Shown: piece by piece, positions 1 to 64,000 of the stretch
How positions within the stretch are numbered: the stretch's first letter is position 1
How the letters are laid out: each line of letters starts with the position of its first letter
NCBI RefSeq assembly: GCF_009908265.2
Contig: NZ_JAAATX020000008.1
Location: 124,001 to 188,000, forward strand
Length of the DNA stretch: 64,000 bases
Direction of reading: 5' to 3'
Source of the DNA: Paragemmobacter amnigenus
Lineage (GTDB): Bacteria; Pseudomonadota; Alphaproteobacteria; Rhodobacterales; Rhodobacteraceae
The notes under the pieces: generated by a model
Seen by the model: only the letters and a program-made list of their open reading frames with translations
Database searches by the model: none
What the model was told of the DNA's origin: nothing
Made by a program: the position numbers and the translations under genes

Positions 1-16
1 CCCGACCCCGGCTTGG

Positions 17-1051
17 TCATGCGTCCTCGAACACGGTCGGGATGGCCCGCGGCGCGCGGTCCAGCCATTCCGGAACCGGCAGCCCCTTTTCCTTCAGGAA
101 GGTGGGGTTATAGAGTTTGGACTGATAGCGGTTGCCGTAGTCGCACAGGATCGTCACGATCGTATGTCCCGGCCCCATGTCGCGCGCCATGCGGATCGCG
201 CCCGCGATGTTGATGCCCGACGACCCGCCCAGACAGATTCCCTCGTCCTGAAGCATGTCAAAGACCAGCGGCAGCGCCTCGGCATCGGGGATGCGATAGC
301 TGTAATCGGGCCGGAACCCTTCGAGGTTGGCCGTGATCCGCCCCTGCCCGATCCCTTCGGTGATCGACGTGCCGGGCGCATCCAGCTTGCCTTCGGTATA
401 GAAGGAATGCAGCGCCGCCCCCTCGGGATCGGCCAGCCCGATCTTCACGCCCTTGGGCTGCAGCGCCATGCCGACGCCCGCCAGCGTGCCCCCAGACCCG
501 ACCGCGCAGATGAACCCGTCCACCTTGCCGCCGGTCTGCTCCCAAATCTCCGGCCCCGTCCCCTCGATATGGGACTGACGGTTGGCGATGTTGTCGAACT
601 GGTTGGCCCAGATCGCCCCGTTGGGCTCCGTCCGCGCAAGCGCCTCGGCCAGACGGCCGGAATAGCGCACATAGTTGTTGGGATTGCGATAGGGCGCGGC
701 AGGCACCTGCACCAGCTCCGCCCCCGCCAGACGCAGCATGTCCTTCTTTTCCTGGCTCTGCGTCTCGGGGATCACGATTACGGTCTTGAACCCCATGCTC
801 GCACCCACCAGCGCCAGCCCGATGCCCGTATTGCCCGCCGTCCCCTCGACGATCGTCCCGCCGGGCTTCAACGCGCCGCGCGCCACCGCATCGCGGATGA
901 TGTAAAGCGCCGCGCGGTCCTTGACCGACTGGCCCGGATTCATGAACTCGCATTTGCCAAGGATCGTGCAGCCGGTCATCTCGCTCGCCCGCTTCAACTT
1001 TAGAAGCGGCGTATTCCCGATGGTCTCGGCCAGATCGTCGAATGTGCGCAT
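17..1051 (-). CDS. cysK: Cysteine synthase A (O-acetylserine sulfhydrylase)
   Basis: This 344-residue fold-type II PLP enzyme makes L-cysteine from O-acetylserine and sulfide in the cytoplasm. The PLP lysine is K44 in SVKDR, the substrate-binding loop TAGNTG is at about 71-76, a GSGGT phosphate-binding loop lies mid-protein and GGSSG near the C-terminus. At 344 residues it is longer than enterobacterial CysK (about 320), and it has TAGNTG where that enzyme has TSGNTG, so it belongs to a divergent cysteine-synthase subgroup. The ATG has a good Shine-Dalgarno (AAGGAA, 6 nt spacing). Family assignment is firm. In R. sphaeroides cysK has been linked to tellurite resistance, and trgAB lies about 18 kb away here. 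Confidence 0.93.
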   Translation of the reverse strand: MRTFDDLAETIGNTPLLKLKRASEMTGCTILGKCEFMNPGQSVKDRAALYIIRDAVARGALKPGGTIVEGTAGNTGIGLALVGASMGFKTVIVIPETQSQEKKDMLRLAGAELVQVPAAPYRNPNNYVRYSGRLAEALARTEPNGAIWANQFDNIANRQSHIEGTGPEIWEQTGGKVDGFICAVGSGGTLAGVGMALQPKGVKIGLADPEGAALHSFYTEGKLDAPGTSITEGIGQGRITANLEGFRPDYSYRIPDAEALPLVFDMLQDEGICLGGSSGINIAGAIRMARDMGPGHTIVTILCDYGNRYQSKLYNPTFLKEKGLPVPEWLDRAPRAIPTVFEDA

Positions 1052-1076
1052 GTCGGGTTCCTTCGCCTTTTGCTAA

Positions 1077-1105
1077 CGTCTAGGCTCGGGCGCGAGAAAT
1101 CTCAA
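1077..1105 (-). promoter_or_regulatory. Putative sigma-70 promoter of cysK
   Basis: On the minus strand TTGAGA is followed after 17 bp by TAGACG, about 26 bp upstream of the cysK ATG. Spacing is ideal and the -35 good; the -10 is weak. Prediction from sequence only. Confidence 0.4.
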
Positions 1106-1295
1106 GCCATGGCAGGGAAACAGGCGGTTTGACCCTCAATCCTCCCTCCAAACAGTTTCAAAAATTTCCGAAGTCTGCCTTCGGCAAAACCGCTCTATGG
1201 TCCGGCCCCACCAAATGCGCGACTCGCTGCGGCGGTCTCAACCGCAGCCTGCGCGCCAATCCGGCGAAGACCGGCCACTAACCGGACCGCATCCC

Positions 1296-1334
1296 GAGGG
1301 GGGCTGCGGAGACGGCGCGAAGATAACCCCCCTC
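1296..1334 (+). promoter_or_regulatory. Structured leader (hairpin) just upstream of the NCS2 permease
   Basis: The 300-bp gap between cysK and the permease holds no gene. Its last part contains an 8-bp perfect stem, GAGGGGGG (1296-1303) with CCCCCCTC (1327-1334), enclosing a possible GCUG/CGGC helix with a 6-nt loop and a one-sided 10-nt bulge (GCGAAGATAA). The outer stem directly abuts the Shine-Dalgarno AGGGAAAGGA. A second inverted repeat (GCTGCGG...CCGCAGC) lies near 1226-1248. A position-dependent regulatory hairpin or a purine-type riboswitch is possible, since purine permeases are known riboswitch targets; I could not match a class from memory. Confidence 0.4.
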
Positions 1335-1351
1335 AGGGAAAGGAAACGCGA

Positions 1352-2839
1352 ATGACCCAGTCGGTCCATCCGGTGGACGAAGTTCTGCCACCCCCGAAAC
1401 TGTTTACCCTTGGCCTGCAGCATGTGCTGGTGATGTATGCGGGGGCCGTCGCCGTGCCGCTCATCGTCGGGCGGGCGCTGAAACTGGAACCGGCCGACGT
1501 GGCCTTCCTGATCTCGGCCGACCTCTTCGTCTGCGGCATCGTCACGCTGATCCAGTCGCTGGGCGCGACCCAGTGGTTCGGCATCCGCCTGCCCGTGATG
1601 ATGGGCGTGACCTTCGCCGCCGTGGGCCCGATGGTGGCCATGGCCAATGCCAATGGCGGCCCCGCGGGCGCGCAGGCCATCTTCGGCGCGATCATGGCGG
1701 CGGGCGTCATCTCGATGCTCATAGCCCCCTTCATCAGCCGGATGCTCCGCTTCTTCCCGCCGGTCGTGACAGGGACCATCATCCTTGTCATCGGCGTCAG
1801 CCTGATGCGGATCGGGATCAACTGGATCTTCGGCAACCCCGTCGGCCCCACCGCGCCCCAGATCGTGGACCCCGCCCATGCCGACTGGCTGAAGGCCGTC
1901 ACCGAAGGCGCCGCGGCAGGCAGCGTCACGGGCCTGCCCCCCATGCCCGAAGGGCTGGCACTGGCGGCCAAGATGAACAACCCCGCCTATGCGCCGCTGA
2001 CCAACATCCTCGTCTCGGCCATCGTCCTTGTCTCGATCCTCGTCATTGCCCGCTACGCCCGCGGCTTCTTTGCCAATATCGCGGTTCTGCTTGGCATCAT
2101 CATCGGCGCGGTGATCGCCATCGCCATGGGCACGATGACCTTTGCCAAGGTGGGCGAGGCGTCTTGGTTCGGCCTCATCACGCCCTTCCACTTCGGCATG
2201 CCGACCTTCGATCCGGTCATGATCGTCACCATGACGCTGGTGATGATCGTGGTGATGATCGAATCCACCGGCATGTTCCTCGCGCTGGGGGACATGACGG
2301 GCAAGAAGGTCGACCAGCCCATGCTGTCCGCCGGTCTGCGCACCGACGGTCTGGGCACGCTGATCGGCGGCATCTTCAACACCTTCCCCTACACCTCCTT
2401 CTCGCAGAACGTGGGCCTTGTCGGCGTGACCGGCGTGCGTTCGCGCTTCGTCTGCGTGGCGGGGGGGATCATCCTCATCGTCCTCGGCCTCGTGCCGAAG
2501 ATGGGGGCGCTGGTGGAATCGGTGCCGACGATGGTGCTGGGTGGCGCGGGCCTCGTGATGTTCGGGATGGTCGCGGCCACCGGCATCCGCATCCTCGCGG
2601 GCGTCGACTTTGCCAAGAACCGCAACAACCTCTTCGTCGTCGCGGTCTCGCTCGGCTTCGGGATGATCCCGCTGATCGCCCCCAACTTCAAGATGTGGAT
2701 GCCCCATGCCATCCACCCGCTGATCGAAAGCGGCATCCTGCTGGCCTCGGTCGCCGCCGTCCTCCTCAACGCCTTCTTCAACGGCGCCAAGGTGGACGAG
2801 GCCGCGATCAAGGCCGCCGCCGCCGCCGCCGACCACTGA
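1352..2839 (+). CDS. NCS2-family nucleobase permease (uracil/xanthine/urate type)
   Basis: This 495-residue inner-membrane protein is a proton- or sodium-coupled nucleobase transporter of the NAT/NCS2 family. The first membrane segment has the family's QHVLVMYAG signature (about residues 22-30), and the second half has the NAT motif QNVGLVGVTGVRSR, where Q and N contact the base. Some 12-14 hydrophobic segments fit the expected fold, and the length is normal. The start is fixed by AGGGAAAGGA 7-8 nt upstream. Close relatives annotated as urate/xanthine permeases make a purine more likely than uracil, but the substrate cannot be read from sequence alone. It is monocistronic, with a strong terminator after it. 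Confidence 0.88.
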   Translation: MTQSVHPVDEVLPPPKLFTLGLQHVLVMYAGAVAVPLIVGRALKLEPADVAFLISADLFVCGIVTLIQSLGATQWFGIRLPVMMGVTFAAVGPMVAMANANGGPAGAQAIFGAIMAAGVISMLIAPFISRMLRFFPPVVTGTIILVIGVSLMRIGINWIFGNPVGPTAPQIVDPAHADWLKAVTEGAAAGSVTGLPPMPEGLALAAKMNNPAYAPLTNILVSAIVLVSILVIARYARGFFANIAVLLGIIIGAVIAIAMGTMTFAKVGEASWFGLITPFHFGMPTFDPVMIVTMTLVMIVVMIESTGMFLALGDMTGKKVDQPMLSAGLRTDGLGTLIGGIFNTFPYTSFSQNVGLVGVTGVRSRFVCVAGGIILIVLGLVPKMGALVESVPTMVLGGAGLVMFGMVAATGIRILAGVDFAKNRNNLFVVAVSLGFGMIPLIAPNFKMWMPHAIHPLIESGILLASVAAVLLNAFFNGAKVDEAAIKAAAAAADH

Positions 2840-2855
2840 CCGGCGGGCAAAAGAC

Positions 2856-2885
2856 AAAGGGCGGCGGTGCGAACCGCCGCCCTTT
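2856..2885. terminator. Bidirectional intrinsic terminator
   Basis: A perfect 13-bp inverted repeat (AAAGGGCGGCGGT / ACCGCCGCCCTTT) with a GCGA loop gives a hairpin flanked by A- and T-tracts. It lies between the convergent permease and aminotransferase genes and should stop transcription from both sides. Confidence 0.8.
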
Positions 2886-2902
2886 CGCATCGTTGGCGGG
2901 GC

Positions 2903-4303
2903 TCACTCCGCCTTGGCGACCAGCAACCCGTCCGCCTTCAGCCCGGCATAGCTTTCGTCCAGCGACTTCCGCGCCCGCTCGATCAGGATGTCGATCTCGG
3001 CCGGCGTGATCACCAGCGGCGGCGAGATGATCATCCGGTCCCCCACATGGCGCATGATCAGGTTGTTGGCAAAGCACCGCTCGCGCGTCCGCAAGCCCAC
3101 CGTGCCCGCCTCGCTCGCGAACTTGGCCCGCTTGGCCTTGTCCGGCGTCAGCGCGATGGACCCCATCAGCCCCACCAGCTTCGCCTCGCCCACCAGCGGA
3201 TGGTCGGTCAGCGCATCCCAGCGCTCCTTCAGGTAGGGATGCGCCACGTCGCGCACATGCTCGACGATCTTCTCTTCCTGCAGGATGCGCAGGTTCTCCA
3301 GCGCGACCGCCGCCGCCACCGGATGGCCGGAATAGGTATAGCCGTGGAAGAACTCGCCCCCCTCGGCCACCACCGCCGCCACCTCGTCACAGACGATGGA
3401 TCCCCCGATGGGCTGATAGCCCGACGACAGCCCCTTCGCGATGGTCATGATATGCGGCTTGATGCCAAAGGTCTGGCTGCCGAACCAGTTGCCCGTCCGT
3501 CCAAAGCCCGTGATGACCTCGTCCGCGATCAGAAGGATGCCGTATTTGTCGCAGATGCGCTGGATTTCCGGCCAATAGGTGGCGGGCGGCACGATCACGC
3601 CCCCCGCGCCCTGGATGGGCTCTCCGATGAAGGCCGCGACCTTGTCCGCGCCCAGCTCCAGGATCTTGTCCTCCAACAGTTTGGCGCGGGCCAGACCGAA
3701 CTCCGCCTCGGTCATCTCGCCGCCCTCGCCCCACCAGTAGGGCTGGTCGATATGCTCGATCCCGTCGATCTTGCCGCCATGGGCATGGATCGGGGCCATC
3801 CCGCCAAGGCTGCCCCCGCCCATGGTGGACCCGTGATAGCCGTTCTTGCGCGCGATGATGACGCGCCGCTCGGGCTGCCCCTTCACCTGCCAGTACCGGC
3901 GCACCAGACGGATGTTGGTGTCATTCGCTTCCGACCCCGACCCCGCGAAGAACACATGGTTCAGATCGCCCGGCGCCAGTTCCGCCAGCTTCGCCGCCAG
4001 CGCGATGGCCGGCACATGCGTCGTCTGGAAGAAGGTGTTGTAATAGGCCAGTTCCTCCATCTGCCGCGCGGCGACCTCGGCCAGCTCCTTGCGGCCATAG
4101 CCGATGTTCACGCACCACAGCCCCGCCATCCCGTCGATGATCTGGTTGCCCTCGCTGTCGGTCAGCCACACGCCCTTGCCCCGCGTGATCACCCGCGCGC
4201 CCTTGGCCGCCAGCCCGTTCGAGTCGGTGAAAGGATGCATGTGATGCGCGGCGTCCAGCGCCTGCAGCTCTGCCGTGGGCAGGTGGTTGGTGATCATGTT
4301 CAT
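2903..4303 (-). CDS. Class III (omega) aminotransferase
   Basis: This 466-residue fold-type I PLP transaminase belongs to the beta-alanine/putrescine/taurine:pyruvate aminotransferase group. It shows the cofactor phosphate loop GSGSEAN (121-127), the aspartate that contacts the PLP nitrogen in IADEV (D261), and the Schiff-base lysine K290 in TIAKGLSSG. Length is typical. These enzymes move an amino group from an omega-amino acid, polyamine or taurine to pyruvate. The exact donor is not predictable. It stands alone, convergent with the NCS2 permease, and two TGATCA palindromes lie upstream, suggesting control by the adjacent GntR regulator. Confidence 0.87.
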   Translation of the reverse strand: MNMITNHLPTAELQALDAAHHMHPFTDSNGLAAKGARVITRGKGVWLTDSEGNQIIDGMAGLWCVNIGYGRKELAEVAARQMEELAYYNTFFQTTHVPAIALAAKLAELAPGDLNHVFFAGSGSEANDTNIRLVRRYWQVKGQPERRVIIARKNGYHGSTMGGGSLGGMAPIHAHGGKIDGIEHIDQPYWWGEGGEMTEAEFGLARAKLLEDKILELGADKVAAFIGEPIQGAGGVIVPPATYWPEIQRICDKYGILLIADEVITGFGRTGNWFGSQTFGIKPHIMTIAKGLSSGYQPIGGSIVCDEVAAVVAEGGEFFHGYTYSGHPVAAAVALENLRILQEEKIVEHVRDVAHPYLKERWDALTDHPLVGEAKLVGLMGSIALTPDKAKRAKFASEAGTVGLRTRERCFANNLIMRHVGDRMIISPPLVITPAEIDILIERARKSLDESYAGLKADGLLVAKAE

Positions 4304-4361
4304 GGCAAGGCCCTCGCGGAATCAGCGGCCCGCCCCGAACGGCAGGCTTCGCCCGCCACCT

Positions 4362-4402
4362 TATGATCAAAGACCGCCGCCTTCAAGAAATTTGATCAAA
4401 TT
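4362..4402. promoter_or_regulatory. Two TGATCA-centred candidate GntR operators upstream of the aminotransferase
   Basis: A 14-bp perfect palindrome AATTTGATCAAATT spans 4389-4402, and a weaker copy TATGATCAAA lies at 4362-4371. The TGATCA cores are 29 bp apart, close to three helical turns. Both sit 60-100 bp upstream of the aminotransferase start. A third copy precedes the GntR gene itself (5194-5209). Confidence 0.5.
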
Positions 4403-4427
4403 CCCGCAGGCCGCCCGGTCCCTTCAT

Positions 4428-4469
4428 CCCGGCCCAAATACTCTGGGGGTCCGGGGGTGAAACCCCCGG
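4428..4469 (-). repeat. REP-like intergenic hairpin (copy A), probable GntR terminator
   Basis: On the minus strand this reads GGGGGTTTCACCCCCGG followed by ACCCCCAGAGTATTTGG. The hairpin has an 8-bp stem CCGGGGGT/ACCCCCGG (4451-4469). Nearly the same string occurs at 17816-17853, also just after a gene end, and related strings occur at 41631-41738. It follows the GntR stop codon. Confidence 0.55.
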
Positions 4470-4490
4470 CCATGCCCCCAGACCCCGCCC

Positions 4491-5171
4491 TCAGACCCCG
4501 CCCTCGGCCTGCGCCTGCCGGATCTGGTCGATGCCCTGCTGGATGTCGTTCTCTATCGCCCGCGCCAGCCCCGCCCGGTCCCCCGCCCGCATCGCGGCCA
4601 AGGCCTCCTCGTGCCGGTCCGGCAGGGCCGATGCCCCGTAGCGCGCGCAGACCACCCGCAGCGACGGGCCAAAGCGCAGCCACAGCCCCCGCGCGATATC
4701 GACCAGTATCGGCGCCTCGGACGCCTCGTACAGCGCGAAGTGGAATTCGTGGTTGGACGACAGGTAATCCGTCACCGACCCCGCGCGGATGGCGCGGTCG
4801 ACGCGGTCGTCGATCGCCTCCAGCCGGTCGATCAGCGCGGGCGTCAGATGCGCCGCCGCCAGTTCCGCCAGCTTCGGCTCCACCGTCAGCCGGACAAAGG
4901 CCAACTGGTCCAGCAGCGCGGGCGTCAGGTTCGGCACCGCCACCCGCCGGTTCCCCTGCGGCAGCAGCGCCCCTTCCGCCGTCAGCCGCCGGATCGCCTC
5001 GCGCACCGGCGTCATCCCCGCCTCCAGATCGCGGATCAGCCCCTGGATCGTCACCGGCTGGCCGGGGGCCAGATGTCCGAACAGGATCATGTCGCGCAGA
5101 CGGCCATAGGTGACCTCGTGCGAAGGTATCTTGCGCGCGTCTTCGTCCATCGTCCCGTCCAACGTTACCAC
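4491..5171 (-). CDS. GntR-family transcriptional regulator (FCD subfamily)
   Basis: This 226-residue DNA-binding regulator has an N-terminal winged helix (about residues 18-80; MTPVREAIRRL is the recognition-helix region) and a C-terminal all-helical FCD ligand domain with metal-binding-type histidines (SSNHEFHFALY). FCD regulators usually sense small organic acids and repress neighbouring catabolic genes. ATG codons at 5171 and 5150 are both possible; the longer one is given. TGATCA palindromes lie in front of this gene and of the next gene downstream on the same strand, the aminotransferase, so autoregulation plus control of that enzyme is the simplest model. Confidence 0.87.
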   Translation of the reverse strand: MVTLDGTMDEDARKIPSHEVTYGRLRDMILFGHLAPGQPVTIQGLIRDLEAGMTPVREAIRRLTAEGALLPQGNRRVAVPNLTPALLDQLAFVRLTVEPKLAELAAAHLTPALIDRLEAIDDRVDRAIRAGSVTDYLSSNHEFHFALYEASEAPILVDIARGLWLRFGPSLRVVCARYGASALPDRHEEALAAMRAGDRAGLARAIENDIQQGIDQIRQAQAEGGV

Positions 5172-5193
5172 CCGACAGGTAACCGTTGCGCGG

Positions 5194-5209
5194 GGATTTG
5201 ATCAAGTTC
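5194..5209. promoter_or_regulatory. Candidate GntR autoregulatory operator
   Basis: GGATTTGATCAAGTTC is an imperfect palindrome around TGATCA, 23 bp upstream of the GntR start, in the 54-bp gap after the GH43 gene. It matches the perfect copy at 4389-4402 at most positions. Confidence 0.45.
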
Positions 5210-5225
5210 CAATGCGCCCCCCGCG

Positions 5226-6812
5226 TCACGCGCCGGGGATATAATCAAAGCGCAGGAAATCCGCCCCCCAACCCCGCCCCGTCAGGTCATAGGCCACCAT
5301 CCCGACGAAAGCGCCGGTAAAGGACGCATGTTCCCCCCGCCCCCCCTCGTCCGAGATGATCCGCGCATCCAGCACCGGACCCACGGCGCGCAGCGGCTCC
5401 GCCCCCGTCGCCACGTGGAACCGCTGCGCGGCCCCCTCCACCTGCACCTCGATCCGCACCACGCCCGCGCCCAGCGGCACCGTGCCGTGAAAGGTCAGCG
5501 CCTCCCCCGGCCAGTCGCCAAGGCAGGAGACCAGCGTCAGGCACCGCCCCACCCCCGCCTCGTGCGTCACCAGCGCCGCATGGAACTTGTGGCGGTTGTA
5601 ATAGGTCACCAGCCCCGCCCCCTGCTGCCAGCCCGCGGGATCGCAGTCCACCACCGTCGCCGCCGCATAGGCGTGATGCTCCTGCCGCCGCGCCACCAGC
5701 GCCTGCTCGAACCACGATCCGATGCTTTCCCGCCCCGTGATCCGCAGCGCCTGCCCCGTCAGCCGGAACAGCCGGTCCGGATAGGGCGTCCGCAGCCACT
5801 GGAATTCCGGCGGCAGCTCCGCCCGCCCCTGAAAGGACCGGTGCACCGCCCCGTCCGGCCGCCGCCTCGCCGCCGCCCGCACGGCCACCGGCGGGGCCAT
5901 CCCGCCCCCCTCCAGCCGCGGCCAGCCATCCGCGCCCCAGACCACCCGCGCCAGCCCCGTCTCGCGCCCCAGCGGGCAAAAGCCCCCCTCCAGCGGCCGC
6001 CCGCAAAGGAAGCTGTGCAGCCCCTCGCCCTCCGGCGTCTCGACATATTGCCCGTGACCCACGCGCTGCAACGGATGCCCCGCCGCCGCCCGCGCCGTCA
6101 TCAGATGCACGTCGGGGTGCATCTCGTAAGGCCCCGTCACCGCCCGCGACCGCGCCATGGTGACGGCATGGTCATAGCCCGTGCCTCCCTCGGCCACGGT
6201 CAGGTAATACCACCCGTCCCGCCGGAACAGATGCGGCGCCTCGGTCAGACCCAGCCCCGATCCGGTGAAGATCGTGACGACCTCGCCCAGCAGCCCGCGT
6301 TCGGGATGCCATTCCTGCAGCTCGATCCCGTCGAAACTGTCATGCGCGGGGTTCAGCCCCGTCCCCCTGCCCCGATGGTTCCAGCGCATGTTCAAAAACC
6401 ACTTCCGCCCGTCCGCATCATGAAACAGCGACGGATCGAAGCCCGAGGAATTGACATGGACAGGATCGGACCACTCCCCCTCCACCGTCTCGCAGGTGAC
6501 GATGTAGTTATGCGCGTCCTTGAACGCCCCGTCGAAGCGTTTGACATCGGTATAGACCAGCCAGAACCGCCCGTCCGCATGGGACAGGCAGGGCGCCCAG
6601 ACCCCGCAACTGTCGGGATTGCCCCGCATGTCCAGTTGCGATGCCCGCCGCAGGGGCCGCGCCGCAAGCTCCCAGTTCACAAGATCGGTGGACCGGTGGA
6701 TCTGCACCCCGGGATACCATTCGAAGGTCGAGGTGGCGATGTAATAGACCTCCCCCACGCGGCAGATCGACGGATCGGGGTTGAACCCCCGCAGCACCGG
6801 ATTCTCGATCAT
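5226..6812 (-). CDS. Glycoside hydrolase family 43 (beta-xylosidase / arabinofuranosidase type)
   Basis: This 528-residue GH43 enzyme resembles the two-domain xylan beta-xylosidases: a five-bladed propeller over about the first 310 residues and a C-terminal beta-sandwich. The catalytic triad fits family spacing: general base D13 (NPDPS), pKa modulator D126 (SGFDPS) and general acid E191 (LTEAPHLF). It has no signal peptide, so it should act in the cytoplasm on short imported xylo- or arabino-oligosaccharides. It is the last gene of the long ABC/GH2 operon; the start lies 37 bp after the Gfo/Idh stop. The exact glycoside is unknown; xylosides are favoured by the family. Confidence 0.88.
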   Translation of the reverse strand: MIENPVLRGFNPDPSICRVGEVYYIATSTFEWYPGVQIHRSTDLVNWELAARPLRRASQLDMRGNPDSCGVWAPCLSHADGRFWLVYTDVKRFDGAFKDAHNYIVTCETVEGEWSDPVHVNSSGFDPSLFHDADGRKWFLNMRWNHRGRGTGLNPAHDSFDGIELQEWHPERGLLGEVVTIFTGSGLGLTEAPHLFRRDGWYYLTVAEGGTGYDHAVTMARSRAVTGPYEMHPDVHLMTARAAAGHPLQRVGHGQYVETPEGEGLHSFLCGRPLEGGFCPLGRETGLARVVWGADGWPRLEGGGMAPPVAVRAAARRRPDGAVHRSFQGRAELPPEFQWLRTPYPDRLFRLTGQALRITGRESIGSWFEQALVARRQEHHAYAAATVVDCDPAGWQQGAGLVTYYNRHKFHAALVTHEAGVGRCLTLVSCLGDWPGEALTFHGTVPLGAGVVRIEVQVEGAAQRFHVATGAEPLRAVGPVLDARIISDEGGRGEHASFTGAFVGMVAYDLTGRGWGADFLRFDYIPGA

Positions 6813-6849
6813 CGCCAGCCCCGGATCGTCCGCAAGGAACCGCCCCCCC

Positions 6850-7983
6850 TCATGCCAGCAGCGCCTCCGCCTCCCCGATGCCCAGCGCCTCGGGCCGCGT
6901 GCAGGTCGTCCGCATGGTGACGAAAGCGCCCTCCTCGCCCGATTTCAGGCAGGCCGTCATCACCTCCACCCCGTGCAGCGCGCGGTCGATGGAACAGCGC
7001 GCATCCCGCCCGTCGCGGATCGCGGCCACCATATCGGCCAGCCCCGCCATGCGGTAATTCGCATGATCCCCCACCGACGGGTGGTGCGAATTGAAGCGCC
7101 CGAAGGGATGGTCCCAGGCCGCCACCTCCTCCACCCTGCCATCCTTCCCCGCCACCTCGACACGGCCGGAAAAGATGTTGGGATCGGGCACGTAGATCGA
7201 CCCCTCCGTGCCATAAAGCTCCATGTTCGTGCGCTTGTGGCTCCAGACGTCCCAGCTTGTGGACAAGGTCACCGTCGCCCCGCTGACGAAGTCCAGCAGC
7301 GCGTGGATATTGGTGGGCGTCCTGACGGGGATCACCTCGCCCCTGCGCGGCTCGGACGAGATCGTCCGCGTTTCGCTTGCCGAGGAGGTCAGCGCCGCCA
7401 CCCGCCGCACCGGCCCGATCAGGTTGATCAGGTTCGCCACGTAATAGGGGCCAAGGTCCAGCATCGGCCCGCCCCCGGGCAGGAAGAAGAAATCGGGGTT
7501 CGGATGCCAATGCTCCATCCCGTGGCTCAGCACCGCGGCACCGCCCGCGGTGATCGTGCCGATCCGCCCCTCGTCGATGATCGCCCGCGCCATCTGGTGC
7601 GCCCCGCCAAGGAAGGTGTCCGGCGCGCATCCCACCGACAGCCCCTTGCCCCGCGCCAGATCGCGCAGCGCGAGCCCATCCTCCAGCGTCAGGGTCAGGG
7701 GCTTTTCCGAATAGACATGCTTGCCCGCCTGCAGGATCGCCTTGGACACCCCGAAATGCGCATCCGGCACGGTCAGGTTGATGACCACGTCGATCGCGGG
7801 ATTGCCCAGCAGGTCCTCCACCGACTGCGCCTTCGTGCCGAACTCCGCCGCCCGCGCGCGGGCGGCGTCCATGTTCACGTCCGCCACCGCCCGCACCTCC
7901 AGCCCGCGGAAGGACGGCGCCAGCCGCAGATAGGCGGCCGAGATATTGCCGCAGCCGATGATCCCGATCCCCAGTTTCGCCAT
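6850..7983 (-). CDS. Gfo/Idh/MocA-family sugar dehydrogenase
   Basis: This 377-residue NAD(P)-dependent oxidoreductase has the Rossmann glycine motif GIIGCGNIS (7-15), an acidic residue ending strand 2 (VADVN, D36), and the conserved EKP (93-95) whose lysine is catalytic in the family. The C-terminal half is the usual mixed sheet domain. Members oxidise or epimerise sugars and inositols. It starts 3 bp after the upstream isomerase gene within the sugar operon. Dehydrogenase plus isomerase pairs often process an unusual sugar to a central-pathway ketose; the substrate is unknown. Confidence 0.86.
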   Translation of the reverse strand: MAKLGIGIIGCGNISAAYLRLAPSFRGLEVRAVADVNMDAARARAAEFGTKAQSVEDLLGNPAIDVVINLTVPDAHFGVSKAILQAGKHVYSEKPLTLTLEDGLALRDLARGKGLSVGCAPDTFLGGAHQMARAIIDEGRIGTITAGGAAVLSHGMEHWHPNPDFFFLPGGGPMLDLGPYYVANLINLIGPVRRVAALTSSASETRTISSEPRRGEVIPVRTPTNIHALLDFVSGATVTLSTSWDVWSHKRTNMELYGTEGSIYVPDPNIFSGRVEVAGKDGRVEEVAAWDHPFGRFNSHHPSVGDHANYRMAGLADMVAAIRDGRDARCSIDRALHGVEVMTACLKSGEEGAFVTMRTTCTRPEALGIGEAEALLA

Positions 7984-7986
7984 GTC

Positions 7987-8736
7987 TCAATACCCCTTCA
8001 CCGATGCCAGCGACCGCCGCGCGAAGCGCGCGTGATCCGACGGGTTGTCATGTTCGATGATGAAATGCGCGACCCCCGCCCCCCGCAGCAGGCCCATCAG
8101 CCCGCGCCAGTCCACCGTGCCGTGGCCCACATCGGCCCAGCCGTCCTCGTCCGCGTTCTGCCCTGCGGGCGCGATGTCCTTCACATGCGCCGCCGTGATC
8201 CGCCCCCGCTCTGCCGCGATCCATGCCGCAGGGTCCGCGCCCCCCTTGACCACCCATGCCACGTCCATCTCCCACTCCAGCGACGGCCCGCCCTCCAGCA
8301 GCGCGGCCATGGGCACCGTCCCGTCGGGCAGGGGCAGGAATTCGAAATCATGGTTGTGCCAGCCGAACCCCAGCCCCGCCGCGCGGATCGCCGCCCCCGC
8401 CCGATCCAGCCGCGCCCCGAAATCGCGCCAGCCCTGCGCGGTGCTCGGGCGGTGGTCCGGATGCACCCACGGGCAATAAATCCGCCCGATCCCTAGCCGC
8501 CGCGCGATGTCCACGCATCCGACCGGATCGCCCTCCAGTTGGTCCAGCCCGAAATGCGCCGTAGGCATCCGCAACCCCGTCGCCGCCAGCCCCGCGGCCA
8601 GCGCCTCGACCGCCCCCGCATCGGAGTAGAGCGCGCCATACCCCTCCACCGCGCCATAGCCCGCCGCCGCCAGCATCGCCAGCGTGTCCCCCAGCGGCGG
8701 GAAATTGCGCGAGGAATAAAGCTGATAGGAAAACAT
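7987..8736 (-). CDS. Sugar phosphate isomerase/epimerase (TIM-barrel AP2Ec type)
   Basis: This 249-residue xylose-isomerase-like TIM barrel has metal-ligand strings typical of the superfamily: WHNHDFEF, EMDVAW, AAHVKD and IIEHDN. It probably isomerises or epimerises a sugar or keto-sugar together with the neighbouring Gfo/Idh dehydrogenase. It sits 3 bp after the GH2 gene, so it is co-transcribed. Relatives are usually annotated only as sugar phosphate isomerase/epimerase; nothing here defines the substrate. Confidence 0.82.
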   Translation of the reverse strand: MFSYQLYSSRNFPPLGDTLAMLAAAGYGAVEGYGALYSDAGAVEALAAGLAATGLRMPTAHFGLDQLEGDPVGCVDIARRLGIGRIYCPWVHPDHRPSTAQGWRDFGARLDRAGAAIRAAGLGFGWHNHDFEFLPLPDGTVPMAALLEGGPSLEWEMDVAWVVKGGADPAAWIAAERGRITAAHVKDIAPAGQNADEDGWADVGHGTVDWRGLMGLLRGAGVAHFIIEHDNPSDHARFARRSLASVKGY

Positions 8737-8739
8737 CGG

Positions 8740-11142
8740 TCAGGCTCCCGCAGGCTCGGGCGACCCGTAGGTCGCGGAATGAAGGTCACGAAGGGTGAAA
8801 CGCGGCACCACCCCCGCCTCGCGCGGGGTGAAAGTGATCGTCACCGGCAGGCAGGGGATCAGCGTCACGGCATTGTCCGAAAACCGCCCCGCCACATCCG
8901 CCTCGACCGCGACAAAGGGCGCCAGCGCCCGCGCGGTCAGCACGATCCGCCACTGCCCGCCCTCCTGCGTCACGGCCATCTCGATCCCGGCAGGCAGCAG
9001 GTCATAGGACTTCCACGGCAGCGGCGCATGGACATCCCGCCCCGCCCCCGCCGCGCTGTCCCAGACAAAGGACAGCACCTCGCCCGCCCCCAGATCGCCC
9101 GCCGCCACCCGCAGCATCCCCGCCGCGCGGTCCACCGGCACCGGCCCCGCCGCCTCGCCCAGCAGGCGCGCGCTTCCGTCCATCGCCACCGCCCATGCCT
9201 CCAGCCGCAACTCCACCGCCTCGCGCAGGTCATTCACCGCCGCCAGCAGGAACCCTTCGGCATCCGGCAGACAGACCACCGTCACCGGCGCATAGAACCG
9301 CCGCGCCATGTGGTGCAGCAGCTTCCACCCCCCGCCATGATCCAGCGACGACCACGAACAGACCGGCCATGTATCGTTGAGTTGCCAGTACAGCGTCCCC
9401 ATGCAATGCGGCTTCAACCCGCGCCAGGCGGTCACGGCGGTGCGGATCGCCAGCCCCTGCTGGATCTGGCTCAGCCAGACGAAATTCGCGAAATCCACCG
9501 GAAAGCGGAAATACCGGAACATCGTCTCCGCGATCCGCGCATTGCCGCCCGCGTTCTTCTGGTGGCTCTCCATCACGGGGGCCGCGATGTTGAAATCCGC
9601 AGGACCGGCAAAGCGGCGGATCACCTCCAGCGACGGATAGGACTGGAACCCGAATTCCGAACAGAACCTCGGCCGCACGTCGCGGTAATGGTCGAAATCC
9701 CGCCCCTCGTGCCAGACGCTCCAGAAATGCATGTCGCCCGCGCTGTCGTCATGCCACGCATCGCCAAAGGCCATCACCCCGGGCGAGGGCGAGGATGGCC
9801 ACCAGTTCGCCCCCGGCAGCACCGCGCGCAAGGCGGCCTCCACCGTGCGGTTCAACCGGTCGTAACTCACCAGATAGCGGTCGCGGTCCTTGCGCGAACA
9901 GTCGAACCAGCCCAGCGCCCCGATCAGCTCGTTATCCCCGCACCACAGCGCGAGGCAGGCATGGTGGTTCAGCCGCGCCACCACATCACGCACCTCGGCG
10001 TCGATTTCCGCAAGGAAATCAGGTGTTGACGGGTAAAGGTTGCAAGCGAACATGAAGTCCTGCCAGACCATCAGACCCATCTCGTCGCACAGGTCATAGA
10101 ACCAGTCCGGTTCATACCGCCCGCCGCCCCAGACGCGGATCATGTTCATCCCCGCATCCACCGCCGATTGCAGCAGGTCGCGCACGCCCTCTTGCGTGAT
10201 CCGCCCGTGCAGGGCATCCGCCGGAATCCAGTTCGCCCCGCGCGCAAAGATGTCCAGCCCGTTCACGCGGAACCCGAAGGACCGCCCCGCCGCATCCGGC
10301 GCCGACACCAGCGCGAGGTCGCGCAGGCCCACCCGCCGCACCGCCCGCGCCGCGCCCAGCGTCACCGTCAACTCGTGCAGCACCTGCGCGCCCCATCCCG
10401 CAGGCCACCACAGCGCCGCCCCCTCCACCCGCAGCACCAGCCGCGCCACGCCCCCGCGCAGGGGCGCGCTCGCCGTCACGCCGCACAGCGTCGCCGTCAC
10501 CTCCACCTGACCGGGCGCCTCGCCCCGCACCTCGACGCCCACCTCCACCGCGCCGCCGCGATGGTCCTGCGTCACGATCACATCCGCGATCCGCGCCCCC
10601 TGCCGCTCCAGCCGGATGCCACCCCAGATGCCAAAGGGCGCCAGCGCGATGTTCCAGTCCCAGCCGAAATCGCATTGCGGCTTGCGGATCATGTTGCCGT
10701 TGGGGATCGGACAGTTCCCCTCGTGCCACGGCACGAAAAAGGGCTGCGCCGCCTGCAACCGCGCGCCCTCGGCCACCACCGACCGGAAGGTCACGGAAAT
10801 CTCGTTCCGCCCCCGCCGGATCAGCCCCGCCGCATCCACCCGCCAGCGGCGGAATGCATTGGCCGCCGACAGGACGAGCACCCCGTTCAGCCGCACCTCG
10901 GCCAGGGTATCCAGCCCCTCGATCACCAGATCGCAGGGCGCGCCGTCATGGTCGAAGGCCCGCGTCGCAACCCAGTCGCGCCCTGCGATCCAGCGCAGCC
11001 CGTATTCATTGCGCCCGTGATAGGGGTCGGGGATCACCCCCGCCGCCTGCAACGCCGAAATCCCGTCGCCCGGCACGGCAAAGGGCACGGAATGCTCCCC
11101 CTGCACATCGGCAAGGCTCCAGATGCCGCCCAGATCCTGCAT
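8740..11142 (-). CDS. Glycoside hydrolase family 2, beta-mannosidase-like
   Basis: This 800-residue GH2 enzyme has an N-terminal jelly-roll domain, immunoglobulin-like domain, TIM barrel and C-terminal sandwich. The general acid/base lies in LWCGDNE (about E405) and the nucleophile in CSEFGFQSYPS (about E496), the FGFQS form being typical of beta-mannosidases. The N-terminal GIWSLADVQG...PFAVPGD also fits that subgroup. There is no signal peptide, implying cytoplasmic hydrolysis of an imported oligosaccharide. It starts 3 bp after the transporter ATPase gene. Together with GH43 it suggests a mixed hemicellulose or glycoside substrate. Confidence 0.88.
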   Translation of the reverse strand: MQDLGGIWSLADVQGEHSVPFAVPGDGISALQAAGVIPDPYHGRNEYGLRWIAGRDWVATRAFDHDGAPCDLVIEGLDTLAEVRLNGVLVLSAANAFRRWRVDAAGLIRRGRNEISVTFRSVVAEGARLQAAQPFFVPWHEGNCPIPNGNMIRKPQCDFGWDWNIALAPFGIWGGIRLERQGARIADVIVTQDHRGGAVEVGVEVRGEAPGQVEVTATLCGVTASAPLRGGVARLVLRVEGAALWWPAGWGAQVLHELTVTLGAARAVRRVGLRDLALVSAPDAAGRSFGFRVNGLDIFARGANWIPADALHGRITQEGVRDLLQSAVDAGMNMIRVWGGGRYEPDWFYDLCDEMGLMVWQDFMFACNLYPSTPDFLAEIDAEVRDVVARLNHHACLALWCGDNELIGALGWFDCSRKDRDRYLVSYDRLNRTVEAALRAVLPGANWWPSSPSPGVMAFGDAWHDDSAGDMHFWSVWHEGRDFDHYRDVRPRFCSEFGFQSYPSLEVIRRFAGPADFNIAAPVMESHQKNAGGNARIAETMFRYFRFPVDFANFVWLSQIQQGLAIRTAVTAWRGLKPHCMGTLYWQLNDTWPVCSWSSLDHGGGWKLLHHMARRFYAPVTVVCLPDAEGFLLAAVNDLREAVELRLEAWAVAMDGSARLLGEAAGPVPVDRAAGMLRVAAGDLGAGEVLSFVWDSAAGAGRDVHAPLPWKSYDLLPAGIEMAVTQEGGQWRIVLTARALAPFVAVEADVAGRFSDNAVTLIPCLPVTITFTPREAGVVPRFTLRDLHSATYGSPEPAGA

Positions 11143-11145
11143 CGC

Positions 11146-12225
11146 CTAGACCCGCTGTTCCGTCACCGCATCGAAGAGCGACGCCTTGCCCACATCCAGC
11201 CGCAGATGCACCGCCGTCCCCGGCGCCAGCCGCCGCTCCACCGGCACCCTGACCGAAAGCTGCGCCCCCCCCGTGGTCAGCCAGACAAGCGAATCCGCCC
11301 CCATCGGCTCGTCCAGTTCCACCGTGGCGGGGATGGTCCGCCCCGACTCGGGTTCGTGGACGATGTCGATATGCTCGGGCCGCACGCCCAGAATGGCCTT
11401 GGCCATCTCAACCGGCCGCCCGCCGTCATAGCCCTCCAGCGCGATCACCGTCCCCGCGACCGAAAACCCGCGCCCGCCATCCACCACCGCGCCATGCAGG
11501 AAATTCATCGACGGGCTGCCGATGAACCCCGCCACGAACAGGTTGGCGGGCTTGTTGTAGATGGTCTGCGGCGCGTCCAGTTGCTGGATGATCCCGCCGC
11601 GCATCACCGCGATCCGGTCGGCCAGCGTCAGCGCCTCGATCTGGTCATGGGTCACGTAGACCATCGTGTTGCCCAGCCGCGCGTGCAGCCGCTTGATCTC
11701 CACCCTCAACTCGCTGCGCAGCTTGGCATCAAGGTTCGACAGCGGCTCGTCGAACAGGAACACATCCACATCCCGCACCAAGGCCCGCCCGATCGCCACC
11801 CGCTGCCGCTGCCCCCCCGACAGCGCACCGGGCTTGCGGTCCAGAAGCGGCCCGATCTGCAATATCTCCGCCGCCCGCGCCACGCGCCTGTCGATCTCGG
11901 CCTGCGGCATCCGCGCGTTCTTCAACCCGAAGGACAGGTTCCCCCGCACCGTCATCTGCGGATAAAGCGCGTAGGACTGGAACACCATCCCGATGCCCCG
12001 CTCGTTCGGCTCGGCCCATGTCACGTTCTGGCCCTTGATCCAGATCTGCCCGTCCGACAGGTCCAGAAGCCCCGCCAGACAGTTCAAGAGCGTCGACTTC
12101 CCGCATCCCGACGGGCCGAGAAGCACGATGAACTCCCCCTCCGCCACTTCCAGATTCAGGTTCTTCAGCACCGACACCGCGCCGAAATTCAGCGTCAGGT
12201 CACGGACCGAGATCGAGGATTTCAT
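11146..12225 (-). CDS. Sugar ABC transporter ATPase (UgpC/MsmX/MalK type)
   Basis: This roughly 359-residue CUT1 transport ATPase energises import through the two permeases encoded just upstream. Walker A GPSGCGKST is at 37-45, the signature LSGGQRQR and Walker B FLFDEP follow, and the C-terminal TOBE/OB domain of the MalK group is present. The frame stays open far upstream, but that part overlaps the permease gene. Of the two nearby ATGs (12231 and 12225) I chose the second, because the GAGGGGG Shine-Dalgarno touches the first and lies 6 nt from the second. Confidence 0.91.
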   Translation of the reverse strand: MKSSISVRDLTLNFGAVSVLKNLNLEVAEGEFIVLLGPSGCGKSTLLNCLAGLLDLSDGQIWIKGQNVTWAEPNERGIGMVFQSYALYPQMTVRGNLSFGLKNARMPQAEIDRRVARAAEILQIGPLLDRKPGALSGGQRQRVAIGRALVRDVDVFLFDEPLSNLDAKLRSELRVEIKRLHARLGNTMVYVTHDQIEALTLADRIAVMRGGIIQQLDAPQTIYNKPANLFVAGFIGSPSMNFLHGAVVDGGRGFSVAGTVIALEGYDGGRPVEMAKAILGVRPEHIDIVHEPESGRTIPATVELDEPMGADSLVWLTTGGAQLSVRVPVERRLAPGTAVHLRLDVGKASLFDAVTEQRV

Positions 12226-12236
12226 GCTCATCCCCC

Positions 12237-13145
12237 TCACCCCTTCACCGCGCCCGCGGCGATGCCGCGCACGAACAGCTTGCCGGACAGGAAATAGACG
12301 GTCAGCGGCACAAGGCCGGTCAGCATGGTGGCGGCCATGTTCAGATTGTATTCCTTCACGCCTTGGGTCGAATTGACGATGTTGTTCAGCTGCACGGTCA
12401 TGGGCCAGTTCTGCGTGCCCGCGAACACCACCCCGAACAGGAAGTCGTTCCAGATGCCGGTGATCTGCAGGATGGTGGCAACGACGAAGATCGGCACCGA
12501 CATCGGCACCAGCACCTTCAGGAAAATCCCCCAGAACCCCGCCCCGTCCACCCGCGCGGCCTTGAACAGCTCTTCCGGCAGGCTGGCGAAATAGTTGCGG
12601 AACAGCAGGGTCAGGATCGGCATCCCGAAGATCGTATGGATCAGGATGACCGCCGGCAGCGTGCCATAGATGCCCAGCTCGCGGCAGATCACCACAAGGG
12701 GGTAAAGCATCACCTGATAGGGGATGAAGGACCCGAAGATCAGGATGGTGAAGAACACCTCCGACCCGCGGAATTTCCAGAAGGACAGCGCATAGCCCGA
12801 CACCGACGCCACCGCCATCGACACGATCACCGACGGCACGGTGATCTGCACCGAATTCCAGAACCCCGCCCGCAGCCCCTCGCATTTCAGCCCCGTGCAG
12901 GCCTCCGACCACGCCTTCACCCAGGGCTCGAAGGTGATCTCCACCGGCGGGGCAAAGATGTTGCCCAGCCGTATCTCCGGCATCCCCTTGAGCGAGGTCA
13001 TCACCATCACCCACAGCGGCAGGATGTAATAGAGCACCGCCACCAGCAGCACGGCGTAAAGCATGATCCGCCGCGGCTCCATGATCCGCTTGGGCTTTCG
13101 GCCATGCGGGCTATAGGCATCGATCGGCACCGATGTCGGCATCAT
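12237..13145 (-). CDS. Sugar ABC transporter permease (MalG/UgpE type)
   Basis: This about 302-residue inner-membrane protein is the second CUT1 permease, with six predicted membrane segments and the EAA loop (KAARVDGAGFW) that docks the ATPase. The ATG at 13145 follows the preceding stop by 1 bp (TGAGATG) and has GGGG about 7 nt upstream, so I prefer it to the upstream in-frame ATG at 13175. It works with its neighbours as a binding-protein-dependent oligosaccharide importer. Confidence 0.9.
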   Translation of the reverse strand: MMPTSVPIDAYSPHGRKPKRIMEPRRIMLYAVLLVAVLYYILPLWVMVMTSLKGMPEIRLGNIFAPPVEITFEPWVKAWSEACTGLKCEGLRAGFWNSVQITVPSVIVSMAVASVSGYALSFWKFRGSEVFFTILIFGSFIPYQVMLYPLVVICRELGIYGTLPAVILIHTIFGMPILTLLFRNYFASLPEELFKAARVDGAGFWGIFLKVLVPMSVPIFVVATILQITGIWNDFLFGVVFAGTQNWPMTVQLNNIVNSTQGVKEYNLNMAATMLTGLVPLTVYFLSGKLFVRGIAAGAVKG

Positions 13146-13146
13146 C

Positions 13147-14040
13147 TCAGCGCCCCTTCTTCCGTCCGAATTCAAGATATGCCCATGGGATCACGATGAT
13201 CAGCACCGACAGCAGCATCATCGTCGACGCCGCCAGCCCCTGCCCGATATTGGCCCGCGCGAACATGTGGTCGAAGACGTATTTCGCAGGCACTTCCGAC
13301 GCGAACCCCGGCCCCCCGTCGGTCAGCGCCACCACCAGATCGTAAAGCCGCACGATCCCCGACGCGACGATCACCAGCGAGGTGATCATCACCCCCCGCA
13401 TCATCGGGATCACGATGAAGACATAGGTCTTCCACTTGGGAATCCCGTCCACCCGCGCGGCCTTCCAGATATCCTCGTCGATGCCGCGCAGCCCCGCCAG
13501 CATCAGCACCATCACGAACCCCGTCCCCTGCCACAGCCCCGCGATCAGCAGCGCATAGATCACCGTATCCTTGCTGCCGATCAGGTTCAGGCTGAACGTC
13601 TCCCATCCCAGCCCGCGCAATGTGGCCTGCAAGCCCAGACCGGGGTCGAGGATCCACTGCCACACCACCCCCGTGACGATGAAGGACAGCGCGAAAGGGT
13701 AAAGATAGATGGTCCGGAACGTATCCTCGAAACGGATCTTCTGATCCATCAGCGCGGCCAGCACGAAGCCGATCACGAAGGAGAAGACCAGCGCGAAGAC
13801 GCCATAGAACAGCAGGTTCGTGACCGACTGCTCCCACCGAGCATTGGAAAACAGCCGCTCGTACTGGTCCAGTCCCACGAATTTCGACACGGGCAGCGCC
13901 CGCGACGCGGTAAAGGAATAGACCACCGTCCAGACCGAACAGCCGACAAAGACCACCAGCGCCGTCACGATCATCGGCAAGGTGGCGATCTTGGCCGTCA
14001 GGTTGCGGAACAGCGGGTTGGGGCGTCCAGCCTGCGCCAT
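13147..14040 (-). CDS. Sugar ABC transporter permease (MalF/UgpA type)
   Basis: This about 297-residue protein is the first CUT1 permease, with about six membrane segments and the EAA motif (KAARVDGIPKW) before the last ones. The in-frame ATG at 14088 would add 16 residues that overlap a terminator hairpin; the ATG at 14040, preceded by GAGGA, is preferred. A hairpin separates it from the binding-protein gene, which would lower permease expression relative to binding protein. Confidence 0.9.
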   Translation of the reverse strand: MAQAGRPNPLFRNLTAKIATLPMIVTALVVFVGCSVWTVVYSFTASRALPVSKFVGLDQYERLFSNARWEQSVTNLLFYGVFALVFSFVIGFVLAALMDQKIRFEDTFRTIYLYPFALSFIVTGVVWQWILDPGLGLQATLRGLGWETFSLNLIGSKDTVIYALLIAGLWQGTGFVMVLMLAGLRGIDEDIWKAARVDGIPKWKTYVFIVIPMMRGVMITSLVIVASGIVRLYDLVVALTDGGPGFASEVPAKYVFDHMFARANIGQGLAASTMMLLSVLIIVIPWAYLEFGRKKGR

Positions 14041-14068
14041 GCATCCTCGCAAGGTCGGGGAATGAAGG

Positions 14069-14099
14069 AAAAGGCGCGGCCCCGCCACGGGACCGCGCC
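14069..14099 (-). terminator. Attenuating terminator between binding protein and permease genes
   Basis: The stem GGCGCGG-CCCG pairs with CGGG-CCGCGCC (11 pairs, one mismatch, 3-nt loop) and is followed on the minus strand by TTTT (14072-14069). It sits right after the binding-protein stop codon, a common place for partial termination in sugar ABC operons. Confidence 0.7.
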
Positions 14100-14110
14100 C
14101 GCATCACCGG

Positions 14111-15352
14111 TCAGTCGGCCGACGACACGATCTCGACATAGCGCGCCTGCGCATCTTCCACCGTCATGTCCGGCGTGGTGAAGAACTCCACCCACAGGTC
14201 CTCGAACTGCCCCGTCGTGTCCGACGACCAGACCTGCTCGCCCGAGGGCAGCACGTTGTCGGGGTTGTTCAGGATCTCGATCCCCTTCTGCATGCAGGCA
14301 TTCGCCGCATCGAGGTTCACATCCGCCCGGATCGGCAGAGACCCCTTCTTCAGGTTGAAGTCCACCTGCACCTCGGGCGACACCAGCAGCGAGGCCATCT
14401 TCAACTGCGCGTCGATAACCTCCTGATTGCCATCGGCAGGCTTGGGGAAGAAGAACGCGTCCCCCCCCGTGTCCAGCACGGGGTTGAAGCCCAGACCGGG
14501 CAGGCAGTCATATTCCTTGCCCGCCGTCTGCCCTGCGACCGAAAACTCGCCCTGCGCCCAGTCGCCCATGATCTGCGCGCCGGCCTTGCCGGTGATCACC
14601 ATGTTGGTCGCGTCGTTCCACGCCCGCCCGACATAGCCCTCGTCCACCAGCCCGCGCGCGGCGGCCACGGCCTCGAACACCTTGGTCATCTCGGGCGAGG
14701 CGGCAGCCTCCGCCGACTTCTCGATGTTCAGCTTCTTGTAAAGGTCCAGCCCGCCCAGCGCGACGGTGAACACCCCCGCCATGCCGTTGATCTGCCAGGG
14801 CTCACCCCCGATCGCCAGCGGCGTTATCCCCTTTTCCTTCAGCGTCGCGGCCGAGGCCACGAATTCGTCCCAGTTGGTCGGCACGGCCAGACCGTTCGCC
14901 TCGTAGACCCCGCGGTTCAGCCACATCCACTGGAAGCTGTGGATGTTCACCGGAACGCAATAGATGCGCCCCTCATAGGTGCAGGCATCCAGCAATTTCG
15001 CGGGGCGGATGATGTCTTTCCAGCCTTCCGCCTCGGCCAGATCGGTCAGGTCCGTCATCAGCCCCGCCTTGATCAGGTCCTCCGCATCGCGTCCGGTGTT
15101 CAGCTGCGTCGCCCCCATCGGGTCGCCACCCGCGATCCGGCTGATGATGATCGGGCGCGCATTGTCGCCCCCTGCAATCGCACCATCAACCCAGGTGATC
15201 CCCGCCCCCGTCACAGCATCCGCCATGACCTTCACCGCCGCGGCCTCGCCGCCCGATGTCCACCAGTGCGTCACCTCCAGTTCCACGGCAAGCGCAGTCG
15301 ACGGCAACACCACCGAGGCCAAAAGCCCGGCAGCCAGAGTAAAGCGTTTCAT
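14111..15352 (-). CDS. Sugar ABC transporter substrate-binding protein (CUT1, extracellular)
   Basis: This 413-residue periplasmic binding protein captures an oligosaccharide for the adjacent permeases. A Sec signal peptide (KR, hydrophobic core, cleavage near ALA-VE at about 22) precedes the mature start ELEVTHWWTSGGEAAAV, typical of cluster B/UgpB-like proteins. It is the first gene of the minus-strand operon. Two LacI-type operators lie 17-51 bp upstream of its start codon, so it should be sugar-inducible. The ligand is not predictable; hemicellulose-derived oligosaccharides fit the hydrolases in the operon. Confidence 0.9.
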   Translation of the reverse strand: MKRFTLAAGLLASVVLPSTALAVELEVTHWWTSGGEAAAVKVMADAVTGAGITWVDGAIAGGDNARPIIISRIAGGDPMGATQLNTGRDAEDLIKAGLMTDLTDLAEAEGWKDIIRPAKLLDACTYEGRIYCVPVNIHSFQWMWLNRGVYEANGLAVPTNWDEFVASAATLKEKGITPLAIGGEPWQINGMAGVFTVALGGLDLYKKLNIEKSAEAAASPEMTKVFEAVAAARGLVDEGYVGRAWNDATNMVITGKAGAQIMGDWAQGEFSVAGQTAGKEYDCLPGLGFNPVLDTGGDAFFFPKPADGNQEVIDAQLKMASLLVSPEVQVDFNLKKGSLPIRADVNLDAANACMQKGIEILNNPDNVLPSGEQVWSSDTTGQFEDLWVEFFTTPDMTVEDAQARYVEIVSSAD

Positions 15353-15698
15353 TGGTTCCTCCCGGTTTCTAAATCGTTATAGTGAATTTCTATAACGTTA
15401 TAGTTTTCCCGATCAAGCAATCTTTGCGCTTGTGGCGCTGCTTGCCGCGGGGTCAAATGGGGGCGAATCGATCACCCTCCGGACACCGTCCCGCCATGGC
15501 CCCCGCCGCCGCCCGCGCAGCCCTGCACAGCCGCCAAAGTCTTGGAACTTCGGGCGAATTTGTCCGTTACGGTTGTGCGCCCGCGGTCCGGACTCCCCCC
15601 CGCCACGACGGCAGGACCGCCCCCTTCCCCACGGCAGGTTTCCGCGGCTCCGCAGCGCGGCGCGCCCCCGCCGCAACGCGGCGCAAAGGGCAGCGGCC
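15353..15698. other. Divergent control region of the sugar island
   Basis: These 346 bp separate the transporter operon from the LacI gene. Apart from the two operators at 15369-15403 near the transporter end I see no gene or clear structure. The LacI-proximal part is very GC-rich and has no convincing -10/-35 pair. Confidence 0.5.
15369..15403. promoter_or_regulatory. Tandem LacI-family operators
   Basis: CTATAACGTTATAG (15390-15403) is a perfect 14-bp palindrome with the central CG typical of LacI-family sites. CTAAATCGTTATAG (15369-15382) is a near copy. Their CG centres are 21 bp apart, two helical turns, so two dimers would bind the same face. They lie just upstream of the binding-protein gene in an otherwise GC-rich stretch. 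The adjacent LacI regulator is the obvious ligand. Confidence 0.75.
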
Positions 15699-16724
15699 AT
15701 GACAGATTCGCCCCTCGCCCTGCCGCCCGAATACCGCCCCACGCTCAAGACCATCGCCGCCGCGACCGGCCTTGCCGTGGCCACTGTCAGCCGCGCCCTG
15801 AAAGACGCCCCCGACATCGGCGAGGAAACCAAGCGCCGCGTCCGCGAGACCGCCGAACGGCTGGGCTACCGCCCCAACCGCGCGGGCGTGCGCCTGCGGA
15901 CGGGCAAGACCAATGTCATCGCCCTCGTCCTCTCGGCCGAGGCGGATGTGATGAACCACACCTCGCAACTCCTGTATTCCATCGCCCGCACGCTGAAAGG
16001 CACGGCCTACCACCTCGTGGTGATGCCCTTCTTCCCCGACGAAGACCCGATGACGCCCATCCGCTACATCGTCGAAACCGGATCGGCGGATGGCATCATC
16101 CTGAACCAGACCCGCCCCGACGATCCCCGCGTGCGCTACATGCAGGACCGCGGCTTTCCCTTCGCCACCCATGGCCGCACCGACATGGGGCTAGACCACC
16201 CCTATTTCGACTTCGACAACGAAGCCTATGCCCGTCAGGCCGTCCGCATCCTGCACCGGCGCGGCCGCCGCCGCCTGATGGTCATCGCGCCCCCCCGCGC
16301 CCACAGCTATGCCCGCCACATGCTGGCCGGGTTCGCGGACGAATCCGCGCATCTGGGCCTCGCCTTCGAGGTGGCCGAAACCGTCACCTCCGACAGCGCG
16401 GGCCACGACATCGAAACCGCGGTCGAGGCGCGTTTCCGCGCCCCCAACCCGCCTGACGGGCTCGTCCTCGGCTCCACCACCGCCACCATGGCCTCGGTCC
16501 ATGGCGCAGAGCGGGCAGGCGCGACGCTTGCGCGCGATTTCGATGCCGTGGGCAAAGAGGCGATCCCCTTCCTGCACCGCTTCCGCTCCGACCTCATCGT
16601 CCTGCGCGAGGATGTGGGCCGCGCGGGCCACTTCCTTGCCAAGGCCATCATCGCCGCCATCGAACGCCGCGCCCCCGGGGCCGCGCAATTCCTCGATGCG
16701 CCCGACCCGAACGAAGGACTCTGA
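15699..16724 (+). CDS. LacI-family transcriptional regulator
   Basis: This 341-residue regulator has an N-terminal helix-turn-helix (about 15-37, IAAATGLAVATVSRAL) with the hinge-helix region around 60, followed by a periplasmic-binding-protein-like sugar domain. It probably represses the divergent transporter/hydrolase operon and its own downstream genes until an intracellular sugar binds. The frame opens far upstream, but the ATG at 15699 gives the standard LacI N-terminus; no strong Shine-Dalgarno is visible. The isomerase gene starts 26 bp after its stop. Confidence 0.9.
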   Translation: MTDSPLALPPEYRPTLKTIAAATGLAVATVSRALKDAPDIGEETKRRVRETAERLGYRPNRAGVRLRTGKTNVIALVLSAEADVMNHTSQLLYSIARTLKGTAYHLVVMPFFPDEDPMTPIRYIVETGSADGIILNQTRPDDPRVRYMQDRGFPFATHGRTDMGLDHPYFDFDNEAYARQAVRILHRRGRRRLMVIAPPRAHSYARHMLAGFADESAHLGLAFEVAETVTSDSAGHDIETAVEARFRAPNPPDGLVLGSTTATMASVHGAERAGATLARDFDAVGKEAIPFLHRFRSDLIVLREDVGRAGHFLAKAIIAAIERRAPGAAQFLDAPDPNEGL

Positions 16725-16750
16725 ACGACACTCTGCTGGGAGGAGAGAGG

Positions 16751-17806
16751 ATGAAGACGATCAAGGGCCCCGCGCTGTTCCTCGCGCAATTCGCGGGCGA
16801 TACGGCGCCGTTCAATTCGTGGACGTCGATCACCCGCTGGGCCGCCGATTGCGGCTATGCGGGCGTGCAGGTGCCAAGCTGGGACGCGCGGCTGTTCGAT
16901 CTGGAAAAGGCTGCCACGTCAAAGGATTACTGCGACACCTTCAAGGGACAGGCGGCCGAGGCGGGCATCGCCGTGACGGAACTTTCCACCCACCTGCAAG
17001 GCCAGCTCGTCGCCGTCCATCCCGCCTATGACGCGGCCTTCGACGGCTTTGCCGCCCCCGCCGTGCGCGGCAATCCCAAGGCGCGGGCCGAATGGGCGGT
17101 GGATCAGGTCAAGAAGGCGCTGACCGCCTCGCGCAACCTTGGCCTTACGGCCCACGCCACCTTCTCGGGCGCGCTGGCATGGCCCTATGTCTACCCTTGG
17201 CCCCAGCGCCCCGCGGGACTGGTCGAGGAAGCCTTCGACGAACTCGCCCGCCGCTGGCTGCCCATCCTGAACCACGCCGAAGAGATGGGGGTGGATGTCT
17301 GCTATGAAATCCACCCTGGCGAAGACCTGCATGACGGGATCAGCTACGAGATGTTCCTTGACCGCGTGCAGGGCCACGCGCGGGCCTGCATGCTCTACGA
17401 CCCCAGCCACTACGTCCTGCAACACCTTGATTATCTGGAACATATCGACATCTACCACGACCGAATCCGCATGTTCCACGTCAAGGATGCCGAGTTGAAC
17501 CCCACGGGGCGGCAGGGCGTCTATGGCGGCTTCCAGTCCTGGGTCAACCGCGCGGGCCGCTTCCGCAGCCCCGGCGACGGGCAGGTGGATTTCGTGGGCA
17601 TCTTCTCGAAACTGACGCAGCACGGCTTCGACGGCTGGGCGGTGGTGGAATGGGAATGCTGTCTCAAACACCCCGAGGACGGCGCGCGCGAGGGGGCGGA
17701 TTTCGTCCGCAACCACATCATCCGCGTCACGGAAAAGGCGTTCGACGATTTCGCGGATGCCGGCACCGACCGCGCCGCGAACCGCCGGATGCTGGGGCTG
17801 GATTGA
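16751..17806 (+). CDS. Sugar phosphate isomerase/epimerase (TIM barrel)
   Basis: This 351-residue xylose-isomerase-like TIM-barrel protein has metal-binding strings CYEIHPGED, LYDPSHY, MFHVKDAE and VVEWECC. The GGGAGGAGAGG Shine-Dalgarno supports the start. It follows the LacI gene and is probably co-transcribed with the Gfo/Idh gene after it; the same enzyme pairing also occurs on the minus strand of this island. Relatives of about 350 residues commonly sit beside Gfo/Idh dehydrogenases in sugar loci. The substrate is unknown. Confidence 0.84.
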   Translation: MKTIKGPALFLAQFAGDTAPFNSWTSITRWAADCGYAGVQVPSWDARLFDLEKAATSKDYCDTFKGQAAEAGIAVTELSTHLQGQLVAVHPAYDAAFDGFAAPAVRGNPKARAEWAVDQVKKALTASRNLGLTAHATFSGALAWPYVYPWPQRPAGLVEEAFDELARRWLPILNHAEEMGVDVCYEIHPGEDLHDGISYEMFLDRVQGHARACMLYDPSHYVLQHLDYLEHIDIYHDRIRMFHVKDAELNPTGRQGVYGGFQSWVNRAGRFRSPGDGQVDFVGIFSKLTQHGFDGWAVVEWECCLKHPEDGAREGADFVRNHIIRVTEKAFDDFADAGTDRAANRRMLGLD

Positions 17807-17815
17807 ACGGGCGGA

Positions 17816-17853
17816 CCGGGGGTTTCACACCCCCGGACCCCCGTGGGATATTT
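17816..17853 (+). repeat. REP-like intergenic hairpin (copy B)
   Basis: CCGGGGG...CCCCCGG forms a hairpin (17816-17836) followed by ACCCCCGTGGGATATTTG. The same arrangement occurs on the minus strand at 4428-4469. It sits in the 78-bp gap between the isomerase and Gfo/Idh genes and could attenuate or stabilise the transcript. Confidence 0.55.
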
Positions 17854-17884
17854 GAAGAACAGATGAAGACAGGAGGGCAAGGAA

Positions 17885-19060
17885 ATGGCCATTACAGGGG
17901 CACATGTGGCGCGGGCGCCGCGCATCCGCCTTGGCATGGTGGGGGGCGGACGCGATGCCTTCATCGGCGCCGTCCACCGCATCGCGGCGCGGATAGATGA
18001 CCAATATGAACTGGTTGCGGGCTGCTTTTCATCCAGCCCCGAGAAGAGCGCGGCCTCGGGCGCCGACCTTGGAGTCGATCCGCGCCGCACCTATGCCAGC
18101 TTTGCCGAAATGGCCACGCGCGAGGCGCGCCGCAAGGACGGGATCGAGGCGGTGGCCATCGTCACCCCCAACCACATGCACGCCCCCGTCGCCCTGCAAT
18201 TCCTGCGCCGCGGCATCCATGTCATCTGCGACAAGCCCCTGACCGCCACCCTGCCCGAGGCGAAACGTCTGGCCAAGGCCGCCGAGGCGTCAGGCGTGAT
18301 CTTCGCGCTGACCCACAATTACACCGGCTATCCGATGATCCGGCAGGCCGCCGCGATGGTCAGGAACGGCGATCTGGGCGAGATCCGCGTGGTGCAGGTG
18401 GAATACGCGCAGGACTGGCTGGCCGAACCGATCGAGGCATCGGGCCAGAAACAGGCAGACTGGCGCACCGATCCCGCCCGCACCGGCGCGGGCGGGGCGA
18501 CGGGCGACATCGGCACCCATGCCTTCAACCTTGCCGCCTTCGTCACGGGACTGGAACTCGACAGCCTCGCCGCCGATCTGCAAAGCTTCGTCCCCGGTCG
18601 CCGCGTCGATGACAACGGCCATGTCATGCTGCGCTACAAGGGTGGCGCGCGGGGGATGCTCTGGTGCTCGCAAGTGGCGGCAGGCTGCGAAAACGGCCTG
18701 CGCCTGCGCGTCTACGGCACCAAGGCGGGCATCGAATGGGCGCAGGAGGATCCGAACTACCTCTGGGTCGGCCCGCTGAACCAGCCGAAATACCGCATCA
18801 CCCGCGGCGGTGCCGGATCGGGGCCAGAGGCGGGCCGCGTGACCCGCGTGCCCCCCGGCCATCCCGAAGGCTATCTGGAAGGCTTCGCCAACATCTATGC
18901 CGAAGCCGCCCGCGCCATCCTCGCCCGCCGCGACGGCGGAACGGTGGACCCCGCCGTCACCTTCCCCGGCCTGAAGGAAGGGGTCGAGGGCGTGGCTTTC
19001 GTCGATGCCTGCGTGCGCTCGTCGAAACGCAACGGGGCATGGGTCACGCTGGCGCTCTGA
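17885..19060 (+). CDS. Gfo/Idh/MocA-family oxidoreductase
   Basis: This 391-residue NAD(P)-dependent sugar dehydrogenase has a nucleotide-binding glycine motif GMVGGGRDAFIG (17-28) and the catalytic DKPLT motif (the usual EKP with D for E). The start is supported by AGGAGGGCAAGGAA directly upstream. The internal GGATGDIGTHAFNLA matches the conserved substrate-side helix of the family. It forms the plus-strand arm of the LacI sugar island with the isomerase before it. Substrate unknown. Confidence 0.86.
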   Translation: MAITGAHVARAPRIRLGMVGGGRDAFIGAVHRIAARIDDQYELVAGCFSSSPEKSAASGADLGVDPRRTYASFAEMATREARRKDGIEAVAIVTPNHMHAPVALQFLRRGIHVICDKPLTATLPEAKRLAKAAEASGVIFALTHNYTGYPMIRQAAAMVRNGDLGEIRVVQVEYAQDWLAEPIEASGQKQADWRTDPARTGAGGATGDIGTHAFNLAAFVTGLELDSLAADLQSFVPGRRVDDNGHVMLRYKGGARGMLWCSQVAAGCENGLRLRVYGTKAGIEWAQEDPNYLWVGPLNQPKYRITRGGAGSGPEAGRVTRVPPGHPEGYLEGFANIYAEAARAILARRDGGTVDPAVTFPGLKEGVEGVAFVDACVRSSKRNGAWVTLAL

Positions 19061-19083
19061 CCTGCCCGCGCGGGCGGGCGGGG

Positions 19084-20202
19084 TCATCCCGCCCGCAGCC
19101 GCGCCCTTTCGCGCTGCAACCACAGCGCCGTCAGGATCAGCGGCGCATTGGCGATCTCGCCCGACGCCACCAGCTCCATCATCCGGTCGAACCCCACCAG
19201 ATGCCCGCGGATATCCTCGGCCTCCGACGCCTCGCCGAAAACACCCGCCACGCCATCGGGCAGATCGGTCAGCGCGACATAGGAATAAAGGTATTCCGAC
19301 ACCGCCCCCGGGCTGGGGTAATAGCCCGCCACCGGCAACAGCGCGCCAAGCTCCAGCCCCGCCTCTTCCTTCGCCTCGCGCCGCGCCGCCTCCTCCGGCG
19401 TCTCGCCGGGGTCGATCCGCCCCGCCACGGCCTCCAACTGCCATGCCGCCGCATCGCCCCGCGCCATCGGTCCCGCGCGGAACTGCTCGACCAGCAGCAC
19501 CCGGTCGCGCACCGGATCATAGGGCAGCACCGTCACCGCATCCGCCATGACAAAGATCGCCCGATCGACCGGCGCGCCCATGGTCCCGTCGAACTGGCGC
19601 CAGCCCACCGCCCATTCCTCGACCGCGAAGAAGCGCGCATAGGGCAGCCGCCGCTCTGCCACCACCAGATCGCCCGCCCCCGCCTGCCGGCGCAGCGTCG
19701 CTGGCGCATCCCCCTGCGCGCGCACATGGCTTGCCCCGCGCACCAGCATCGCGCCATAGCGCGCCGCGACCTCTTCCGCCGGAACCCGCCCCATCAGCGC
19801 CATGAAATCCGCCGCCGTCGCCACCGCCGCCGCGCCGTACCGCGCCACCCAATCCGGCAGCGACCACGCTGCCGCAGGTTGCCACCGCCCGGCCTGCGGG
19901 AAATAGACCCGCGCCATCACCGCGCGCCCGTCTGCCGCCCGCACCGCCACGTCCCGCGTGTCATAGCGGAACCCGCCTTCGTAATAATCCAGCCGCGCCG
20001 CCTCGTCCGGGGACAGGCCCTCGACCAGCATCCCCCCCGCCGCCCCGCCCGCCTCGGGCACGATCAGGGGGAAGGCCCCGCCCTCTGCCCAATAGACCGC
20101 ATGCTCCGCCAGCGTCGCAGGCTGCATCGCGGGCAGACGGCCCATCACCTGCCGCAGCAGCGGCGCATGGCACAGCGTGCCGTAAAAGAAGAAAGCCGCC
20201 AT
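19084..20202 (-). CDS. trgB: TrgB: gamma-glutamylcyclotransferase-like domain fused to a NUDIX hydrolase
   Basis: This 372-residue protein joins two domains. The N-terminus (about 1-105) is an AIG2/gamma-glutamylcyclotransferase-like fold starting FFYGTLCHAPLL. The C-terminal half is a NUDIX hydrolase of the ADP-ribose pyrophosphatase type with a complete NUDIX box at 261-286 (GX5EX7REUXEEXGU: GRIDPGE...REAKEEAG). The size, fusion and position after trgA match the R. sphaeroides tellurite-resistance protein TrgB. The biochemical basis of resistance is not established. It starts 19 bp after trgA. Confidence 0.82.
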   Translation of the reverse strand: MAAFFFYGTLCHAPLLRQVMGRLPAMQPATLAEHAVYWAEGGAFPLIVPEAGGAAGGMLVEGLSPDEAARLDYYEGGFRYDTRDVAVRAADGRAVMARVYFPQAGRWQPAAAWSLPDWVARYGAAAVATAADFMALMGRVPAEEVAARYGAMLVRGASHVRAQGDAPATLRRQAGAGDLVVAERRLPYARFFAVEEWAVGWRQFDGTMGAPVDRAIFVMADAVTVLPYDPVRDRVLLVEQFRAGPMARGDAAAWQLEAVAGRIDPGETPEEAARREAKEEAGLELGALLPVAGYYPSPGAVSEYLYSYVALTDLPDGVAGVFGEASEAEDIRGHLVGFDRMMELVASGEIANAPLILTALWLQRERARLRAG

Positions 20203-20221
20203 GATCCCCCGGTTCCGCCCC

Positions 20222-20662
20222 TCAGCGCCAGCGCCGCCCTGCGGCCTCGGTCACCATCCCCGCCAGCATCCCCCCGAAGAACAGCATCCCCAGCACCGGA
20301 ACCGCCAACAGCGCGCTGCCATAATCGACGAAGCGTTCGAAAACATCCAGAACCGCATCCATCGGCCCGCGATAGCGCCCCCTGAGCGATGCCTTGATCA
20401 TCGCCCCCACGGCCAGCAGGACCAGCGCCGACAGCACCCCCACAGAGGTGGACCGCAACCCCGTCGCCGCCGCCTCGGCCAGCGATCCCCGCCGCGCCCG
20501 CCCCGAGATCATCCACCCCGACAGCGCCCCGCACAGGACCGCCGCCTCGAACATCCGCCCCACGCGCAGCGACTCGGGCATCACCTCGCGCAGGACCAGA
20601 CAGGTCGCAAAGCCCAGCATGGCGAAAGCGAAGGCTGCGACCAGCTTGGCGGCTGTGGGCAT
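20222..20662 (-). CDS. trgA: TrgA-family membrane protein (tellurite resistance)
   Basis: This 146-residue protein has about four hydrophobic segments and begins MPTAAKLVAAFAFAML, the pattern of the small TrgA membrane proteins of Rhodobacterales. Its pairing with trgB is the R. sphaeroides trgAB arrangement. It starts 10 bp after the cfa stop, with GAGG inside the end of cfa as the likely ribosome site, so it is translationally linked. Molecular function is unknown; tellurite resistance is known from the R. sphaeroides locus only. Confidence 0.75.
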   Translation of the reverse strand: MPTAAKLVAAFAFAMLGFATCLVLREVMPESLRVGRMFEAAVLCGALSGWMISGRARRGSLAEAAATGLRSTSVGVLSALVLLAVGAMIKASLRGRYRGPMDAVLDVFERFVDYGSALLAVPVLGMLFFGGMLAGMVTEAAGRRWR

Positions 20663-20672
20663 GGAGGGGGCC

Positions 20673-21887
20673 TCACTTGGGGCGGGTGACGGTAATCTGT
20701 GTTACGTCGCAGTTTCCGCCCTCGAAGGCCCCCGCGCAAGAGGTCAGGTAAAAGTTCCACATCCGCCGGAACCGGTCGTCGAATCCCATACGCGCCACCT
20801 CGTCCCAGCGCGCGTTGAAGGTCTCGTGCCAGCGCCGCAGGGTCTGGCTGTAGCTCTGTCCGAACTCGATCGACCCCTTCACCCGCAGCCCCGCCTTCTC
20901 CACCTCGGCCCGCAGGACCGAGGGCGAGGGCAGCATCCCGCCCGGGAAGATGTATTTCTGGATGAAATCCACCCCGCGCCGATAGACCTCCCACCGCTTG
21001 TCCGCGATGGTGATGATCTGCAACGTCGCGTGCCGACCGGGTTTCAGCCGCTCCCGCAGCGTGTCGAAATAGACGGGCCAGTACCGCTCGCCCACCGCCT
21101 CGAACATCTCGATCGAGGCGATGCCGTCATAAAGCCCCGTCTCGTCGCGGTAATCCTGCAGCTTGATCTCCACGCGGTCCGACAGCCCCGCCTTGGCCAT
21201 GCGCGCCACCGCATAGTCATATTGCGCGCGGCTGATCGTCAGCCCCGTAACGCGCAGCCCCCGCTCCTTCGCGGCATATTCCGCAAACCCGCCCCAGCCG
21301 CAGCCGATCTCCAGCACATGGTCGCCCGGATTGGCCCCCATCTGGTCGACCATCGACTTGTATTTCTCGGTCTGCGCCGCCTCCAGCCCCTCCTGCCCCG
21401 TGCGGAAGATCGCGCTGGAATAGGTCATCGTCTCGTCCAGCCACAGCCGGTAGAAATCATTGCCCAGATCGTAATGATAGCTGATGTTCTTGCGCGCCTG
21501 CTTCCTGCTGTTCGATTGCAGCCAGAAACGCATCCGCTCGTAGAACCGCACGAAGGTCATCCCGGGAAAGCCGTCATTGACGGGGTCGTTCTCGGGCAAT
21601 TGCACCAGATCCATCAGCGCCTGCAGATCCGGCGTCGACCACCACCCTTCCAGATAGGCGTCGCAAAAGCCCAGATCCCCCTCGCGGACCAGCCGGGCAA
21701 AGGTATCGGCATTGTGGATCACGATCTCGCCCACCGGCCCCGCCTTGGGTGCGTCGATGCGGAACCTCCGCCCGTCGGGAAGAACGAAATCAAGCCGCCC
21801 GCGCCCCATCCCCTTCACCACCTCGAACGCACGGGCAAAATAGCGCGGCAGGCCGGATTGGCCCTTGATGCTTGTCAGAACGTCCAT
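20673..21887 (-). CDS. cfaA: Cyclopropane-fatty-acyl-phospholipid synthase family protein
   Basis: This 404-residue SAM-dependent methyltransferase adds a methylene bridge to unsaturated acyl chains of membrane phospholipids. The SAM motif LEIGCGWGGFAEYA is mid-protein and the length fits the family. I place the start at ATG 21887, behind GGGGAG; the frame could open at 21980, but that would give an atypical N-terminus. In R. sphaeroides a cfa gene beside a photolyase gene belongs to the sigma-E singlet-oxygen response; I did not find a clear sigma-E promoter here. Confidence 0.87.
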   Translation of the reverse strand: MDVLTSIKGQSGLPRYFARAFEVVKGMGRGRLDFVLPDGRRFRIDAPKAGPVGEIVIHNADTFARLVREGDLGFCDAYLEGWWSTPDLQALMDLVQLPENDPVNDGFPGMTFVRFYERMRFWLQSNSRKQARKNISYHYDLGNDFYRLWLDETMTYSSAIFRTGQEGLEAAQTEKYKSMVDQMGANPGDHVLEIGCGWGGFAEYAAKERGLRVTGLTISRAQYDYAVARMAKAGLSDRVEIKLQDYRDETGLYDGIASIEMFEAVGERYWPVYFDTLRERLKPGRHATLQIITIADKRWEVYRRGVDFIQKYIFPGGMLPSPSVLRAEVEKAGLRVKGSIEFGQSYSQTLRRWHETFNARWDEVARMGFDDRFRRMWNFYLTSCAGAFEGGNCDVTQITVTRPK

Positions 21888-21995
21888 GGACTCCCCACGT
21901 TTCTTGTTTTTGGCGGCAACAGTCACAGATACGCGCGCCGCACTCAAGGGTTTCATACAGGCTTTCGCGGCAACCACCACCGCCTTTCCCCGACG

Positions 21996-23417
21996 TCAGC
22001 CGGCCACGCCGCCCCGCCCCGCATAGGCCGCCAGCGCCCGCGCCCGCCCCTCGGCCAGATCGACGATCCGCGCCGGATAGGGCCGCGCGGGGTCCAGCCG
22101 CCACGACAGCGGCACCGCCTCGAAGAAGGCCCGCGCCTCGGCCCCCGCCGCGCGCTGCCCCTCGGCGATGAAGCGGCGGCGATAGGCGCCTTTGGGATCG
22201 AACTTCTCCACCTGCGTGGCGGGGTTGAAGATGCGGAAATAGGGCGCCGCATCCGGCCCCGACCCCGCCGCCCATTGCCAGCCCATCGCATTGGCCGCAG
22301 GGTCCCAGTCGACCAGACAGTCGGCAAACCAGTCCAGCCCGATCTTCCAATGCGTCATCAGATGCTTGGTCAGGTAGGACGCGACGATCATCCGCCCGCG
22401 ATTGTGCATCGTGCCCGTCACATACATCTCGCGCATCGCGGCATCGACGAAAGGCTCGCCCGTCATACCGCGCCGCCATGCCTCGGCCTGCGGCCCGTCA
22501 CCCTGCCACGGAAAGGCGTCCCACTCCGGCTTCCAGTTTCGTTCCGCGATATGCGGGCTGTGATGCAGAAGGTGATACGCGAACTCGCGCCAGACCAACT
22601 CTTTCAGGAACGTCTCGGCCCCCGCCGCGCCGCGGTGGAACGCGGCCATCGCCGCATGCCAGACCCGCCGGATGCCGATCTCGCCATAGGTCAGGTTCTC
22701 GGACAGGCGCGAGGTGCCCGCGACCGCCGGCAGATCGCGCGCGCTGTCATAGCCCTCCACCGGACCTGACAGGAACTCGGCCAGCCGCACCCGCGCCGCC
22801 GCCTCGCCCACGCGCACATGCGCCGCCACCACCGCCGCGCCCCGCCGCATGGCGGCCCCCATCCGCCAATCCTCCAGCCGCTCCGACACGGGCCAGCGCG
22901 CGGGCGCGGGCAGCCGTTCGGGCGCGGGCACCGGGGCCGGAACATCCATCCCCCGCACCGTGCGCCAATAGGGGGTGTAGACACGGTAGAACCCGCCCTG
23001 CCCCGTCGCCACCGTCCATGGCTCGTGCAGCAGATGGCCCGCATGGCTTTCGCCCAGCAGCCCCCGCGCGCGCAGGGCCGATTTCACCCCCGTATCCCGC
23101 GCCTTGGCCGCCGGATCGTAAAGCCGCGACCACATCACCCCTGCAGCCCCCGTCTCCTCGACCAGCGCCAGCAGGACCGCCGCCGCCGCACCCCGCCGCA
23201 GCACCAGCCGCGACCCCGCCGCCTCCAGCCGCCGCGCAAACTCGGCCACGCCCAGCCCCAGCCGCCATTTCGCCGCCGCGCCCAGCGCCTCCGTCTCGGG
23301 GTCCAGCACGAAAACAGGGATCAGCGGCCGCCCCGTGGCAAGGGCGGCGCTCAGCATGGGCAGGTCGTCCAGCCGCAGGTCGCGGCGGAACCACAGGATC
23401 AGGGGAGGGGTCGTCAT
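21996..23417 (-). CDS. phrA: Deoxyribodipyrimidine photolyase (class I-like)
   Basis: This 473-residue flavoprotein repairs UV cyclobutane dimers with blue light. It begins ILWFRRDLRLDDLP, the photolyase N-terminal domain signature, and ends with the FAD-binding region containing WREFAYHLL, RGRMIVASYLTKHL and the DPAANAMGWQWAAGSG-type stretch. Length matches bacterial class I enzymes. A GTG at 23441 is also in frame; ATG 23417 is preferred because it gives the normal N-terminus. The cfa gene follows after 108 bp, then trgA and trgB, which suggests a light/oxidative-stress operon. Confidence 0.9.
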   Translation of the reverse strand: MTTPPLILWFRRDLRLDDLPMLSAALATGRPLIPVFVLDPETEALGAAAKWRLGLGVAEFARRLEAAGSRLVLRRGAAAAVLLALVEETGAAGVMWSRLYDPAAKARDTGVKSALRARGLLGESHAGHLLHEPWTVATGQGGFYRVYTPYWRTVRGMDVPAPVPAPERLPAPARWPVSERLEDWRMGAAMRRGAAVVAAHVRVGEAAARVRLAEFLSGPVEGYDSARDLPAVAGTSRLSENLTYGEIGIRRVWHAAMAAFHRGAAGAETFLKELVWREFAYHLLHHSPHIAERNWKPEWDAFPWQGDGPQAEAWRRGMTGEPFVDAAMREMYVTGTMHNRGRMIVASYLTKHLMTHWKIGLDWFADCLVDWDPAANAMGWQWAAGSGPDAAPYFRIFNPATQVEKFDPKGAYRRRFIAEGQRAAGAEARAFFEAVPLSWRLDPARPYPARIVDLAEGRARALAAYAGRGGVAG

Positions 23418-23537
23418 GTCATCCGTTCCGCTTCGCGGCACTACCTATGCCGCAGACGGCGGTTTCAAGGGCAAAAGCCAAGGGCGCGGGAAAAACCCGC
23501 GCCCCCTGTTCCGCATCACACCTGTCCGGCGGCCCGA

Positions 23538-25373
23538 TCAGGCCCCCGACCCGTCAGTCGAAGGCGCCTCTCCACCGGACGAGGGGTCACCGCCCGAAGA
23601 GGGGTCACCGCCCGAAGAGGGGTCACCGCCCGAAGAGGGGTCCCCGCCCGAAGAGGGGTCACCGCCCGCCGGTTCGCTCGATGCTGTCGCACTGCTCCGC
23701 GCGGCACCGTCATCGGCAGGACCGGTCGTCTGGGTCTGGTCCTCCTGCTTGTCCTCCAGCTTGCCTTCTTTAACCAGTTCCTCGGCCAGCACCTGCAGGT
23801 CTCCCTTGGCCTCCTCGTAGTCTGTGATGGCCTGCTCACCGTCCCCGATCGTCTGCTCGGCGTCCTCGACTACCTCATTGGCCCCCGTCGCCTCGCTTCC
23901 CTTCGTATCCGGGTCGTCCGCCTCGCCGACCGCATCGGTCAGACCTGCGACCTCATTGCCTTTCTCGTCGACCGTGCCATTCAGCAATTTCTCGACTTCC
24001 TCGTCCGTCTCGGCCGCGGCCTGCACGTCCTCGTCGTTGATCAGTTCGTTGGCCTGCTCGATGCGCGATTTCAGGCCATCGTCGTTGCGCAGCGGTTTCC
24101 CGTCTTCGCCAAGGATCGGCTCGCCCTCCTCGTCCGTCTTGATCGTGCCGTTGATCGCCTGATCAAGCTCTGCCAGCGCCTCCTCGAGTTTCGTCTTCGC
24201 CTGCTCCGCGTCCTCATTCATCCACGCCGCATCGACCAGCGCGATGGCATCCTCGACCTTCTGGCGATAGTATCCGATGTTCTGGATGCCCTCTTTCGTC
24301 AGGTCGAGGTCGAGGTTGGCATCAAGGGCAGCGATGTAGCCATCGGCACCGCCCAATTTCCCGACAGCCTCGTCATAGACCGAGATCAGCCCTTCAAGCC
24401 TCTCCTTGTCATAGATAGCCTGAAGTGTCGGGTTATCGCGGTCGAACGTGTCCAGCGCTTGACGTGCCGCAATTGCGGCATTGAGCTGGTTAATCTTCGT
24501 CTGGTTGGGCCGCTGCTTGCTCTGCTCTTGCTGAAGCTGTGTCGTAAGCGACTGGAGGCTCCGGCTGTCCCCGCTGCCACCTGGGGTGTTGGCTTCCAGC
24601 ACCCTCTCGATGTCTGCGCGCGTCAGACCGTTGTTGTCCGTGTCATAGGTTAACTTCAGAGTGGCAAACGTGTCCTTGATCGTCTGGATGTTCACCCCGT
24701 TCAACTGGTTTGTCAGGTTGGTCAGGGTGTTACCCCAAGCCGTCCTGTCGGTACCGAACCGCGTGGGGATCGCATTGATCGCATCCGTGACGGCAGTCCC
24801 CAACGCGTCATAGCCCAGCGTGCCCTTCAACTCGGTCACCGCCGTCTGCAAATTGCCCTCGGCCGTCTCCAGATTTCCGGCTGCCGTGGTGTAGGCGCTG
24901 ATCGCGTCCCGGATCTGCTGCGTGTAGACCGGCAGCGCCTCGATCTTCTTGACCTCGTCTTCAAGGGCGGCCTCGTCCCCCTCTTCCATCGCAGTCATCA
25001 GACGGGCCTTCACATCCGCCTGCAGCGTTAGCCGCCGGACCACGCCCAGCGCATCATTGACATCCGACTGCGCCTCCACGACCGCGCCCGCGGCATTCTG
25101 GACGTTGGTCAACGCCGCTTGCAGCGCATCGATCATGGCCTTGTTGTCGATACCGGGACCACCGCCCCCGCCCAATGTCAGCCCACCCCCGCCGCCGCCC
25201 GCCGTCACGCCGGGGATCGACCCCGTCGGCAGGTCCAGCACCTCCAGCAGGATTTCAGGACAGGCATCCGCCATCGCAGCCGCAGCGGCATCCAGATCGG
25301 CCCGCACGCGGAAGGCCACCGGATCGGCCGAGGCCTCGGCGCAGAGAACCGCAGCATCGGGAAGAGCCGCCAT
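23538..25373 (-). CDS. Unrecognised 611-residue acidic helical protein with (GGDPSS)5 tail
   Basis: I do not recognise this protein. What can be seen: an alanine-rich start without an obvious signal peptide; a glycine-rich stretch at 57-74; long helical, probably coiled-coil regions (about 78-185, 265-345, 365-545) rich in A, E, D, Q; an EF-hand-like loop DTDNNGLTRADI at 244-255 that lacks the usual acidic residue at position 12; two similar acidic turns (NGTIKTDEEGE, NGTVDEKGNE) near 408 and 465; and a Gly/Ser/Pro/Asp-rich tail with five GGDPSS units at about 570-600. It has only two cysteines and no membrane segment. Base composition is visibly less GC-rich than the neighbours. It stands alone. 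A surface, scaffold or calcium-binding role is possible but unsupported. Confidence 0.7.
   Translation of the reverse strand: MAALPDAAVLCAEASADPVAFRVRADLDAAAAAMADACPEILLEVLDLPTGSIPGVTAGGGGGGLTLGGGGGPGIDNKAMIDALQAALTNVQNAAGAVVEAQSDVNDALGVVRRLTLQADVKARLMTAMEEGDEAALEDEVKKIEALPVYTQQIRDAISAYTTAAGNLETAEGNLQTAVTELKGTLGYDALGTAVTDAINAIPTRFGTDRTAWGNTLTNLTNQLNGVNIQTIKDTFATLKLTYDTDNNGLTRADIERVLEANTPGGSGDSRSLQSLTTQLQQEQSKQRPNQTKINQLNAAIAARQALDTFDRDNPTLQAIYDKERLEGLISVYDEAVGKLGGADGYIAALDANLDLDLTKEGIQNIGYYRQKVEDAIALVDAAWMNEDAEQAKTKLEEALAELDQAINGTIKTDEEGEPILGEDGKPLRNDDGLKSRIEQANELINDEDVQAAAETDEEVEKLLNGTVDEKGNEVAGLTDAVGEADDPDTKGSEATGANEVVEDAEQTIGDGEQAITDYEEAKGDLQVLAEELVKEGKLEDKQEDQTQTTGPADDGAARSSATASSEPAGGDPSSGGDPSSGGDPSSGGDPSSGGDPSSGGEAPSTDGSGA
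23581..23670 (-). repeat. 18-bp in-frame tandem repeat, five units
   Basis: Five consecutive 18-bp units (plus strand GAGGGGTCACCGCCCGAA) encode GGDPSS repeats at the C-terminus of the 611-residue protein. Units 1-3 are identical, unit 4 differs by one base, and unit 5 differs at its end. Near-identity at third positions points to recent expansion by slippage. Confidence 0.9.
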
Positions 25374-25622
25374 CGCAACCTAGGGTGCCGCTGTCATAAG
25401 CAGCATGCCCAACACACATCTTGCACCACCAAAGGTACGCATATCCACACCACACTAAAAAACGCCCCAGCCAGACGTATATCATATGGTCAAAAGTATG
25501 GAAATACGCAATCTCGACAACCGAAAGACGAAATCAGGACACAATCGCAGGGCACTCGCCACGGAATCGCCACAATAGGCCATCCCCGGCGCGGGGGGCA
25601 GCACGCCCCCCGCCGCCTGCCC
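25374..25622. other. AT-richer intergenic region upstream of the 611-residue protein
   Basis: These 249 bp are clearly lower in GC than the surroundings and presumably hold the promoter of the 611-residue gene. A nine-codon minus-strand frame MLLMTAAP-stop (25406-25380) ends 6 bp before that gene's ATG. No repeat or RNA gene is apparent. Confidence 0.4.
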
Positions 25623-26852
25623 TCACAGCACCTCGTCCAGCGCCGCGATCAGCCGCGCCACGTCGTCGGCACCGGTGTAATGCACCGCGCTCATCCGCAG
25701 CACGCCCTTCTCCAGATCGACCCCCATCGCCGTCAGGGGCCGCACCGCGTAGAAATCCCCCGCCCAGCAGGCGATCCCGCGCCTGCCCAGTTCCACAGAC
25801 ACGGGCTCTGCCGCGCGGCCCAGATCGACCGCCACGGTCGGCGCCCGCTGCGCCGCGTCGCGCGGCCCGATCAGCCGCAGGTCGTTGCGCGCGGCCAGAT
25901 AGTCCAGCAGCGGCGCGATCACTGCCACCTCCTGCGCCCGCATCAGGTCATGCACGCCCCTGTTGCGCGCCGCCGCATCGCCCCCGATCCCGTGCCGCGC
26001 GGCCAGCGCATCGACGTAATCCGCCATGCCCGCACAGGCGGCAATCTGGGCATGGTCCGGCCCCGCAGGCGTGAACCGCTTGTAGAGCGTGGCATTGTTG
26101 AAATAATGCCCCTGCCCCGGCAACTCCATCCCGAAGGACTCGCGGATCACCATGATCCCCTGATGCGGCCCATAGGTCTTGTAGGCCGAGAACAGGTAGA
26201 CATCGCAGCCCAGCGCGGGAATGTCGGGGAAACCGTGGGGGGCATAGCTCACCCCGTCCACCACCGTCCGCGCCCCCGCCGCGCGGGCGACCGCGCAGAT
26301 CGCCGCCACATCGTTCAGTTCGGCCACCACGTTGGAACAATGCGGGAAACAGACCAGCCGCACCTTGCCATCCGCGACCAGTGCCTCCAGCGCCTCGATC
26401 CGCAGCGATCCGGTCTGCGGGTCGATCTTCCATTCCCGCACCTCGACGCCCTCATCCGCCAGCCGCCGCCAGACGCCGGAATTCGCCTCGTGGTCCTGAT
26501 CGGTCACCACGATGGCCTGCCCCGTCCCCGCCAGCCACTTCCGCACCGCCTGCGCCAGCACATAGGTATTGGCGCTGGTGGACGGGCCGAAGGACACTTC
26601 CTCGCGCTTCACCGCCATCATCGCCGCCAGCCGCGTGCGGGCCTCGTCCATCTCGGCCCCGCCCGCCTGCGCGCCGGGATAGGGGGCATAGGGCTGCACC
26701 TTGCGGTCGGTGTAAAAGCGGTGCAGCCGCTCCACCACCTGCACACAGGGGTAGGACCCGCCCGCATTCTCGAAAAACGCATGGCTGGACAGCACCGGCG
26801 AGGCGAAGGCCGGAAATTGCGAACGGACGAAGTCGAGGTCGAGGGCGGTCAT
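25623..26852 (-). CDS. Class V aminotransferase (cysteine desulfurase-like)
   Basis: This 409-residue fold-type I PLP enzyme resembles the SufS/CsdA-like 'cysteine desulfurase-like' subfamily. It shows the cofactor phosphate site (GPSTSAN), the PLP-contacting DGVSYAPHG segment and the Schiff-base lysine in FSAYKTYGPH, where NifS/SufS proteins have SxHKxxGP. The SufS-type catalytic-cysteine loop is not evident, so true desulfurase activity is uncertain; selenocysteine-lyase-like or another aminotransferase/lyase role is possible. ATG 26852 is chosen because AAAGGA lies 9 nt upstream. It stands alone with 300 bp of hairpin-rich DNA upstream. Confidence 0.78.
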   Translation of the reverse strand: MTALDLDFVRSQFPAFASPVLSSHAFFENAGGSYPCVQVVERLHRFYTDRKVQPYAPYPGAQAGGAEMDEARTRLAAMMAVKREEVSFGPSTSANTYVLAQAVRKWLAGTGQAIVVTDQDHEANSGVWRRLADEGVEVREWKIDPQTGSLRIEALEALVADGKVRLVCFPHCSNVVAELNDVAAICAVARAAGARTVVDGVSYAPHGFPDIPALGCDVYLFSAYKTYGPHQGIMVIRESFGMELPGQGHYFNNATLYKRFTPAGPDHAQIAACAGMADYVDALAARHGIGGDAAARNRGVHDLMRAQEVAVIAPLLDYLAARNDLRLIGPRDAAQRAPTVAVDLGRAAEPVSVELGRRGIACWAGDFYAVRPLTAMGVDLEKGVLRMSAVHYTGADDVARLIAALDEVL

Positions 26853-27152
26853 CGGGCGGTATCCTTTCCAAACGGTCCTGCCGGACCCGGACACGCCCGC
26901 ACGGGCGGGCAAGTCCCGGTCCGTGGCAGGTCTTCCAGCCAGCCTGCGGCATGTCTCCCCCGCAGGCAGGGGGGCGTCTGCCCCCCGCCATGATTGCTAG
27001 CGCGGCGCGGCGGGCGGCTCAAGTCCTGTCGAGTGGCGACGCGCAACGCAAGGGTGGCGGTCGCCCCGGGGGGGCGGGGCGGCCGCTACCCGGGCCATTG
27101 GGCCCGGGTGAGTCCCGACCGTTGCGCAACGGAGAAAAACCGGACCTTACCC
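26853..27152. other. Gene-free hairpin-rich region
   Basis: It holds no gene. It carries a 9-bp stem ACCCGGGCC/GGCCCGGGT with an ATTG loop (27088-27109), a 14-bp perfect palindrome CCGTTGCGCAACGG (27119-27132) next to an A-tract that reads as T5 on the minus strand after acuI, and a C/G-rich inverted repeat near 26957-26988. The first two could end acuI transcription; no promoter for the aminotransferase is obvious. Confidence 0.45.
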
Positions 27153-28145
27153 CTACCGCCGCACATCCACCACGACGCGCCCCTGCACGCCGCCCTTCAG
27201 GATCGCCCGCCCCAGCTCCGGCAGGTCGCCCAGCCCGCACTCCTGCACCATCGCCTCCAGCTTGCCCATCGGCAGCTCCGCCGCGATCCGCTCCCACGCC
27301 TCCACCCGCTTGGCATAGGGCACCATCACCGAATTGATCCCCAGAAGGTTCACCCCCCGCAGGATGAAGGGCGTCACCTTCGCGGGCAGGTCCGCCCCCC
27401 CCGCCAGCCCGACCGACGCGACCGAACAATCCGCCTTCATCTGCCCCAGCACGCGCGCCAGCATCGGCCCGCCCACATTGTCGATGCAGCCTGCCCAGAC
27501 CTCGGATTCCAGCGGCTTCGCCACCGTCTCGGCCAGATCGGCGCGCGGCACGATCCGCGACGCGCCAAGGCCGCGCAGATAGGCCTCCGTCTCGGGCCGC
27601 CCCGTCACGGCGGCAACCTGATAGCCCCGCCCGGCCAGCAGCGCCACCGCGACCGACCCCACGCCGCCCGCCGCCCCCGTCACCAGCACCTCGCCCAGCT
27701 CCGGCACCAATCCATGCGCCTCCAGCGCCATGACCGACAGCATCGCCGTGAACCCTGCCGTCCCCACCGCCATCGCCTGACGCGTCGTCAGCCCGTCAGG
27801 CAGCGGCACCAGCCAATCCGCCTTGACCCGCGCCTTCTCGGCAAAGCCGCCCCACCAGCTTTCGCCCACGCGCCAGCCCGTCAGCACCACGCGGTCGCCC
27901 GCCCGATAGCGCGGATCGTCCGACGCCTCGACCGTTCCGGCAAAGTCGATTCCCGGCACATGCGGCCAGACCCGCACCATGCCGCCGCCCGACCCCATGC
28001 ACAGCCCGTCCTTGTAGTTCAGCGTCGACCACTCGACCGCCACCGTCACATCGCCCCCCGCGGGCAGCCGCGAATCGTCCAGCTCCTGCACCCCGGCCCG
28101 CGTCTTTCCCTCCGCGTCCTTCTCGACCACCAACGCCCTGAACAT
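27153..28145 (-). CDS. acuI: Acrylyl-CoA reductase (NADPH), AcuI/YhdH family
   Basis: This 330-residue zinc-independent medium-chain reductase reduces acryloyl-CoA to propionyl-CoA, a step of 3-hydroxypropionate and DMSP-derived acrylate metabolism in Rhodobacter relatives. The N-terminal MFRALVVEKD and the STLNYKDG motif are typical of YhdH/AcuI, and the NADPH-binding VTGAAGGVGS loop is in the second half. ATG 28145 is chosen behind AAGGAAG; an in-frame ATG further upstream has no ribosome site. No DMSP lyase or acuH neighbour is present, so the physiological source of acryloyl-CoA is not shown. Confidence 0.85.
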   Translation of the reverse strand: MFRALVVEKDAEGKTRAGVQELDDSRLPAGGDVTVAVEWSTLNYKDGLCMGSGGGMVRVWPHVPGIDFAGTVEASDDPRYRAGDRVVLTGWRVGESWWGGFAEKARVKADWLVPLPDGLTTRQAMAVGTAGFTAMLSVMALEAHGLVPELGEVLVTGAAGGVGSVAVALLAGRGYQVAAVTGRPETEAYLRGLGASRIVPRADLAETVAKPLESEVWAGCIDNVGGPMLARVLGQMKADCSVASVGLAGGADLPAKVTPFILRGVNLLGINSVMVPYAKRVEAWERIAAELPMGKLEAMVQECGLGDLPELGRAILKGGVQGRVVVDVRR

Positions 28146-28217
28146 GCCCGCTTCCTTCCCTTGCGCTTCCCGACCTGCCCCGCTTCGACGCGCTGCGGCC
28201 GCCTTTGCCTCGTATTT

Positions 28218-28240
28218 GGGCAATTTTTTGCAAAATTCCC
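28218..28240. repeat. AT-rich inverted repeat upstream of acuI
   Basis: GGG-C-AATTTT...AAAATT-CCC forms a 9-bp stem with one bulged C and a 4-nt loop, 73 bp upstream of the acuI start and between divergent genes. It resembles the GGAATTTG/CAAATTCC hairpins at 29911-29994. Confidence 0.4.
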
Positions 28241-28396
28241 CTGCGTCAAGCGGCAGAACACCTTGCTTCCCGCCGCATCAGTCGCATCTTGCAGCATGCG
28301 CTTGTGGTGGTGCCAGTGCGAAACAAACGTCACCCGCGTCTTTCGGCCCGATCCCGACCGGACAAGGCCGTTCCCCATAACAGGAGAGGAGCCCCG

Positions 28397-29449
28397 ATGA
28401 ACCGTCCCGCCAGCCTGCTTGCGACCGCCGCAACACTCGTCGCCCTGACAGGAACCGCCCATGCCGCCGACCCCAAGATGGTCGTCTTCGACTGGGCCGG
28501 ATGGGAGATCGACGGCATCCTGACCGACTACGTCGCCAAGCACGGCGAGAAGCCCACCTATTCCTTCTTCGCCGACGATGACGAGGCGTTCCAGAAGGTT
28601 TCCTCCGGCTTCAAGTCCGACGTGACCCACCCCTGCGTCGCCAGCCTGCCGCGCTACCGCGATGCCGGGCTGATCGAACCGTGGGACACCTCGAAAATCC
28701 CGGAATTCGCCAACCTGAACCCCACCCTCCTCTCCTCCTCTGTGGTCAAGGATGACGGCGGCGTCTGGTTCATCCCGACCGACTACGCCTACACCGCCAT
28801 CGCCTACAACACGACCGAGGTGCCCGAGGCCGACGTTTCGACCCTCCAGGTCTTCACCGACCCGAAATACGCAGGCCGCATCTCGCTGCCCGACAGCTCG
28901 GACGACGTCTGGTCGCTCGCCTTCCTCGCCACCGGCGTGACAAGCTGGGACAACGTCACCGACGAACAGTTCCAGGCCGCCGCCGACTGGCTGCGCCAGG
29001 TCCACCCCAATGTCCGCGCCTACTGGGCCGACCCCGCCGAACTCTCGCAGCTCATGGCCACGGGCGAGGTGCTGGTGTCCTGGTCGTGGAACGACGGCGT
29101 GGCCCTGCTCAAGGCCGAGGAATTCCCCGTCGGCTTCAACCGCACGCCCAAGGAAGGCTCCACCACCTGGTTCTGCGGCTTCGTCAACATGAAGGACGGC
29201 CCGGGCGAGGAAGAGCGCGCCTATGACTTCATCAACTCGGTCCTGTCGCACGCCTCGGCCAACTACTTCCTCGAGGAACTGGGCTATGCCCATTCCAACT
29301 CGGCCGCCATGGCCGAAATCCCCGCCGAAACCCTGAAGGCCGCCTATGTCGACGAGGTGCAGGGCACGCTCCTGCCGCAGACCCCCGTCACCGCCGAATT
29401 CCGCGAGAAAATGATTCAGGAGTTCGAGAACATCAAGGCGGGCTTCTGA
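28397..29449 (+). CDS. Solitary PotD-like ABC substrate-binding protein
   Basis: This 350-residue periplasmic binding protein belongs to the polyamine (PotD/PotF) family. A Sec signal peptide of about 23 residues ends AHA-AD, and the mature protein starts MVVFDWAGWEIDG, with the polyamine-family pattern of a short tryptophan strand followed by DYVAKHG. AGGAGAGGAG precedes the ATG. No permease or ATPase is encoded nearby and a strong terminator follows at once, so it must use a transporter encoded elsewhere or act as a sensor. Ligand unknown; polyamine or a related amine is the best guess. Confidence 0.83.
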   Translation: MNRPASLLATAATLVALTGTAHAADPKMVVFDWAGWEIDGILTDYVAKHGEKPTYSFFADDDEAFQKVSSGFKSDVTHPCVASLPRYRDAGLIEPWDTSKIPEFANLNPTLLSSSVVKDDGGVWFIPTDYAYTAIAYNTTEVPEADVSTLQVFTDPKYAGRISLPDSSDDVWSLAFLATGVTSWDNVTDEQFQAAADWLRQVHPNVRAYWADPAELSQLMATGEVLVSWSWNDGVALLKAEEFPVGFNRTPKEGSTTWFCGFVNMKDGPGEEERAYDFINSVLSHASANYFLEELGYAHSNSAAMAEIPAETLKAAYVDEVQGTLLPQTPVTAEFREKMIQEFENIKAGF

Positions 29450-29473
29450 TCCCGACCCCAACGCCAACCGGAC

Positions 29474-29500
29474 AGGGCGCCCCGCAACGGGCGCCCTTTT
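29474..29500 (+). terminator. Intrinsic terminator after the PotD-like gene
   Basis: AGGGCGCCC pairs with GGGCGCCCT (9 bp, 6-nt loop) and is followed by TTTT, 25 bp after the stop codon. Confidence 0.85.
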
Positions 29501-29513
29501 CCACTCGCCCCGC

Positions 29514-29542
29514 TTGCGCCCGCCCGACCCGCCCCCTATATT
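29514..29542 (+). promoter_or_regulatory. Sigma-70 promoter of ssrA
   Basis: TTGCGC (29514-29519) and TATATT (29537-29542) are 17 bp apart, giving a predicted transcript start at about 29549-29550, the base of the first tmRNA precursor hairpin. Confidence 0.7.
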
Positions 29543-29549
29543 CCCACCT

Positions 29550-29873
29550 GTCAGGGGCAACCCTGACTATGGCGATAAACGCACCTGTAATAGACGGCTC
29601 GGACCCGGGGGCGGTACCCGGCGGCTCCACCAAACATCCCGGTCATTGCGGGGGTAAGGGGCCGAAACAGGATCGACGAACGTTCAAAGAGGCCAGCTTT
29701 CGCTCGGTGAGGTACCACCGTTATCGGTCCAAGATCACAGTTGCCAATGACAACCGTGCTCCGGTGGCGCTGGCTGCGTAAGCAGCTCGCAATACCAAAT
29801 CTAAGTCCTTGCGCTTAGCCGCGTAAGGCGGGGTTCGCAGGTACCTGGCAACAGAAACCTGCACTTTCCCCCC
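29550..29873 (+). ncRNA. ssrA: Circularly permuted two-piece tmRNA
   Basis: Transfer-messenger RNA rescues stalled ribosomes and tags their products for proteolysis. As in other alphaproteobacteria the gene is permuted: the acceptor piece comes first and ends in GGCTCCACCA (CCA at 29630-29632), then a 25-nt excised spacer, then the coding piece from 29658 (GGGGCCG). CGGCTCC (29622-29628) pairs with GGGGCCG (29658-29664) to form the 7-bp acceptor stem. The tag frame at 29743-29781 reads ANDNRAPVALAA-stop, ending in the ClpXP-type LAA. A GTCAGGG-GCAA-CCCTGAC hairpin (29550-29567) begins the precursor. Outer ends are estimates. Confidence 0.93.
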
Positions 29874-29885
29874 TCATGCGCAAAA

Positions 29886-29994
29886 GCGTTTTCCGACGCA
29901 GAAAACGCACCGGAATTTGGCGCAAATTCCGTGTCCCCACCCTCACCTCCGTTTTCTGCGCCAGAAAACGGCGCGGAATTTGCGTCAAATTCCG
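29886..29994. repeat. Duplicated pair of palindromic hairpins
   Basis: Two copies of a two-hairpin unit lie 63 bp apart. Unit 1 has GCGTTTTC...GAAAACGC (29886-29908) and CGGAATTTG-GCG-CAAATTCCG (29911-29931). Unit 2 has CCGTTTTCTG-CGC-CAGAAAACGG (29949-29971) and CGGAATTTG-CGT-CAAATTCCG (29974-29994). The stems are 8-10 bp and perfect or nearly so. They fill the gap between ssrA and the convergent FAD oxidase gene. Confidence 0.85.
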
Positions 29995-30007
29995 CCCTAC
30001 CGCAGCC

Positions 30008-31411
30008 CTACCGCAGCACCGCCCCCGGGTTCATGATCCCCAGCGGGTCCAGCGCCGCCTTCACCGCCCGCATCGCGGCCAGCTTGCCCGCATCGCCATA
30101 GCGTTCCAGATCGCCCACCTTCAGCCGCCCCACCCCGTGCTCGGCGCTGACCGATCCGCCCATGGCATCCACCAGATCATGCACGCAGGCCATCACGGCC
30201 GCCGCGTCATATCCCGCCTTGTCGCGCCCCTCGGCGGGAAAGACGTTGTAATGCAGGTTCCCGTCGCCCAGATGGCCAAAACAGTTCACACGGACCGCCC
30301 CCATCCCCGCCAGCGCCGCATCGGCCCGCGCGATGAATTCCGGCACCGCCGACAGGGGCAGCGAGATGTCATGCGACGACACCGCCCCCACCAGACGGTT
30401 CGCCTCGGGGATCGACTCGCGTATCCGCCACAGCCCCTGCCGCTGCGCCTCGGAGGCGGCGATCACCCCGTCCTGCACCAGCCCCGCCTCGTCCGCCTCG
30501 GCATAAAGCCCCGCCATCACCTCTTCCGCGTCAAAGACCGACGGCAGGCCCAGTTCCAGCAAGACGCACCAATCCGGCGCCACAGGGAAGGGACAGCCCA
30601 CCTCGGGCATCTTTGCCGCCAGAAACTCGAACCCCGTCCGCTTGATCAGTTCGAAGGCCGACACCATCCCCGGCACCCGCCCCTGGCACATCGTCAGCAG
30701 CCGCAGCGCCGCCGCCGGGCTTTCCACCACCAGCATCGCCGTCACATTCACCGCCGGTCGCGGCACCATCCGCAGCGTGGCCGCCGTGATGATGCCAAGG
30801 CTCCCCTCGGCCCCGATCAGCAAATTCCGCAGGTCATACCCCGTATTGTCCTTGCGCAGCCGCTTCAGCCCCCCGATCACCGACCCGTCGGCCAGCACCG
30901 CCTCGACCCCCAGACACAGGTCGCGCGCATTGCCATAGCGCAGCACGCCGATCCCCCCCGCATTGGTGGCCAGCACCCCCCCAATCCGCGCCGTCCCCTC
31001 GGATGCCAGCGACAGCGGAAACAGCCGCCCCGCCCCCGCCGCCGCCTCCTGCACCGCGGCCAGCGTCGCGCCCGCCTCGACCTCCAGCGCGTTCTCCCCG
31101 GGCCAGACATGGCGCACCGCCGCCATCCGCTCCAGCGACAGGATCACCGGCGCGGGGCCATCGGGCAGGACCTGCCCGCCCACCAGCCCCGTCCCGCCGC
31201 CCCATGGCACGATCCCCACCCGCGCCTCTGCACAGGCCCGCACCACCGCCTGCACCTCGGCCACCGACCGCGGCAGGACCAGCACGCCCCCCTGCCCCCG
31301 CCACCGCCCGCGCGGCTCTTCCAGATAGCGCGGCTCGGGCGCGCGCACCGCCCCCCCGGGCAGCAGCGCGGCAAGCGTGGCGGCAAAGGCGGCATCGGCA
31401 GGGTTCAGCAT
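30008..31411 (-). CDS. FAD-linked 2-hydroxyacid oxidase/dehydrogenase (GlcD/D2HGDH family)
   Basis: This 467-residue flavoprotein of the vanillyl-alcohol-oxidase fold oxidises a D-2-hydroxyacid (glycolate, D-lactate or D-2-hydroxyglutarate type). The N-terminal FAD domain has VPWGGGTGLVGG (about residues 68-79) and the ATNAGGIGVLRYGN motif; the C-terminal domain has the metal/substrate histidines in FGHLGDGNLHYN and the AEHGVG motif. Length is normal. No glcE/glcF partners flank it, favouring a stand-alone D-lactate or hydroxyglutarate dehydrogenase. The 558 bp beyond its stop hold ssrA and the paired hairpins. Confidence 0.88.
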   Translation of the reverse strand: MLNPADAAFAATLAALLPGGAVRAPEPRYLEEPRGRWRGQGGVLVLPRSVAEVQAVVRACAEARVGIVPWGGGTGLVGGQVLPDGPAPVILSLERMAAVRHVWPGENALEVEAGATLAAVQEAAAGAGRLFPLSLASEGTARIGGVLATNAGGIGVLRYGNARDLCLGVEAVLADGSVIGGLKRLRKDNTGYDLRNLLIGAEGSLGIITAATLRMVPRPAVNVTAMLVVESPAAALRLLTMCQGRVPGMVSAFELIKRTGFEFLAAKMPEVGCPFPVAPDWCVLLELGLPSVFDAEEVMAGLYAEADEAGLVQDGVIAASEAQRQGLWRIRESIPEANRLVGAVSSHDISLPLSAVPEFIARADAALAGMGAVRVNCFGHLGDGNLHYNVFPAEGRDKAGYDAAAVMACVHDLVDAMGGSVSAEHGVGRLKVGDLERYGDAGKLAAMRAVKAALDPLGIMNPGAVLR

Positions 31412-31467
31412 CGGCAGGCACTCCTTCCCCGCCGTCCTACCCCAGCGCCCATGGTTTCAAAAGTCCC

Positions 31468-32367
31468 TCAGGGGATATATTCCGGCTCCAGCACCATGAT
31501 CGTCGGGCTTCCGGGCAGATCCTGCTGCGACAGCATCAGATCCGGCCCGCCCACCTCGACTACCTGAAACGTCCCCTCCATCTCGGCAAGGAACGTCTCC
31601 AGCGAGGCCCCCGAAAACCAGTGCATCGGAATGACGACCGAGGCGCGCAGGCGGCTCACCACCTCGCCCATCGCCGCGGTGCTCATCGTATAGCCGCCAT
31701 CGACGGGCACCATCACCACATCCAGCCGCCCGATCGCGGCATATTGGGCATCGTCGGGGATCTGGTGCAGATGCCCCAGATGCCCGATGCACAGCCCCCC
31801 CGCCTCGAAGACAAAGATCGAATTGCCATCCGCCCGCGCCCCCTCGCCGAACGGCCCGCGCGTGTCGGTGGTCACGTTCCTGACCAGCATCGCCCCCAGA
31901 TCCAGCTCGTGAAAGGCCGGCGCGCCATTCTCGGGCCAGCCGGCAAGGACATGCGGGATGCGCGGGTCGGGGTTCGACGTCCAATGCGTGGAATGGGCGT
32001 TGTTCATCGTCACCACATCCGGCACCACATCCGGATTGCCGATGAAGCCCGTGTAATCCGTCACCGCCAGCGTGCCCCCCTGCGCCTCGATGGCGAAACT
32101 GGCATGGGCCAGATAGCGGATGCGGACATGCGCCTCGTCCAGCGGCTCCCCGATCGCGGCGTGCCAGACCCGCTCCGCCCCGCCCTGCGCCAGCGCAAAG
32201 CAGTTCGACGCGATCCGCTCCTGCGCAGCGGCGGGCATCGGTCCGGATGCCCAGACCATGAGTCCGGCGACAACCGCCCCCGCCGCGACCAGACGTGAAG
32301 GCTTCGTTCCGGCGCCGCGCGTATGTACAGTTTGCGGCACAACCATCGGCACAGGTTCCGGCATCAT
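31468..32367 (-). CDS. Exported metallo-beta-lactamase-fold hydrolase (UlaG-like)
   Basis: This 299-residue protein has an N-terminal hydrophobic segment (about 25-42) ending MPAAAQE, consistent with a Sec signal peptide or membrane anchor. The body resembles UlaG/beta-lactamase-superfamily hydrolases: LAHASFAIEA for the first strand pair, metal-ligand-like NNAHSTHW and GHLGHLHQI, an aspartate in VPVDGGYTM and a final histidine in PMHWFSG. The classical HxHxDH is not intact (NAHSTHW), so metal content and activity are uncertain. ATG 32367 has GGGAG 6 nt upstream. It stands 56 bp from the FAD oxidase gene on the same strand. Confidence 0.75.
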   Translation of the reverse strand: MMPEPVPMVVPQTVHTRGAGTKPSRLVAAGAVVAGLMVWASGPMPAAAQERIASNCFALAQGGAERVWHAAIGEPLDEAHVRIRYLAHASFAIEAQGGTLAVTDYTGFIGNPDVVPDVVTMNNAHSTHWTSNPDPRIPHVLAGWPENGAPAFHELDLGAMLVRNVTTDTRGPFGEGARADGNSIFVFEAGGLCIGHLGHLHQIPDDAQYAAIGRLDVVMVPVDGGYTMSTAAMGEVVSRLRASVVIPMHWFSGASLETFLAEMEGTFQVVEVGGPDLMLSQQDLPGSPTIMVLEPEYIP

Positions 32368-32469
32368 CGCTGTCTCCCTTCCGGCATCTTGGGAAAAGAT
32401 GCAGCAGCCTGCCACGCGGCAAGGCCCGCGCCGCTTCACGCTTTCGTCAACGATGGGGAAAATGGGCGC

Positions 32470-33054
32470 TCAGCCCACATCCGTCCGGCCGCGCCGGTCG
32501 GTCCTAAGTGCCGCATAAAGCACATGATTCCGCCAGCGCCCCGCGATCTGCAGATAGCTTTGCGCGACGCCCTCGTACTTGAACCCGCACTTCTCCAGCA
32601 CGCCCCGCGATGCCGCATTCTCGGGCAGACAGGCCGCCTCGATCCGGCTCAGGTCCATCACGGCAAAGGCATGGTGGACAACCGCCAGAATCGCCTCGCG
32701 CATATAGCCGCGGCGCGAAAATCTCTCGCCAATCCAATAGCCTAGCGTGCCCGACTGCGAAGGCCCCCGCCGGATGTTGTCCAGCGTGATCGCCCCCAGC
32801 AACGCCTGATCCTCCCGCCGGATCAGCAGCAAAGGCAAAGCCGTCCCCTGCGCCTCGGCCCGCGATGCCCAGTAGACGCGATTGGTAAAAGCCCGCCGCG
32901 TCAGGTGGTCACCGGCCCAGACCGGCTCCCAAGGTACCAGAAAATCGGCACTTTCCTCGCGCAGCGCGGCCCATGCCTTCCAGTCGCCATGCTGCGGCAG
33001 GCGCAGCGACATCCGCTCGGTCTCGATCCGAACCTTGCGGCGCAGCGTCAGCAT
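32470..33054 (-). CDS. GNAT acetyltransferase, RimJ/RimL type
   Basis: This 194-residue N-acetyltransferase resembles RimJ ribosomal-protein alanine acetyltransferases: ETERMSLRLP at the N-terminus, LGYWIGERFSRRGYMREA with the acetyl-CoA R-x-x-G-x-M loop, and ENAASRGVLEKCGF near the end. Its ATG overlaps the M16 peptidase stop by one base (TGATG), so the two are translationally coupled. The substrate is likely an N-terminal amine of a protein, but may be another amine. Confidence 0.86.
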   Translation of the reverse strand: MLTLRRKVRIETERMSLRLPQHGDWKAWAALREESADFLVPWEPVWAGDHLTRRAFTNRVYWASRAEAQGTALPLLLIRREDQALLGAITLDNIRRGPSQSGTLGYWIGERFSRRGYMREAILAVVHHAFAVMDLSRIEAACLPENAASRGVLEKCGFKYEGVAQSYLQIAGRWRNHVLYAALRTDRRGRTDVG

Positions 33055-34313
33055 CAGGCCGCCAGCCTTGCCTTGACCGCCTCCAGATCGGGGGCATCGC
33101 CCACCGGCCCATACAGCGCCATCGCCGCCTTCGCGCCGACCAGCCCCTCGGCATAAGTCCTTACATCACCTACGGAAACCGCGTCGATCTTCGCCACCGT
33201 CTCCTCGACCCCCGGCACGCGATCCCAGATCGCCAGCAGCCGCGCATTGCGCTCGGCCCGGCTTGACGGGCTCTCCAGCCCCATCAGAAGCCCCGCCTTC
33301 AACTGCGCGCGGGCGCGGTTCACCTCGGCCTCGGTCATATCCTCGGCGGCGCGCTTCAACTCGTCCATGGTCAGCCCGACCAGATCGCCGATCTCCTCCT
33401 CGGACGTTCCGGCATAGACGGTGATCTGCCCCGTATCCTCATAGGCCCCGCTCTGCGCGAAGATGGAATAGCACAGCCCCCGCTCTTCGCGGACCTTCTG
33501 GAACAGGCGCGAGGACATGCCGCCCCCCATCGCCGTCGCATAGACCTGCGCGGCATAGACATCCGGCGCGCGATAGCCCGGCCCCTCGAAGGCCAGCGCG
33601 AAATGCACCTGCTCCAGGTCCTTGACTTCACGGCGTTCTCCGCCCGCGAAACGGGCCGGTTGCAACGTCGGGTTCCCCACCGGTTTCAGATGACCGAAGA
33701 TGCCCTCGGCCTGCGCGACGATGGCGTCATGGTCCACCCCGCCCGCCGCGGCAAGGATCATCTGGTCCGGCCCGTAATGCTCGCCCACAAAGCGGCGCAG
33801 GTCGTCGCGACCGAAGGAGGACACCCGCTCGGCGGGCCCAAGGATCGTGCGGCCGAAGGGCTGGTCGGGATAGCTGACTTCCTGCAACCAGTCGAAGATG
33901 ATGTCATCGGGCGTATCCAGCGCCTGCCCGATTTCCTGCAGGATCACATGGCGCTCCGTCTCGATCTCTTTCGGATCAAAGACGGGGTTCAGCACGATGT
34001 CCGAGATCACGTCCAGCGCCAGCGCCACATCGGGCGACAGGATGCGGGCGTAATAGGCCGTCATCTCGCGGCTGGTATAGGCGTTGATATAGCCCCCCAC
34101 ATCCTCGATCTCTTCCGCGATCCGCAGGGCACTGCGCTTCTCGGTCCCCTTGAAGGCCATGTGTTCAAGGAAATGGGCAATCCCGTTCTGCTCGGCCCGC
34201 TCATGCCGCCCGCCCGCCGTAACCCAGATGCCCGCCGAGGCCGACAGAAGCCCCGGCATGTGCTCCGTCACGATGCGGAAACCGTTGGAAAGCGTGGTGA
34301 TCTTCAGGCTCAA
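33054..34313 (-). CDS. M16-family zinc metallopeptidase (processing-peptidase-like)
   Basis: This 419-residue peptidase has the inverted zinc motif H47-F-L-E50-H51 and the third ligand E127, exactly 76 residues after H51 as in mitochondrial processing-peptidase beta. The glycine-rich/RSS loop typical of this group and two homologous halves are present. Alphaproteobacterial homologues lie next to thrC, as here: the start overlaps the thrC stop by ATGA. It is probably a cytoplasmic peptidase; no signal peptide is seen. Physiological substrates are unknown. Confidence 0.92.
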   Translation of the reverse strand: MSLKITTLSNGFRIVTEHMPGLLSASAGIWVTAGGRHERAEQNGIAHFLEHMAFKGTEKRSALRIAEEIEDVGGYINAYTSREMTAYYARILSPDVALALDVISDIVLNPVFDPKEIETERHVILQEIGQALDTPDDIIFDWLQEVSYPDQPFGRTILGPAERVSSFGRDDLRRFVGEHYGPDQMILAAAGGVDHDAIVAQAEGIFGHLKPVGNPTLQPARFAGGERREVKDLEQVHFALAFEGPGYRAPDVYAAQVYATAMGGGMSSRLFQKVREERGLCYSIFAQSGAYEDTGQITVYAGTSEEEIGDLVGLTMDELKRAAEDMTEAEVNRARAQLKAGLLMGLESPSSRAERNARLLAIWDRVPGVEETVAKIDAVSVGDVRTYAEGLVGAKAAMALYGPVGDAPDLEAVKARLAA

Positions 34314-35695
34314 CGCGCGATCCTTTCGCGGACGATGGCCTGCAGGGCGGCCAGATCATTGGCAACGCGGGTCATGCGTTCGGGCCGGTCAAAGAGGTCC
34401 GCCATGCGGGCGGGCAGCGCAGGCCGCGTGCCCATCGCCCCTTCCACCGCATCGGGGAATTTCGCCGGATGCGCCGTGGCCAGCGTCACCATGGGCGCCA
34501 CGCCAAGGTTTTCTTCGGCCACCTTCACGCCCACGGCGGAATGGGGACACAGCACCTCGCCCGTCGCGGCGTGGGTGGCACGGATCGTGGCGACCGTCTC
34601 TTCCTCGGAACAGCGGCCCGAGGCGAAGGTGGCGCGCAGCATCTCAAGCGCGCCTTGCGAGATGGCAAATCCGCCCGCCTTCAGCTCTGCCATCAACTGC
34701 GCCACGGCGGCCCCGTCGCGGCCATAGGCATCGAACAGCGCGCGCTCGAAATTGGACGACACCTGAATGTCCATCGACGGGCTGATCGACGGACGCACGC
34801 CATCGGTCCTGTAGGCCCCCGACTTCATCGCCCGATCCAGAATGTCGTTCTGGTTGGTGGCGATCACCAGCTTCTCGATCGGCAAACCCATCCGCCGCGC
34901 GATATACCCCGCGAAGATGTCACCAAAATTGCCCGTGGGCACGGTGAAGCTGACCGCGCGATGCGGCGCGCCAAGGCTGACGGCGGCCGAGAAGTAATAG
35001 ACCACCTGCGCCAGAACCCGCGCCCAGTTGATCGAATTCACGCCCGCCAGCCGCACGCCGTCGCGGAAAGCAAAGTCGTTGAACATGTCCTTCACGCGGG
35101 CCTGACAATCGTCGAAATCGCCGTCGACGGCGAGGGCGTGCACATTCGCCTCGGAGGGCGTGGTCATCTGGCGGCGCTGCACCTCGGACACGCGGCCATG
35201 CGGGAACAGGATGAACACATCCACATTCGCGAGCCCGCGGAACGCCTCCATCGCGGCCGATCCGGTGTCACCGCTGGTGGCCCCCACGATGGTGATCCGC
35301 TCGCCCGATTTCACCAGCGCCGCCTGCATCATCTGCCCGATGAGCTGCATGGCAAAGTCCTTGAAGGCCAGCGTCGGCCCGTGGAACAGCTCCAGCAAGA
35401 AGTGGTTGGGGCCCAGTTGCACCAAGGGCGCGCGGGCGGCATGGCCGAAACCGGCATAGGCCTTGGCGATCAGACCCCGGAATTCGTCATCGGTGAAGGT
35501 GCCGCCCAGATAGGGACGCATCACGCGGAAGGCGATCTCCTCGTAAGACTGCCCCGCCAGAGCGGCGATCTCGTCCTTGCCCATCACCGGCACGGCCTCG
35601 GGGACGTAAAGCCCGCCGTCACGGGCAAGGCCCGTCATCATCGCCTCGCCAAAGCTCAGAACGGGGGCCGCGCCACGGGTGGAGATATAGTTCAT
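34310..35695 (-). CDS. thrC: Threonine synthase
   Basis: This 461-residue PLP enzyme converts O-phosphohomoserine to threonine. It begins MNYISTRGAAPVLSFGEAM and carries the PLP lysine K112 in LAFKDFAMQ; the phosphate-binding glycine-rich loop is in the GATSGDTGSAA segment. Length matches the longer proteobacterial class. An ATG two codons earlier (35701) touches the GAAGG Shine-Dalgarno, so 35695 is preferred. It follows SURF1 by about 10 bp and overlaps the M16 gene, a common alphaproteobacterial order. Confidence 0.95.
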   Translation of the reverse strand: MNYISTRGAAPVLSFGEAMMTGLARDGGLYVPEAVPVMGKDEIAALAGQSYEEIAFRVMRPYLGGTFTDDEFRGLIAKAYAGFGHAARAPLVQLGPNHFLLELFHGPTLAFKDFAMQLIGQMMQAALVKSGERITIVGATSGDTGSAAMEAFRGLANVDVFILFPHGRVSEVQRRQMTTPSEANVHALAVDGDFDDCQARVKDMFNDFAFRDGVRLAGVNSINWARVLAQVVYYFSAAVSLGAPHRAVSFTVPTGNFGDIFAGYIARRMGLPIEKLVIATNQNDILDRAMKSGAYRTDGVRPSISPSMDIQVSSNFERALFDAYGRDGAAVAQLMAELKAGGFAISQGALEMLRATFASGRCSEEETVATIRATHAATGEVLCPHSAVGVKVAEENLGVAPMVTLATAHPAKFPDAVEGAMGTRPALPARMADLFDRPERMTRVANDLAALQAIVRERIAR

Positions 35696-35705
35696 GCTCA
35701 TGCCT

Positions 35706-36377
35706 TCAAACCGTCCGCTGCCTGATACGCCACAGAAGATACGCTGTCATCCCCAGCCAGACGGCGGCCAGCGAAAACCACGTGATGGCGTAGTTCATAT
35801 GGTCATTCGGAATACCCGATGTATCCACCGGCATCGGCTCGATCGCGCCACCGGTTGGCTTGCGGGCGACAATAAATGTCGCCTCCGTCTCCAGCGCGGC
35901 CGACAGGGCCGCAACATCGCGGGCGAACCACAGCCCCGTCTTGGGATCGGGCGGCGGGGTGAAACCGTCTGTCTCTTCGGGCCAATGCAGGTTGCCCTCC
36001 ACCGTCGCCGGTCCCGACTCGCGCGGCTTGGCGCGGTCGTCATCGGTCAGGAACCCGCGATCCACCAGCACGCGGCGGCCATCCGCCGTCTCGAAGACCT
36101 CGACCACGCGCACACCCGCGCCGATCTGCTTGCGGCTGACCAGAATATCCGCATGTTCCCCCGTGAACCGCCCCGTCGCCGTCACCGGCATATAGCGGTC
36201 GGCCACAGGATCCACCGTCGCAGGCAAAGCCACCGGCGCATCCGCGATGCGCGCCGCGATCTCGGCCAGCACGCCCTCTTTCCACGCCAGACGCTGCATC
36301 TGCCAGACCCCGAGCGAGATCAGGATCGCCCCGCCCAAGAGGCCGACCAGCAGCGGAAAGATCATGCGACGCGTCAT
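35706..36377 (-). CDS. SURF1-family cytochrome oxidase assembly protein
   Basis: This 223-residue inner-membrane protein helps insert heme a into the aa3 oxidase. It has one membrane helix at each end (about 5-25 and 196-216), the family signature GVWQMQRLAWKEG near the start, and VLVDRGF in the periplasmic domain. The start at 36377 is fixed by GGAGGA five bases upstream. It is the last gene of the cta cluster and leads directly into thrC. Confidence 0.91.
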   Translation of the reverse strand: MTRRMIFPLLVGLLGGAILISLGVWQMQRLAWKEGVLAEIAARIADAPVALPATVDPVADRYMPVTATGRFTGEHADILVSRKQIGAGVRVVEVFETADGRRVLVDRGFLTDDDRAKPRESGPATVEGNLHWPEETDGFTPPPDPKTGLWFARDVAALSAALETEATFIVARKPTGGAIEPMPVDTSGIPNDHMNYAITWFSLAAVWLGMTAYLLWRIRQRTV

Positions 36378-36396
36378 TCTCGTCCTCCGGTCAAAA

Positions 36397-36464
36397 GGAA
36401 AGGCGCGCACCCGAAGGGGTCCGCGCCTTCCCGCAAGGTTCAGGGGGGCGGGGCGCCGCCCCCC
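36397..36464 (-). terminator. Tandem hairpins between ctaE and SURF1
   Basis: Two stem-loops fill the 108-bp gap: GGGGGGCGG/CCGCCCCCC with a 4-nt loop (36443-36464) and GGAA(A)GGCGCG/CGCGCCTTCC (36397-36431), followed on the minus strand by TTTT. They could separate SURF1 expression from the structural oxidase genes. Confidence 0.55.
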
Positions 36465-36485
36465 TCTCTCCGATCAGCGCAGGGG

Positions 36486-37286
36486 TCAGCGACCCCAGAC
36501 GTAGATCGAAGCAAAGAGGAACAGCCAGACCACGTCGACAAAGTGCCAGTACCAGGCGGCGGCCTCGAACCCGATATGCTTCTCGGGGGTGAAATGGCCT
36601 TTCAGCGCGCGGATCAGGCAGACGGTCAGGAAGATCGTCCCGATGATGACGTGGAAGCCATGGAAGCCCGTCGCCATGAAGAAGTTGGCGCCGTAGATGT
36701 TGCCCGCGAAACCGAAGGCGGCATGGCTGTATTCATAGGCCTGGAAGCCGGTGAAGATCACCCCGAGGACGATGGCAAGGATCAGCCCGTTCACCAGATC
36801 CTTGCGGTTGTTCTCGTGCACCAGCGCATGGTGTGCCCAGGTGGCGGCGGCGCCCGAGCAGAGCAGGATCAGCGTGTTGATGAGCGGCAGGTGCCAGGGA
36901 TCGAAGGTCTCGATCCCGGCCGGCGGCCAGACGCCGTCGATCGCGGGGCTGTCGGGGCCCATCGGATAGAGCGCATGCTTGAAGAAGGACCAGAACCACG
37001 CCGCGAAGAACATCACTTCAGACATGATGAACATGATGAAGCCATAGCGCAGGCCGATGCGGACCACCGGCGTGTGGTCGCCCACCTGGCTTTCCTTCAC
37101 CACATCCGCCCACCAGCCGAACATGACATAAAGCACGCCGACAAGGCCGATCAGACCCAGCCACGGGCCGTTGCCATGCATCCACAGCACGGCACCGAAC
37201 AGCATGACAAAGGCAGTCACCGCCCCCAGAAAGGGCCAGATCGACGGCGGCAGGATGTGGTAATCGTGGTTCTTGGCGTGTGCCAT
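36486..37286 (-). CDS. ctaE: Cytochrome c oxidase subunit III
   Basis: This 266-residue integral membrane subunit of aa3-type cytochrome c oxidase has seven predicted helices and the normal length. The N-terminus [18 protein letters not shown] and the internal [11 protein letters not shown] and [11 protein letters not shown] motifs are diagnostic; E of [11 protein letters not shown] and HVIIG line the proton-uptake side. It follows ctaG by 22 bp. Subunit I (ctaD) is not in the window, as in Rhodobacter and Paracoccus, where ctaD is unlinked. Confidence 0.96.
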
Positions 37287-37308
37287 TCCGGTTCCCTCGC
37301 GTTTCTTG

Positions 37309-37878
37309 TCAGTTTACCGCCTCGCCCGCAGGCACGGCAAGCGCGGCCTGTTCCTCGGGAAGGGGTTGTTCGTAAAAGGTGTAGGAGAGCGTGATCTCCT
37401 TCACGAATTTGCCTTCGGGGTCGGTGACGATGGCAGGGTCCACGAAGAAGGACACCGGCATCTCGACCCGCTCGCCGGGTTGCAGCACCTGCTCGGTAAA
37501 GCAGAAACAGGCGATCTTGGCGAAATAGCCGCCAGCCGCATCGGGCGCGACGTTATAGCTCGCCGTGCCCGCCACCGGCTTGTCGGTCGGGTTATAGGCC
37601 TCGTAGAAGGCGATGGCATTCTCGCCGATCCGCACCGTCATCTCGCGCTGCACGGGGCGGAATTCCCACGGCATCCCCCGCTCGGTCGAGGCGTCGAACT
37701 TCACCACCACGGTCTGGTCAAGGATGGTATCGGGCGCAACCTCGGCCACGCCAGTCGTGCCGCCAAAGCCCGTGACGCGGCAGAACCAGTCGTAGAAGGG
37801 CACGGCGGCAAAGGACAGCGACGCCATGGTCACGACGACACCCACCAGATAGACGGCAGTCTTGTTCTGCGATTTCAT
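37309..37878 (-). CDS. ctaG: Cox11/CtaG copper chaperone for cytochrome oxidase
   Basis: This 189-residue protein delivers copper to the CuB centre of subunit I. It has one N-terminal membrane helix and a periplasmic Ig-like domain with the copper-binding C-F-C-F motif (IACFCFTEQ) and the conserved [11 protein letters not shown]. Length is typical. Its ATG overlaps the stop of the preceding small ORF (ATGA). Confidence 0.94.
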
Positions 37879-38066
37879 TGCCCCTCCTCCGGTTCGGCCA
37901 TCTCGGGACGGACGCTGTGGTCGAAGGCCTGCATCGGCTCGCCGCGCGTGACCTTCACCACGGTCAGCGCGAAGACCAGCAGGATGAACAGGCCCAGCGT
38001 CACCGCCACGCCGACATTGCGCCCGAGGCGGCGCTTGTGGATTTCATGCTCGGGCGGGAAGGCCAT
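37875..38066 (-). CDS. Small single-helix membrane protein of the cta cluster
   Basis: This 63-residue protein has a basic N-terminus with HEIHKRRLGRN, one membrane helix (about 18-40, VAVTLGLFILLVFALTVV) and an acidic C-terminus. It overlaps ctaB by TGATG and ctaG by ATGA, so all three should be translated together. Alphaproteobacterial oxidase clusters usually have such a small ORF between ctaB and ctaG; its role is not known, and assembly or stability of the oxidase is an inference. Confidence 0.8.
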   Translation of the reverse strand: MAFPPEHEIHKRRLGRNVGVAVTLGLFILLVFALTVVKVTRGEPMQAFDHSVRPEMAEPEEGQ

Positions 38067-38998
38067 CACCACCCCCCCATGCCATAGGGCTTCAGCGCGG
38101 CTTCCGCGAGGAAGGCCCCGAAATGCAGGAAAAGATAGTAAAGCGAGAAGCGGAAGACCGATTTCTCGACCGCGTAATTGTCCGCCTCGGCCGCATCCTC
38201 GTGGCGCTTCCAGATGCGCCACGCCCCCACAAGGAACCACGCGTTCAGCGCGACGGCAGCCGCCAGATAGATCGGCCCGCCGATCGAGGTGAAGGCCGCG
38301 CCCACGGCCACGGGGGCCAGCAGGATCGTGTAGACGAGGATGTGGTTGCGGGTGGACCGGCGCCCGTGCGTGACGGTCAGCATCGGCACGCCCGCATTGG
38401 AATAGTCATCCTTCATGAACAGCGCCAGCGCCCAGAAATGCGGCGGCGTCCACATGAAGATCAGCGCGAACATCAGCACGCTCTCGATCGACACGGTGCC
38501 CGTCGCGCAGGCCCAGCCGATCATGGGCGGGAAAGCCCCCGCCGCGCCGCCGATCACGATGTTCTGCGGCGTCGACCGCTTCAGCCACATCGAATAGACC
38601 ACGGCATAGAAGAAGATGGTGAATGCCAGCAGCCCCGCCGACAGCCAGTTCGCCGCCAGACCCAGCATCACCACCGCGATGCCCGACAGGCCAAGGCCCA
38701 CCGCCAGCGCCTCGCCCGCCGTGACCTTGCCCGCGGGCACGGGGCGGCCCTTGGTCCGGCGCATCACAGCGTCGATATCGGCATCCCACCACATGTTCAG
38801 CGCGCCCGACGCCCCCGCGCCCAGCGCGACGAACAGGATCGAGGCAAAGGCGATGACCGGATGCACGCCGACGGGCGCCACCAGCAGACCCACCAGCGCG
38901 GTAAAGACGACCAGCGACATCACGCGCGGCTTCAGAAGCTGCACGTAATCGCCGAAACCCGCCTCTCCCGGCTGCTCGTAGGCGCGGATATCGCTCAT
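38066..38998 (-). CDS. ctaB: Protoheme IX farnesyltransferase (heme O synthase)
   Basis: This 310-residue polytopic UbiA-family prenyltransferase converts heme b to heme o on the way to heme a. The N-x-x-x-D-x-x-x-D site ([12 protein letters not shown]) and the second aspartate-rich stretch near MKDDYSN are present, with about nine membrane segments. The ATG at 38998 is chosen; an in-frame ATG at 39010 lies directly on a Shine-Dalgarno-like GGAAGG. It follows ctaC after 85 bp. Confidence 0.94.
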
Positions 38999-39083
38999 GA
39001 CCTTGTCCATCCTTCCGGTGGGGAAAAGGCCCCGGTCCACCGGGGCCATCCCTGCCACGCCGCCCCCGGACGGGGCGCGGCGA

Positions 39084-39974
39084 TCAGTTCGAGGCCAGCG
39101 TCACCGGCGCCGCCAGATCGGCATCCGACAGCATGACATCGCCCGCTTCCGCCTTGGCAACCCATGCCGCATAGACCTCTTCGGACACGACCTTCACGGT
39201 GATCGGCATATAGGCGTGGTCCTTGCCGCAAAGTTCCGAGCACTGGCCGAAATAGATGCCCTCGCGCTCGGCCTTGAACCACAGATGGGCGATGCGGCCC
39301 GGCACGCCGTCCTGCATCACGCCGAAGGCCGGAATCTTCCACGAATGGATCACGTCCGCCGCCGTCACGTTCATCACGATGGTCTTGCCAACGGGCACAA
39401 CCACGGCGGTATCGGTGGCCAGCAGGTACTGGCTTTCGTCGTAGCCATGCGCGGCCAGTTCTTCCTTGGGCAGCATGAAGCTGTCAAAGGCGATGGGCGC
39501 GGCATCGGCGGCTTCGGTCACGCCGTTATCGGTGTATTCATAGGACCAGTACCACTGGTTGCCCGTCACCTTGATGGTGACATCCGCCACCGGAATCTCC
39601 TGCTGCTTGAACAGCACCGGCAGCGAGAAGGCACCGATGAACACAAGGATCAGGATCGGGACGACCGTCCATGCCACTTCCAGCGGCGAGTTATGGGTGA
39701 AGGTCGCCGGCGTCTTGTTGGCGCGCTGGTTGTAGCGGATCATCACCCAGATGAGCAGGGCGGTGACGAAGATCGTGATCACCGTGATGATGATCAGGAT
39801 CATGTGGTCCAGCCCCTGAAGGTCGCGCGCCAGTTCCGTGGCGGCCGGCTGGAAACCCATTTCCTTGGGCAGCGGCTGCCCCACGACTTCCAGCCCCTGC
39901 GCGAAGGCCGCGCCGGACGAAACCATGCCGACGCCAGCCGCGGCCACAGCGTTGAAAGAGCTCAGAAAACGCAT
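39084..39974 (-). CDS. ctaC: Cytochrome c oxidase subunit II
   Basis: This 296-residue subunit carries the CuA centre that accepts electrons from cytochrome c. A cleavable signal peptide ends AAFA-Q (about 25), two membrane helices follow (about 57-80 and 98-122), and the periplasmic cupredoxin domain has the conserved tryptophan-rich NQWYWSYEY and the CuA ligands H in VIHSWK and C-x-x-x-C-x-x-x-H in [14 protein letters not shown]. First gene of the cta cluster, divergent from tldD with an FNR-like box between. Confidence 0.96.
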
Positions 39975-40133
39975 GTTCTATTCCCGTTCGAGTGCGCGGC
40001 CTTGGGCCGCTGCTTTTTCTTCCACGTCTCGCCCGCAACCGGCAGCCACGCAGAATCCCGTTGTTTCCCGACCGCTTGAAACCATATTAGGGGCTGCGCG
40101 GCAAGCCAAACCGTTGCGGCAAAAGCGCGCCAT

Positions 40134-40147
40134 TTGACACAGATCAA
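40134..40147. promoter_or_regulatory. FNR/FnrL-like box between ctaC and tldD
   Basis: TTGAC-ACAG-ATCAA matches the FNR consensus TTGAT-N4-ATCAA with one mismatch. It ends 11 bp before the tldD start and lies 160 bp upstream of ctaC. FnrL/FnrP proteins control oxidase genes in this family, so oxygen control of the divergent pair is plausible. No experiment is implied by the sequence. Confidence 0.55.
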
Positions 40148-40158
40148 GGACACCCCCC

Positions 40159-41580
40159 ATGACCGAGGCACCCTTCCGTCCCTTCGAGACGGCGCTGGAC
40201 GAGGCATCCGCGCTCGCCATCCTGCGCGCGGCGACGGCGGGGGCGGATGACGGCGAACTCTTCCTCGAACGCCGCCGGTCCGAGGCGATCGTTCTGGATG
40301 ACGGGCGCATCAAGACAGCCTCCTACGATGCTTCCGAAGGCTTTGGCCTGCGCGCCGTGCGGGGCGAGGTGGCGGGCTATGCCCATTCCACCGAAATCTC
40401 GGAACGCGCCCTGCGCCGGGCCTCGGAAACCGCGCGTCTGGCGGTGGGCGACGGCGGCGGGGTGATGGCCCCCGCGCCGCTGGGCACCAACCGCCGCCTC
40501 TATGGCGATGCCGACCCGATGGCCGACGCCGCCTTCCCCGTGAAGATCGACCTCCTGCGCGAGATCGACGCCTATGCCCGCGGCCTCGACCCCCGCGTGG
40601 TGCAGGTGTCGGCCACCCTCTCGGCCGGCCTGCAAGAGGTGGAAATCCTCCGCCCCGAAGGCCTGCGCCTGTCCGACATCCGCCCGATGGCGCGGCTGAA
40701 CGTGTCGGTGATCGTCGAACAGGACGGCCGGCGCGAAAGCGGCGGCATGGGTGGCGGCGGCCGCTTCGGCCTTGCCCGCCTGATGGCGCGCGACCACTGG
40801 CAGCCCATGGTGGCCGAGGCACTGCGGATCGCACTCGTCAATCTCGACGCAGAACCCGCACCGGCGGGCGTGATGGACGTGGTCCTCGGCCCCGGCTGGC
40901 CCGGCATCCTGCTGCACGAGGCGATCGGCCACGGGCTGGAGGGTGACTTCAACCGCAAGGAAACCTCGGCCTTCGCGGGGCTCATGGGCCAGCGCATCGC
41001 GGCGCCGGGCGTCACCGTGCTGGATGACGGCACGATCCCCGACCGGCGCGGCTCGATCAGCGTGGATGACGAGGGCACGCCCTCGGGGAAGAACGTGCTG
41101 ATCGAGGACGGCATCCTCGTGGGCTACATGCAGGACCGCCAGAACGCCCGCCTGATGGGCGTGGCCCCCACGGGCAACGGTCGGCGCGAGAGTTTCGCGC
41201 ATATCCCGATGCCGCGGATGACCAACACCTACATGCTGGCGGGCAAGGACGATCCGGCGGCGATCCTTGCCGACCTGAAGGACGGCATCTATGCCGTGGG
41301 CTTCGGCGGCGGTCAGGTGGACATCACCAACGGCAAGTTCGTCTTTTCCTGCACCGAGGCCTACCGCGTCCGGAACGGCAAGATCGGCGCGCCGGTCAAG
41401 GGTGCCACGCTGATCGGCGACGGGGCGACCGCGCTCAAGGGCATCCGCGCCATCGGCAACGACCTGAAGCTCGACCCTGGCATCGGCAATTGCGGCAAGG
41501 CGGGGCAATGGGTGCCCGTGGGTGTGGGCCAGCCCACGCTGCTGATCGGCGGGCTCACCGTGGGTGGCTCGGCCACCTGA
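40159..41580 (+). CDS. tldD: Metalloprotease TldD
   Basis: This 473-residue subunit of the TldD/TldE protease, which trims unfolded peptides and matures microcin-like peptides, carries the zinc motif H253-E-A-I-G-H258 followed by GLEGD. Length matches the family. AAGGA lies 8 nt upstream of the ATG. It is divergent from ctaC, a conserved neighbourhood in Rhodobacteraceae. TldE is not in the window. Confidence 0.94.
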   Translation: MTEAPFRPFETALDEASALAILRAATAGADDGELFLERRRSEAIVLDDGRIKTASYDASEGFGLRAVRGEVAGYAHSTEISERALRRASETARLAVGDGGGVMAPAPLGTNRRLYGDADPMADAAFPVKIDLLREIDAYARGLDPRVVQVSATLSAGLQEVEILRPEGLRLSDIRPMARLNVSVIVEQDGRRESGGMGGGGRFGLARLMARDHWQPMVAEALRIALVNLDAEPAPAGVMDVVLGPGWPGILLHEAIGHGLEGDFNRKETSAFAGLMGQRIAAPGVTVLDDGTIPDRRGSISVDDEGTPSGKNVLIEDGILVGYMQDRQNARLMGVAPTGNGRRESFAHIPMPRMTNTYMLAGKDDPAAILADLKDGIYAVGFGGGQVDITNGKFVFSCTEAYRVRNGKIGAPVKGATLIGDGATALKGIRAIGNDLKLDPGIGNCGKAGQWVPVGVGQPTLLIGGLTVGGSAT

Positions 41581-41586
41581 ACCGTC

Positions 41587-41738
41587 GCGCCGAAGGGGGG
41601 CCTTCTGCCCCCCTTGGCGCAGGGCGCCTCACCCCCCGAGGATATTTCCGCAGAGAAGAGGGGGCATCTGCCCTGCTCCGGCTTTCTTCTCTGCCCGATA
41701 TCCTGCGGGGGGGTGCAAAGCCCCCCTGCCCCGCCCGC
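41587..41738. repeat. Inverted-repeat region between tldD and tex (terminator plus REP-like copies)
   Basis: A large hairpin GCGCC(G)AAGGGGGGC / GCCCCCCTTGGCGC (41587-41620) follows tldD. Then two oppositely oriented copies of a GGATATTT-type string occur: GGATATTTCCGCAGAGAAGA (plus, about 41640-41659) and GGATATCGGGCAGAGAAGA (minus, about 41684-41702), each next to runs of C or G. They relate to copies A and B at 4428 and 17816. Convergent tldD and tex probably share it as terminator. Confidence 0.65.
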
Positions 41739-41749
41739 CACCCGCGCCG

Positions 41750-44077
41750 TCAGCGGTTGAACTTCCCCTTCAGCGCATCGGCAAAGGCATTCCCCCCGCC
41801 CCCCGCCTTCGGGGCCGAGGACATCGGCCCGCGCGGCGGCTGGCCCTTCGGTGCGGACGGCCCACGTTCGCGCGCCTGTTCGCGCGCCTGACCGGAGTCG
41901 GACCGCATCGTCAGACCGATCCGCTTCCTTGCCGCGTCCACCTCGACCACGCGCACCTTCACCACATCGCCCGCCTTTACCACCTCATGCGGGTCCTTGA
42001 CGAAACGGTCGGCCAACTGGCTGACATGGACCAGCCCGTCCTGATGCACCCCGATATCGACAAAGGCCCCGAAGGCCGCGACGTTGGTCACGGTGCCTTC
42101 CAGCATCATGCCGGGCTTCAGGTCCGAAATCTCGTTCACACCCTCGGTGAATGTCGCGGTCCGGAAGGACGGGCGCGGGTCGCGGCCGGGCTTTTCCAGT
42201 TCGGCCAGAATGTCCTTCACCGTGGGCAGACCGAAACGCGCATCGACAAAGGCACGCGGGTCCACCTGCTTCAGCGCCGCCGCATCCCCCATCAGGCTCC
42301 GGATATCCCGCCCGCAGGCCGCCACGATCCGGCGCGCCACGTCATAGGCCTCGGGGTGGACGGAAGAGGCATCCAGCGGCTCTGCCCCGTCCGGAATCCG
42401 CAGGAACCCCGCCGCCTGTTCAAAGGCCTTTGGCCCCAGCCGCGCCACCTTCAGCAGGTCGCGCCGCGTGCGGAAGGGCCCGTTCTGGTCGCGATGCGCG
42501 ACAATGGCATCGGCCAGCGACGGCCCCACCCCCGACACCCGCGCCAAGAGCGGGGCCGAGGCGGTGTTCAGATCCACCCCCACCGCGTTCACCGCATCTT
42601 CCACCACCGCTTCCAGCGACCGGCCCAGACGGTGCTGGTCCACGTCATGCTGGTATTGCCCCACGCCGATCGACTTCGGCTCGATCTTCACAAGCTCTGC
42701 CAGCGGGTCCTGCAACCGCCGCGCGATGCTGACCGCGCCGCGCAGGGACACGTCCAGATCGGGGAACTCCCGCGCGGCAAGCTCCGAGGCCGAATAGACC
42801 GACGCGCCCGCCTCGCTCACGATCACCTTCACGGGCTTCTCGGTCCCCGGCAGGACGGCCAGCAGGTCCGCCACCATCTTCTCCGTCTCGCGGCTGGCGG
42901 TGCCGTTGCCGATGGCGATGAGCTGCACCTTGTGCTTCCCGATCAGCTGCGCCAGCGCCACCTGCGCGCCGCGCAGGTCGTTCTTGGGCTGGAAGGGATA
43001 GACCGTATCGGTCGCCAGAACCTTGCCCGTGGCATCGACCACCGCCACCTTCACCCCCGTCCGGATGCCGGGGTCCAGCCCCATCGTGGCCTTTCCCCCC
43101 GCAGGCGCGGCCAGCAGCAGGTCCTTCAGGTTCCGCGCAAAGACGCGGATCGCCTCTTCCTCGGCCCGCTCGCGCATCTCGCCCATCAGGTCCAGCGTCA
43201 GCGAGGTGCGGATCTTCACCCGCCACGCCCAGGCCGCCGCCTCGCGCAGCCAGCGGTCGCCCGGCCCTTGCGTCGCCGTGCCCAGCGCCGCCCCGCAGGC
43301 GCGCTCGGCCGGACTGTCGCCCTTGGGCGCATCGGCGTCGATCTCCAGATCCAGCGTCAGCACCCCCTCGTTCCGCCCGCGCAGCATGGCCAGCACGCGG
43401 TGCGAGGGTGCCGTGGCCCAAGCCTCGGAATGGTCGAAATAGTCCGAAAACTTCGCCCCCTCCTGCGCCTTGCCATCCACGACCTTCGCGACCAGCTTCG
43501 CCACCTGCTTCATATGCGACCGGAGCCGCCCCAGCAGATCGGCATTCTCGGCCAGCCCCTCGGCCACGATGTCGCGCACGCCCTCCAGCGCGGATTTCAC
43601 ATCCGGCACGGCCTCGGTCACATAGGCCGCCGCCAGAACCGCCGGATCGGCCACGCGGTCGGCCAGAATCGCCTCGGCCAGCGGTCCCAGCCCGTTTTCC
43701 CGCGCGATCATCGCGCGGGTGCGCCGCTTGGGCTTGTAGGGCAGGTAGATATCCTCGAGCTCCGCCTTCGTCGCGGCTTTCAGGAGAGAGGCGCGCAGCA
43801 CATCCGTCATCTTCCCCTGTTCCTCGATCGAGGACAGGATCGCCGCCCGACGCGTCTCCATCTCGCGCAGATAGGCCAGACGATCCGCCAGCGTGCGAAG
43901 CTGGGTGTCATCCAGCCCCCCCGTCGCCTCCTTGCGGTAGCGCGCGACGAAGGGCACCGTCGCGCCCTCGTCCAGCAGGTCGACGGCCGCGCCCACCTGC
44001 GCGGGGGTGGCTCCGATCTCGGCGGCGATCACCGAGGCGATCATCTGGGGGATTCGGCGGGCGCTATCGTCTTGCAT
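41750..44077 (-). CDS. tex: Tex: S1-domain RNA-binding transcription accessory protein
   Basis: This 775-residue cytoplasmic nucleic-acid-binding protein has the Tex N-terminal helical domain, a YqgF/RNase H-like core (about 320-450, with GLDPGIRTGVKVAVVD), helix-hairpin-helix domains (NTASAPLLARVSGVG) and a C-terminal S1 domain (EGTVTNVAAFGAFVDIGVHQDGL), then a basic tail. Length is normal. The frame stays open upstream to 45067, but ATG 44077 with AAGGAT four bases upstream gives the standard MQDDSARRIPQMIA start. Tex influences transcription and toxin expression in other bacteria; its exact role is unsettled. Confidence 0.94.
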   Translation of the reverse strand: MQDDSARRIPQMIASVIAAEIGATPAQVGAAVDLLDEGATVPFVARYRKEATGGLDDTQLRTLADRLAYLREMETRRAAILSSIEEQGKMTDVLRASLLKAATKAELEDIYLPYKPKRRTRAMIARENGLGPLAEAILADRVADPAVLAAAYVTEAVPDVKSALEGVRDIVAEGLAENADLLGRLRSHMKQVAKLVAKVVDGKAQEGAKFSDYFDHSEAWATAPSHRVLAMLRGRNEGVLTLDLEIDADAPKGDSPAERACGAALGTATQGPGDRWLREAAAWAWRVKIRTSLTLDLMGEMRERAEEEAIRVFARNLKDLLLAAPAGGKATMGLDPGIRTGVKVAVVDATGKVLATDTVYPFQPKNDLRGAQVALAQLIGKHKVQLIAIGNGTASRETEKMVADLLAVLPGTEKPVKVIVSEAGASVYSASELAAREFPDLDVSLRGAVSIARRLQDPLAELVKIEPKSIGVGQYQHDVDQHRLGRSLEAVVEDAVNAVGVDLNTASAPLLARVSGVGPSLADAIVAHRDQNGPFRTRRDLLKVARLGPKAFEQAAGFLRIPDGAEPLDASSVHPEAYDVARRIVAACGRDIRSLMGDAAALKQVDPRAFVDARFGLPTVKDILAELEKPGRDPRPSFRTATFTEGVNEISDLKPGMMLEGTVTNVAAFGAFVDIGVHQDGLVHVSQLADRFVKDPHEVVKAGDVVKVRVVEVDAARKRIGLTMRSDSGQAREQARERGPSAPKGQPPRGPMSSAPKAGGGGNAFADALKGKFNR

Positions 44078-44238
44078 GGGTATCCTTGGCTTCGGCACTG
44101 CTGTGGAAAGCGGACCATAACCGCCCCTCCCGCCCGTTCCAAGCCCGCCACGGATCGCACACCCGTCCCGCGCGGGGGAACCCGCACGGATGCGGCGGGT
44201 TGGTCGCGTATCGCCCGCTGGACAGGAGAAATGCCGCA

Positions 44239-44793
44239 ATGCGCCGAGCCGTCCTGTTCTGGTGCCTCTTGGCGGGGGTCGCGCTCGGCGGGCTGTTCGA
44301 CGGCATCGCCCTGCACCGGCTGCTGCAATGGCACCATCTTCTCTCCCGTCCCGCAGCCGCGGCGGCCGAGACGCAGCATCTGCGCTGGGACGCGCTTCTC
44401 GATGCGCTGATGTGGCTGGCACTCGTGGCCGCGCTGGGTGGACTGGTCCGCCACCGCCCCGCGCTTCTGGTGATGACCGCCCGCGTCCAGATCGGTGCGG
44501 CCCTGGCAGGCTTCGGCCTGTGGCATGTCGCGGACGCAGCCGTGGCCCATTGGGCGCTGGGGCTGCACCGGATCCGGCCCGGCGCACCCGACCCGCTCTT
44601 CTGGGATCTGCTGTGGCTTGCGCTCTTCGGCCTTGCCCCCGCGCTGGCGGGGCTGGTGCTCCTGCGCCGCCAGACCACCGCCCCCCTTGCCGCAGCCGAC
44701 GGAACATCCCCGACCGCGCGGCGTTTGCATGTGACCCGCCGCGACAGGAAAGGCCCGCCCCATGTCCCCCCGCGCTCCGGCAGCCTCTCGTGA
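44239..44793 (+). CDS. DUF2243-family membrane protein
   Basis: This 184-residue protein has four predicted membrane helices and the DUF2243 pattern: GGLFDGIALHRLLQWHH near the N-terminus and a second histidine-bearing helix GLWHVADAAVAHWALGLHRIRPG. Repeated membrane histidines suggest metal or heme binding, but no function is established. AGGAG lies 10 nt before the ATG. Its 3' end overlaps the next gene by 32 bp, so they form one transcript. Confidence 0.75.
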   Translation: MRRAVLFWCLLAGVALGGLFDGIALHRLLQWHHLLSRPAAAAAETQHLRWDALLDALMWLALVAALGGLVRHRPALLVMTARVQIGAALAGFGLWHVADAAVAHWALGLHRIRPGAPDPLFWDLLWLALFGLAPALAGLVLLRRQTTAPLAAADGTSPTARRLHVTRRDRKGPPHVPPRSGSLS

Positions 44794-45256
44794 CCGCCAC
44801 GCCCCCCGCGACCGCATCCGTGACGCCTCGCCCGACGGGGCCGATGCCCGCATAAGGCGCGACACGCTGGAACGCCTTGCGCGGGCCGGTGCCCAGCCTG
44901 CCACCATCCCCGCCGAGCTGGACCGCAACGCCCGCGAATGGGACGTGGAACGCGCGCTGATGGCCAATGCCGCAACCCTCGCCCTGTCGGGGGCGCTGCT
45001 TGCCCTGACCGCCGACCGCCGCTTTGCCCTCGTGCCCGCCGTGGTGGGGGGATTTCTCCTCCAGCACGCGGTGCAGGGGTGGTGCCCGCCCCTGCCCGTC
45101 CTGCGCGCCCTGGGCTTCCGCTCGCCGCAGGAGATTGCCGCGGAACGCACCGCCCTGCGCCTGCTTGCCGGGGAACTGGCCCCGCCCGATCCCGCCAGCC
45201 GCCCCCGCGACCGCGCCGCCCGCGCGCTGCAGATGGCCGAGGGGACGGCGCCGTGA
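44762..45256 (+). CDS. Small membrane protein with YgaP-like DUF2892 domain
   Basis: This 164-residue protein has a charged, arginine-rich N-terminal 60 residues, two hydrophobic segments (about 68-84 and 88-105), and the QGWCPPLPVLRALGFR motif of DUF2892 domains, whose cysteine is conserved in YgaP-like membrane segments. The stop overlaps the next gene's GTG (GTGA). Function unknown. Shine-Dalgarno AGGAAAGG precedes the ATG. Confidence 0.72.
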   Translation: MSPRAPAASRDRHAPRDRIRDASPDGADARIRRDTLERLARAGAQPATIPAELDRNAREWDVERALMANAATLALSGALLALTADRRFALVPAVVGGFLLQHAVQGWCPPLPVLRALGFRSPQEIAAERTALRLLAGELAPPDPASRPRDRAARALQMAEGTAP

Positions 45257-45948
45257 CCCTGTCCTCCGACCCCTGTCAGGCGGGTGCGGACGACGGCCCG
45301 CGCCCCTTCACCGGCGATCCGGCCGATCCCCTTGCCGTCGCCCGTTGGCGGCGCGACGAACGGAAACGCCTGCGCGCGGGACGGATGCGGCTGTCCACCG
45401 CGGCCCGTGACAGGATCACCGCCGCGATTGCCGGGCATCTGGCAAGCCTGCTGTCCGGCACCGACCTGTCGGGGCGGATCGTCGGGGGGTACTGGCCCAT
45501 CCGGGGCGAACCCGACCTGCGGACCTTCCTCTCCGGCCTGCGGGCACGCGGCGCGGTCCTGTCCCTGCCGGTCTGCGAAACACCCGTCCAGCCCATGCGC
45601 TTCCGCCGCTGGCAACCCGAACAGGACATGGTGCGCGGACATTGGGGCATCCCCGTCCCGCCCGTCGCGGCGGGCGAGGTCCGGCCCGAACTGATTATCG
45701 TCCCGCTTCTGGGCTGGGACATGGACCGCTACCGTCTGGGCTTCGGCGCGGGATATTTCGACCGCACGCTGGCCGCACTCCACCCGCGCCCCTTCTGCAT
45801 CGGCACCGGCCTGCAGGCCGCGCATCTGCCCACGATCGCGCCCCAGCCGCATGACGTGCCCATGGATGCGATCGTCACCGAACTCGGCCTGCAGGCCGGC
45901 ACGATTCCCGAAGGCGGGGCTTTGCCTTCCGCCCGCAAGACGGACTAG
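45253..45948 (+). CDS. 5-formyltetrahydrofolate cyclo-ligase
   Basis: This 231-residue enzyme converts 5-formyl-THF to 5,10-methenyl-THF using ATP. The family signature GWDMDRYRLGFGAGYFDRTLA is near residue 155, the basic N-terminal RWRRDERKRLRAGR helix is present, and VPLLGWD precedes the ATP loop. It starts with GTG overlapping the previous stop (GTGA). An about 30-residue N-terminal extension precedes the usual start. No folate genes adjoin it. Confidence 0.88.
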   Translation: MTLSSDPCQAGADDGPRPFTGDPADPLAVARWRRDERKRLRAGRMRLSTAARDRITAAIAGHLASLLSGTDLSGRIVGGYWPIRGEPDLRTFLSGLRARGAVLSLPVCETPVQPMRFRRWQPEQDMVRGHWGIPVPPVAAGEVRPELIIVPLLGWDMDRYRLGFGAGYFDRTLAALHPRPFCIGTGLQAAHLPTIAPQPHDVPMDAIVTELGLQAGTIPEGGALPSARKTD

Positions 45949-46000
45949 GATGCAGGGCAGCGCGCCAACCCCGCGCTGGAGGGTCCCCACCGGACAGGAC

Positions 46001-46780
46001 ATGCCCGCAACCGCCAGCTTCACCATCGCCACGTGGAACATCCACAAAGGGATCGGCACCGACCGCCGCCGCGATCTGGGCCGCACGGCGGCCGTCATCG
46101 CGGAAATCGCCCCCGACATCATCACCTTGCAAGAGGCCGACCTGCGTTTTGGCACCCGCGCGGGCCTGCTCGACCTTGACCGCCTGCGGATCGAGACCGG
46201 CCTCGCCCCCGTCCGGCTGGACCGGCCCGGCCCCTCGCATGGCTGGCACGGCAACCTGATCCTTGCCCGCGATGCGCGTGTCCTCGACCTTCTGCCCGTC
46301 CGCCTGCCGGGACTGGAACCGCGCGGCGCGGTGATCGCGGAACTGGAAATGGCGGGGCTGACCCTGCGCGTCATCGCCGCGCATCTGGGCCTTCTGCCCC
46401 GCTCCCGCCGCCAGCAGGCCGAGGCGATCCGCGACGCGCTGGACAGCCGCGCCGCGATGCCGACCTTGCTGATGGGCGATCTGAACGAATGGCGCTTCGG
46501 CCCGCGCTCGCCCCTTGCGGCGCTGGAACACCATGTCACGCCCGCCCCGCCCGTCCGCAGCTTTCCCGCCCGCCTGCCGCTCCTGCCGCTCGACCGCATC
46601 ATGACCGGCCCCGAAGGCCGCATCGACGCCCTCGCCCCGCATGACAGCCCGCTCGCCCGCCGCGCCTCCGACCACCTGCCGGTGAAGGCCCGCCTCACCC
46701 TTCCCGCCCCGCAGCGCAGCCGGAACGACCCGCGCAACCACCCCGACCCTGCCCCGCCGGACAGGGGGAACAGCCCGTGA
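46001..46780 (+). CDS. Endonuclease/exonuclease/phosphatase-family protein
   Basis: This 259-residue EEP-fold protein has all core motifs: ATWNIHKG, LQEAD, the catalytic GDLNEW and terminal SDHLPV. ATG 46001 is preferred; an in-frame ATG at 45950 would add 17 residues. Its stop overlaps the phospholipase D gene (GTGA). E. coli ybhP (EEP) beside the cardiolipin synthase gene clsB (ybhO) shows the same partnership. Substrate unknown: phospholipid, nucleic acid or a phosphorylated metabolite. Confidence 0.85.
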   Translation: MPATASFTIATWNIHKGIGTDRRRDLGRTAAVIAEIAPDIITLQEADLRFGTRAGLLDLDRLRIETGLAPVRLDRPGPSHGWHGNLILARDARVLDLLPVRLPGLEPRGAVIAELEMAGLTLRVIAAHLGLLPRSRRQQAEAIRDALDSRAAMPTLLMGDLNEWRFGPRSPLAALEHHVTPAPPVRSFPARLPLLPLDRIMTGPEGRIDALAPHDSPLARRASDHLPVKARLTLPAPQRSRNDPRNHPDPAPPDRGNSP

Positions 46781-48324
46781 TCGGCACGCTGATCTTCTGG
46801 CTCTCGCTGGCGGGGATTCTGGCCTTCGTGGCCTCGGCGGTGCTCCTGCGCTCTTACACCCGCTTTGCCCGCCGCGCCCGCGGCGCGCCCAGCCACTGCC
46901 TGCCGCGCGGCGCGCAGGCGACGCCGCTGGACCGTCTGGTCGACGCTGCCCTCGCCGCCCATGCCGGGGGCGAAGGCCGCTCCGGCCTGCGCTGCCTGCT
47001 CGACCCCAAGGACGCCTTCGCCGCCCGCAGCCTATCGGCGGTAGAGGCGGGGCGCAGTCTCGATCTCATCTACTACATCTGGAAAACCGACACCTCGGGC
47101 TGGCTGCTGATGGCCGATCTTCTGGCCGCAGCCGACCGTGGCGTCCGCGTCCGCCTGCTGCTCGATGACATCAACGTGCAGGGCTTCGATCTGGCCTTCC
47201 TCGGCCTGAACCAGCACCCCAACATCGAGGTGCGCCTGTTCAACCCCCTGCGGAACCGCGGCCACTGGATCCGGCGCGGCACCGAATTCGCGCTTGGCCT
47301 GTCGCGCTTCAACCGCCGGATGCACGGCAAGGTCTGGATCGCCGATGGCCGCCTTGCCATCCTTGGTGGGCGCAATGTGGGCGACACCTATTTCGCCGCC
47401 CCGGGCAGCGGGGCACGGCGCGCGCAGGATGCCGACATGGTGCTCGTCGGCGACCGCGTGGCGCAGGTCGAGTCGGTTTTCGACAGTTTCTGGAACCTCG
47501 GCCTCTCGCTGCCCATCCTCACCCTCTGGCCGCGCTTCCGTGTCAGCGAACGCCGCTTCCGCCGCCGCCTGATCCGGCACAGCACCGCGCCGCTCTCGGC
47601 CAATTGGCGGATGCAGGCCATCGCAGGACGCAGCGCGGCCGATCTTCTGATCACCCCCCTGCGCTGGACGACCGAGGTCACCGTCCTCTCCGACCCGCCG
47701 GACAAGGCACTGGGCCACCGCAGCGGGCCGTGGCTGCTTGACAGCATCGCAGACCTTCTGCGCAACGCCACGCAGGAAATCTGCCTCACCACCCCCTATT
47801 TCGTCCCCGGCGCGCCCGGTCTGGGCCTGCTGACCGACCTTGCCGGAAAAGGCATCCGCGTCAGGGTCCTGACCAATTCGCTCTCGGCCACCGACCTGTT
47901 CAGCGTCCATGCCGCCTATTCGCATTACCGCCGTCCGCTGCTTCTGTCGGGCGCGGAACTCCACGAATTCGCGCCGCCCCGACGCGCCCATCGCGGCCGC
48001 GACTTCCTGCATTCCAAGGTTTTCGTGATCGACCGCGACCGCGCCCTCGTCGGATCGCACAATTTCGACATGCGCTCGGCCTATATCAATATCGAACTCG
48101 GCCTGCTCTTCCGCGAGGCCACGCTGGTGGCGGAACTGGCCGATCTCTTCGACCGCCAGACCCGACCGGACAGCGCCTTTTCCGTGACGCTCGAAGACGG
48201 GCAGCTCCACTGGAACATCGCCGAGCACGGCCGCGCAGGCCGCGAACGATACGAGCCCGAGGCCTCCCCCGCCCGCCGCGCGGCCTCATGGATCATCGCG
48301 CGCCTGCCGCATGACTGGTTCTAG
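46777..48324 (+). CDS. Phospholipase D-family protein (cardiolipin synthase B/C-like)
   Basis: This 515-residue inner-membrane protein has an N-terminal membrane helix (about 4-24) and two HKD motifs, HGKVWIADGRLAILGG and HSKVFVIDRDRALVG. Two-HKD proteins of this size that follow an EEP gene make cardiolipin or transfer phosphatidyl groups in the inner membrane. GTG start overlapping the preceding stop. The C-terminal RYEPEASPARR-WIIARLPHDWF tail is typical. Substrate specificity is not proven. Confidence 0.88.
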   Translation: MIGTLIFWLSLAGILAFVASAVLLRSYTRFARRARGAPSHCLPRGAQATPLDRLVDAALAAHAGGEGRSGLRCLLDPKDAFAARSLSAVEAGRSLDLIYYIWKTDTSGWLLMADLLAAADRGVRVRLLLDDINVQGFDLAFLGLNQHPNIEVRLFNPLRNRGHWIRRGTEFALGLSRFNRRMHGKVWIADGRLAILGGRNVGDTYFAAPGSGARRAQDADMVLVGDRVAQVESVFDSFWNLGLSLPILTLWPRFRVSERRFRRRLIRHSTAPLSANWRMQAIAGRSAADLLITPLRWTTEVTVLSDPPDKALGHRSGPWLLDSIADLLRNATQEICLTTPYFVPGAPGLGLLTDLAGKGIRVRVLTNSLSATDLFSVHAAYSHYRRPLLLSGAELHEFAPPRRAHRGRDFLHSKVFVIDRDRALVGSHNFDMRSAYINIELGLLFREATLVAELADLFDRQTRPDSAFSVTLEDGQLHWNIAEHGRAGRERYEPEASPARRAASWIIARLPHDWF

Positions 48325-48475
48325 GCCGGCGGCAGGATCAGGATCGCGCGGAAATCGTCGACATGGGTCAGCGTGGTCCCCGTCGCCACCTCGGCCCCGC
48401 CGTCATCCCGTCGGACCGACTCCACCGCCGCGCGACAGTTCCGCCGCCCCCATCCGCCCCCGTGAATTACGTATT
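48321..48475 (-). pseudogene. Apparent 3' remnant of a glycerate 2-kinase/hydroxypyruvate reductase gene
   Basis: The 151-bp gap between the convergent PLD and pxpC genes holds, on the minus strand, an open reading segment ending TGTTLTHVDDFRAILI-LPPA-stop. This closely matches the C-terminal TGPTLTNVNDFRAILI hallmark of MOFRL-domain glycerate kinases (TtuD/GarK-like). No intact gene precedes it: about 50 codons upstream the segment runs into pxpC. Its stop overlaps the PLD stop. It looks like a truncated gene left by a rearrangement. Upstream resemblance to the family is weak, so the call is tentative. Confidence 0.45.
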
Positions 48476-49402
48476 CTACGTCATCCGCATCCGCGCCAGC
48501 GCCGCCGCCCTGACCCGTGCCATGCCTGCCGCCCCTTCCGGCGTCACCGCGCGGAACTCCACCGTGTCATGCGGGCGCAACTGGACAAAGCCATCCAGCT
48601 CCGCCCCTGCCAGCGTTGCGATCTTGGGATAGCCCCCCGTCGTCTGGTGATCGGCCAGCAGCACCGTCGCCACCCCGTCCCCCGCCACCTGCACCGCCCC
48701 GCGCAGCACGGGTTCCGACGGGATGCCCAGCGCCCCCTCGGGCGCCAGCGACGGGCCGCGCAGCCGCACGCCCATCCGGTCATAGGCATCCGTCAGCCGG
48801 AACGCGTCGCCCAGCAGCCTGTCGATCTGACCCGACGCGAAGAACCGCTCCTGCGGGCCGATGACCACGGCCACCTCGTCGCGCGACCGCGCCCAGACCG
48901 GACAGGGCAGATCGCGCGCAGGCAGGACGCGCGCCTCCTCGACCACCAGCCGCCGACCCGCCGCCACCGCCCCGCCCCCCAGCCCCGACAGCGCATGGGT
49001 GGCCGCACTGCCCAGCCATTCCGGCACGACCAGCCGCCCCGCCGGGGCCAGCACGCACCACGCCCCCCATGGCCCGCGCCGGACCGACAGCCGCTCACCC
49101 TCGGTCAGGGTCACCACCGACCACGACCCGCAGCGCAGGGCCCCCGCCTGCACCACGAACCCGCCCCCGGCGATGGCCAGCGACAGCCGCCCCTCCTCGA
49201 CCTCCAGCACCAGCCCGCCCAGCGACACCTCCACCGCCGCCGCGCCCGCGGGGTTTCCCGCCGCGCGATTGGCCAGCGCCAGCGCCACGCGGTCCATCGC
49301 GCCGCTCGCCGGTACGCCAAAGCGCATCAGCCCCGCGCGCCCGCCATCCTGCACCGAACAATGCGGCCCCGCCTCGACCACCCGCAGCACCGCCCGCGCC
49401 AT
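48476..49402 (-). CDS. pxpC: 5-oxoprolinase subunit C (KipA-like, biotin-dependent carboxyltransferase family)
   Basis: This 308-residue cyclophilin-like-fold subunit of the PxpABC enzyme opens 5-oxoproline to glutamate with ATP. It shows the family patterns AGPHCSVQDGGRAGLMRFGVP, SGAMDR, and DRMGVRLRGP...SEPVLRGAVQVAGDG, ending with TTGGYPKIATL. Its ATG overlaps the pxpB stop (TGATG). The length is normal. The genes pxpA-pxpB-pxpC are in consecutive one-base overlaps. Confidence 0.91.
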   Translation of the reverse strand: MARAVLRVVEAGPHCSVQDGGRAGLMRFGVPASGAMDRVALALANRAAGNPAGAAAVEVSLGGLVLEVEEGRLSLAIAGGGFVVQAGALRCGSWSVVTLTEGERLSVRRGPWGAWCVLAPAGRLVVPEWLGSAATHALSGLGGGAVAAGRRLVVEEARVLPARDLPCPVWARSRDEVAVVIGPQERFFASGQIDRLLGDAFRLTDAYDRMGVRLRGPSLAPEGALGIPSEPVLRGAVQVAGDGVATVLLADHQTTGGYPKIATLAGAELDGFVQLRPHDTVEFRAVTPEGAAGMARVRAAALARMRMT

Positions 49403-50082
49403 CACGCCCGCTCCGCCCTGTGGAAGTCGTCCAGCCCGACGCGGCGGAACCGCACGCGGTCGCCCACGTCGAACAGGAAGGGCCGCGCCGCATCCCCCGT
49501 CAGCACCCGCGTGGGCGAACGGCCGACGATCCACCACCCCGTCGGCATGGTCAGCGTCGTCACCAGACATTGCCTGCCCGCGATGATGACCGACCCCGCC
49601 GCCACCCCCCGCACCGGCGCGGCCTTGCGCGGCAGGCGCAGGCTTTCGTCCAGACCCGACAGATAGGCATAGCCGGGCGAGAAGCCGTACATCGCCACGC
49701 GATATTCCCCCGCCAGATGCGCGGCAATCACCGCCTCTTCGTCCAGACCGGTCTGCGCCGCGACCGCCGCCAGATCGCGCCCGAATTCCCCGTCGTAACA
49801 GACCAGAACCTCGCGCTCCGCTCCGGACACCGCCGCCGCGCCCGCCACGGCCAGCCGGTCGCGCAGGTCCGCCCTGACCGCCGCATGGTCCGTCACCATC
49901 GGATCGAACACCACCAGCAGGTTCACCAGCGCGGGCACCACCTCCACCTGCCCCGCCACCGGATCCGTCGCCAGCGCATGGTCCAGCGCCCAGACCCGCG
50001 CCTGCACCTCGTCCCCCGCGCGCGCGCCCAGTTCCACCAGAACCGCACGGTCAGAAACGCAAACCAGCCGCGGAAAATCCAT
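49402..50082 (-). CDS. pxpB: 5-oxoprolinase subunit B (KipI-like allophanate-hydrolase family)
   Basis: This 226-residue PxpB/KipI-family subunit has FSPGYAYLSGLDESLRLPRK and GSVIIAGRQCLVTTLTMPTGWWIVGRSP, both diagnostic. It belongs to the 5-oxoprolinase complex, and in some bacteria KipI-type proteins instead inhibit a sporulation kinase, which is irrelevant here. Its ATG overlaps the pxpA stop (TGATG). Confidence 0.91.
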   Translation of the reverse strand: MDFPRLVCVSDRAVLVELGARAGDEVQARVWALDHALATDPVAGQVEVVPALVNLLVVFDPMVTDHAAVRADLRDRLAVAGAAAVSGAEREVLVCYDGEFGRDLAAVAAQTGLDEEAVIAAHLAGEYRVAMYGFSPGYAYLSGLDESLRLPRKAAPVRGVAAGSVIIAGRQCLVTTLTMPTGWWIVGRSPTRVLTGDAARPFLFDVGDRVRFRRVGLDDFHRAERA

Positions 50083-50849
50083 CAGCCGCCCGCAAAGGGG
50101 CGCAAGCTCACCCCCGCCCCCTCGAGCCGTGCCCGCAGCGTGCGCGCCATCTCCACCGCCGCCGGATTGTCGCCATGCACGCAGATCGACCCCGCCGCCA
50201 GCGCCACCTCGCCCCCGCCCAGCACGGGAATCCGCCCCGTCTCCAGAAACCGCAGCATCCGCTCTGCCGCCGCGTCGGGATCGTGCAGTACCGCCCCCGC
50301 CTGCGACCGCGGCACAAGCTGGCCATTGGCCTGATAGGCGCGGTCGGCAAAGACCTCGGACACCACATCCAGCCCCGCCTTGCGCCCCTGCACCTCCAGC
50401 TCGGTCCCCGATATCGCCAGAAGCATCAGCCGCCCGGGCAAAGCCGCCACGGCCCCCGCAACCGCCGCCGCCACCTCGGCCCGCTCGGCCGCCAGATTGG
50501 CCAGCGCCCCGTGCGCCTTGACATAGCGCACCGTTACACCGGCCAGCGCCGCCACGCCCTGAAGCGCGCCGACCTGCGCGGCCACCATGCGCCCGATCTC
50601 GGCGGGCGCCATCGGGATCACCCGCCGCCCGAACCCCTCGCGGTCGGCATAGCCCGGATGCGCCCCCACCACGACGCCCCGCTCGGCCGCCAGCCGCAGG
50701 GTGGCATACATCACCTCCGGATCGCCGGCATGGCCACCGCAGGCGACATTGGCGCTGCTGACGATATCCAGCATCGCCGCGTCATTTCCCATGACCCAAG
50801 GCCCGAAACTTTCGCCCAGATCGGAATTCAGATCGACCACCCGCGCCAT
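50082..50849 (-). CDS. pxpA: 5-oxoprolinase subunit A (LamB/YcsF family)
   Basis: This 255-residue TIM-barrel-like subunit has the hallmark start VDLNSDLGESFGPW, SSANVACGGHAGDP, GAHPGYADREGFGRR and VKAHGALANL motifs. With PxpB and PxpC it forms the ATP-dependent 5-oxoprolinase that clears spontaneously formed pyroglutamate. It lies 100 bp after the GntR gene on the same strand. Confidence 0.93.
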   Translation of the reverse strand: MARVVDLNSDLGESFGPWVMGNDAAMLDIVSSANVACGGHAGDPEVMYATLRLAAERGVVVGAHPGYADREGFGRRVIPMAPAEIGRMVAAQVGALQGVAALAGVTVRYVKAHGALANLAAERAEVAAAVAGAVAALPGRLMLLAISGTELEVQGRKAGLDVVSEVFADRAYQANGQLVPRSQAGAVLHDPDAAAERMLRFLETGRIPVLGGGEVALAAGSICVHGDNPAAVEMARTLRARLEGAGVSLRPFAGG

Positions 50850-50949
50850 CGCAGCCCCCTCCGACTCGGGCCGATCCTGCCTGCCCCCGCCCCGCGGCGA
50901 AAGCCCCGAAACGCCACGCGCCCGCCAAAACCCGCCAGCCCCCGCCGCG

Positions 50950-51660
50950 CTATTTGCGGAAGATCGACACCAGATCGGTCGGCGCCTCGGCCCGCCCGCC
51001 CAGATCCAGATGCTCCTGGATATGGCGCAGATGGTCGTCCATCAGCGCCGCCGCGCGGTCCCCGTCGCGGTCGCGGAACGATCCCAGAATGTCCCCGTGA
51101 TCCTCGTCCCGGCAATTCGACACGCCCGGACTGCCGAAAATCCCGATGATCAGCGATGTGCGCGTCACCAGCTCCTTCACCATCCGCAGCGCGACCGCAT
51201 TGCCCGCCACCTCGGCCAGCAGCACATGGAACTGTCCCGACAGCCGGATCGCATCGCGCCTGCGGTTTTCCGCATGGGCCTCGTTCTCCAGCCGCAGATG
51301 CTCCTCCAGCCGCGCCCAGTCGGCATCCGTCGCCCGCTCCACCGCCAGCCGCGCCACGTTCGGCTCGATCATCAGCCGCGCCTCGAACACCTCGCGCGCC
51401 TGCTCGGCCGTGGGCGAGGCGACGAAGGCCCCGCGATTGGGCAGCAATTCCACCACCTCGCGGCTGGCCAGAAGCAGAAGGCTCTGCCTGATCCGCATCC
51501 GCCCGACACCGAAGGCCTCGCACAGCGAGGCTTCCGACAGCTTCGTTCCGGGTGGCAGCCGCTGGTCGATCACCGCCTCGAAGATTCGGTCGACGATCTC
51601 GTCCTCGGCCAGCTCTTCCGTCCGGGGCTCCTCGAGCGCAGCCCCCGTGTCCATGCCCAT
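50950..51660 (-). CDS. GntR-family regulator (FCD subfamily) of the pxp/ABC locus
   Basis: This about 236-residue regulator has a winged-helix DNA-binding domain (about 22-85, with LSEASLCEAFGVGRMRIRQSL as helix-turn-helix) and a C-terminal FCD domain with histidines in LSGQFHVLLAE and DDHLRHIQEHL. ATGs at 51714, 51660 and 51654 are in frame; 51660 lies 27 bp inside a well-placed promoter transcript. It precedes pxpA on the same strand and diverges from the ABC operon, with a perfect inverted repeat between. Confidence 0.88.
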   Translation of the reverse strand: MGMDTGAALEEPRTEELAEDEIVDRIFEAVIDQRLPPGTKLSEASLCEAFGVGRMRIRQSLLLLASREVVELLPNRGAFVASPTAEQAREVFEARLMIEPNVARLAVERATDADWARLEEHLRLENEAHAENRRRDAIRLSGQFHVLLAEVAGNAVALRMVKELVTRTSLIIGIFGSPGVSNCRDEDHGDILGSFRDRDGDRAAALMDDHLRHIQEHLDLGGRAEAPTDLVSIFRK

Positions 51661-51693
51661 GATCTGCCTGCCGCCATTTCCTTGTGCATCAAC

Positions 51694-51721
51694 ACTATAA
51701 ACCTGCCGCCTCAACCATCAA
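51694..51721 (-). promoter_or_regulatory. Sigma-70 promoter of the GntR gene
   Basis: On the minus strand TTGATG and TATAGT are 16 bp apart, with a predicted transcript start near 51687, about 27 bp before the chosen ATG. Confidence 0.55.
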
Positions 51722-51750
51722 GAAAAGAGTCGTCGGCAGTTTGCGAAGTT

Positions 51751-51774
51751 TTTGTTGACAATTTCGTCAACAAA
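51751..51774. promoter_or_regulatory. 24-bp inverted repeat, candidate GntR operator
   Basis: TTTGTTGAC-N6-GTCAACAAA is a perfect 9-bp inverted repeat in the divergent GntR/ABC intergenic region, and it embeds a TTGACA. A further GTCAA half lies 12 bp downstream (51778-51782). It is well placed to control the ABC operon, with possible autoregulation of the GntR gene. Confidence 0.65.
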
Positions 51775-51833
51775 TCCGTCAATCATCCGACGGCGGCGAG
51801 AAATGACCGCGCAGTCCAACTGGGAGACAGCAA

Positions 51834-53021
51834 ATGCAAAGACGCACTTTCATCGCGACGGCGGGCTTGTCGCTTGCCTTTTCGCTCACCGCATCCGTGG
51901 CCGCATGGGCCGAGAATGCCACGCTGAAGATCGGCTTCGTGGGCGTGACCTCGGGCCCGGCCGCCGCATGGGGCATTTCGAACCAGCGGTCGATGGAGAC
52001 CCGCGCGGCCTGGCTGAACGAACTGGGTGGCGTGCAGATCGGTGACACCACCTACAACATCGAGATCGTCGCCTTCGACGACCAGAAAGACCCCAAGCGC
52101 GCCATCGCGGGCATGGAAAAGATGGCGCAGGACGGCATCCACTATGTCGTCGGCCCCAATGTCGATGATGGCGCCGCCGCCGTGCGCCCCGTGGCCGAAC
52201 AGAACGGCATCATGTACTTCCCCTATGCCTTCCCGAAAGAGCTCTACACCGCGCCCGCATCCAACGCGATCCTCGGCATGGTGGCCAACTACCAGTCGGG
52301 CCCGGCCATCTACAAACACCTGATGGAAACCAAGGGCGTCAAGAAGGTGGCCTTCGTCGCCGCCAATGAATCCGACCCGCTCTCGCAGCGCGACTCGGGG
52401 GTCGAGGCCGCCAAGGCGCTGGGTCTTGAAGTCGTCTCGGACAGCGTGACCTATCAGGTCGACACCACCGACTTCACCCCCGTCCTGCTGCCGGTGATCC
52501 AGTCGGCCCCCGACCTGCTGGTCCTGTCGGGCGTGTCGCCCGCCAACGCCCCGCAGCTGATCCGTTCGGCACGCGAGCTGGGCTATACCGGCCTCATCTC
52601 GACCGAGACCGCGCAGGATGCGCAGGTCCTTCAGGAAGGTGCGGGCGAGCTTGCCAACGGCTTCATCTCGGTCGGAGGCGCCTCGACGCCGGAACTGGCC
52701 AGCGACGCGATGAAAGAATTCGTGGAACGCTACACGGCGATGTTCGGCGAATACAACGACGAGTCCAACACCAAGGTCTACGCGCTCGAATACATCATCG
52801 AAACGCTCAAGGCGAATCCCGCCGCGATCGACAATGTCGAGGAATTCAAGAAGACCATGGACACGTTCGAAGCCGCCAACCCCTTCATGGTGGGCGATGC
52901 GAAACTGACCTATGTCGGCACCTCCTCCTTCGGGCAGAAGCGTCAGGTCTCGGTCCCGCTGGTGGTGAACGAGTTCCAGAACGGCGCCTTCCAGACGCTC
53001 TTCGTCGCCAAGGTCGACTAA
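51834..53021 (+). CDS. Liv-type ABC transporter substrate-binding protein
   Basis: This 395-residue periplasmic binding protein of the branched-chain amino acid/amide (LivJ/UrtA/AmiC) group has a signal peptide of about 27 residues with a twin-arginine-like start QRRTFIA. The mature part begins LKIGFVGVTSGPAAAWG and has FDDQKDPKRAI and GPNVDDGAAAVRP. It is the first gene of the plus-strand operon. The neighbourhood with 5-oxoprolinase and a racemase suggests a cyclic amide or amino acid ligand rather than leucine. Confidence 0.9.
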   Translation: MQRRTFIATAGLSLAFSLTASVAAWAENATLKIGFVGVTSGPAAAWGISNQRSMETRAAWLNELGGVQIGDTTYNIEIVAFDDQKDPKRAIAGMEKMAQDGIHYVVGPNVDDGAAAVRPVAEQNGIMYFPYAFPKELYTAPASNAILGMVANYQSGPAIYKHLMETKGVKKVAFVAANESDPLSQRDSGVEAAKALGLEVVSDSVTYQVDTTDFTPVLLPVIQSAPDLLVLSGVSPANAPQLIRSARELGYTGLISTETAQDAQVLQEGAGELANGFISVGGASTPELASDAMKEFVERYTAMFGEYNDESNTKVYALEYIIETLKANPAAIDNVEEFKKTMDTFEAANPFMVGDAKLTYVGTSSFGQKRQVSVPLVVNEFQNGAFQTLFVAKVD

Positions 53022-53098
53022 GACCTCCCCTTCCTCCATACGGCCCGGACCGGCGGATTTTCCGCCGGTCTCTCCCCGCTTGACCCCGGAGGTTCCCA

Positions 53099-53968
53099 AT
53101 GGAACAGATTCTGGCCAACGGCCTCTACCTCGGCGCGCAATATGCGCTCATCGCCTTGGGGCTGACGCTCATCTTCTCGCTCATGAACGTGCTGAACTTC
53201 GCCCATGGGCAGATGTATGTGATGGGCGGCTTCGTGACCTATACCGTCGTGGCCCAGTTCGGCCTGCCCTTCATCGTGGGGCTGCTCGCCTCGGCGGTCG
53301 TGCTGGCCGTGATCGGGGCGGTCTGCGAGAGATTCCTGTTCCGAACCGTGATCAAGCGCTCCAAGCGCGAGGAGTCGACCATGCTCCTTGCGGCAGGGAT
53401 CGCCTTCTTCCTCGACGCCGTGATCCTGCTGGTCTTCGGGGAAAAGCAGCGCGGCGTGCCCAAGATCGTGGATGGCGTGTTCAACTGGGACATGCGCCTG
53501 ATCATGCCCTATGACCGCATCCTGATCGGCGCGCTGGCCATCGCCATGGTCGTGGGTTTCATCCTCTTCATGCAATATTCCCGCACCGGCCGCGCCATGC
53601 GGGCGCTGGCGCAAGATCGCATGGCCGCGCAACTGATGGGCGTCGATGTCGACCGCTACTCCATGATCGGCTTCGCGCTGGGTGCGATGCTGGCGGGGAT
53701 CGTCGGCGGGCTTCTGGTCACCATCACCGGCATCAATCTGGGCATGGGCGGGCCGACCTCGGTCAAGGCGTTCCTCATGATCATGATCGGCGGCGCGGGC
53801 GTCATCTCGGGTGCCATCGCGGGGGGCTTCATCCTCGGCATGATGGAAAGCATCGGCCTGACCCTTCTCGCCGCCTATGGCGACGTCACCTATCTGGCGA
53901 TCTTCGCCACCCTCCTCGTCTTCCTCGCCATCCGGCCGCAGGGCCTGATGGGCAAACCGTGGGGTTGA
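53099..53968 (+). CDS. Liv-type ABC permease 1 (LivH-like)
   Basis: This 289-residue inner-membrane protein has about eight hydrophobic segments and the LivH pattern LGLTLIFSLMNVLNFAHGQMYVMGGF near its N-terminus, plus the cytoplasmic GRAMRALAQDRMAAQLMGVDVD loop that contacts the ATPases. A good GGAGG lies upstream of the ATG. It is the first permease of the five-gene transporter. Confidence 0.93.
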   Translation: MEQILANGLYLGAQYALIALGLTLIFSLMNVLNFAHGQMYVMGGFVTYTVVAQFGLPFIVGLLASAVVLAVIGAVCERFLFRTVIKRSKREESTMLLAAGIAFFLDAVILLVFGEKQRGVPKIVDGVFNWDMRLIMPYDRILIGALAIAMVVGFILFMQYSRTGRAMRALAQDRMAAQLMGVDVDRYSMIGFALGAMLAGIVGGLLVTITGINLGMGGPTSVKAFLMIMIGGAGVISGAIAGGFILGMMESIGLTLLAAYGDVTYLAIFATLLVFLAIRPQGLMGKPWG

Positions 53969-53972
53969 AACC

Positions 53973-55016
53973 ATGACCACGCCCAAAATCCCCAACTCGG
54001 TCCCCACCAGCTTCGGCAACAGCGCGGCCAGCCGTCCCGGCAGCCTTGGCCCCGCCCGCCTCGCCGGTGTGGCAGCCTTCCTCGCCCTCGTCTTCGTCGC
54101 GGTGCCGCTGGGCATCGCCGCCTCGGGGCGCTGGGACTTCTACTACACGCTCACCTCGGTGGCGCTCCTGTCCATCGCCTCGGCGGGGGTGTGGCTCACC
54201 TTCTACATCGGGCGCATCAACATCGGTCAGGGCGCCTATGCGCTGGCGGGCGGCTATGTCTCGGCCGTCCTCATCACGCAGGTCGGGATGAGCTTCTGGC
54301 TCACCCTTCCGCTTGCGGGCCTTGCCTGCGCGGGCCTTGCCGTGCTGATCGGCCTGCCCATCCTGCGCCTGCGCGGCGTGTACTTCGCCATGGTCACGCT
54401 GGTCCTGACCGAAGTCGCCCGCCTCTCGGCCCTCGCGCTGCCCGTCACCAACGGCGCCAAGGGGATCACCTCGATCCCCCTGCCGGGCGAGCTGTCGGTC
54501 CTCGGCCTGACCATCATCCCCGACTTCGCCACGCTGGAAGACCCCAAACTCGCCTTCTACCTCGTCGCGGTGGCGCTGATGTGCCTGTCCTACCTTGCGC
54601 TCTGGCGGATCGTGAACTCGCGCCTCGGTCATCTCTGCCGCTCGCTGCAACAGAACGAGGAACTGGCCGCCTCCATCGGCGTCAACACCGCCCATCTGCG
54701 CGTGCTGGCCTATGCCATCTCCTCCTTCTTCGGGGGCGTCGCGGGGGCGATGTTCGTGTCGATCTCGCAATCCATCTACCCCTCCAGCTTCCAGGTAGCC
54801 GACAGCGTGAACTTCATGCTCAACTGCTTCCTCGGCGGGCTGGGCTATGTCTTCGGCCCGATGCTCGGCACGCTCCTGCTCTACTTCGGCTGGGATCTCC
54901 TCTTCACCACCGGCCAGTACCAGATGCTCATCTACTCCTCGGCCATGATCGTGCTGATGCTCGTCCTGCCCAACGGCCTGCTCAGCCTCTTCGACCGCAA
55001 GGGAGGCGGCAAATGA
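53973..55016 (+). CDS. Liv-type ABC permease 2 (LivM-like)
   Basis: This 347-residue inner-membrane protein has about nine to ten hydrophobic segments, the LivM strings FYIGRINIGQGAYALAGGYV and AASIGVNTAHLRVLAYAISSFFGG and a basic C-terminus FDRKGGGK. It begins four bases after the LivH-like stop and overlaps the ATPase gene by ATGA. With LivH it forms the transport channel. Confidence 0.93.
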   Translation: MTTPKIPNSVPTSFGNSAASRPGSLGPARLAGVAAFLALVFVAVPLGIAASGRWDFYYTLTSVALLSIASAGVWLTFYIGRINIGQGAYALAGGYVSAVLITQVGMSFWLTLPLAGLACAGLAVLIGLPILRLRGVYFAMVTLVLTEVARLSALALPVTNGAKGITSIPLPGELSVLGLTIIPDFATLEDPKLAFYLVAVALMCLSYLALWRIVNSRLGHLCRSLQQNEELAASIGVNTAHLRVLAYAISSFFGGVAGAMFVSISQSIYPSSFQVADSVNFMLNCFLGGLGYVFGPMLGTLLLYFGWDLLFTTGQYQMLIYSSAMIVLMLVLPNGLLSLFDRKGGGK

Positions 55017-55795
55017 CCCCCATCCTGCAAGTCAAAGGGATCACCAAACGTTACGGCGGCCTGACCGCGGTGAACGAGGTCAGCTTCGACGTGGCCGAGG
55101 GCGAGATCCTGTCCGTCATCGGCCCGAACGGCGCGGGGAAATCCACGCTCTTCAAGCTGATCTCCTCCTTCGTCACCCCCACCTCGGGCGAGGTGCTGTT
55201 CAAGGGCGACCGCATCTCGGGCCTCGCCCCGCATCAGGTGGCCCGCAAGGGCGTCGTACGCACCTTTCAGGAAACCACCATCTTCCGGTCCATGACCGTG
55301 CGCGAGAATGTCATCGTCGCCCATCACCTGCGCTCGCGCGCCTCGCTCCTGGGCTTCTTCCTCGGTACTTCGCTTGCGCGGCAGGACGAGGCGGAATTCG
55401 GCGCCTCGGCCGACGGGATCATCGACTTCCTCGGCATGGGCGCGATCCGCGACGAGCTGGCTTCCAACCTGCCGCAGGGACATCTGCGCGCGCTCGGCAT
55501 GGCCATCGGCCTTGCCACCAACCCGCGCATCCTGCTTCTGGACGAACCCTTCGCCGGCATGAACCATGACGAGACGATGCGGATGGTCGGCCTCGTCCGC
55601 CGCCTGCGCGACGAACGGGGCGTGACGGTGCTTCTGGTGGAACATGACATGCCGGCGGTGATGAAGATCTCCGACCGCATCGTCGTGATCAACTTCGGCC
55701 AGAAGATCGCCGAAGGCACCCCCGCCGAGATCCAGTCCAACGAAAAGGTCATCGAAGCCTATCTGGGCAGCGAAGACGCCGCGATCGGGATGTAA
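55013..55795 (+). CDS. Liv-type ABC ATPase 1 (LivG-like)
   Basis: This 260-residue ATPase has Walker A GPNGAGKST (about 38-46), Walker B LLLDEPFAGM, and the switch histidine in LLVEHDM. Its signature loop reads LPQGHLRALG, a known LivG-subgroup variant of LSGGQ. It starts inside the permease stop (ATGA). With the second ATPase it powers uptake. Confidence 0.93.
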   Translation: MTPILQVKGITKRYGGLTAVNEVSFDVAEGEILSVIGPNGAGKSTLFKLISSFVTPTSGEVLFKGDRISGLAPHQVARKGVVRTFQETTIFRSMTVRENVIVAHHLRSRASLLGFFLGTSLARQDEAEFGASADGIIDFLGMGAIRDELASNLPQGHLRALGMAIGLATNPRILLLDEPFAGMNHDETMRMVGLVRRLRDERGVTVLLVEHDMPAVMKISDRIVVINFGQKIAEGTPAEIQSNEKVIEAYLGSEDAAIGM

Positions 55796-55798
55796 GCC

Positions 55799-56521
55799 AT
55801 GGGCCAGATGCTGAACTTCGACAATGTCGAACTGTTTTACGATCACGTCTACGCGCTCAAGGGCGTCTCCATCGACCTGAACGAGGGCGAGACGGTCGCG
55901 CTCATCGGCGCGAACGGGGCGGGCAAATCCTCGATCCTGCGCGCCATCACGGGCCTGCGGAAGATCAAGTCGGGCCGGATCGACTTCATGGGCGAACGGC
56001 TGGACGGCACCGCCCCCGCCGACATCGTCCGCAAGGGCATCGCCATGGTCCCCGAGGGGCGGCGCGTCTTTCCCTTCATGTCGGTCAAGGACAACCTGCT
56101 GATGGGCGCCTTCACCCGCAGCGACAAGGCCGACATCGCCCGCACGCTCGACAGCATCCTGACCCGCTTCCCGCGGCTCAAGGAACGCTACAACCAGCAG
56201 GCGGGCACCCTCTCGGGGGGCGAACAGCAGATGATGGTGATCGGGCGCGCCCTGATGGCCAAGCCGCGCCTGCTGCTTCTGGACGAACCCTCGCTGGGGA
56301 TCGCGCCGAAACTGGTACAGGACATCGCCCGCGCCATCGTGGCGATCAGCCGCGATGAAAAGGTGTCGGTCCTGCTGGTGGAACAGAACTCGCGCATGGC
56401 GCTGTCGATCTCGAACCGCGCCTATGCGCTTTCCACCGGATCGGTCGTGCTGTCGGGCGAGTCCAAGGCGCTGATGAACGACGACCGCATCAAGGCCGCC
56501 TATCTCGGCGGCGAGGTCTGA
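55799..56521 (+). CDS. Liv-type ABC ATPase 2 (LivF-like)
   Basis: This 240-residue ATPase has Walker A GANGAGKSS (about 39-47), the signature LSGGEQQM, Walker B LLLLDEPSLG, and the LivF hallmark QNSRMALSISNRAYALSTG. It begins three bases after the LivG-like stop and ends one base before the racemase gene. Confidence 0.93.
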   Translation: MGQMLNFDNVELFYDHVYALKGVSIDLNEGETVALIGANGAGKSSILRAITGLRKIKSGRIDFMGERLDGTAPADIVRKGIAMVPEGRRVFPFMSVKDNLLMGAFTRSDKADIARTLDSILTRFPRLKERYNQQAGTLSGGEQQMMVIGRALMAKPRLLLLDEPSLGIAPKLVQDIARAIVAISRDEKVSVLLVEQNSRMALSISNRAYALSTGSVVLSGESKALMNDDRIKAAYLGGEV

Positions 56522-56522
56522 C

Positions 56523-57230
56523 ATGCGCATCCTTCTGCTGAACCCCAACACCACCGCCTCGATGACCGAAAAGGCCGCCGCCGCCGCGCGCCGCGTCGCC
56601 TCGGCCGGGACCGAGATCGTGGCGCGCAACCCCGCCCGCGGCCCCGCCTCGATCGAAGGCTACTATGACGAGGCGATGAGCCTTGCCGGAATGCTCGACG
56701 TCATCCGCACCACGCCCGACGTGGACGCCGTCGTAATCGCCTGCTTCGACGACACCGGCCTCGACGCCGCGCGCTGCCTGACCGACAAGCCGGTGGTGGG
56801 GATCGGCGAGGCCGCCTATCACATGGCCTCGCTCATCTCCAACAAGTTCTCGGTCGTCACCACGCTTGCCCGTTCGGTGCCTGCGCTGGAACACAACCTG
56901 CACAAATACGGCCTGGCCTCGCGCTGTGCCCGCGTCCGGTCCTCCGAAGTCGCCGTGCTGGAGCTGGAGGAGCCGGGCAGCAACGCCTGCCAGCGCATCA
57001 GCGACGAGATCGGCCGCGCCGTGGCCGAGGACCGCGCCGAAGCCATCGTCCTTGGCTGCGCGGGCATGACCGACCTTGCCGACCAGCTTGCCGCCACGCA
57101 CGGGCTGCCCGTGCTTGACGGCGTCTCCTGCGCGGTGACGATGTGCGAATCCATGGTCCGACTGCGGCTTCGCACCTCGCGTCTGGGGGGCTATGCCCCC
57201 GTTCCGGCGCACAAGCTGGCACCGGCCTGA
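56523..57230 (+). CDS. Hydantoin/Asp-Glu-type racemase
   Basis: This 235-residue enzyme is of the Asp/Glu/hydantoin racemase superfamily (hydantoin racemase HyuE / allantoin racemase branch). It has the NPNTT start strand, and the two catalytic cysteines C74 (IACFDDTG) and C179 (LGCAGM) in the expected places. It follows the transporter ATPase immediately, so it should act on the imported compound. With the divergent 5-oxoprolinase this suggests racemisation of a five-membered cyclic amide; which one is inference. Confidence 0.87.
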   Translation: MRILLLNPNTTASMTEKAAAAARRVASAGTEIVARNPARGPASIEGYYDEAMSLAGMLDVIRTTPDVDAVVIACFDDTGLDAARCLTDKPVVGIGEAAYHMASLISNKFSVVTTLARSVPALEHNLHKYGLASRCARVRSSEVAVLELEEPGSNACQRISDEIGRAVAEDRAEAIVLGCAGMTDLADQLAATHGLPVLDGVSCAVTMCESMVRLRLRTSRLGGYAPVPAHKLAPA

Positions 57231-57310
57231 CCTCAGCACCGCAGACGGCCCGCCCTTCCGCGCGGGCCGTCCGCCCTGCCCCCGCCCTGCCCCCGTCCAC
57301 GCCCTGCGGG

Positions 57311-59050
57311 TCAGCTCAGCGCAAGCAACCGCGCGATGCCCACCGGCGGCTCGGGGCAGAAGGGCAGCAGATACATCCGCCGTGCCAGCCCGTCCCTGAT
57401 GCGCGCCACCTGCGCGGCCTCGCCCCTGATCCGCCGCAGCAGCAGCGGATCCGCCGTTCCCGTCCGCGCCAGCGACCGGTTCACCACCCAGGCCCAGGGT
57501 TCGATCTGCGCCCGCCGCAGATCGTCCTGCAATCCCGCCGCCTCTGAAACAGGCGTCGTCTCGGGCAGCGCGACAAGGATCACCTTCGTGTAATCGGGGT
57601 CCTGCAACCGCATAAGCGGCGTGACGATCCGCCCCTGCACCGGTCCCATGTCCTGCGTCATCTGGCGGTGATAGGCCCCCGTCGCATCCAGCAGCAGCAG
57701 CGTATGCCCCGTCGGCGCGGTGTCCATCACGACAAAGGCCCCCCGCGCCTCGGCCACGAGACGCGAAAAGGCATGGAACACCGCCACCTCCTCGGTGCAG
57801 GGCGAGGCAAGGTCCTCGCGCATCAGCGCACGGTCTGCCTCGTCCAGATCGCGCCCCTTGGTCGCCAGCACCTTCTCGACATAGCGCGCGGTCTCGGCCA
57901 CGGGGTCGATCCGGTCGACCACCAGCCCCTCCAGACTGCCCTCCACCACCAGCGCCACATGCGCCGCCGGATCGGTCGTGGTCAGATGCACCTTGTGCCC
58001 GCGCTTGACCAGCCCCACGGCCACGGCGGCGGCAACGGTGGTCTTGCCCACACCGCCCTTTCCCATGACCATGACCAGCCCCCGCCCCGCACGGGCCAGC
58101 GCGTCCACCATCGCCTCCAGCCCCGCCGCGCTGATCCCCGCAGGCATCTCTGCCGCAGCCATCCGCGGCTCGTCCACGAACAGCGCCCGCAGCGCATCCA
58201 GCCCCACCATGTCGAAGGACCGAAGCGGCACCTCCTCGCGCGGCAGCGCGGCAAGGTTCGCGGGCAGTGTCGCAATCACCGCCGCATGGTCGCGCGCCAG
58301 CCCCTCGGCCACCGCATCGCCCTTGGCCGTCGCATGGAACACCCCGTTCACCACCAGCCGCTGGTTGCCCAGACCCAGCGCGCGCAACTCCTCCGACGTG
58401 CGCCCCGCCTCGCGCACCGCGCCGCGATCCGCCCGCGTCACCAGAACGATGGCCGTCCGCGCCGGATCGGACAGCGTCTCCAGCGCCGCCCTGAACCGCT
58501 CCTCCTGCATCTTCAGCCCCGAATGCGGCCCCAGACAGGACGCGCCGCGATCATTGCCGCGCAGAAAGCCCGTCCATGCCCGCGGCAGGCTCAGCAGCCG
58601 CAGCGTATGTCCCGTCGGCGCGGTATCGAAGACCACATGGTCGAACCCCTCCGCCTCGCCCGCCAGCAGGCCCACGAATTCGTCAAAGGCCGCGATCTCG
58701 ATCGTGCAGGCACCCGAAAGCTGCTCGCGCACACCCGCGCGCTCCGCCTCGGTCGCGCTGGGATCCATCTGGTCCATCACGCGCGAGCGGTAGGCCTCGG
58801 CCGCGCGGTCGGGATCGATATTCATGGCGTAAAGCCCGGACGCGCCCGGCACCGCCTTCGGCCGGTCCGACAGCGCGACCTCCAGCATCTCGTCCAGATT
58901 CGACGCGGGGTCCGTGCTGACCAGCAGCACCCGCCGCCCCCGATCCGCCAGCGCCAGCGCCACCGCGCAACTCAGCGACGTCTTTCCCACCCCGCCCTTG
59001 CCCGTAAAGAACAAGAACCGCGCCGGATCGTCCAACAGTCCCGTGGCCAT
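57311..59050 (-). CDS. arsA: ArsA-family ATPase (full-length, two-domain)
   Basis: This 579-residue protein matches the arsenite/antimonite-stimulated pump ATPase: two P-loop halves with GKGGVGKT at 17-24 and GKGGVGKTT at 330-338, each followed by a DTAPTGHT signature. The three metalloid-binding cysteines are in place at C115, C172 and C418 (E. coli C113, C172, C422). ATG 59050 is used; the frame opens at 59092 without a better ribosome site. No arsB, arsD, arsR or arsenate reductase gene adjoins it, so its pump or client is elsewhere. Confidence 0.88.
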   Translation of the reverse strand: MATGLLDDPARFLFFTGKGGVGKTSLSCAVALALADRGRRVLLVSTDPASNLDEMLEVALSDRPKAVPGASGLYAMNIDPDRAAEAYRSRVMDQMDPSATEAERAGVREQLSGACTIEIAAFDEFVGLLAGEAEGFDHVVFDTAPTGHTLRLLSLPRAWTGFLRGNDRGASCLGPHSGLKMQEERFRAALETLSDPARTAIVLVTRADRGAVREAGRTSEELRALGLGNQRLVVNGVFHATAKGDAVAEGLARDHAAVIATLPANLAALPREEVPLRSFDMVGLDALRALFVDEPRMAAAEMPAGISAAGLEAMVDALARAGRGLVMVMGKGGVGKTTVAAAVAVGLVKRGHKVHLTTTDPAAHVALVVEGSLEGLVVDRIDPVAETARYVEKVLATKGRDLDEADRALMREDLASPCTEEVAVFHAFSRLVAEARGAFVVMDTAPTGHTLLLLDATGAYHRQMTQDMGPVQGRIVTPLMRLQDPDYTKVILVALPETTPVSEAAGLQDDLRRAQIEPWAWVVNRSLARTGTADPLLLRRIRGEAAQVARIRDGLARRMYLLPFCPEPPVGIARLLALS

Positions 59051-59145
59051 GAAATGCCTGCCCCCCGTTTTGCCGTCCCACCATCGCAGCACGGCGCGGG
59101 CGCGGCGATGACCTGCATCAACCCCGCCGCCGCCGCAGACCGCCC

Positions 59146-59784
59146 CTAGCCGTTGGGCAACCGGAAATCCTCGCCCCGGCTCCCGGCCATGACAAAGCGC
59201 CCGTTGGGCAGGTCATTGCCGTCCAGCTTCCACGCGATCTCCTCCGGCGTCAGGTTGTAATGCCGCCACCGCGCCTCGAGACGCGCGCGCAGCACCGCCT
59301 CGGGCACATCGACCAGAACCGCGACATCGAAAAGCGGTCGCAACCGCGCCCATGGCTCCTGCCCCAGAAGCAGGTAATTCCCCTCGACGATGATCACCGG
59401 CGTCGCGGCGGAAATCATCCGCGCGCCTGCGCGGGCGATCTCGATATCGCGGTCGAAGACGGGGACGGCGACGAAGGCCTCGTCCCTGTCCCTGATCCGG
59501 CGCAGCGTGTGGTAAAGCCCGCCCACATCGAATGTCTCGGGCGCCCCCTTGCGCGGGCGCAGACCGGCCGGCACCAGATGCAGGTCGTCATAGTGATAGC
59601 CATCCATCGGCAGGACCGCCGCCATCCCCGCCTGCCGCGCGTTCAGCCGCTCCGCCAACCCCTCGGCCACGGTCGATTTTCCCGATCCGGGCGCCCCGGC
59701 CAGCGCGGCGATCACCCGCCTGCCCCCCGCCGCCCGCTCTGCCAGCAGACCCGCCAGCGCGTCCAGATCGATCGTCCCGCTCAT
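59146..59784 (-). CDS. P-loop sugar/nucleoside kinase family protein
   Basis: This 212-residue kinase of the uridine-kinase/phosphoribulokinase-like fold has Walker A GAPGSGKST (30-38), the substrate aspartate in PMDGYHYDD, and an arginine-rich lid RLEARWRHYNLT. Similar proteins in Rhizobiales/Rhodobacterales are called fructose or nucleoside kinases. Its ATG overlaps the epimerase stop by ATGA, pairing it with a ketose 3-epimerase, which favours a ketohexose or ketose substrate. Ends in a loose C-terminus with no extra domain. Confidence 0.82.
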   Translation of the reverse strand: MSGTIDLDALAGLLAERAAGGRRVIAALAGAPGSGKSTVAEGLAERLNARQAGMAAVLPMDGYHYDDLHLVPAGLRPRKGAPETFDVGGLYHTLRRIRDRDEAFVAVPVFDRDIEIARAGARMISAATPVIIVEGNYLLLGQEPWARLRPLFDVAVLVDVPEAVLRARLEARWRHYNLTPEEIAWKLDGNDLPNGRFVMAGSRGEDFRLPNG

Positions 59785-60641
59785 CGCGCCCCCCCGATCA
59801 GCCCGTATTGCCGCGCCTTGTTGCGAAGGAAGGGCAGGCCATTGTCCATCACCTCCTCGAAGTTCCGCGCCACGGGTCGCCACACGGCAAGGCCATAGGC
59901 CACCTCGGGCGGCATGTTGACGAAACTCTCCATCGCCAGCCCGCCCCGGAACCCGATGGCCGCCAGCGTCGCATAGACCTCGTCCCAGTCGCAGGTCCCC
60001 TCGCCGGGCGTGCCGCGGTCGCTCTCGGACAGGTGGATATAGCGCAGATGCTCGCGCGCATCGAGGATGCCGTTCCCCGCGCCCTTCTCCTCGATATTCA
60101 TGTGATAGGTGTCCAGATGGATGAAGATATTGTCCGCCCCCACCTTCTCGATCAGCCATTTCGCCTGCCATCCGGTGTTCAGCAGATGGTTCTCGTAGCG
60201 GTTCACCGGCTCGATCCCGAAGGCGATTCCCAGCGCCTTGGCATGTTTCGCCGCCGCCTCCAGCGCGCGGGCGATGTTGTCATATTCCGCAGGGGTCGGC
60301 GGCAGGCCGGTGCGCTGGCCGATCCCGCCATAGGTCACGCCCGACAACGCCTCGCAACCCATCTCGGCCGTCTTGTCCATGGCAAGTTTCAGATGGTCGA
60401 TCGCCGCGTCCGGATTGACCGAGGCCCAGGCCCGTTCGGGCAGGCCCAGCGAACAGACCCCGCGCAGCCCGTGCCGTTCCAGCAAGGCGCGCGTGTGTCG
60501 CGTGTCGACGCTCTCGGGCGACAACAGCGCGATCTCGATGAAATCCATCCCGTAACGGACCGCCCCGTCGATGGCCCGCTCGGCCCCCGCGCGGTCCCAG
60601 CTCATGGTCCACATGCTGGTGTGGACGCCGAACCCTTCCAT
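59781..60641 (-). CDS. D-tagatose 3-epimerase-type sugar epimerase
   Basis: This 286-residue TIM-barrel enzyme probably epimerises a ketose at C3. Metal ligands E144, D177, H203 and E238 have exactly the spacing of the Pseudomonas D-tagatose 3-epimerase ligands E152, D185, H211 and E246, and NRYE (E150) supplies the second acidic residue near the site. Shine-Dalgarno GGAGG precedes ATG 60641. It is coupled to the P-loop kinase gene. Whether the substrate is a free ketose (psicose, tagatose, fructose) or a phosphate is open. Confidence 0.84.
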   Translation of the reverse strand: MEGFGVHTSMWTMSWDRAGAERAIDGAVRYGMDFIEIALLSPESVDTRHTRALLERHGLRGVCSLGLPERAWASVNPDAAIDHLKLAMDKTAEMGCEALSGVTYGGIGQRTGLPPTPAEYDNIARALEAAAKHAKALGIAFGIEPVNRYENHLLNTGWQAKWLIEKVGADNIFIHLDTYHMNIEEKGAGNGILDAREHLRYIHLSESDRGTPGEGTCDWDEVYATLAAIGFRGGLAMESFVNMPPEVAYGLAVWRPVARNFEEVMDNGLPFLRNKARQYGLIGGAR

Positions 60642-60757
60642 CCCCCGATCCTCCCCTTCACCGTCGGCCTGCCGCGCGCACATCCGGCGGACGCCGCCTT
60701 GGCAAAAGGTGAAGCAGAGCCGCCACGAAGGCAACCACCGGCTTGGCCCGCGCGGGT

Positions 60758-61468
60758 TCAGACGTCCCCGGGGTCCTCGACACGGGGCCGCGCCGCCCCT
60801 GCGGCAAGCCGCGGGATCAGCGCCATCACCTCGTCGAAATCCTCGGCAAAGGCATCGGGCGCGCTCTCGCCCAGCGCCGCCCCGCCATAGCCCCAGCGCA
60901 CCGCGATGACCGGCAGACCGGCCGCCTGCGCCGCCCGCACATCCACCACGCTGTCGCCCACCATGACCACGCCGCCCGCGGCATGGCCCGCAGGCAGGCA
61001 GCGCAGCAGATGGTCGGGATCGGGCTTCGCCACGCCAAAGGTATCCGGTCCCGCCACCAGCGCGAAACCCGACAGCAGGTCCAGATCGGCCAGCAGGCCC
61101 CGCGCGCTGGCCTCGAGCTTGTTGGTACAGACCACCAGCCGCCATCCGGCCTGCCGCAACTCGCGCAGACCCTTGACCACGCCGGAATAGGGGCGGCTCC
61201 GGCGCGACAGATGTTTGGTGTAATGCTGCAGGAAACGCTGCACCGCCTGCGACTGGTCCTCCTCGGCCAGCCGCACCCCGCGCACGGCCAGCCCCTTGCG
61301 CACCAGTTCCGCCACGCCATGCCCGATCAGCCCGCGCACATGGTCCAGCCCCAGAGGCTCCAGCCCGCGCTCGAAAAGCAGCGTATCCAGCGCATCGGCC
61401 AGATCGGGCGCGCTGTCCACCAGCGTCCCGTCCAGATCGAAGATCACCGTCCCGCGCTCCTCACGCAT
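60758..61468 (-). CDS. gph: Phosphoglycolate phosphatase (HAD superfamily)
   Basis: This 236-residue HAD hydrolase has the nucleophile motif D11-L-D13-GT, the threonine motif in VVCTNK, the lysine in GVAKPDP, and the MVGDSVVD acidic motif, with the family's helical cap. It probably removes phosphate from 2-phosphoglycolate formed by Rubisco oxygenation or DNA repair. Its ATG lies 8 bp inside the lpd stop region, so the two are coupled; the transketolase gene is next upstream. A sugar-phosphate phosphatase role is the alternative. Confidence 0.88.
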   Translation of the reverse strand: MREERGTVIFDLDGTLVDSAPDLADALDTLLFERGLEPLGLDHVRGLIGHGVAELVRKGLAVRGVRLAEEDQSQAVQRFLQHYTKHLSRRSRPYSGVVKGLRELRQAGWRLVVCTNKLEASARGLLADLDLLSGFALVAGPDTFGVAKPDPDHLLRCLPAGHAAGGVVMVGDSVVDVRAAQAAGLPVIAVRWGYGGAALGESAPDAFAEDFDEVMALIPRLAAGAARPRVEDPGDV

Positions 61469-62855
61469 GGATCGCCCCCTCGCGCGCGGCGAGCACCGCC
61501 TCGTGCAGCGCCTCGGACAGGGTGGGATGCGGAAAGACCACATGCGCCAGTTGTTCGGACGTCGCCCCCAGCGACACCGCGATGGTCAGCCCGTGGATCA
61601 GCTCCGACGCCTCGGCCCCGATGACCTGCGCGCCCACGATCCGGTCGGTCGCCGCATCGAACAGGCATTTCACCAGCCCGTCAGGTTCCCCCACCACCAG
61701 CGCCTTGCCATTCCCGCGCAGGCTGAACCGTCCCACGCGCAGCGCCATCCCCCGCTCTGCCGCCGCGGCCTCGGTCAGACCCACGCTCGCCACCTGCGGG
61801 CTGGCATAGATGCAGGCAGGCACCGGCCCCTTGGCATGGACCGCGTGCCCCGCGATGCCCTCGACACAGGCGATCCCCTCATGCTCGGCCTTGTGGGCCA
61901 GCATGGGCGGACCCGCCACGTCACCGATGGCGTAAAGGCCGGGCACATTGGTGCGCCCCGCCCCGTCTGTCTGCACCGCGCCATGCGAGAGCACGACGCC
62001 GAGCGTCTCGAGCCCAAGGCCCGAGACATTCGGCACCACCCCCGCCGCGCTGAGGAGCCGGTCGGCCGCAAGGACCGTGCCGTCGGAGAGGTGGGCGGTG
62101 AGGCTGTCCGCCCCGCGGTCCAGCCGCGTGACGGAAACACCCGTATGGATGGCGATGCCCCGCTTCTGCAACGCCTTGGCCATCAGGCCGGAAATCTCGG
62201 CATCCTCGGCGGGCAGGATGCGGTCGGCCAATTCGACAAGCGTGACCTTCACGCCCATCGCGGCATAGATCGACGCGAACTCCACCCCGATCGCCCCCGA
62301 CCCGACGACGACCAGCGACGACGGAACGCGATCCGGCCGCAGCGCCTGCATATAGGTCCAGACCAGCCGCCCGTCGGGTTCCAGCCCCGGCAGACTGCGC
62401 GGGCTTGCCCCTGTCGCAAGGATGATATGCGGCGCGGCATAGGCCCCCGCCCCCAGCGCGCCCCGCGGCGCGGGGACCGGCCCCTCGGCCACCTCGACCT
62501 GCCCCGGCGCGGTGATGCGCGCCGCGCCCCAGATCAGGTCCACCCCGTTCTTCTTCAACAGGAAGGCCACACCCGCCGACAACTGCCCGCTCACCTCGCC
62601 CGACCGCGCAACCAGCCGCGCAGGGTCGATGGCGGGCGACAGCGGCATCAGCCCGAACCGTTCCGCATGGGACGCCTGATGCAGCAGGTCCGTCCCCTTC
62701 AACATCGCCTTGGTCGGGATGCAGCCCCAGTTCAGGCAGATGCCCCCCAGATGCGCCCGCTCCACCAGCCCCACGCGCAGCCCCAACTGCCGCGCCCGGA
62801 TCGCCGCGACATAGCCGCCCGGCCCCGCGCCGAGGATCAGCACATCATGCGTCAT
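61461..62855 (-). CDS. lpd: Dihydrolipoyl dehydrogenase
   Basis: This 464-residue flavoprotein reoxidises dihydrolipoamide with NAD+. It has the FAD motif GAGPGGYVAAIRA (9-21), the redox disulfide C40-x4-C45 (GGICLNWGCIPTK), an NAD loop GSGAIGVEFA, and the HPTLSEALHEA dimer motif with the active-site histidine. Normal length. It overlaps the transketolase gene by 11 bp and gph by 8 bp. No E1/E2 or glycine-cleavage partner is adjacent, so this may be a second Lpd paralogue. Confidence 0.93.
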   Translation of the reverse strand: MTHDVLILGAGPGGYVAAIRARQLGLRVGLVERAHLGGICLNWGCIPTKAMLKGTDLLHQASHAERFGLMPLSPAIDPARLVARSGEVSGQLSAGVAFLLKKNGVDLIWGAARITAPGQVEVAEGPVPAPRGALGAGAYAAPHIILATGASPRSLPGLEPDGRLVWTYMQALRPDRVPSSLVVVGSGAIGVEFASIYAAMGVKVTLVELADRILPAEDAEISGLMAKALQKRGIAIHTGVSVTRLDRGADSLTAHLSDGTVLAADRLLSAAGVVPNVSGLGLETLGVVLSHGAVQTDGAGRTNVPGLYAIGDVAGPPMLAHKAEHEGIACVEGIAGHAVHAKGPVPACIYASPQVASVGLTEAAAAERGMALRVGRFSLRGNGKALVVGEPDGLVKCLFDAATDRIVGAQVIGAEASELIHGLTIAVSLGATSEQLAHVVFPHPTLSEALHEAVLAAREGAIHA

Positions 62856-64000
62856 GGCCCAGCCTTTCCACGGCCAGCGCCACCACCGCCTCCGCCGTGA
62901 TCCCGAAATGGCGATACAGCACCTCTGCCGGGGCCGAGGCACCGAAGCCCGTCATCCCGACGAAGCCGCCCTCTGCCCCGATCACCTCGTCCCAGCCAAA
63001 GCGCAGCGCGGCCTCGACCCCGATCCGCACCCCCTGCCCCAGCACGGCGGCGCGATAGGCCGCATCCTGCGCGCGGAACAGCTCGAAGGATGGCAGCGAC
63101 ACCACCGCCGCCCCGATCCCCCGCGCCTCCAGCGCCGCCCGCGCCTCGACCGCCAGCGACACCTCGGACCCCGTCGCGACGATCGTCACCTTGCGCGGCC
63201 CGCACTCCGCCTCGGCCAGCACATAGCCGCCGCGCGCGCTGGCATTGCCCACGCCGCCATCGGCCCGCAGCACCGGCAGGTCCTGCCGCGACAGGACAAT
63301 GGCCGTCGGCCCCTTCGCCCGATCCAGCGCGATCTCCCATGCCTCCGCCGCCTCGACCGCATCGGCGGGGCGCAGCGTCACCAGCCCCGGCGTCGCGCGC
63401 AGCATGGCCAGCGTCTCCACCGGCTGGTGGGTCGGGCCATCCTCGCCCAGACCGATGCTGTCATGGGTCAGCACATAGGTAACCGGCAGCCCCATCAGAC
63501 AGGACAGCCGCAGCGCGGGATGCAGGTAATCGGCAAAGACAAGGAACGTCCCCGCATAGGGCCGATAGCCCCCGTGCAGCGCCATCCCGTTCATCACCGC
63601 CGCCATGCCATGCTCGCGCACGCCGTAATGGATGTAGCGCCCCGCGAAATCCTGCGCCGTCAGCGGCGCCGTCGCCTTGGTCAGCGTGTTGACCGACCCC
63701 GTCAGGTCCGCCGACCCGCCGATCAGCGCAGGCACCCGCGCCGTCAGAACCTCCAGCGCCGCGCCGCTGGCCTTGCGCGTGGCCATGGCCTTGCCCGCCT
63801 CGGACAGCCCCGCCCGATGCGCCGCCAGCGCCTCGCGCCAGCCATCGGGCAGCCGCCCCTCGTGATGCGCCAGAAACGCCCCGCGCCGCGACGACGCCGC
63901 CAGCCGCGCTTCCCAGTCCAGCCGCAAGGCCACGCCGCGCGCGCCCGCCGCCGCCCATGCCGCGCGCACCTCCTCGGGCACCTCGAACGGACCATGCGCC
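62845..64000 (-). CDS. tkt: Transketolase, C-terminal part (truncated by window edge)
   Basis: The 385 codons in view run off the right edge; the N-terminal TPP diphosphate domain is missing. The pyrimidine-binding domain has IGGSADLTGSVNT, GVREHGMAAVMNGMA with the catalytic-centre glutamate, and the family's HDSIGLGEDGPTHQPVE; the C-terminal domain closes with SLPSFELFRAQ. This is transketolase of the pentose phosphate/Calvin pathways, moving two-carbon units between ketoses and aldoses. It is upstream of lpd and gph in one overlapping operon. Confidence 0.93.
   Translation of the reverse strand, partial: AHGPFEVPEEVRAAWAAAGARGVALRLDWEARLAASSRRGAFLAHHEGRLPDGWREALAAHRAGLSEAGKAMATRKASGAALEVLTARVPALIGGSADLTGSVNTLTKATAPLTAQDFAGRYIHYGVREHGMAAVMNGMALHGGYRPYAGTFLVFADYLHPALRLSCLMGLPVTYVLTHDSIGLGEDGPTHQPVETLAMLRATPGLVTLRPADAVEAAEAWEIALDRAKGPTAIVLSRQDLPVLRADGGVGNASARGGYVLAEAECGPRKVTIVATGSEVSLAVEARAALEARGIGAAVVSLPSFELFRAQDAAYRAAVLGQGVRIGVEAALRFGWDEVIGAEGGFVGMTGFGASAPAEVLYRHFGITAEAVVALAVERLGHDA

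What the first reader, a model, noticed from the sequence alone, without database searches (positions are those of the whole stretch)
23538..25373. Orphan 611-residue acidic helical protein with repeat tail, glycine hinge and degenerate EF-hand
It matches no family I recognise. It combines a Gly-rich stretch (57-74), several hundred residues of charged, probably coiled-coil helices, an EF-hand-like DxDxNG loop missing its position-12 ligand, two similar acidic turns near 408 and 465, and a (GGDPSS)5 tail. It is monocistronic, less GC-rich than everything around it, and no secretion signal is visible, which is odd for such a tail. This is the least explained gene in the window and the best candidate for a new scaffold, surface or Ca-binding protein.
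Basis: seen in the sequence. Interest (0 to 1): 0.75.

Follow-up and report, generated by a model that had tools for sequence, protein, structure and literature searches.

The report
Exported head-domain family with protease partner
The gene is not an orphan: it belongs to an undescribed family of exported bacterial proteins whose small head domain goes together with a LapG-like protease, and the copy in this window carries a stop codon inside its export signal.

Summary
The 611-codon ORF is real (minus strand, 23538-25373) and matches no Pfam, NCBIfam or PDB family. It is not an orphan: members occur in 11 of 19 genomes of its genus (own included), and the N-termini read look like signal peptides. 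In the window such a peptide is encoded just upstream (ATG 25442) but is cut by an in-frame TAG (25380-25382), which is why none was visible. Residues 6-55 are a two-Cys helical domain ending in a conserved P-T-[AG]-[ST]-[IV] motif (window DLPTGSI, 47-53). I found 58 distinct copies, almost only in the window's family (Rhodobacteraceae), heading exported proteins with repetitive or coiled-coil tails. The domain co-occurs with LapG-type BTLCP proteases: 20 of 21 domain-positive genomes have one, against 9 of 373 others. A domain gene lies 0.2-3.0 kb from one in 27 of 31 domain-positive genomes, 26 of them convergent. In a tree these BTLCPs fall, with one exception, on one side of a well-supported branch. 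A second such BTLCP in this genome follows haem-NO-sensor and GGDEF genes, recalling the c-di-GMP-controlled Lap system. Best reading: BTLCP substrates, probably cut at this motif; the window gene is a dispersed paralogue with disabled or altered export. Cleavage is inferred, not shown.

The parts
25496..25522 (-). Conserved upstream element GGTTGTCNAGANTNCGNATTTCNATAC (probable promoter/operator), 80-85 nt before the signal-peptide ATG in all three group-A genes
   Evidence: Exact in window, G003 and G013 loci. The 22-nt core is exact in only these 3 of 19 genus genomes; G007 and G010 match with 2 mismatches, and the reversed control pattern finds 3 matches at up to 2 mismatches.
25383..25442 (-). 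First 20 codons of a probable signal peptide, in frame with the 611-aa ORF
   Evidence: Adding it (X at the stop) raises the family HMM score from 76.4 to 83.1 bits; 9 of 3000 shuffles reach that. A cruder ungapped test was not significant.
25380..25382 (-). In-frame TAG interrupting the signal peptide, 6 nt before the ATG of the 611-aa ORF
   Evidence: Sequence; BLAST and profile matches of relatives run across it and report '1 TAG'.
23538..25373 (-). 611-aa ORF as given (23538-23540 is the stop codon)
25209..25358 (-). Two-Cys helical head domain (label 'TASI domain' is mine), residues 6-55, C11 and C38
   Evidence: Profile of 26 rows (the window is one of them), E 3e-14 in the own genome, E 1.5e-13; model helices 7-16, 18-22, 27-37, 39-45 at modest confidence.
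25215..25235 (-). DLPTGSI, residues 47-53: conserved motif at the end of the head domain; proposed BTLCP processing site (inferred)
   Evidence: Profile position 47 is T in 55 of 58 distinct domains; T[AG][STA][IVLT] in 50 of 58.
25152..25214 (-). Gly-rich linker, residues 54-74
   Evidence: Sequence; pLDDT under 50 at residues 48-74.
23769..25145 (-). Helical, probably coiled-coil region, residues 77-535
   Evidence: DSSP of the model, low confidence (mean pLDDT 44.8, 3 sequences); coiled coil itself not tested with a predictor.
23581..23668 (-). (GGDPSS)n tail, 18-bp tandem repeat
   Evidence: Tandem Repeats Finder 4.9 copies, 97%.

Best explanation
The protein is a paralogue in a Rhodobacteraceae family of exported proteins built as: signal peptide, ~55-residue two-Cys helical head ending in P-T-[AG]-[ST]-[IV], flexible linker, then a variable tail (coiled coil plus GGDxxS here; Gly-rich, collagen-like or Asp-rich repeats elsewhere). 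The family is functionally coupled to one clade of LapG-type BTLCP cysteine proteases. Shown: the architecture, co-occurrence, mostly convergent gene pairing, the protease clade, and retained triad columns. Inferred: the protease docks on the head domain and acts at or beside the motif, freeing the tail from its head, as LapG does to LapA, possibly under NO/c-di-GMP control, because one clade member follows haem-NO-sensor and GGDEF genes. In the window the signal peptide is split by TAG, so the protein is either made in the cytoplasm by re-initiation at ATG 25373, made rarely by read-through, or on its way to being a pseudogene.
For: Family members in 11 of 19 genus genomes, N-termini read as signal peptides by eye. 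Head domain: 21 of 394 family genomes, 12 of 19 genus genomes; class sample of 385: 3 matches, two in the window's family and one weak outside (at most 16-17 candidates were scored per genome in 36 and 37, so counts are lower bounds). 58 distinct domains: both Cys 58/58, T 55/58. BTLCP (PF06035, over cut-off) in 29 of 394 genomes: 20 of 21 domain-positive, 9 of 373 others, Fisher p 1e-25. Genus: 12 of 12 positive, 2 of 7 negative, one of the two a fragment. Domain within 3.0 kb of a BTLCP domain: 12 of 12 genus genomes (all convergent), 15 of 19 others (14 convergent). BTLCP tree of 55 rows: 42 of 43 rows from domain-positive genomes lie on one side of a branch supported 98/96; all 11 rows from domain-negative genomes of the family sample lie on the other. 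Triad columns C 48/49, H 47/48, D 46/46 of non-gap rows (assignment recalled from the family motif). HNOB and GGDEF genes directly before the second own BTLCP, with homologues beside the BTLCP in two other genomes. LapG substrates: helix, 'DP', then [T/A/P]AAG, and retention domains contacting the protease (passages and section 7 of PMC13090378).
Against: No cleavage was shown. The LapG di-alanine is rare here: [TAP]AA in 5 of 58, D-x-P-T in 16 of 58. Retention domains of the Desulfovibrio adhesins are beta-stranded whereas this head is modelled as helical. Substrates read as Sec-exported, and no exporter stood out next to the domain genes in the loci compared. The window gene and the group-A and group-B relatives are not next to a BTLCP. 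G066 has domain genes with no BTLCP in 16 kb; G285 has the domain but no BTLCP was found (domain close to a contig end); G012 has a BTLCP on the clade's side but no domain was found (87% complete); G066c45 lies on the other side. LapD was not searched for. Genomes of one family are related, so the Fisher p overstates the case.
Confidence: 0.55

Rival explanations
1. The BTLCP works as a transglutaminase-like cross-linker or amidase on the tails, building an extracellular or periplasmic matrix, and the head domain only recruits it.
For: BTLCP domains are thought to transamidate, hydrolyse or deamidate (HvyA paper, passages). Some tails carry Gln or Lys repeats, e.g. GDGGQQQQ in this genome's C5 copy. 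Tails are repetitive and varied.
Against: Among the tails printed, composition varies widely (Gly/Thr/Asp, Pro-Thr, collagen-like) with no shared Gln/Lys pattern seen by eye, while the head and motif are conserved. The BTLCPs with tested substrates in the passages read act as proteases.
Confidence: 0.15
2. The head domain is an inhibitor or chaperone of the BTLCP rather than its substrate, an antagonist encoded beside its enzyme.
For: A small Cys-paired domain, a convergent gene pair and strong co-occurrence fit an inhibitor-enzyme pair equally well.
Against: Some genomes carry several dispersed head-domain genes with long tails (up to 4 per genus genome), which an inhibitor would not need; after the Cys pair the most conserved stretch is a motif that leads into a low-confidence, linker-like segment.
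Confidence: 0.12
3. The window copy is simply a decaying pseudogene of an exported coiled-coil protein.
For: TAG in the probable signal peptide; longest branch of the family tree, 2.41 against 1.29 and 1.56 in group A, though long branches make this tree unsure; no family gene at the same aminotransferase-photolyase site in 12 of 18 genus loci, so it is dispensable.
Against: The frame stays open for 613 codons; upstream element, head domain, Cys pair and motif are intact; GC3 and codon bias are like those of intact relatives.
Confidence: 0.4
4. The TAG is a sequencing or assembly error and the gene is an ordinary exported member.
For: One stop codon in a draft of 37 contigs; the surrounding features are intact.
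Against: No reads or second strain could be examined; nothing positive points to an error.
Confidence: 0.2

Closest known systems
LapG/LapA (and DvhG/DvhA, LapG/CdrA) periplasmic protease-adhesin systems
   Same: A LapG-type BTLCP with Cys-His-Asp and a DCED stretch paired with an exported protein whose N-terminal module ends in a helix followed by a Thr/small-residue motif and a flexible stretch; c-di-GMP genes beside one clade member.
   Different: Substrates read as Sec-exported with small two-Cys helical heads, not type I secretion adhesins; the motif is PT[AG][ST][IV], not [T/A/P]AAG; LapD not tested; protease and substrate genes are convergent, not in one operon.
HvyA of Caulobacter (BTLCP that blocks capsulation)
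   Same: Alphaproteobacterial periplasmic BTLCP whose direct target was not identified in the passages read (PMC4241560).
   Different: HvyA lies in a capsule export locus. No head-domain gene beside it was looked for; the class sample found the domain only in the window's family apart from one weak match.
Collagen-like and repeat surface proteins (e.g. Scl/Lcl adhesins)
   Same: Low-complexity repeat tails; one relative (L085) has a GPTGPTGET tail that hits collagen-like adhesin models below their cut-offs.
   Different: Different head domain; the matched stretch is the repeat (residues 115-292 of 415). LPXTG anchoring was not seen by eye.

Membership tests
LapG-type substrate (LapA retention module) | Encoded beside a BTLCP/LapG protease | tested here: met
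   Met for the domain family (27 of 31 genomes); NOT met for the window gene itself or its group-A and group-B relatives.
LapG-type substrate (LapA retention module) | [T/A/P]AAG cleavage motif | tested here: not met
   [TAP]AA in 5 of 58 domains; a T[AG][STA][IVLT] motif in 50 of 58 instead.
LapG-type substrate (LapA retention module) | Helix then D-P before the scissile site | tested here: inconclusive
   Helix 39-45 then DLPTGSI in the window; D-x-P-T in 16 of 58.
LapG-type substrate (LapA retention module) | Type I secretion with C-terminal RTX signal | tested here: not met
   Relatives read as carrying Sec-type signal peptides (by eye, hydropathy); no RTX family hit among the proteins scanned.
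LapG-type substrate (LapA retention module) | Cleaved by its protease | not testable with these tools
   Needs protein work.
BTLCP / Peptidase_C93 (for the partner genes) | PF06035 over cut-off and Cys-His-Asp triad | tested here: met
   E 2e-42 to 9e-47 for the five proteins scanned; triad columns conserved.
EF-hand | 12-residue loop with position-12 ligand, conserved in relatives | tested here: not met
   Position 12 is Ile; loop absent in the six relatives checked; no EF-hand among Pfam hits up to E 1.

The most novel reading that the evidence does not exclude
Rhodobacteraceae carry a second, independent kind of Lap-like module: a dedicated BTLCP clade, in part tied to NO-sensing and c-di-GMP genes, processes a family of Sec-exported two-Cys 'TASI' head proteins and so releases or retains repetitive and coiled-coil tails at the cell envelope. 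The window gene is a family member whose export is set or switched by an amber codon within its signal peptide.
Probability: 0.35. Interest if true: 0.8.

Novelty: new variant of a known kind. Interest (0 to 1): 0.66.

Why it matters
BTLCPs are described as particularly widespread in alphaproteobacteria, and the direct target of the one studied in Caulobacter, HvyA, was not identified in the passages read. A domain that co-occurs strongly with one BTLCP clade and is encoded beside it gives a concrete candidate substrate family and a candidate cleavage motif, and makes NO/c-di-GMP control of envelope proteins in Rhodobacteraceae testable. It also turns an apparent orphan into a member of a domain family without a Pfam match.

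Tried and rejected
Foreign origin by codon bias: rejected, the bias is shared by the relatives tested. EF-hand or Ca-binding: rejected. Fold-based identification: the 210-residue model (mean pLDDT 63, pTM 0.43) gave no PDB match at E <= 0.001, only helical proteins at E 0.2 and worse; the full-length model is too poor to search. SMC/Rad50-type NCBIfam hits of the paralogue are far below their cut-offs and look like coiled-coil resemblance. My first signal-peptide test, ungapped, was not significant: 721 of 5000 shuffles and 138 of 1562 ATG-started window segments scored as high. The gapped HMM test gave 9 of 3000 and 8 of 1516, the latter counting the segment itself and one inside the domain. 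Conserved neighbours for group B: none shared between G000 and the three other loci compared. With the window protein itself as query, 6 of 61 relatives' genomes matched; the G003 relative was the more sensitive query.

Rows left out of counts: weak BTLCP matches below the cut-off (G238, G311; in the genus G004); for, 8 of 29 domain places outside the genus (further copies beside one already entered) and the BTLCPs of domain-negative genomes; for the protease tree, G163 (fragment) and several genus copies (both of G018, the second ones of G001, G012 and G002, one of G014). Three rows (G014c1, G001c11, G010c75) are labelled 'unlinked' only because short loci were used; one search shows them linked. 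The distances run between matched domains, not gene ends. The script picked a wrong frame for L081, L096, L104 and L105, and stopped with an error before its last seven loci; six of these were read, and L079 (the weak G715 hit) was not read further. Viral, phage and plasmid collections were not searched.

Literature: searches; none of the listings showed a paper on this domain. Seen: passages of PMC13090378 plus its section 7, and passages of PMC4241560 and PMC3032545; the others only as search listings.

Full report
WHAT IS THERE. The ORF is as described, on the minus strand. Its Gly-rich linker, acidic turns, DxDxNG loop and (GGDPSS)5 tail are present. Pfam, NCBIfam and PHROGs give only weak matches far from any cut-off, and PDB sequences give none better than E 0.6.

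NOT AN ORPHAN. A search of the own genome finds a paralogue. A search with the G003 relative finds family members in 11 of 19 genomes of the genus, own included. Two groups exist. Group A (window, G003, G013) lies between an aminotransferase class V gene and a DNA photolyase gene (families of the window genes). Group B (9 genomes, including this one) lies elsewhere. Of 18 aminotransferase loci, 12 have the photolyase in the 1.5-kb flank and no family gene, 3 have the gene, and 3 are uninformative. The gene is thus accessory at a fixed site. The proteins diverge fast: terminal branches of 1.3-2.4 changes per column in group A, against a median of 0.055 for the neighbouring aminotransferase; the program warns that such long branches are unsure.

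THE MISSING SIGNAL PEPTIDE. The genus relatives whose N-termini were read (11 genes in 11 genomes besides the window's) begin with what reads as a signal peptide. No signal predictor was available. In the window, the same frame reads M, 19 more residues, TAG, V-A-M-A..., with ATG at 25442 and TAG at 25380-25382. Three observations suggest a real, interrupted signal peptide. BLAST and profile matches run across it. It adds 6.7 bits to a family HMM built without the window, a gain reached by 9 of 3000 shuffles (a cruder ungapped test was not significant). A 27-nt upstream element shared by all three group-A genes starts 80, 85 and 82 nt before the signal-peptide ATG in window, G003 and G013. Its 22-nt core occurs exactly only in these 3 of 19 genomes. 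All nine group-B genes carry a different element, AAACAATNGTTAA, which occurs once in the own genome, before the paralogue. Whether the TAG is a mutation, a sequencing error or functional cannot be told here.

THE HEAD DOMAIN. A profile of the N-terminal domain (alignment A4) finds 58 distinct copies in the loci then held. Both Cys are invariant, position 47 is Thr in 55 of 58, and position 49 is Ser, Thr or Ala in 57 of 58. It occurs in 21 of 394 family genomes and 12 of 19 genus genomes. In a class sample of 385 it gives 3 matches: two in the window's family, and one short weak hit outside at E 8e-4. In some searches at most 16-17 candidates per genome were scored, so these are lower bounds. 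Elsewhere the domain heads exported proteins, in one or two copies, followed by low-complexity tails: GGGDT, collagen-like GPTGPTGET, TPTPEP, DPTNGTDPV or GDGGQQQQ repeats. Among the proteins printed, only groups A and B look coiled-coil, by eye. Of 26 domains scanned singly, Pfam gave four matches, each in one member, best E 0.026. The modest AlphaFold model shows helices 7-16, 18-22, 27-37 and 39-45, then a low-confidence stretch 48-74 that begins at the motif.

THE PROTEASE PARTNER. Around 16 other domain genes that I chose, comparison of neighbours showed the same ~210-residue protein in 12 loci. It is a BTLCP, PF06035, in the four scanned. BTLCPs over the cut-off occur in 29 of 394 family genomes: 20 of the 21 domain-positive genomes and 9 of the 373 others (Fisher p 1e-25). 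Genomes of one family are not independent, so the p value overstates the case. Within the genus the numbers are 12 of 12 and 2 of 7, one of the two being a fragment. A domain lies within 3.0 kb of a BTLCP domain in 12 of 12 genus genomes (all convergent) and 15 of 19 others (14 convergent). Of the four without, G181, G285 and G425 have the domain close to a contig end; G066 does not. In a tree of 55 BTLCPs, 42 of 43 rows from domain-positive genomes, and one from G012 (domain not found, 87% complete), lie on one side of a branch supported 98/96. The 11 rows from 8 domain-negative genomes of the family sample lie on the other side, as does G066c45; G066 also has a copy on the first side.

LINK TO c-di-GMP. 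This genome's second BTLCP, of the same clade, follows a haem-NO-binding gene and a GGDEF gene. Homologues of both lie beside the BTLCP in G006 and G003. In the Lap system, c-di-GMP acts through LapD to hold LapG back from cleaving an adhesin, and the optimal LapG site is a helix, a DP and [T/A/P]AAG (PMC13090378, passages and section 7).

MECHANISM. Most likely the BTLCP recognises the head domain and cuts at or next to PT[AG][ST][IV], separating head from tail in the periplasm or at the surface. Coupling is supported by genomics; docking, cutting and the purpose of the tails are inferred. The window protein has the head, the motif and a helical body, but is not next to a BTLCP and its export signal is broken by TAG. 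If translated from ATG 25373 (termination-reinitiation is possible, since the TAG is 6 nt upstream), it would stay in the cytoplasm.

COMPARISON. It works like a LapG substrate in outline, but fails two defining tests of LapA-type adhesins (the AAG motif and type I secretion), so I do not file it there. I file it as an unclassified exported domain family partnered with a BTLCP clade.

Noticed in passing
G000:C13:118371-120812 (L188:6372-8813): A haem-NO-binding gene, a GGDEF gene and a BTLCP gene run in a row; homologues of the first two lie beside BTLCPs in G006 (L189) and G003 (L190), suggesting NO/c-di-GMP control of a LapG-type protease.
   Followed up: partly
Upstream of all nine group-B genes, e.g. 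L025:1351: AAACAATNGTTAA element present before every group-B gene and only once in the own genome; no regulator assigned.
   Followed up: partly
window 25462-25478 (-): Terminator-like hairpin followed by a T-run between the conserved upstream element and the signal-peptide ATG; the scan found 3 such sites in the region against 1.4 by chance, so it may mean nothing.
   Followed up: no
L085:1345-2589: Head-domain protein with a long collagen-like GPTGPTGET tail in a Gram-negative bacterium.
   Followed up: no
G014:C37:16205-16669 (L161) and G002:C1:1825922-1826367 (L185, L187): BTLCP copies that look broken (one in-frame TAA; one split over two frames), a possible sign of turnover.
   Followed up: no
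window 29540-29872 (+): tmRNA gene (ARAGORN), tag ANDNRAPVALAA.
   Followed up: no
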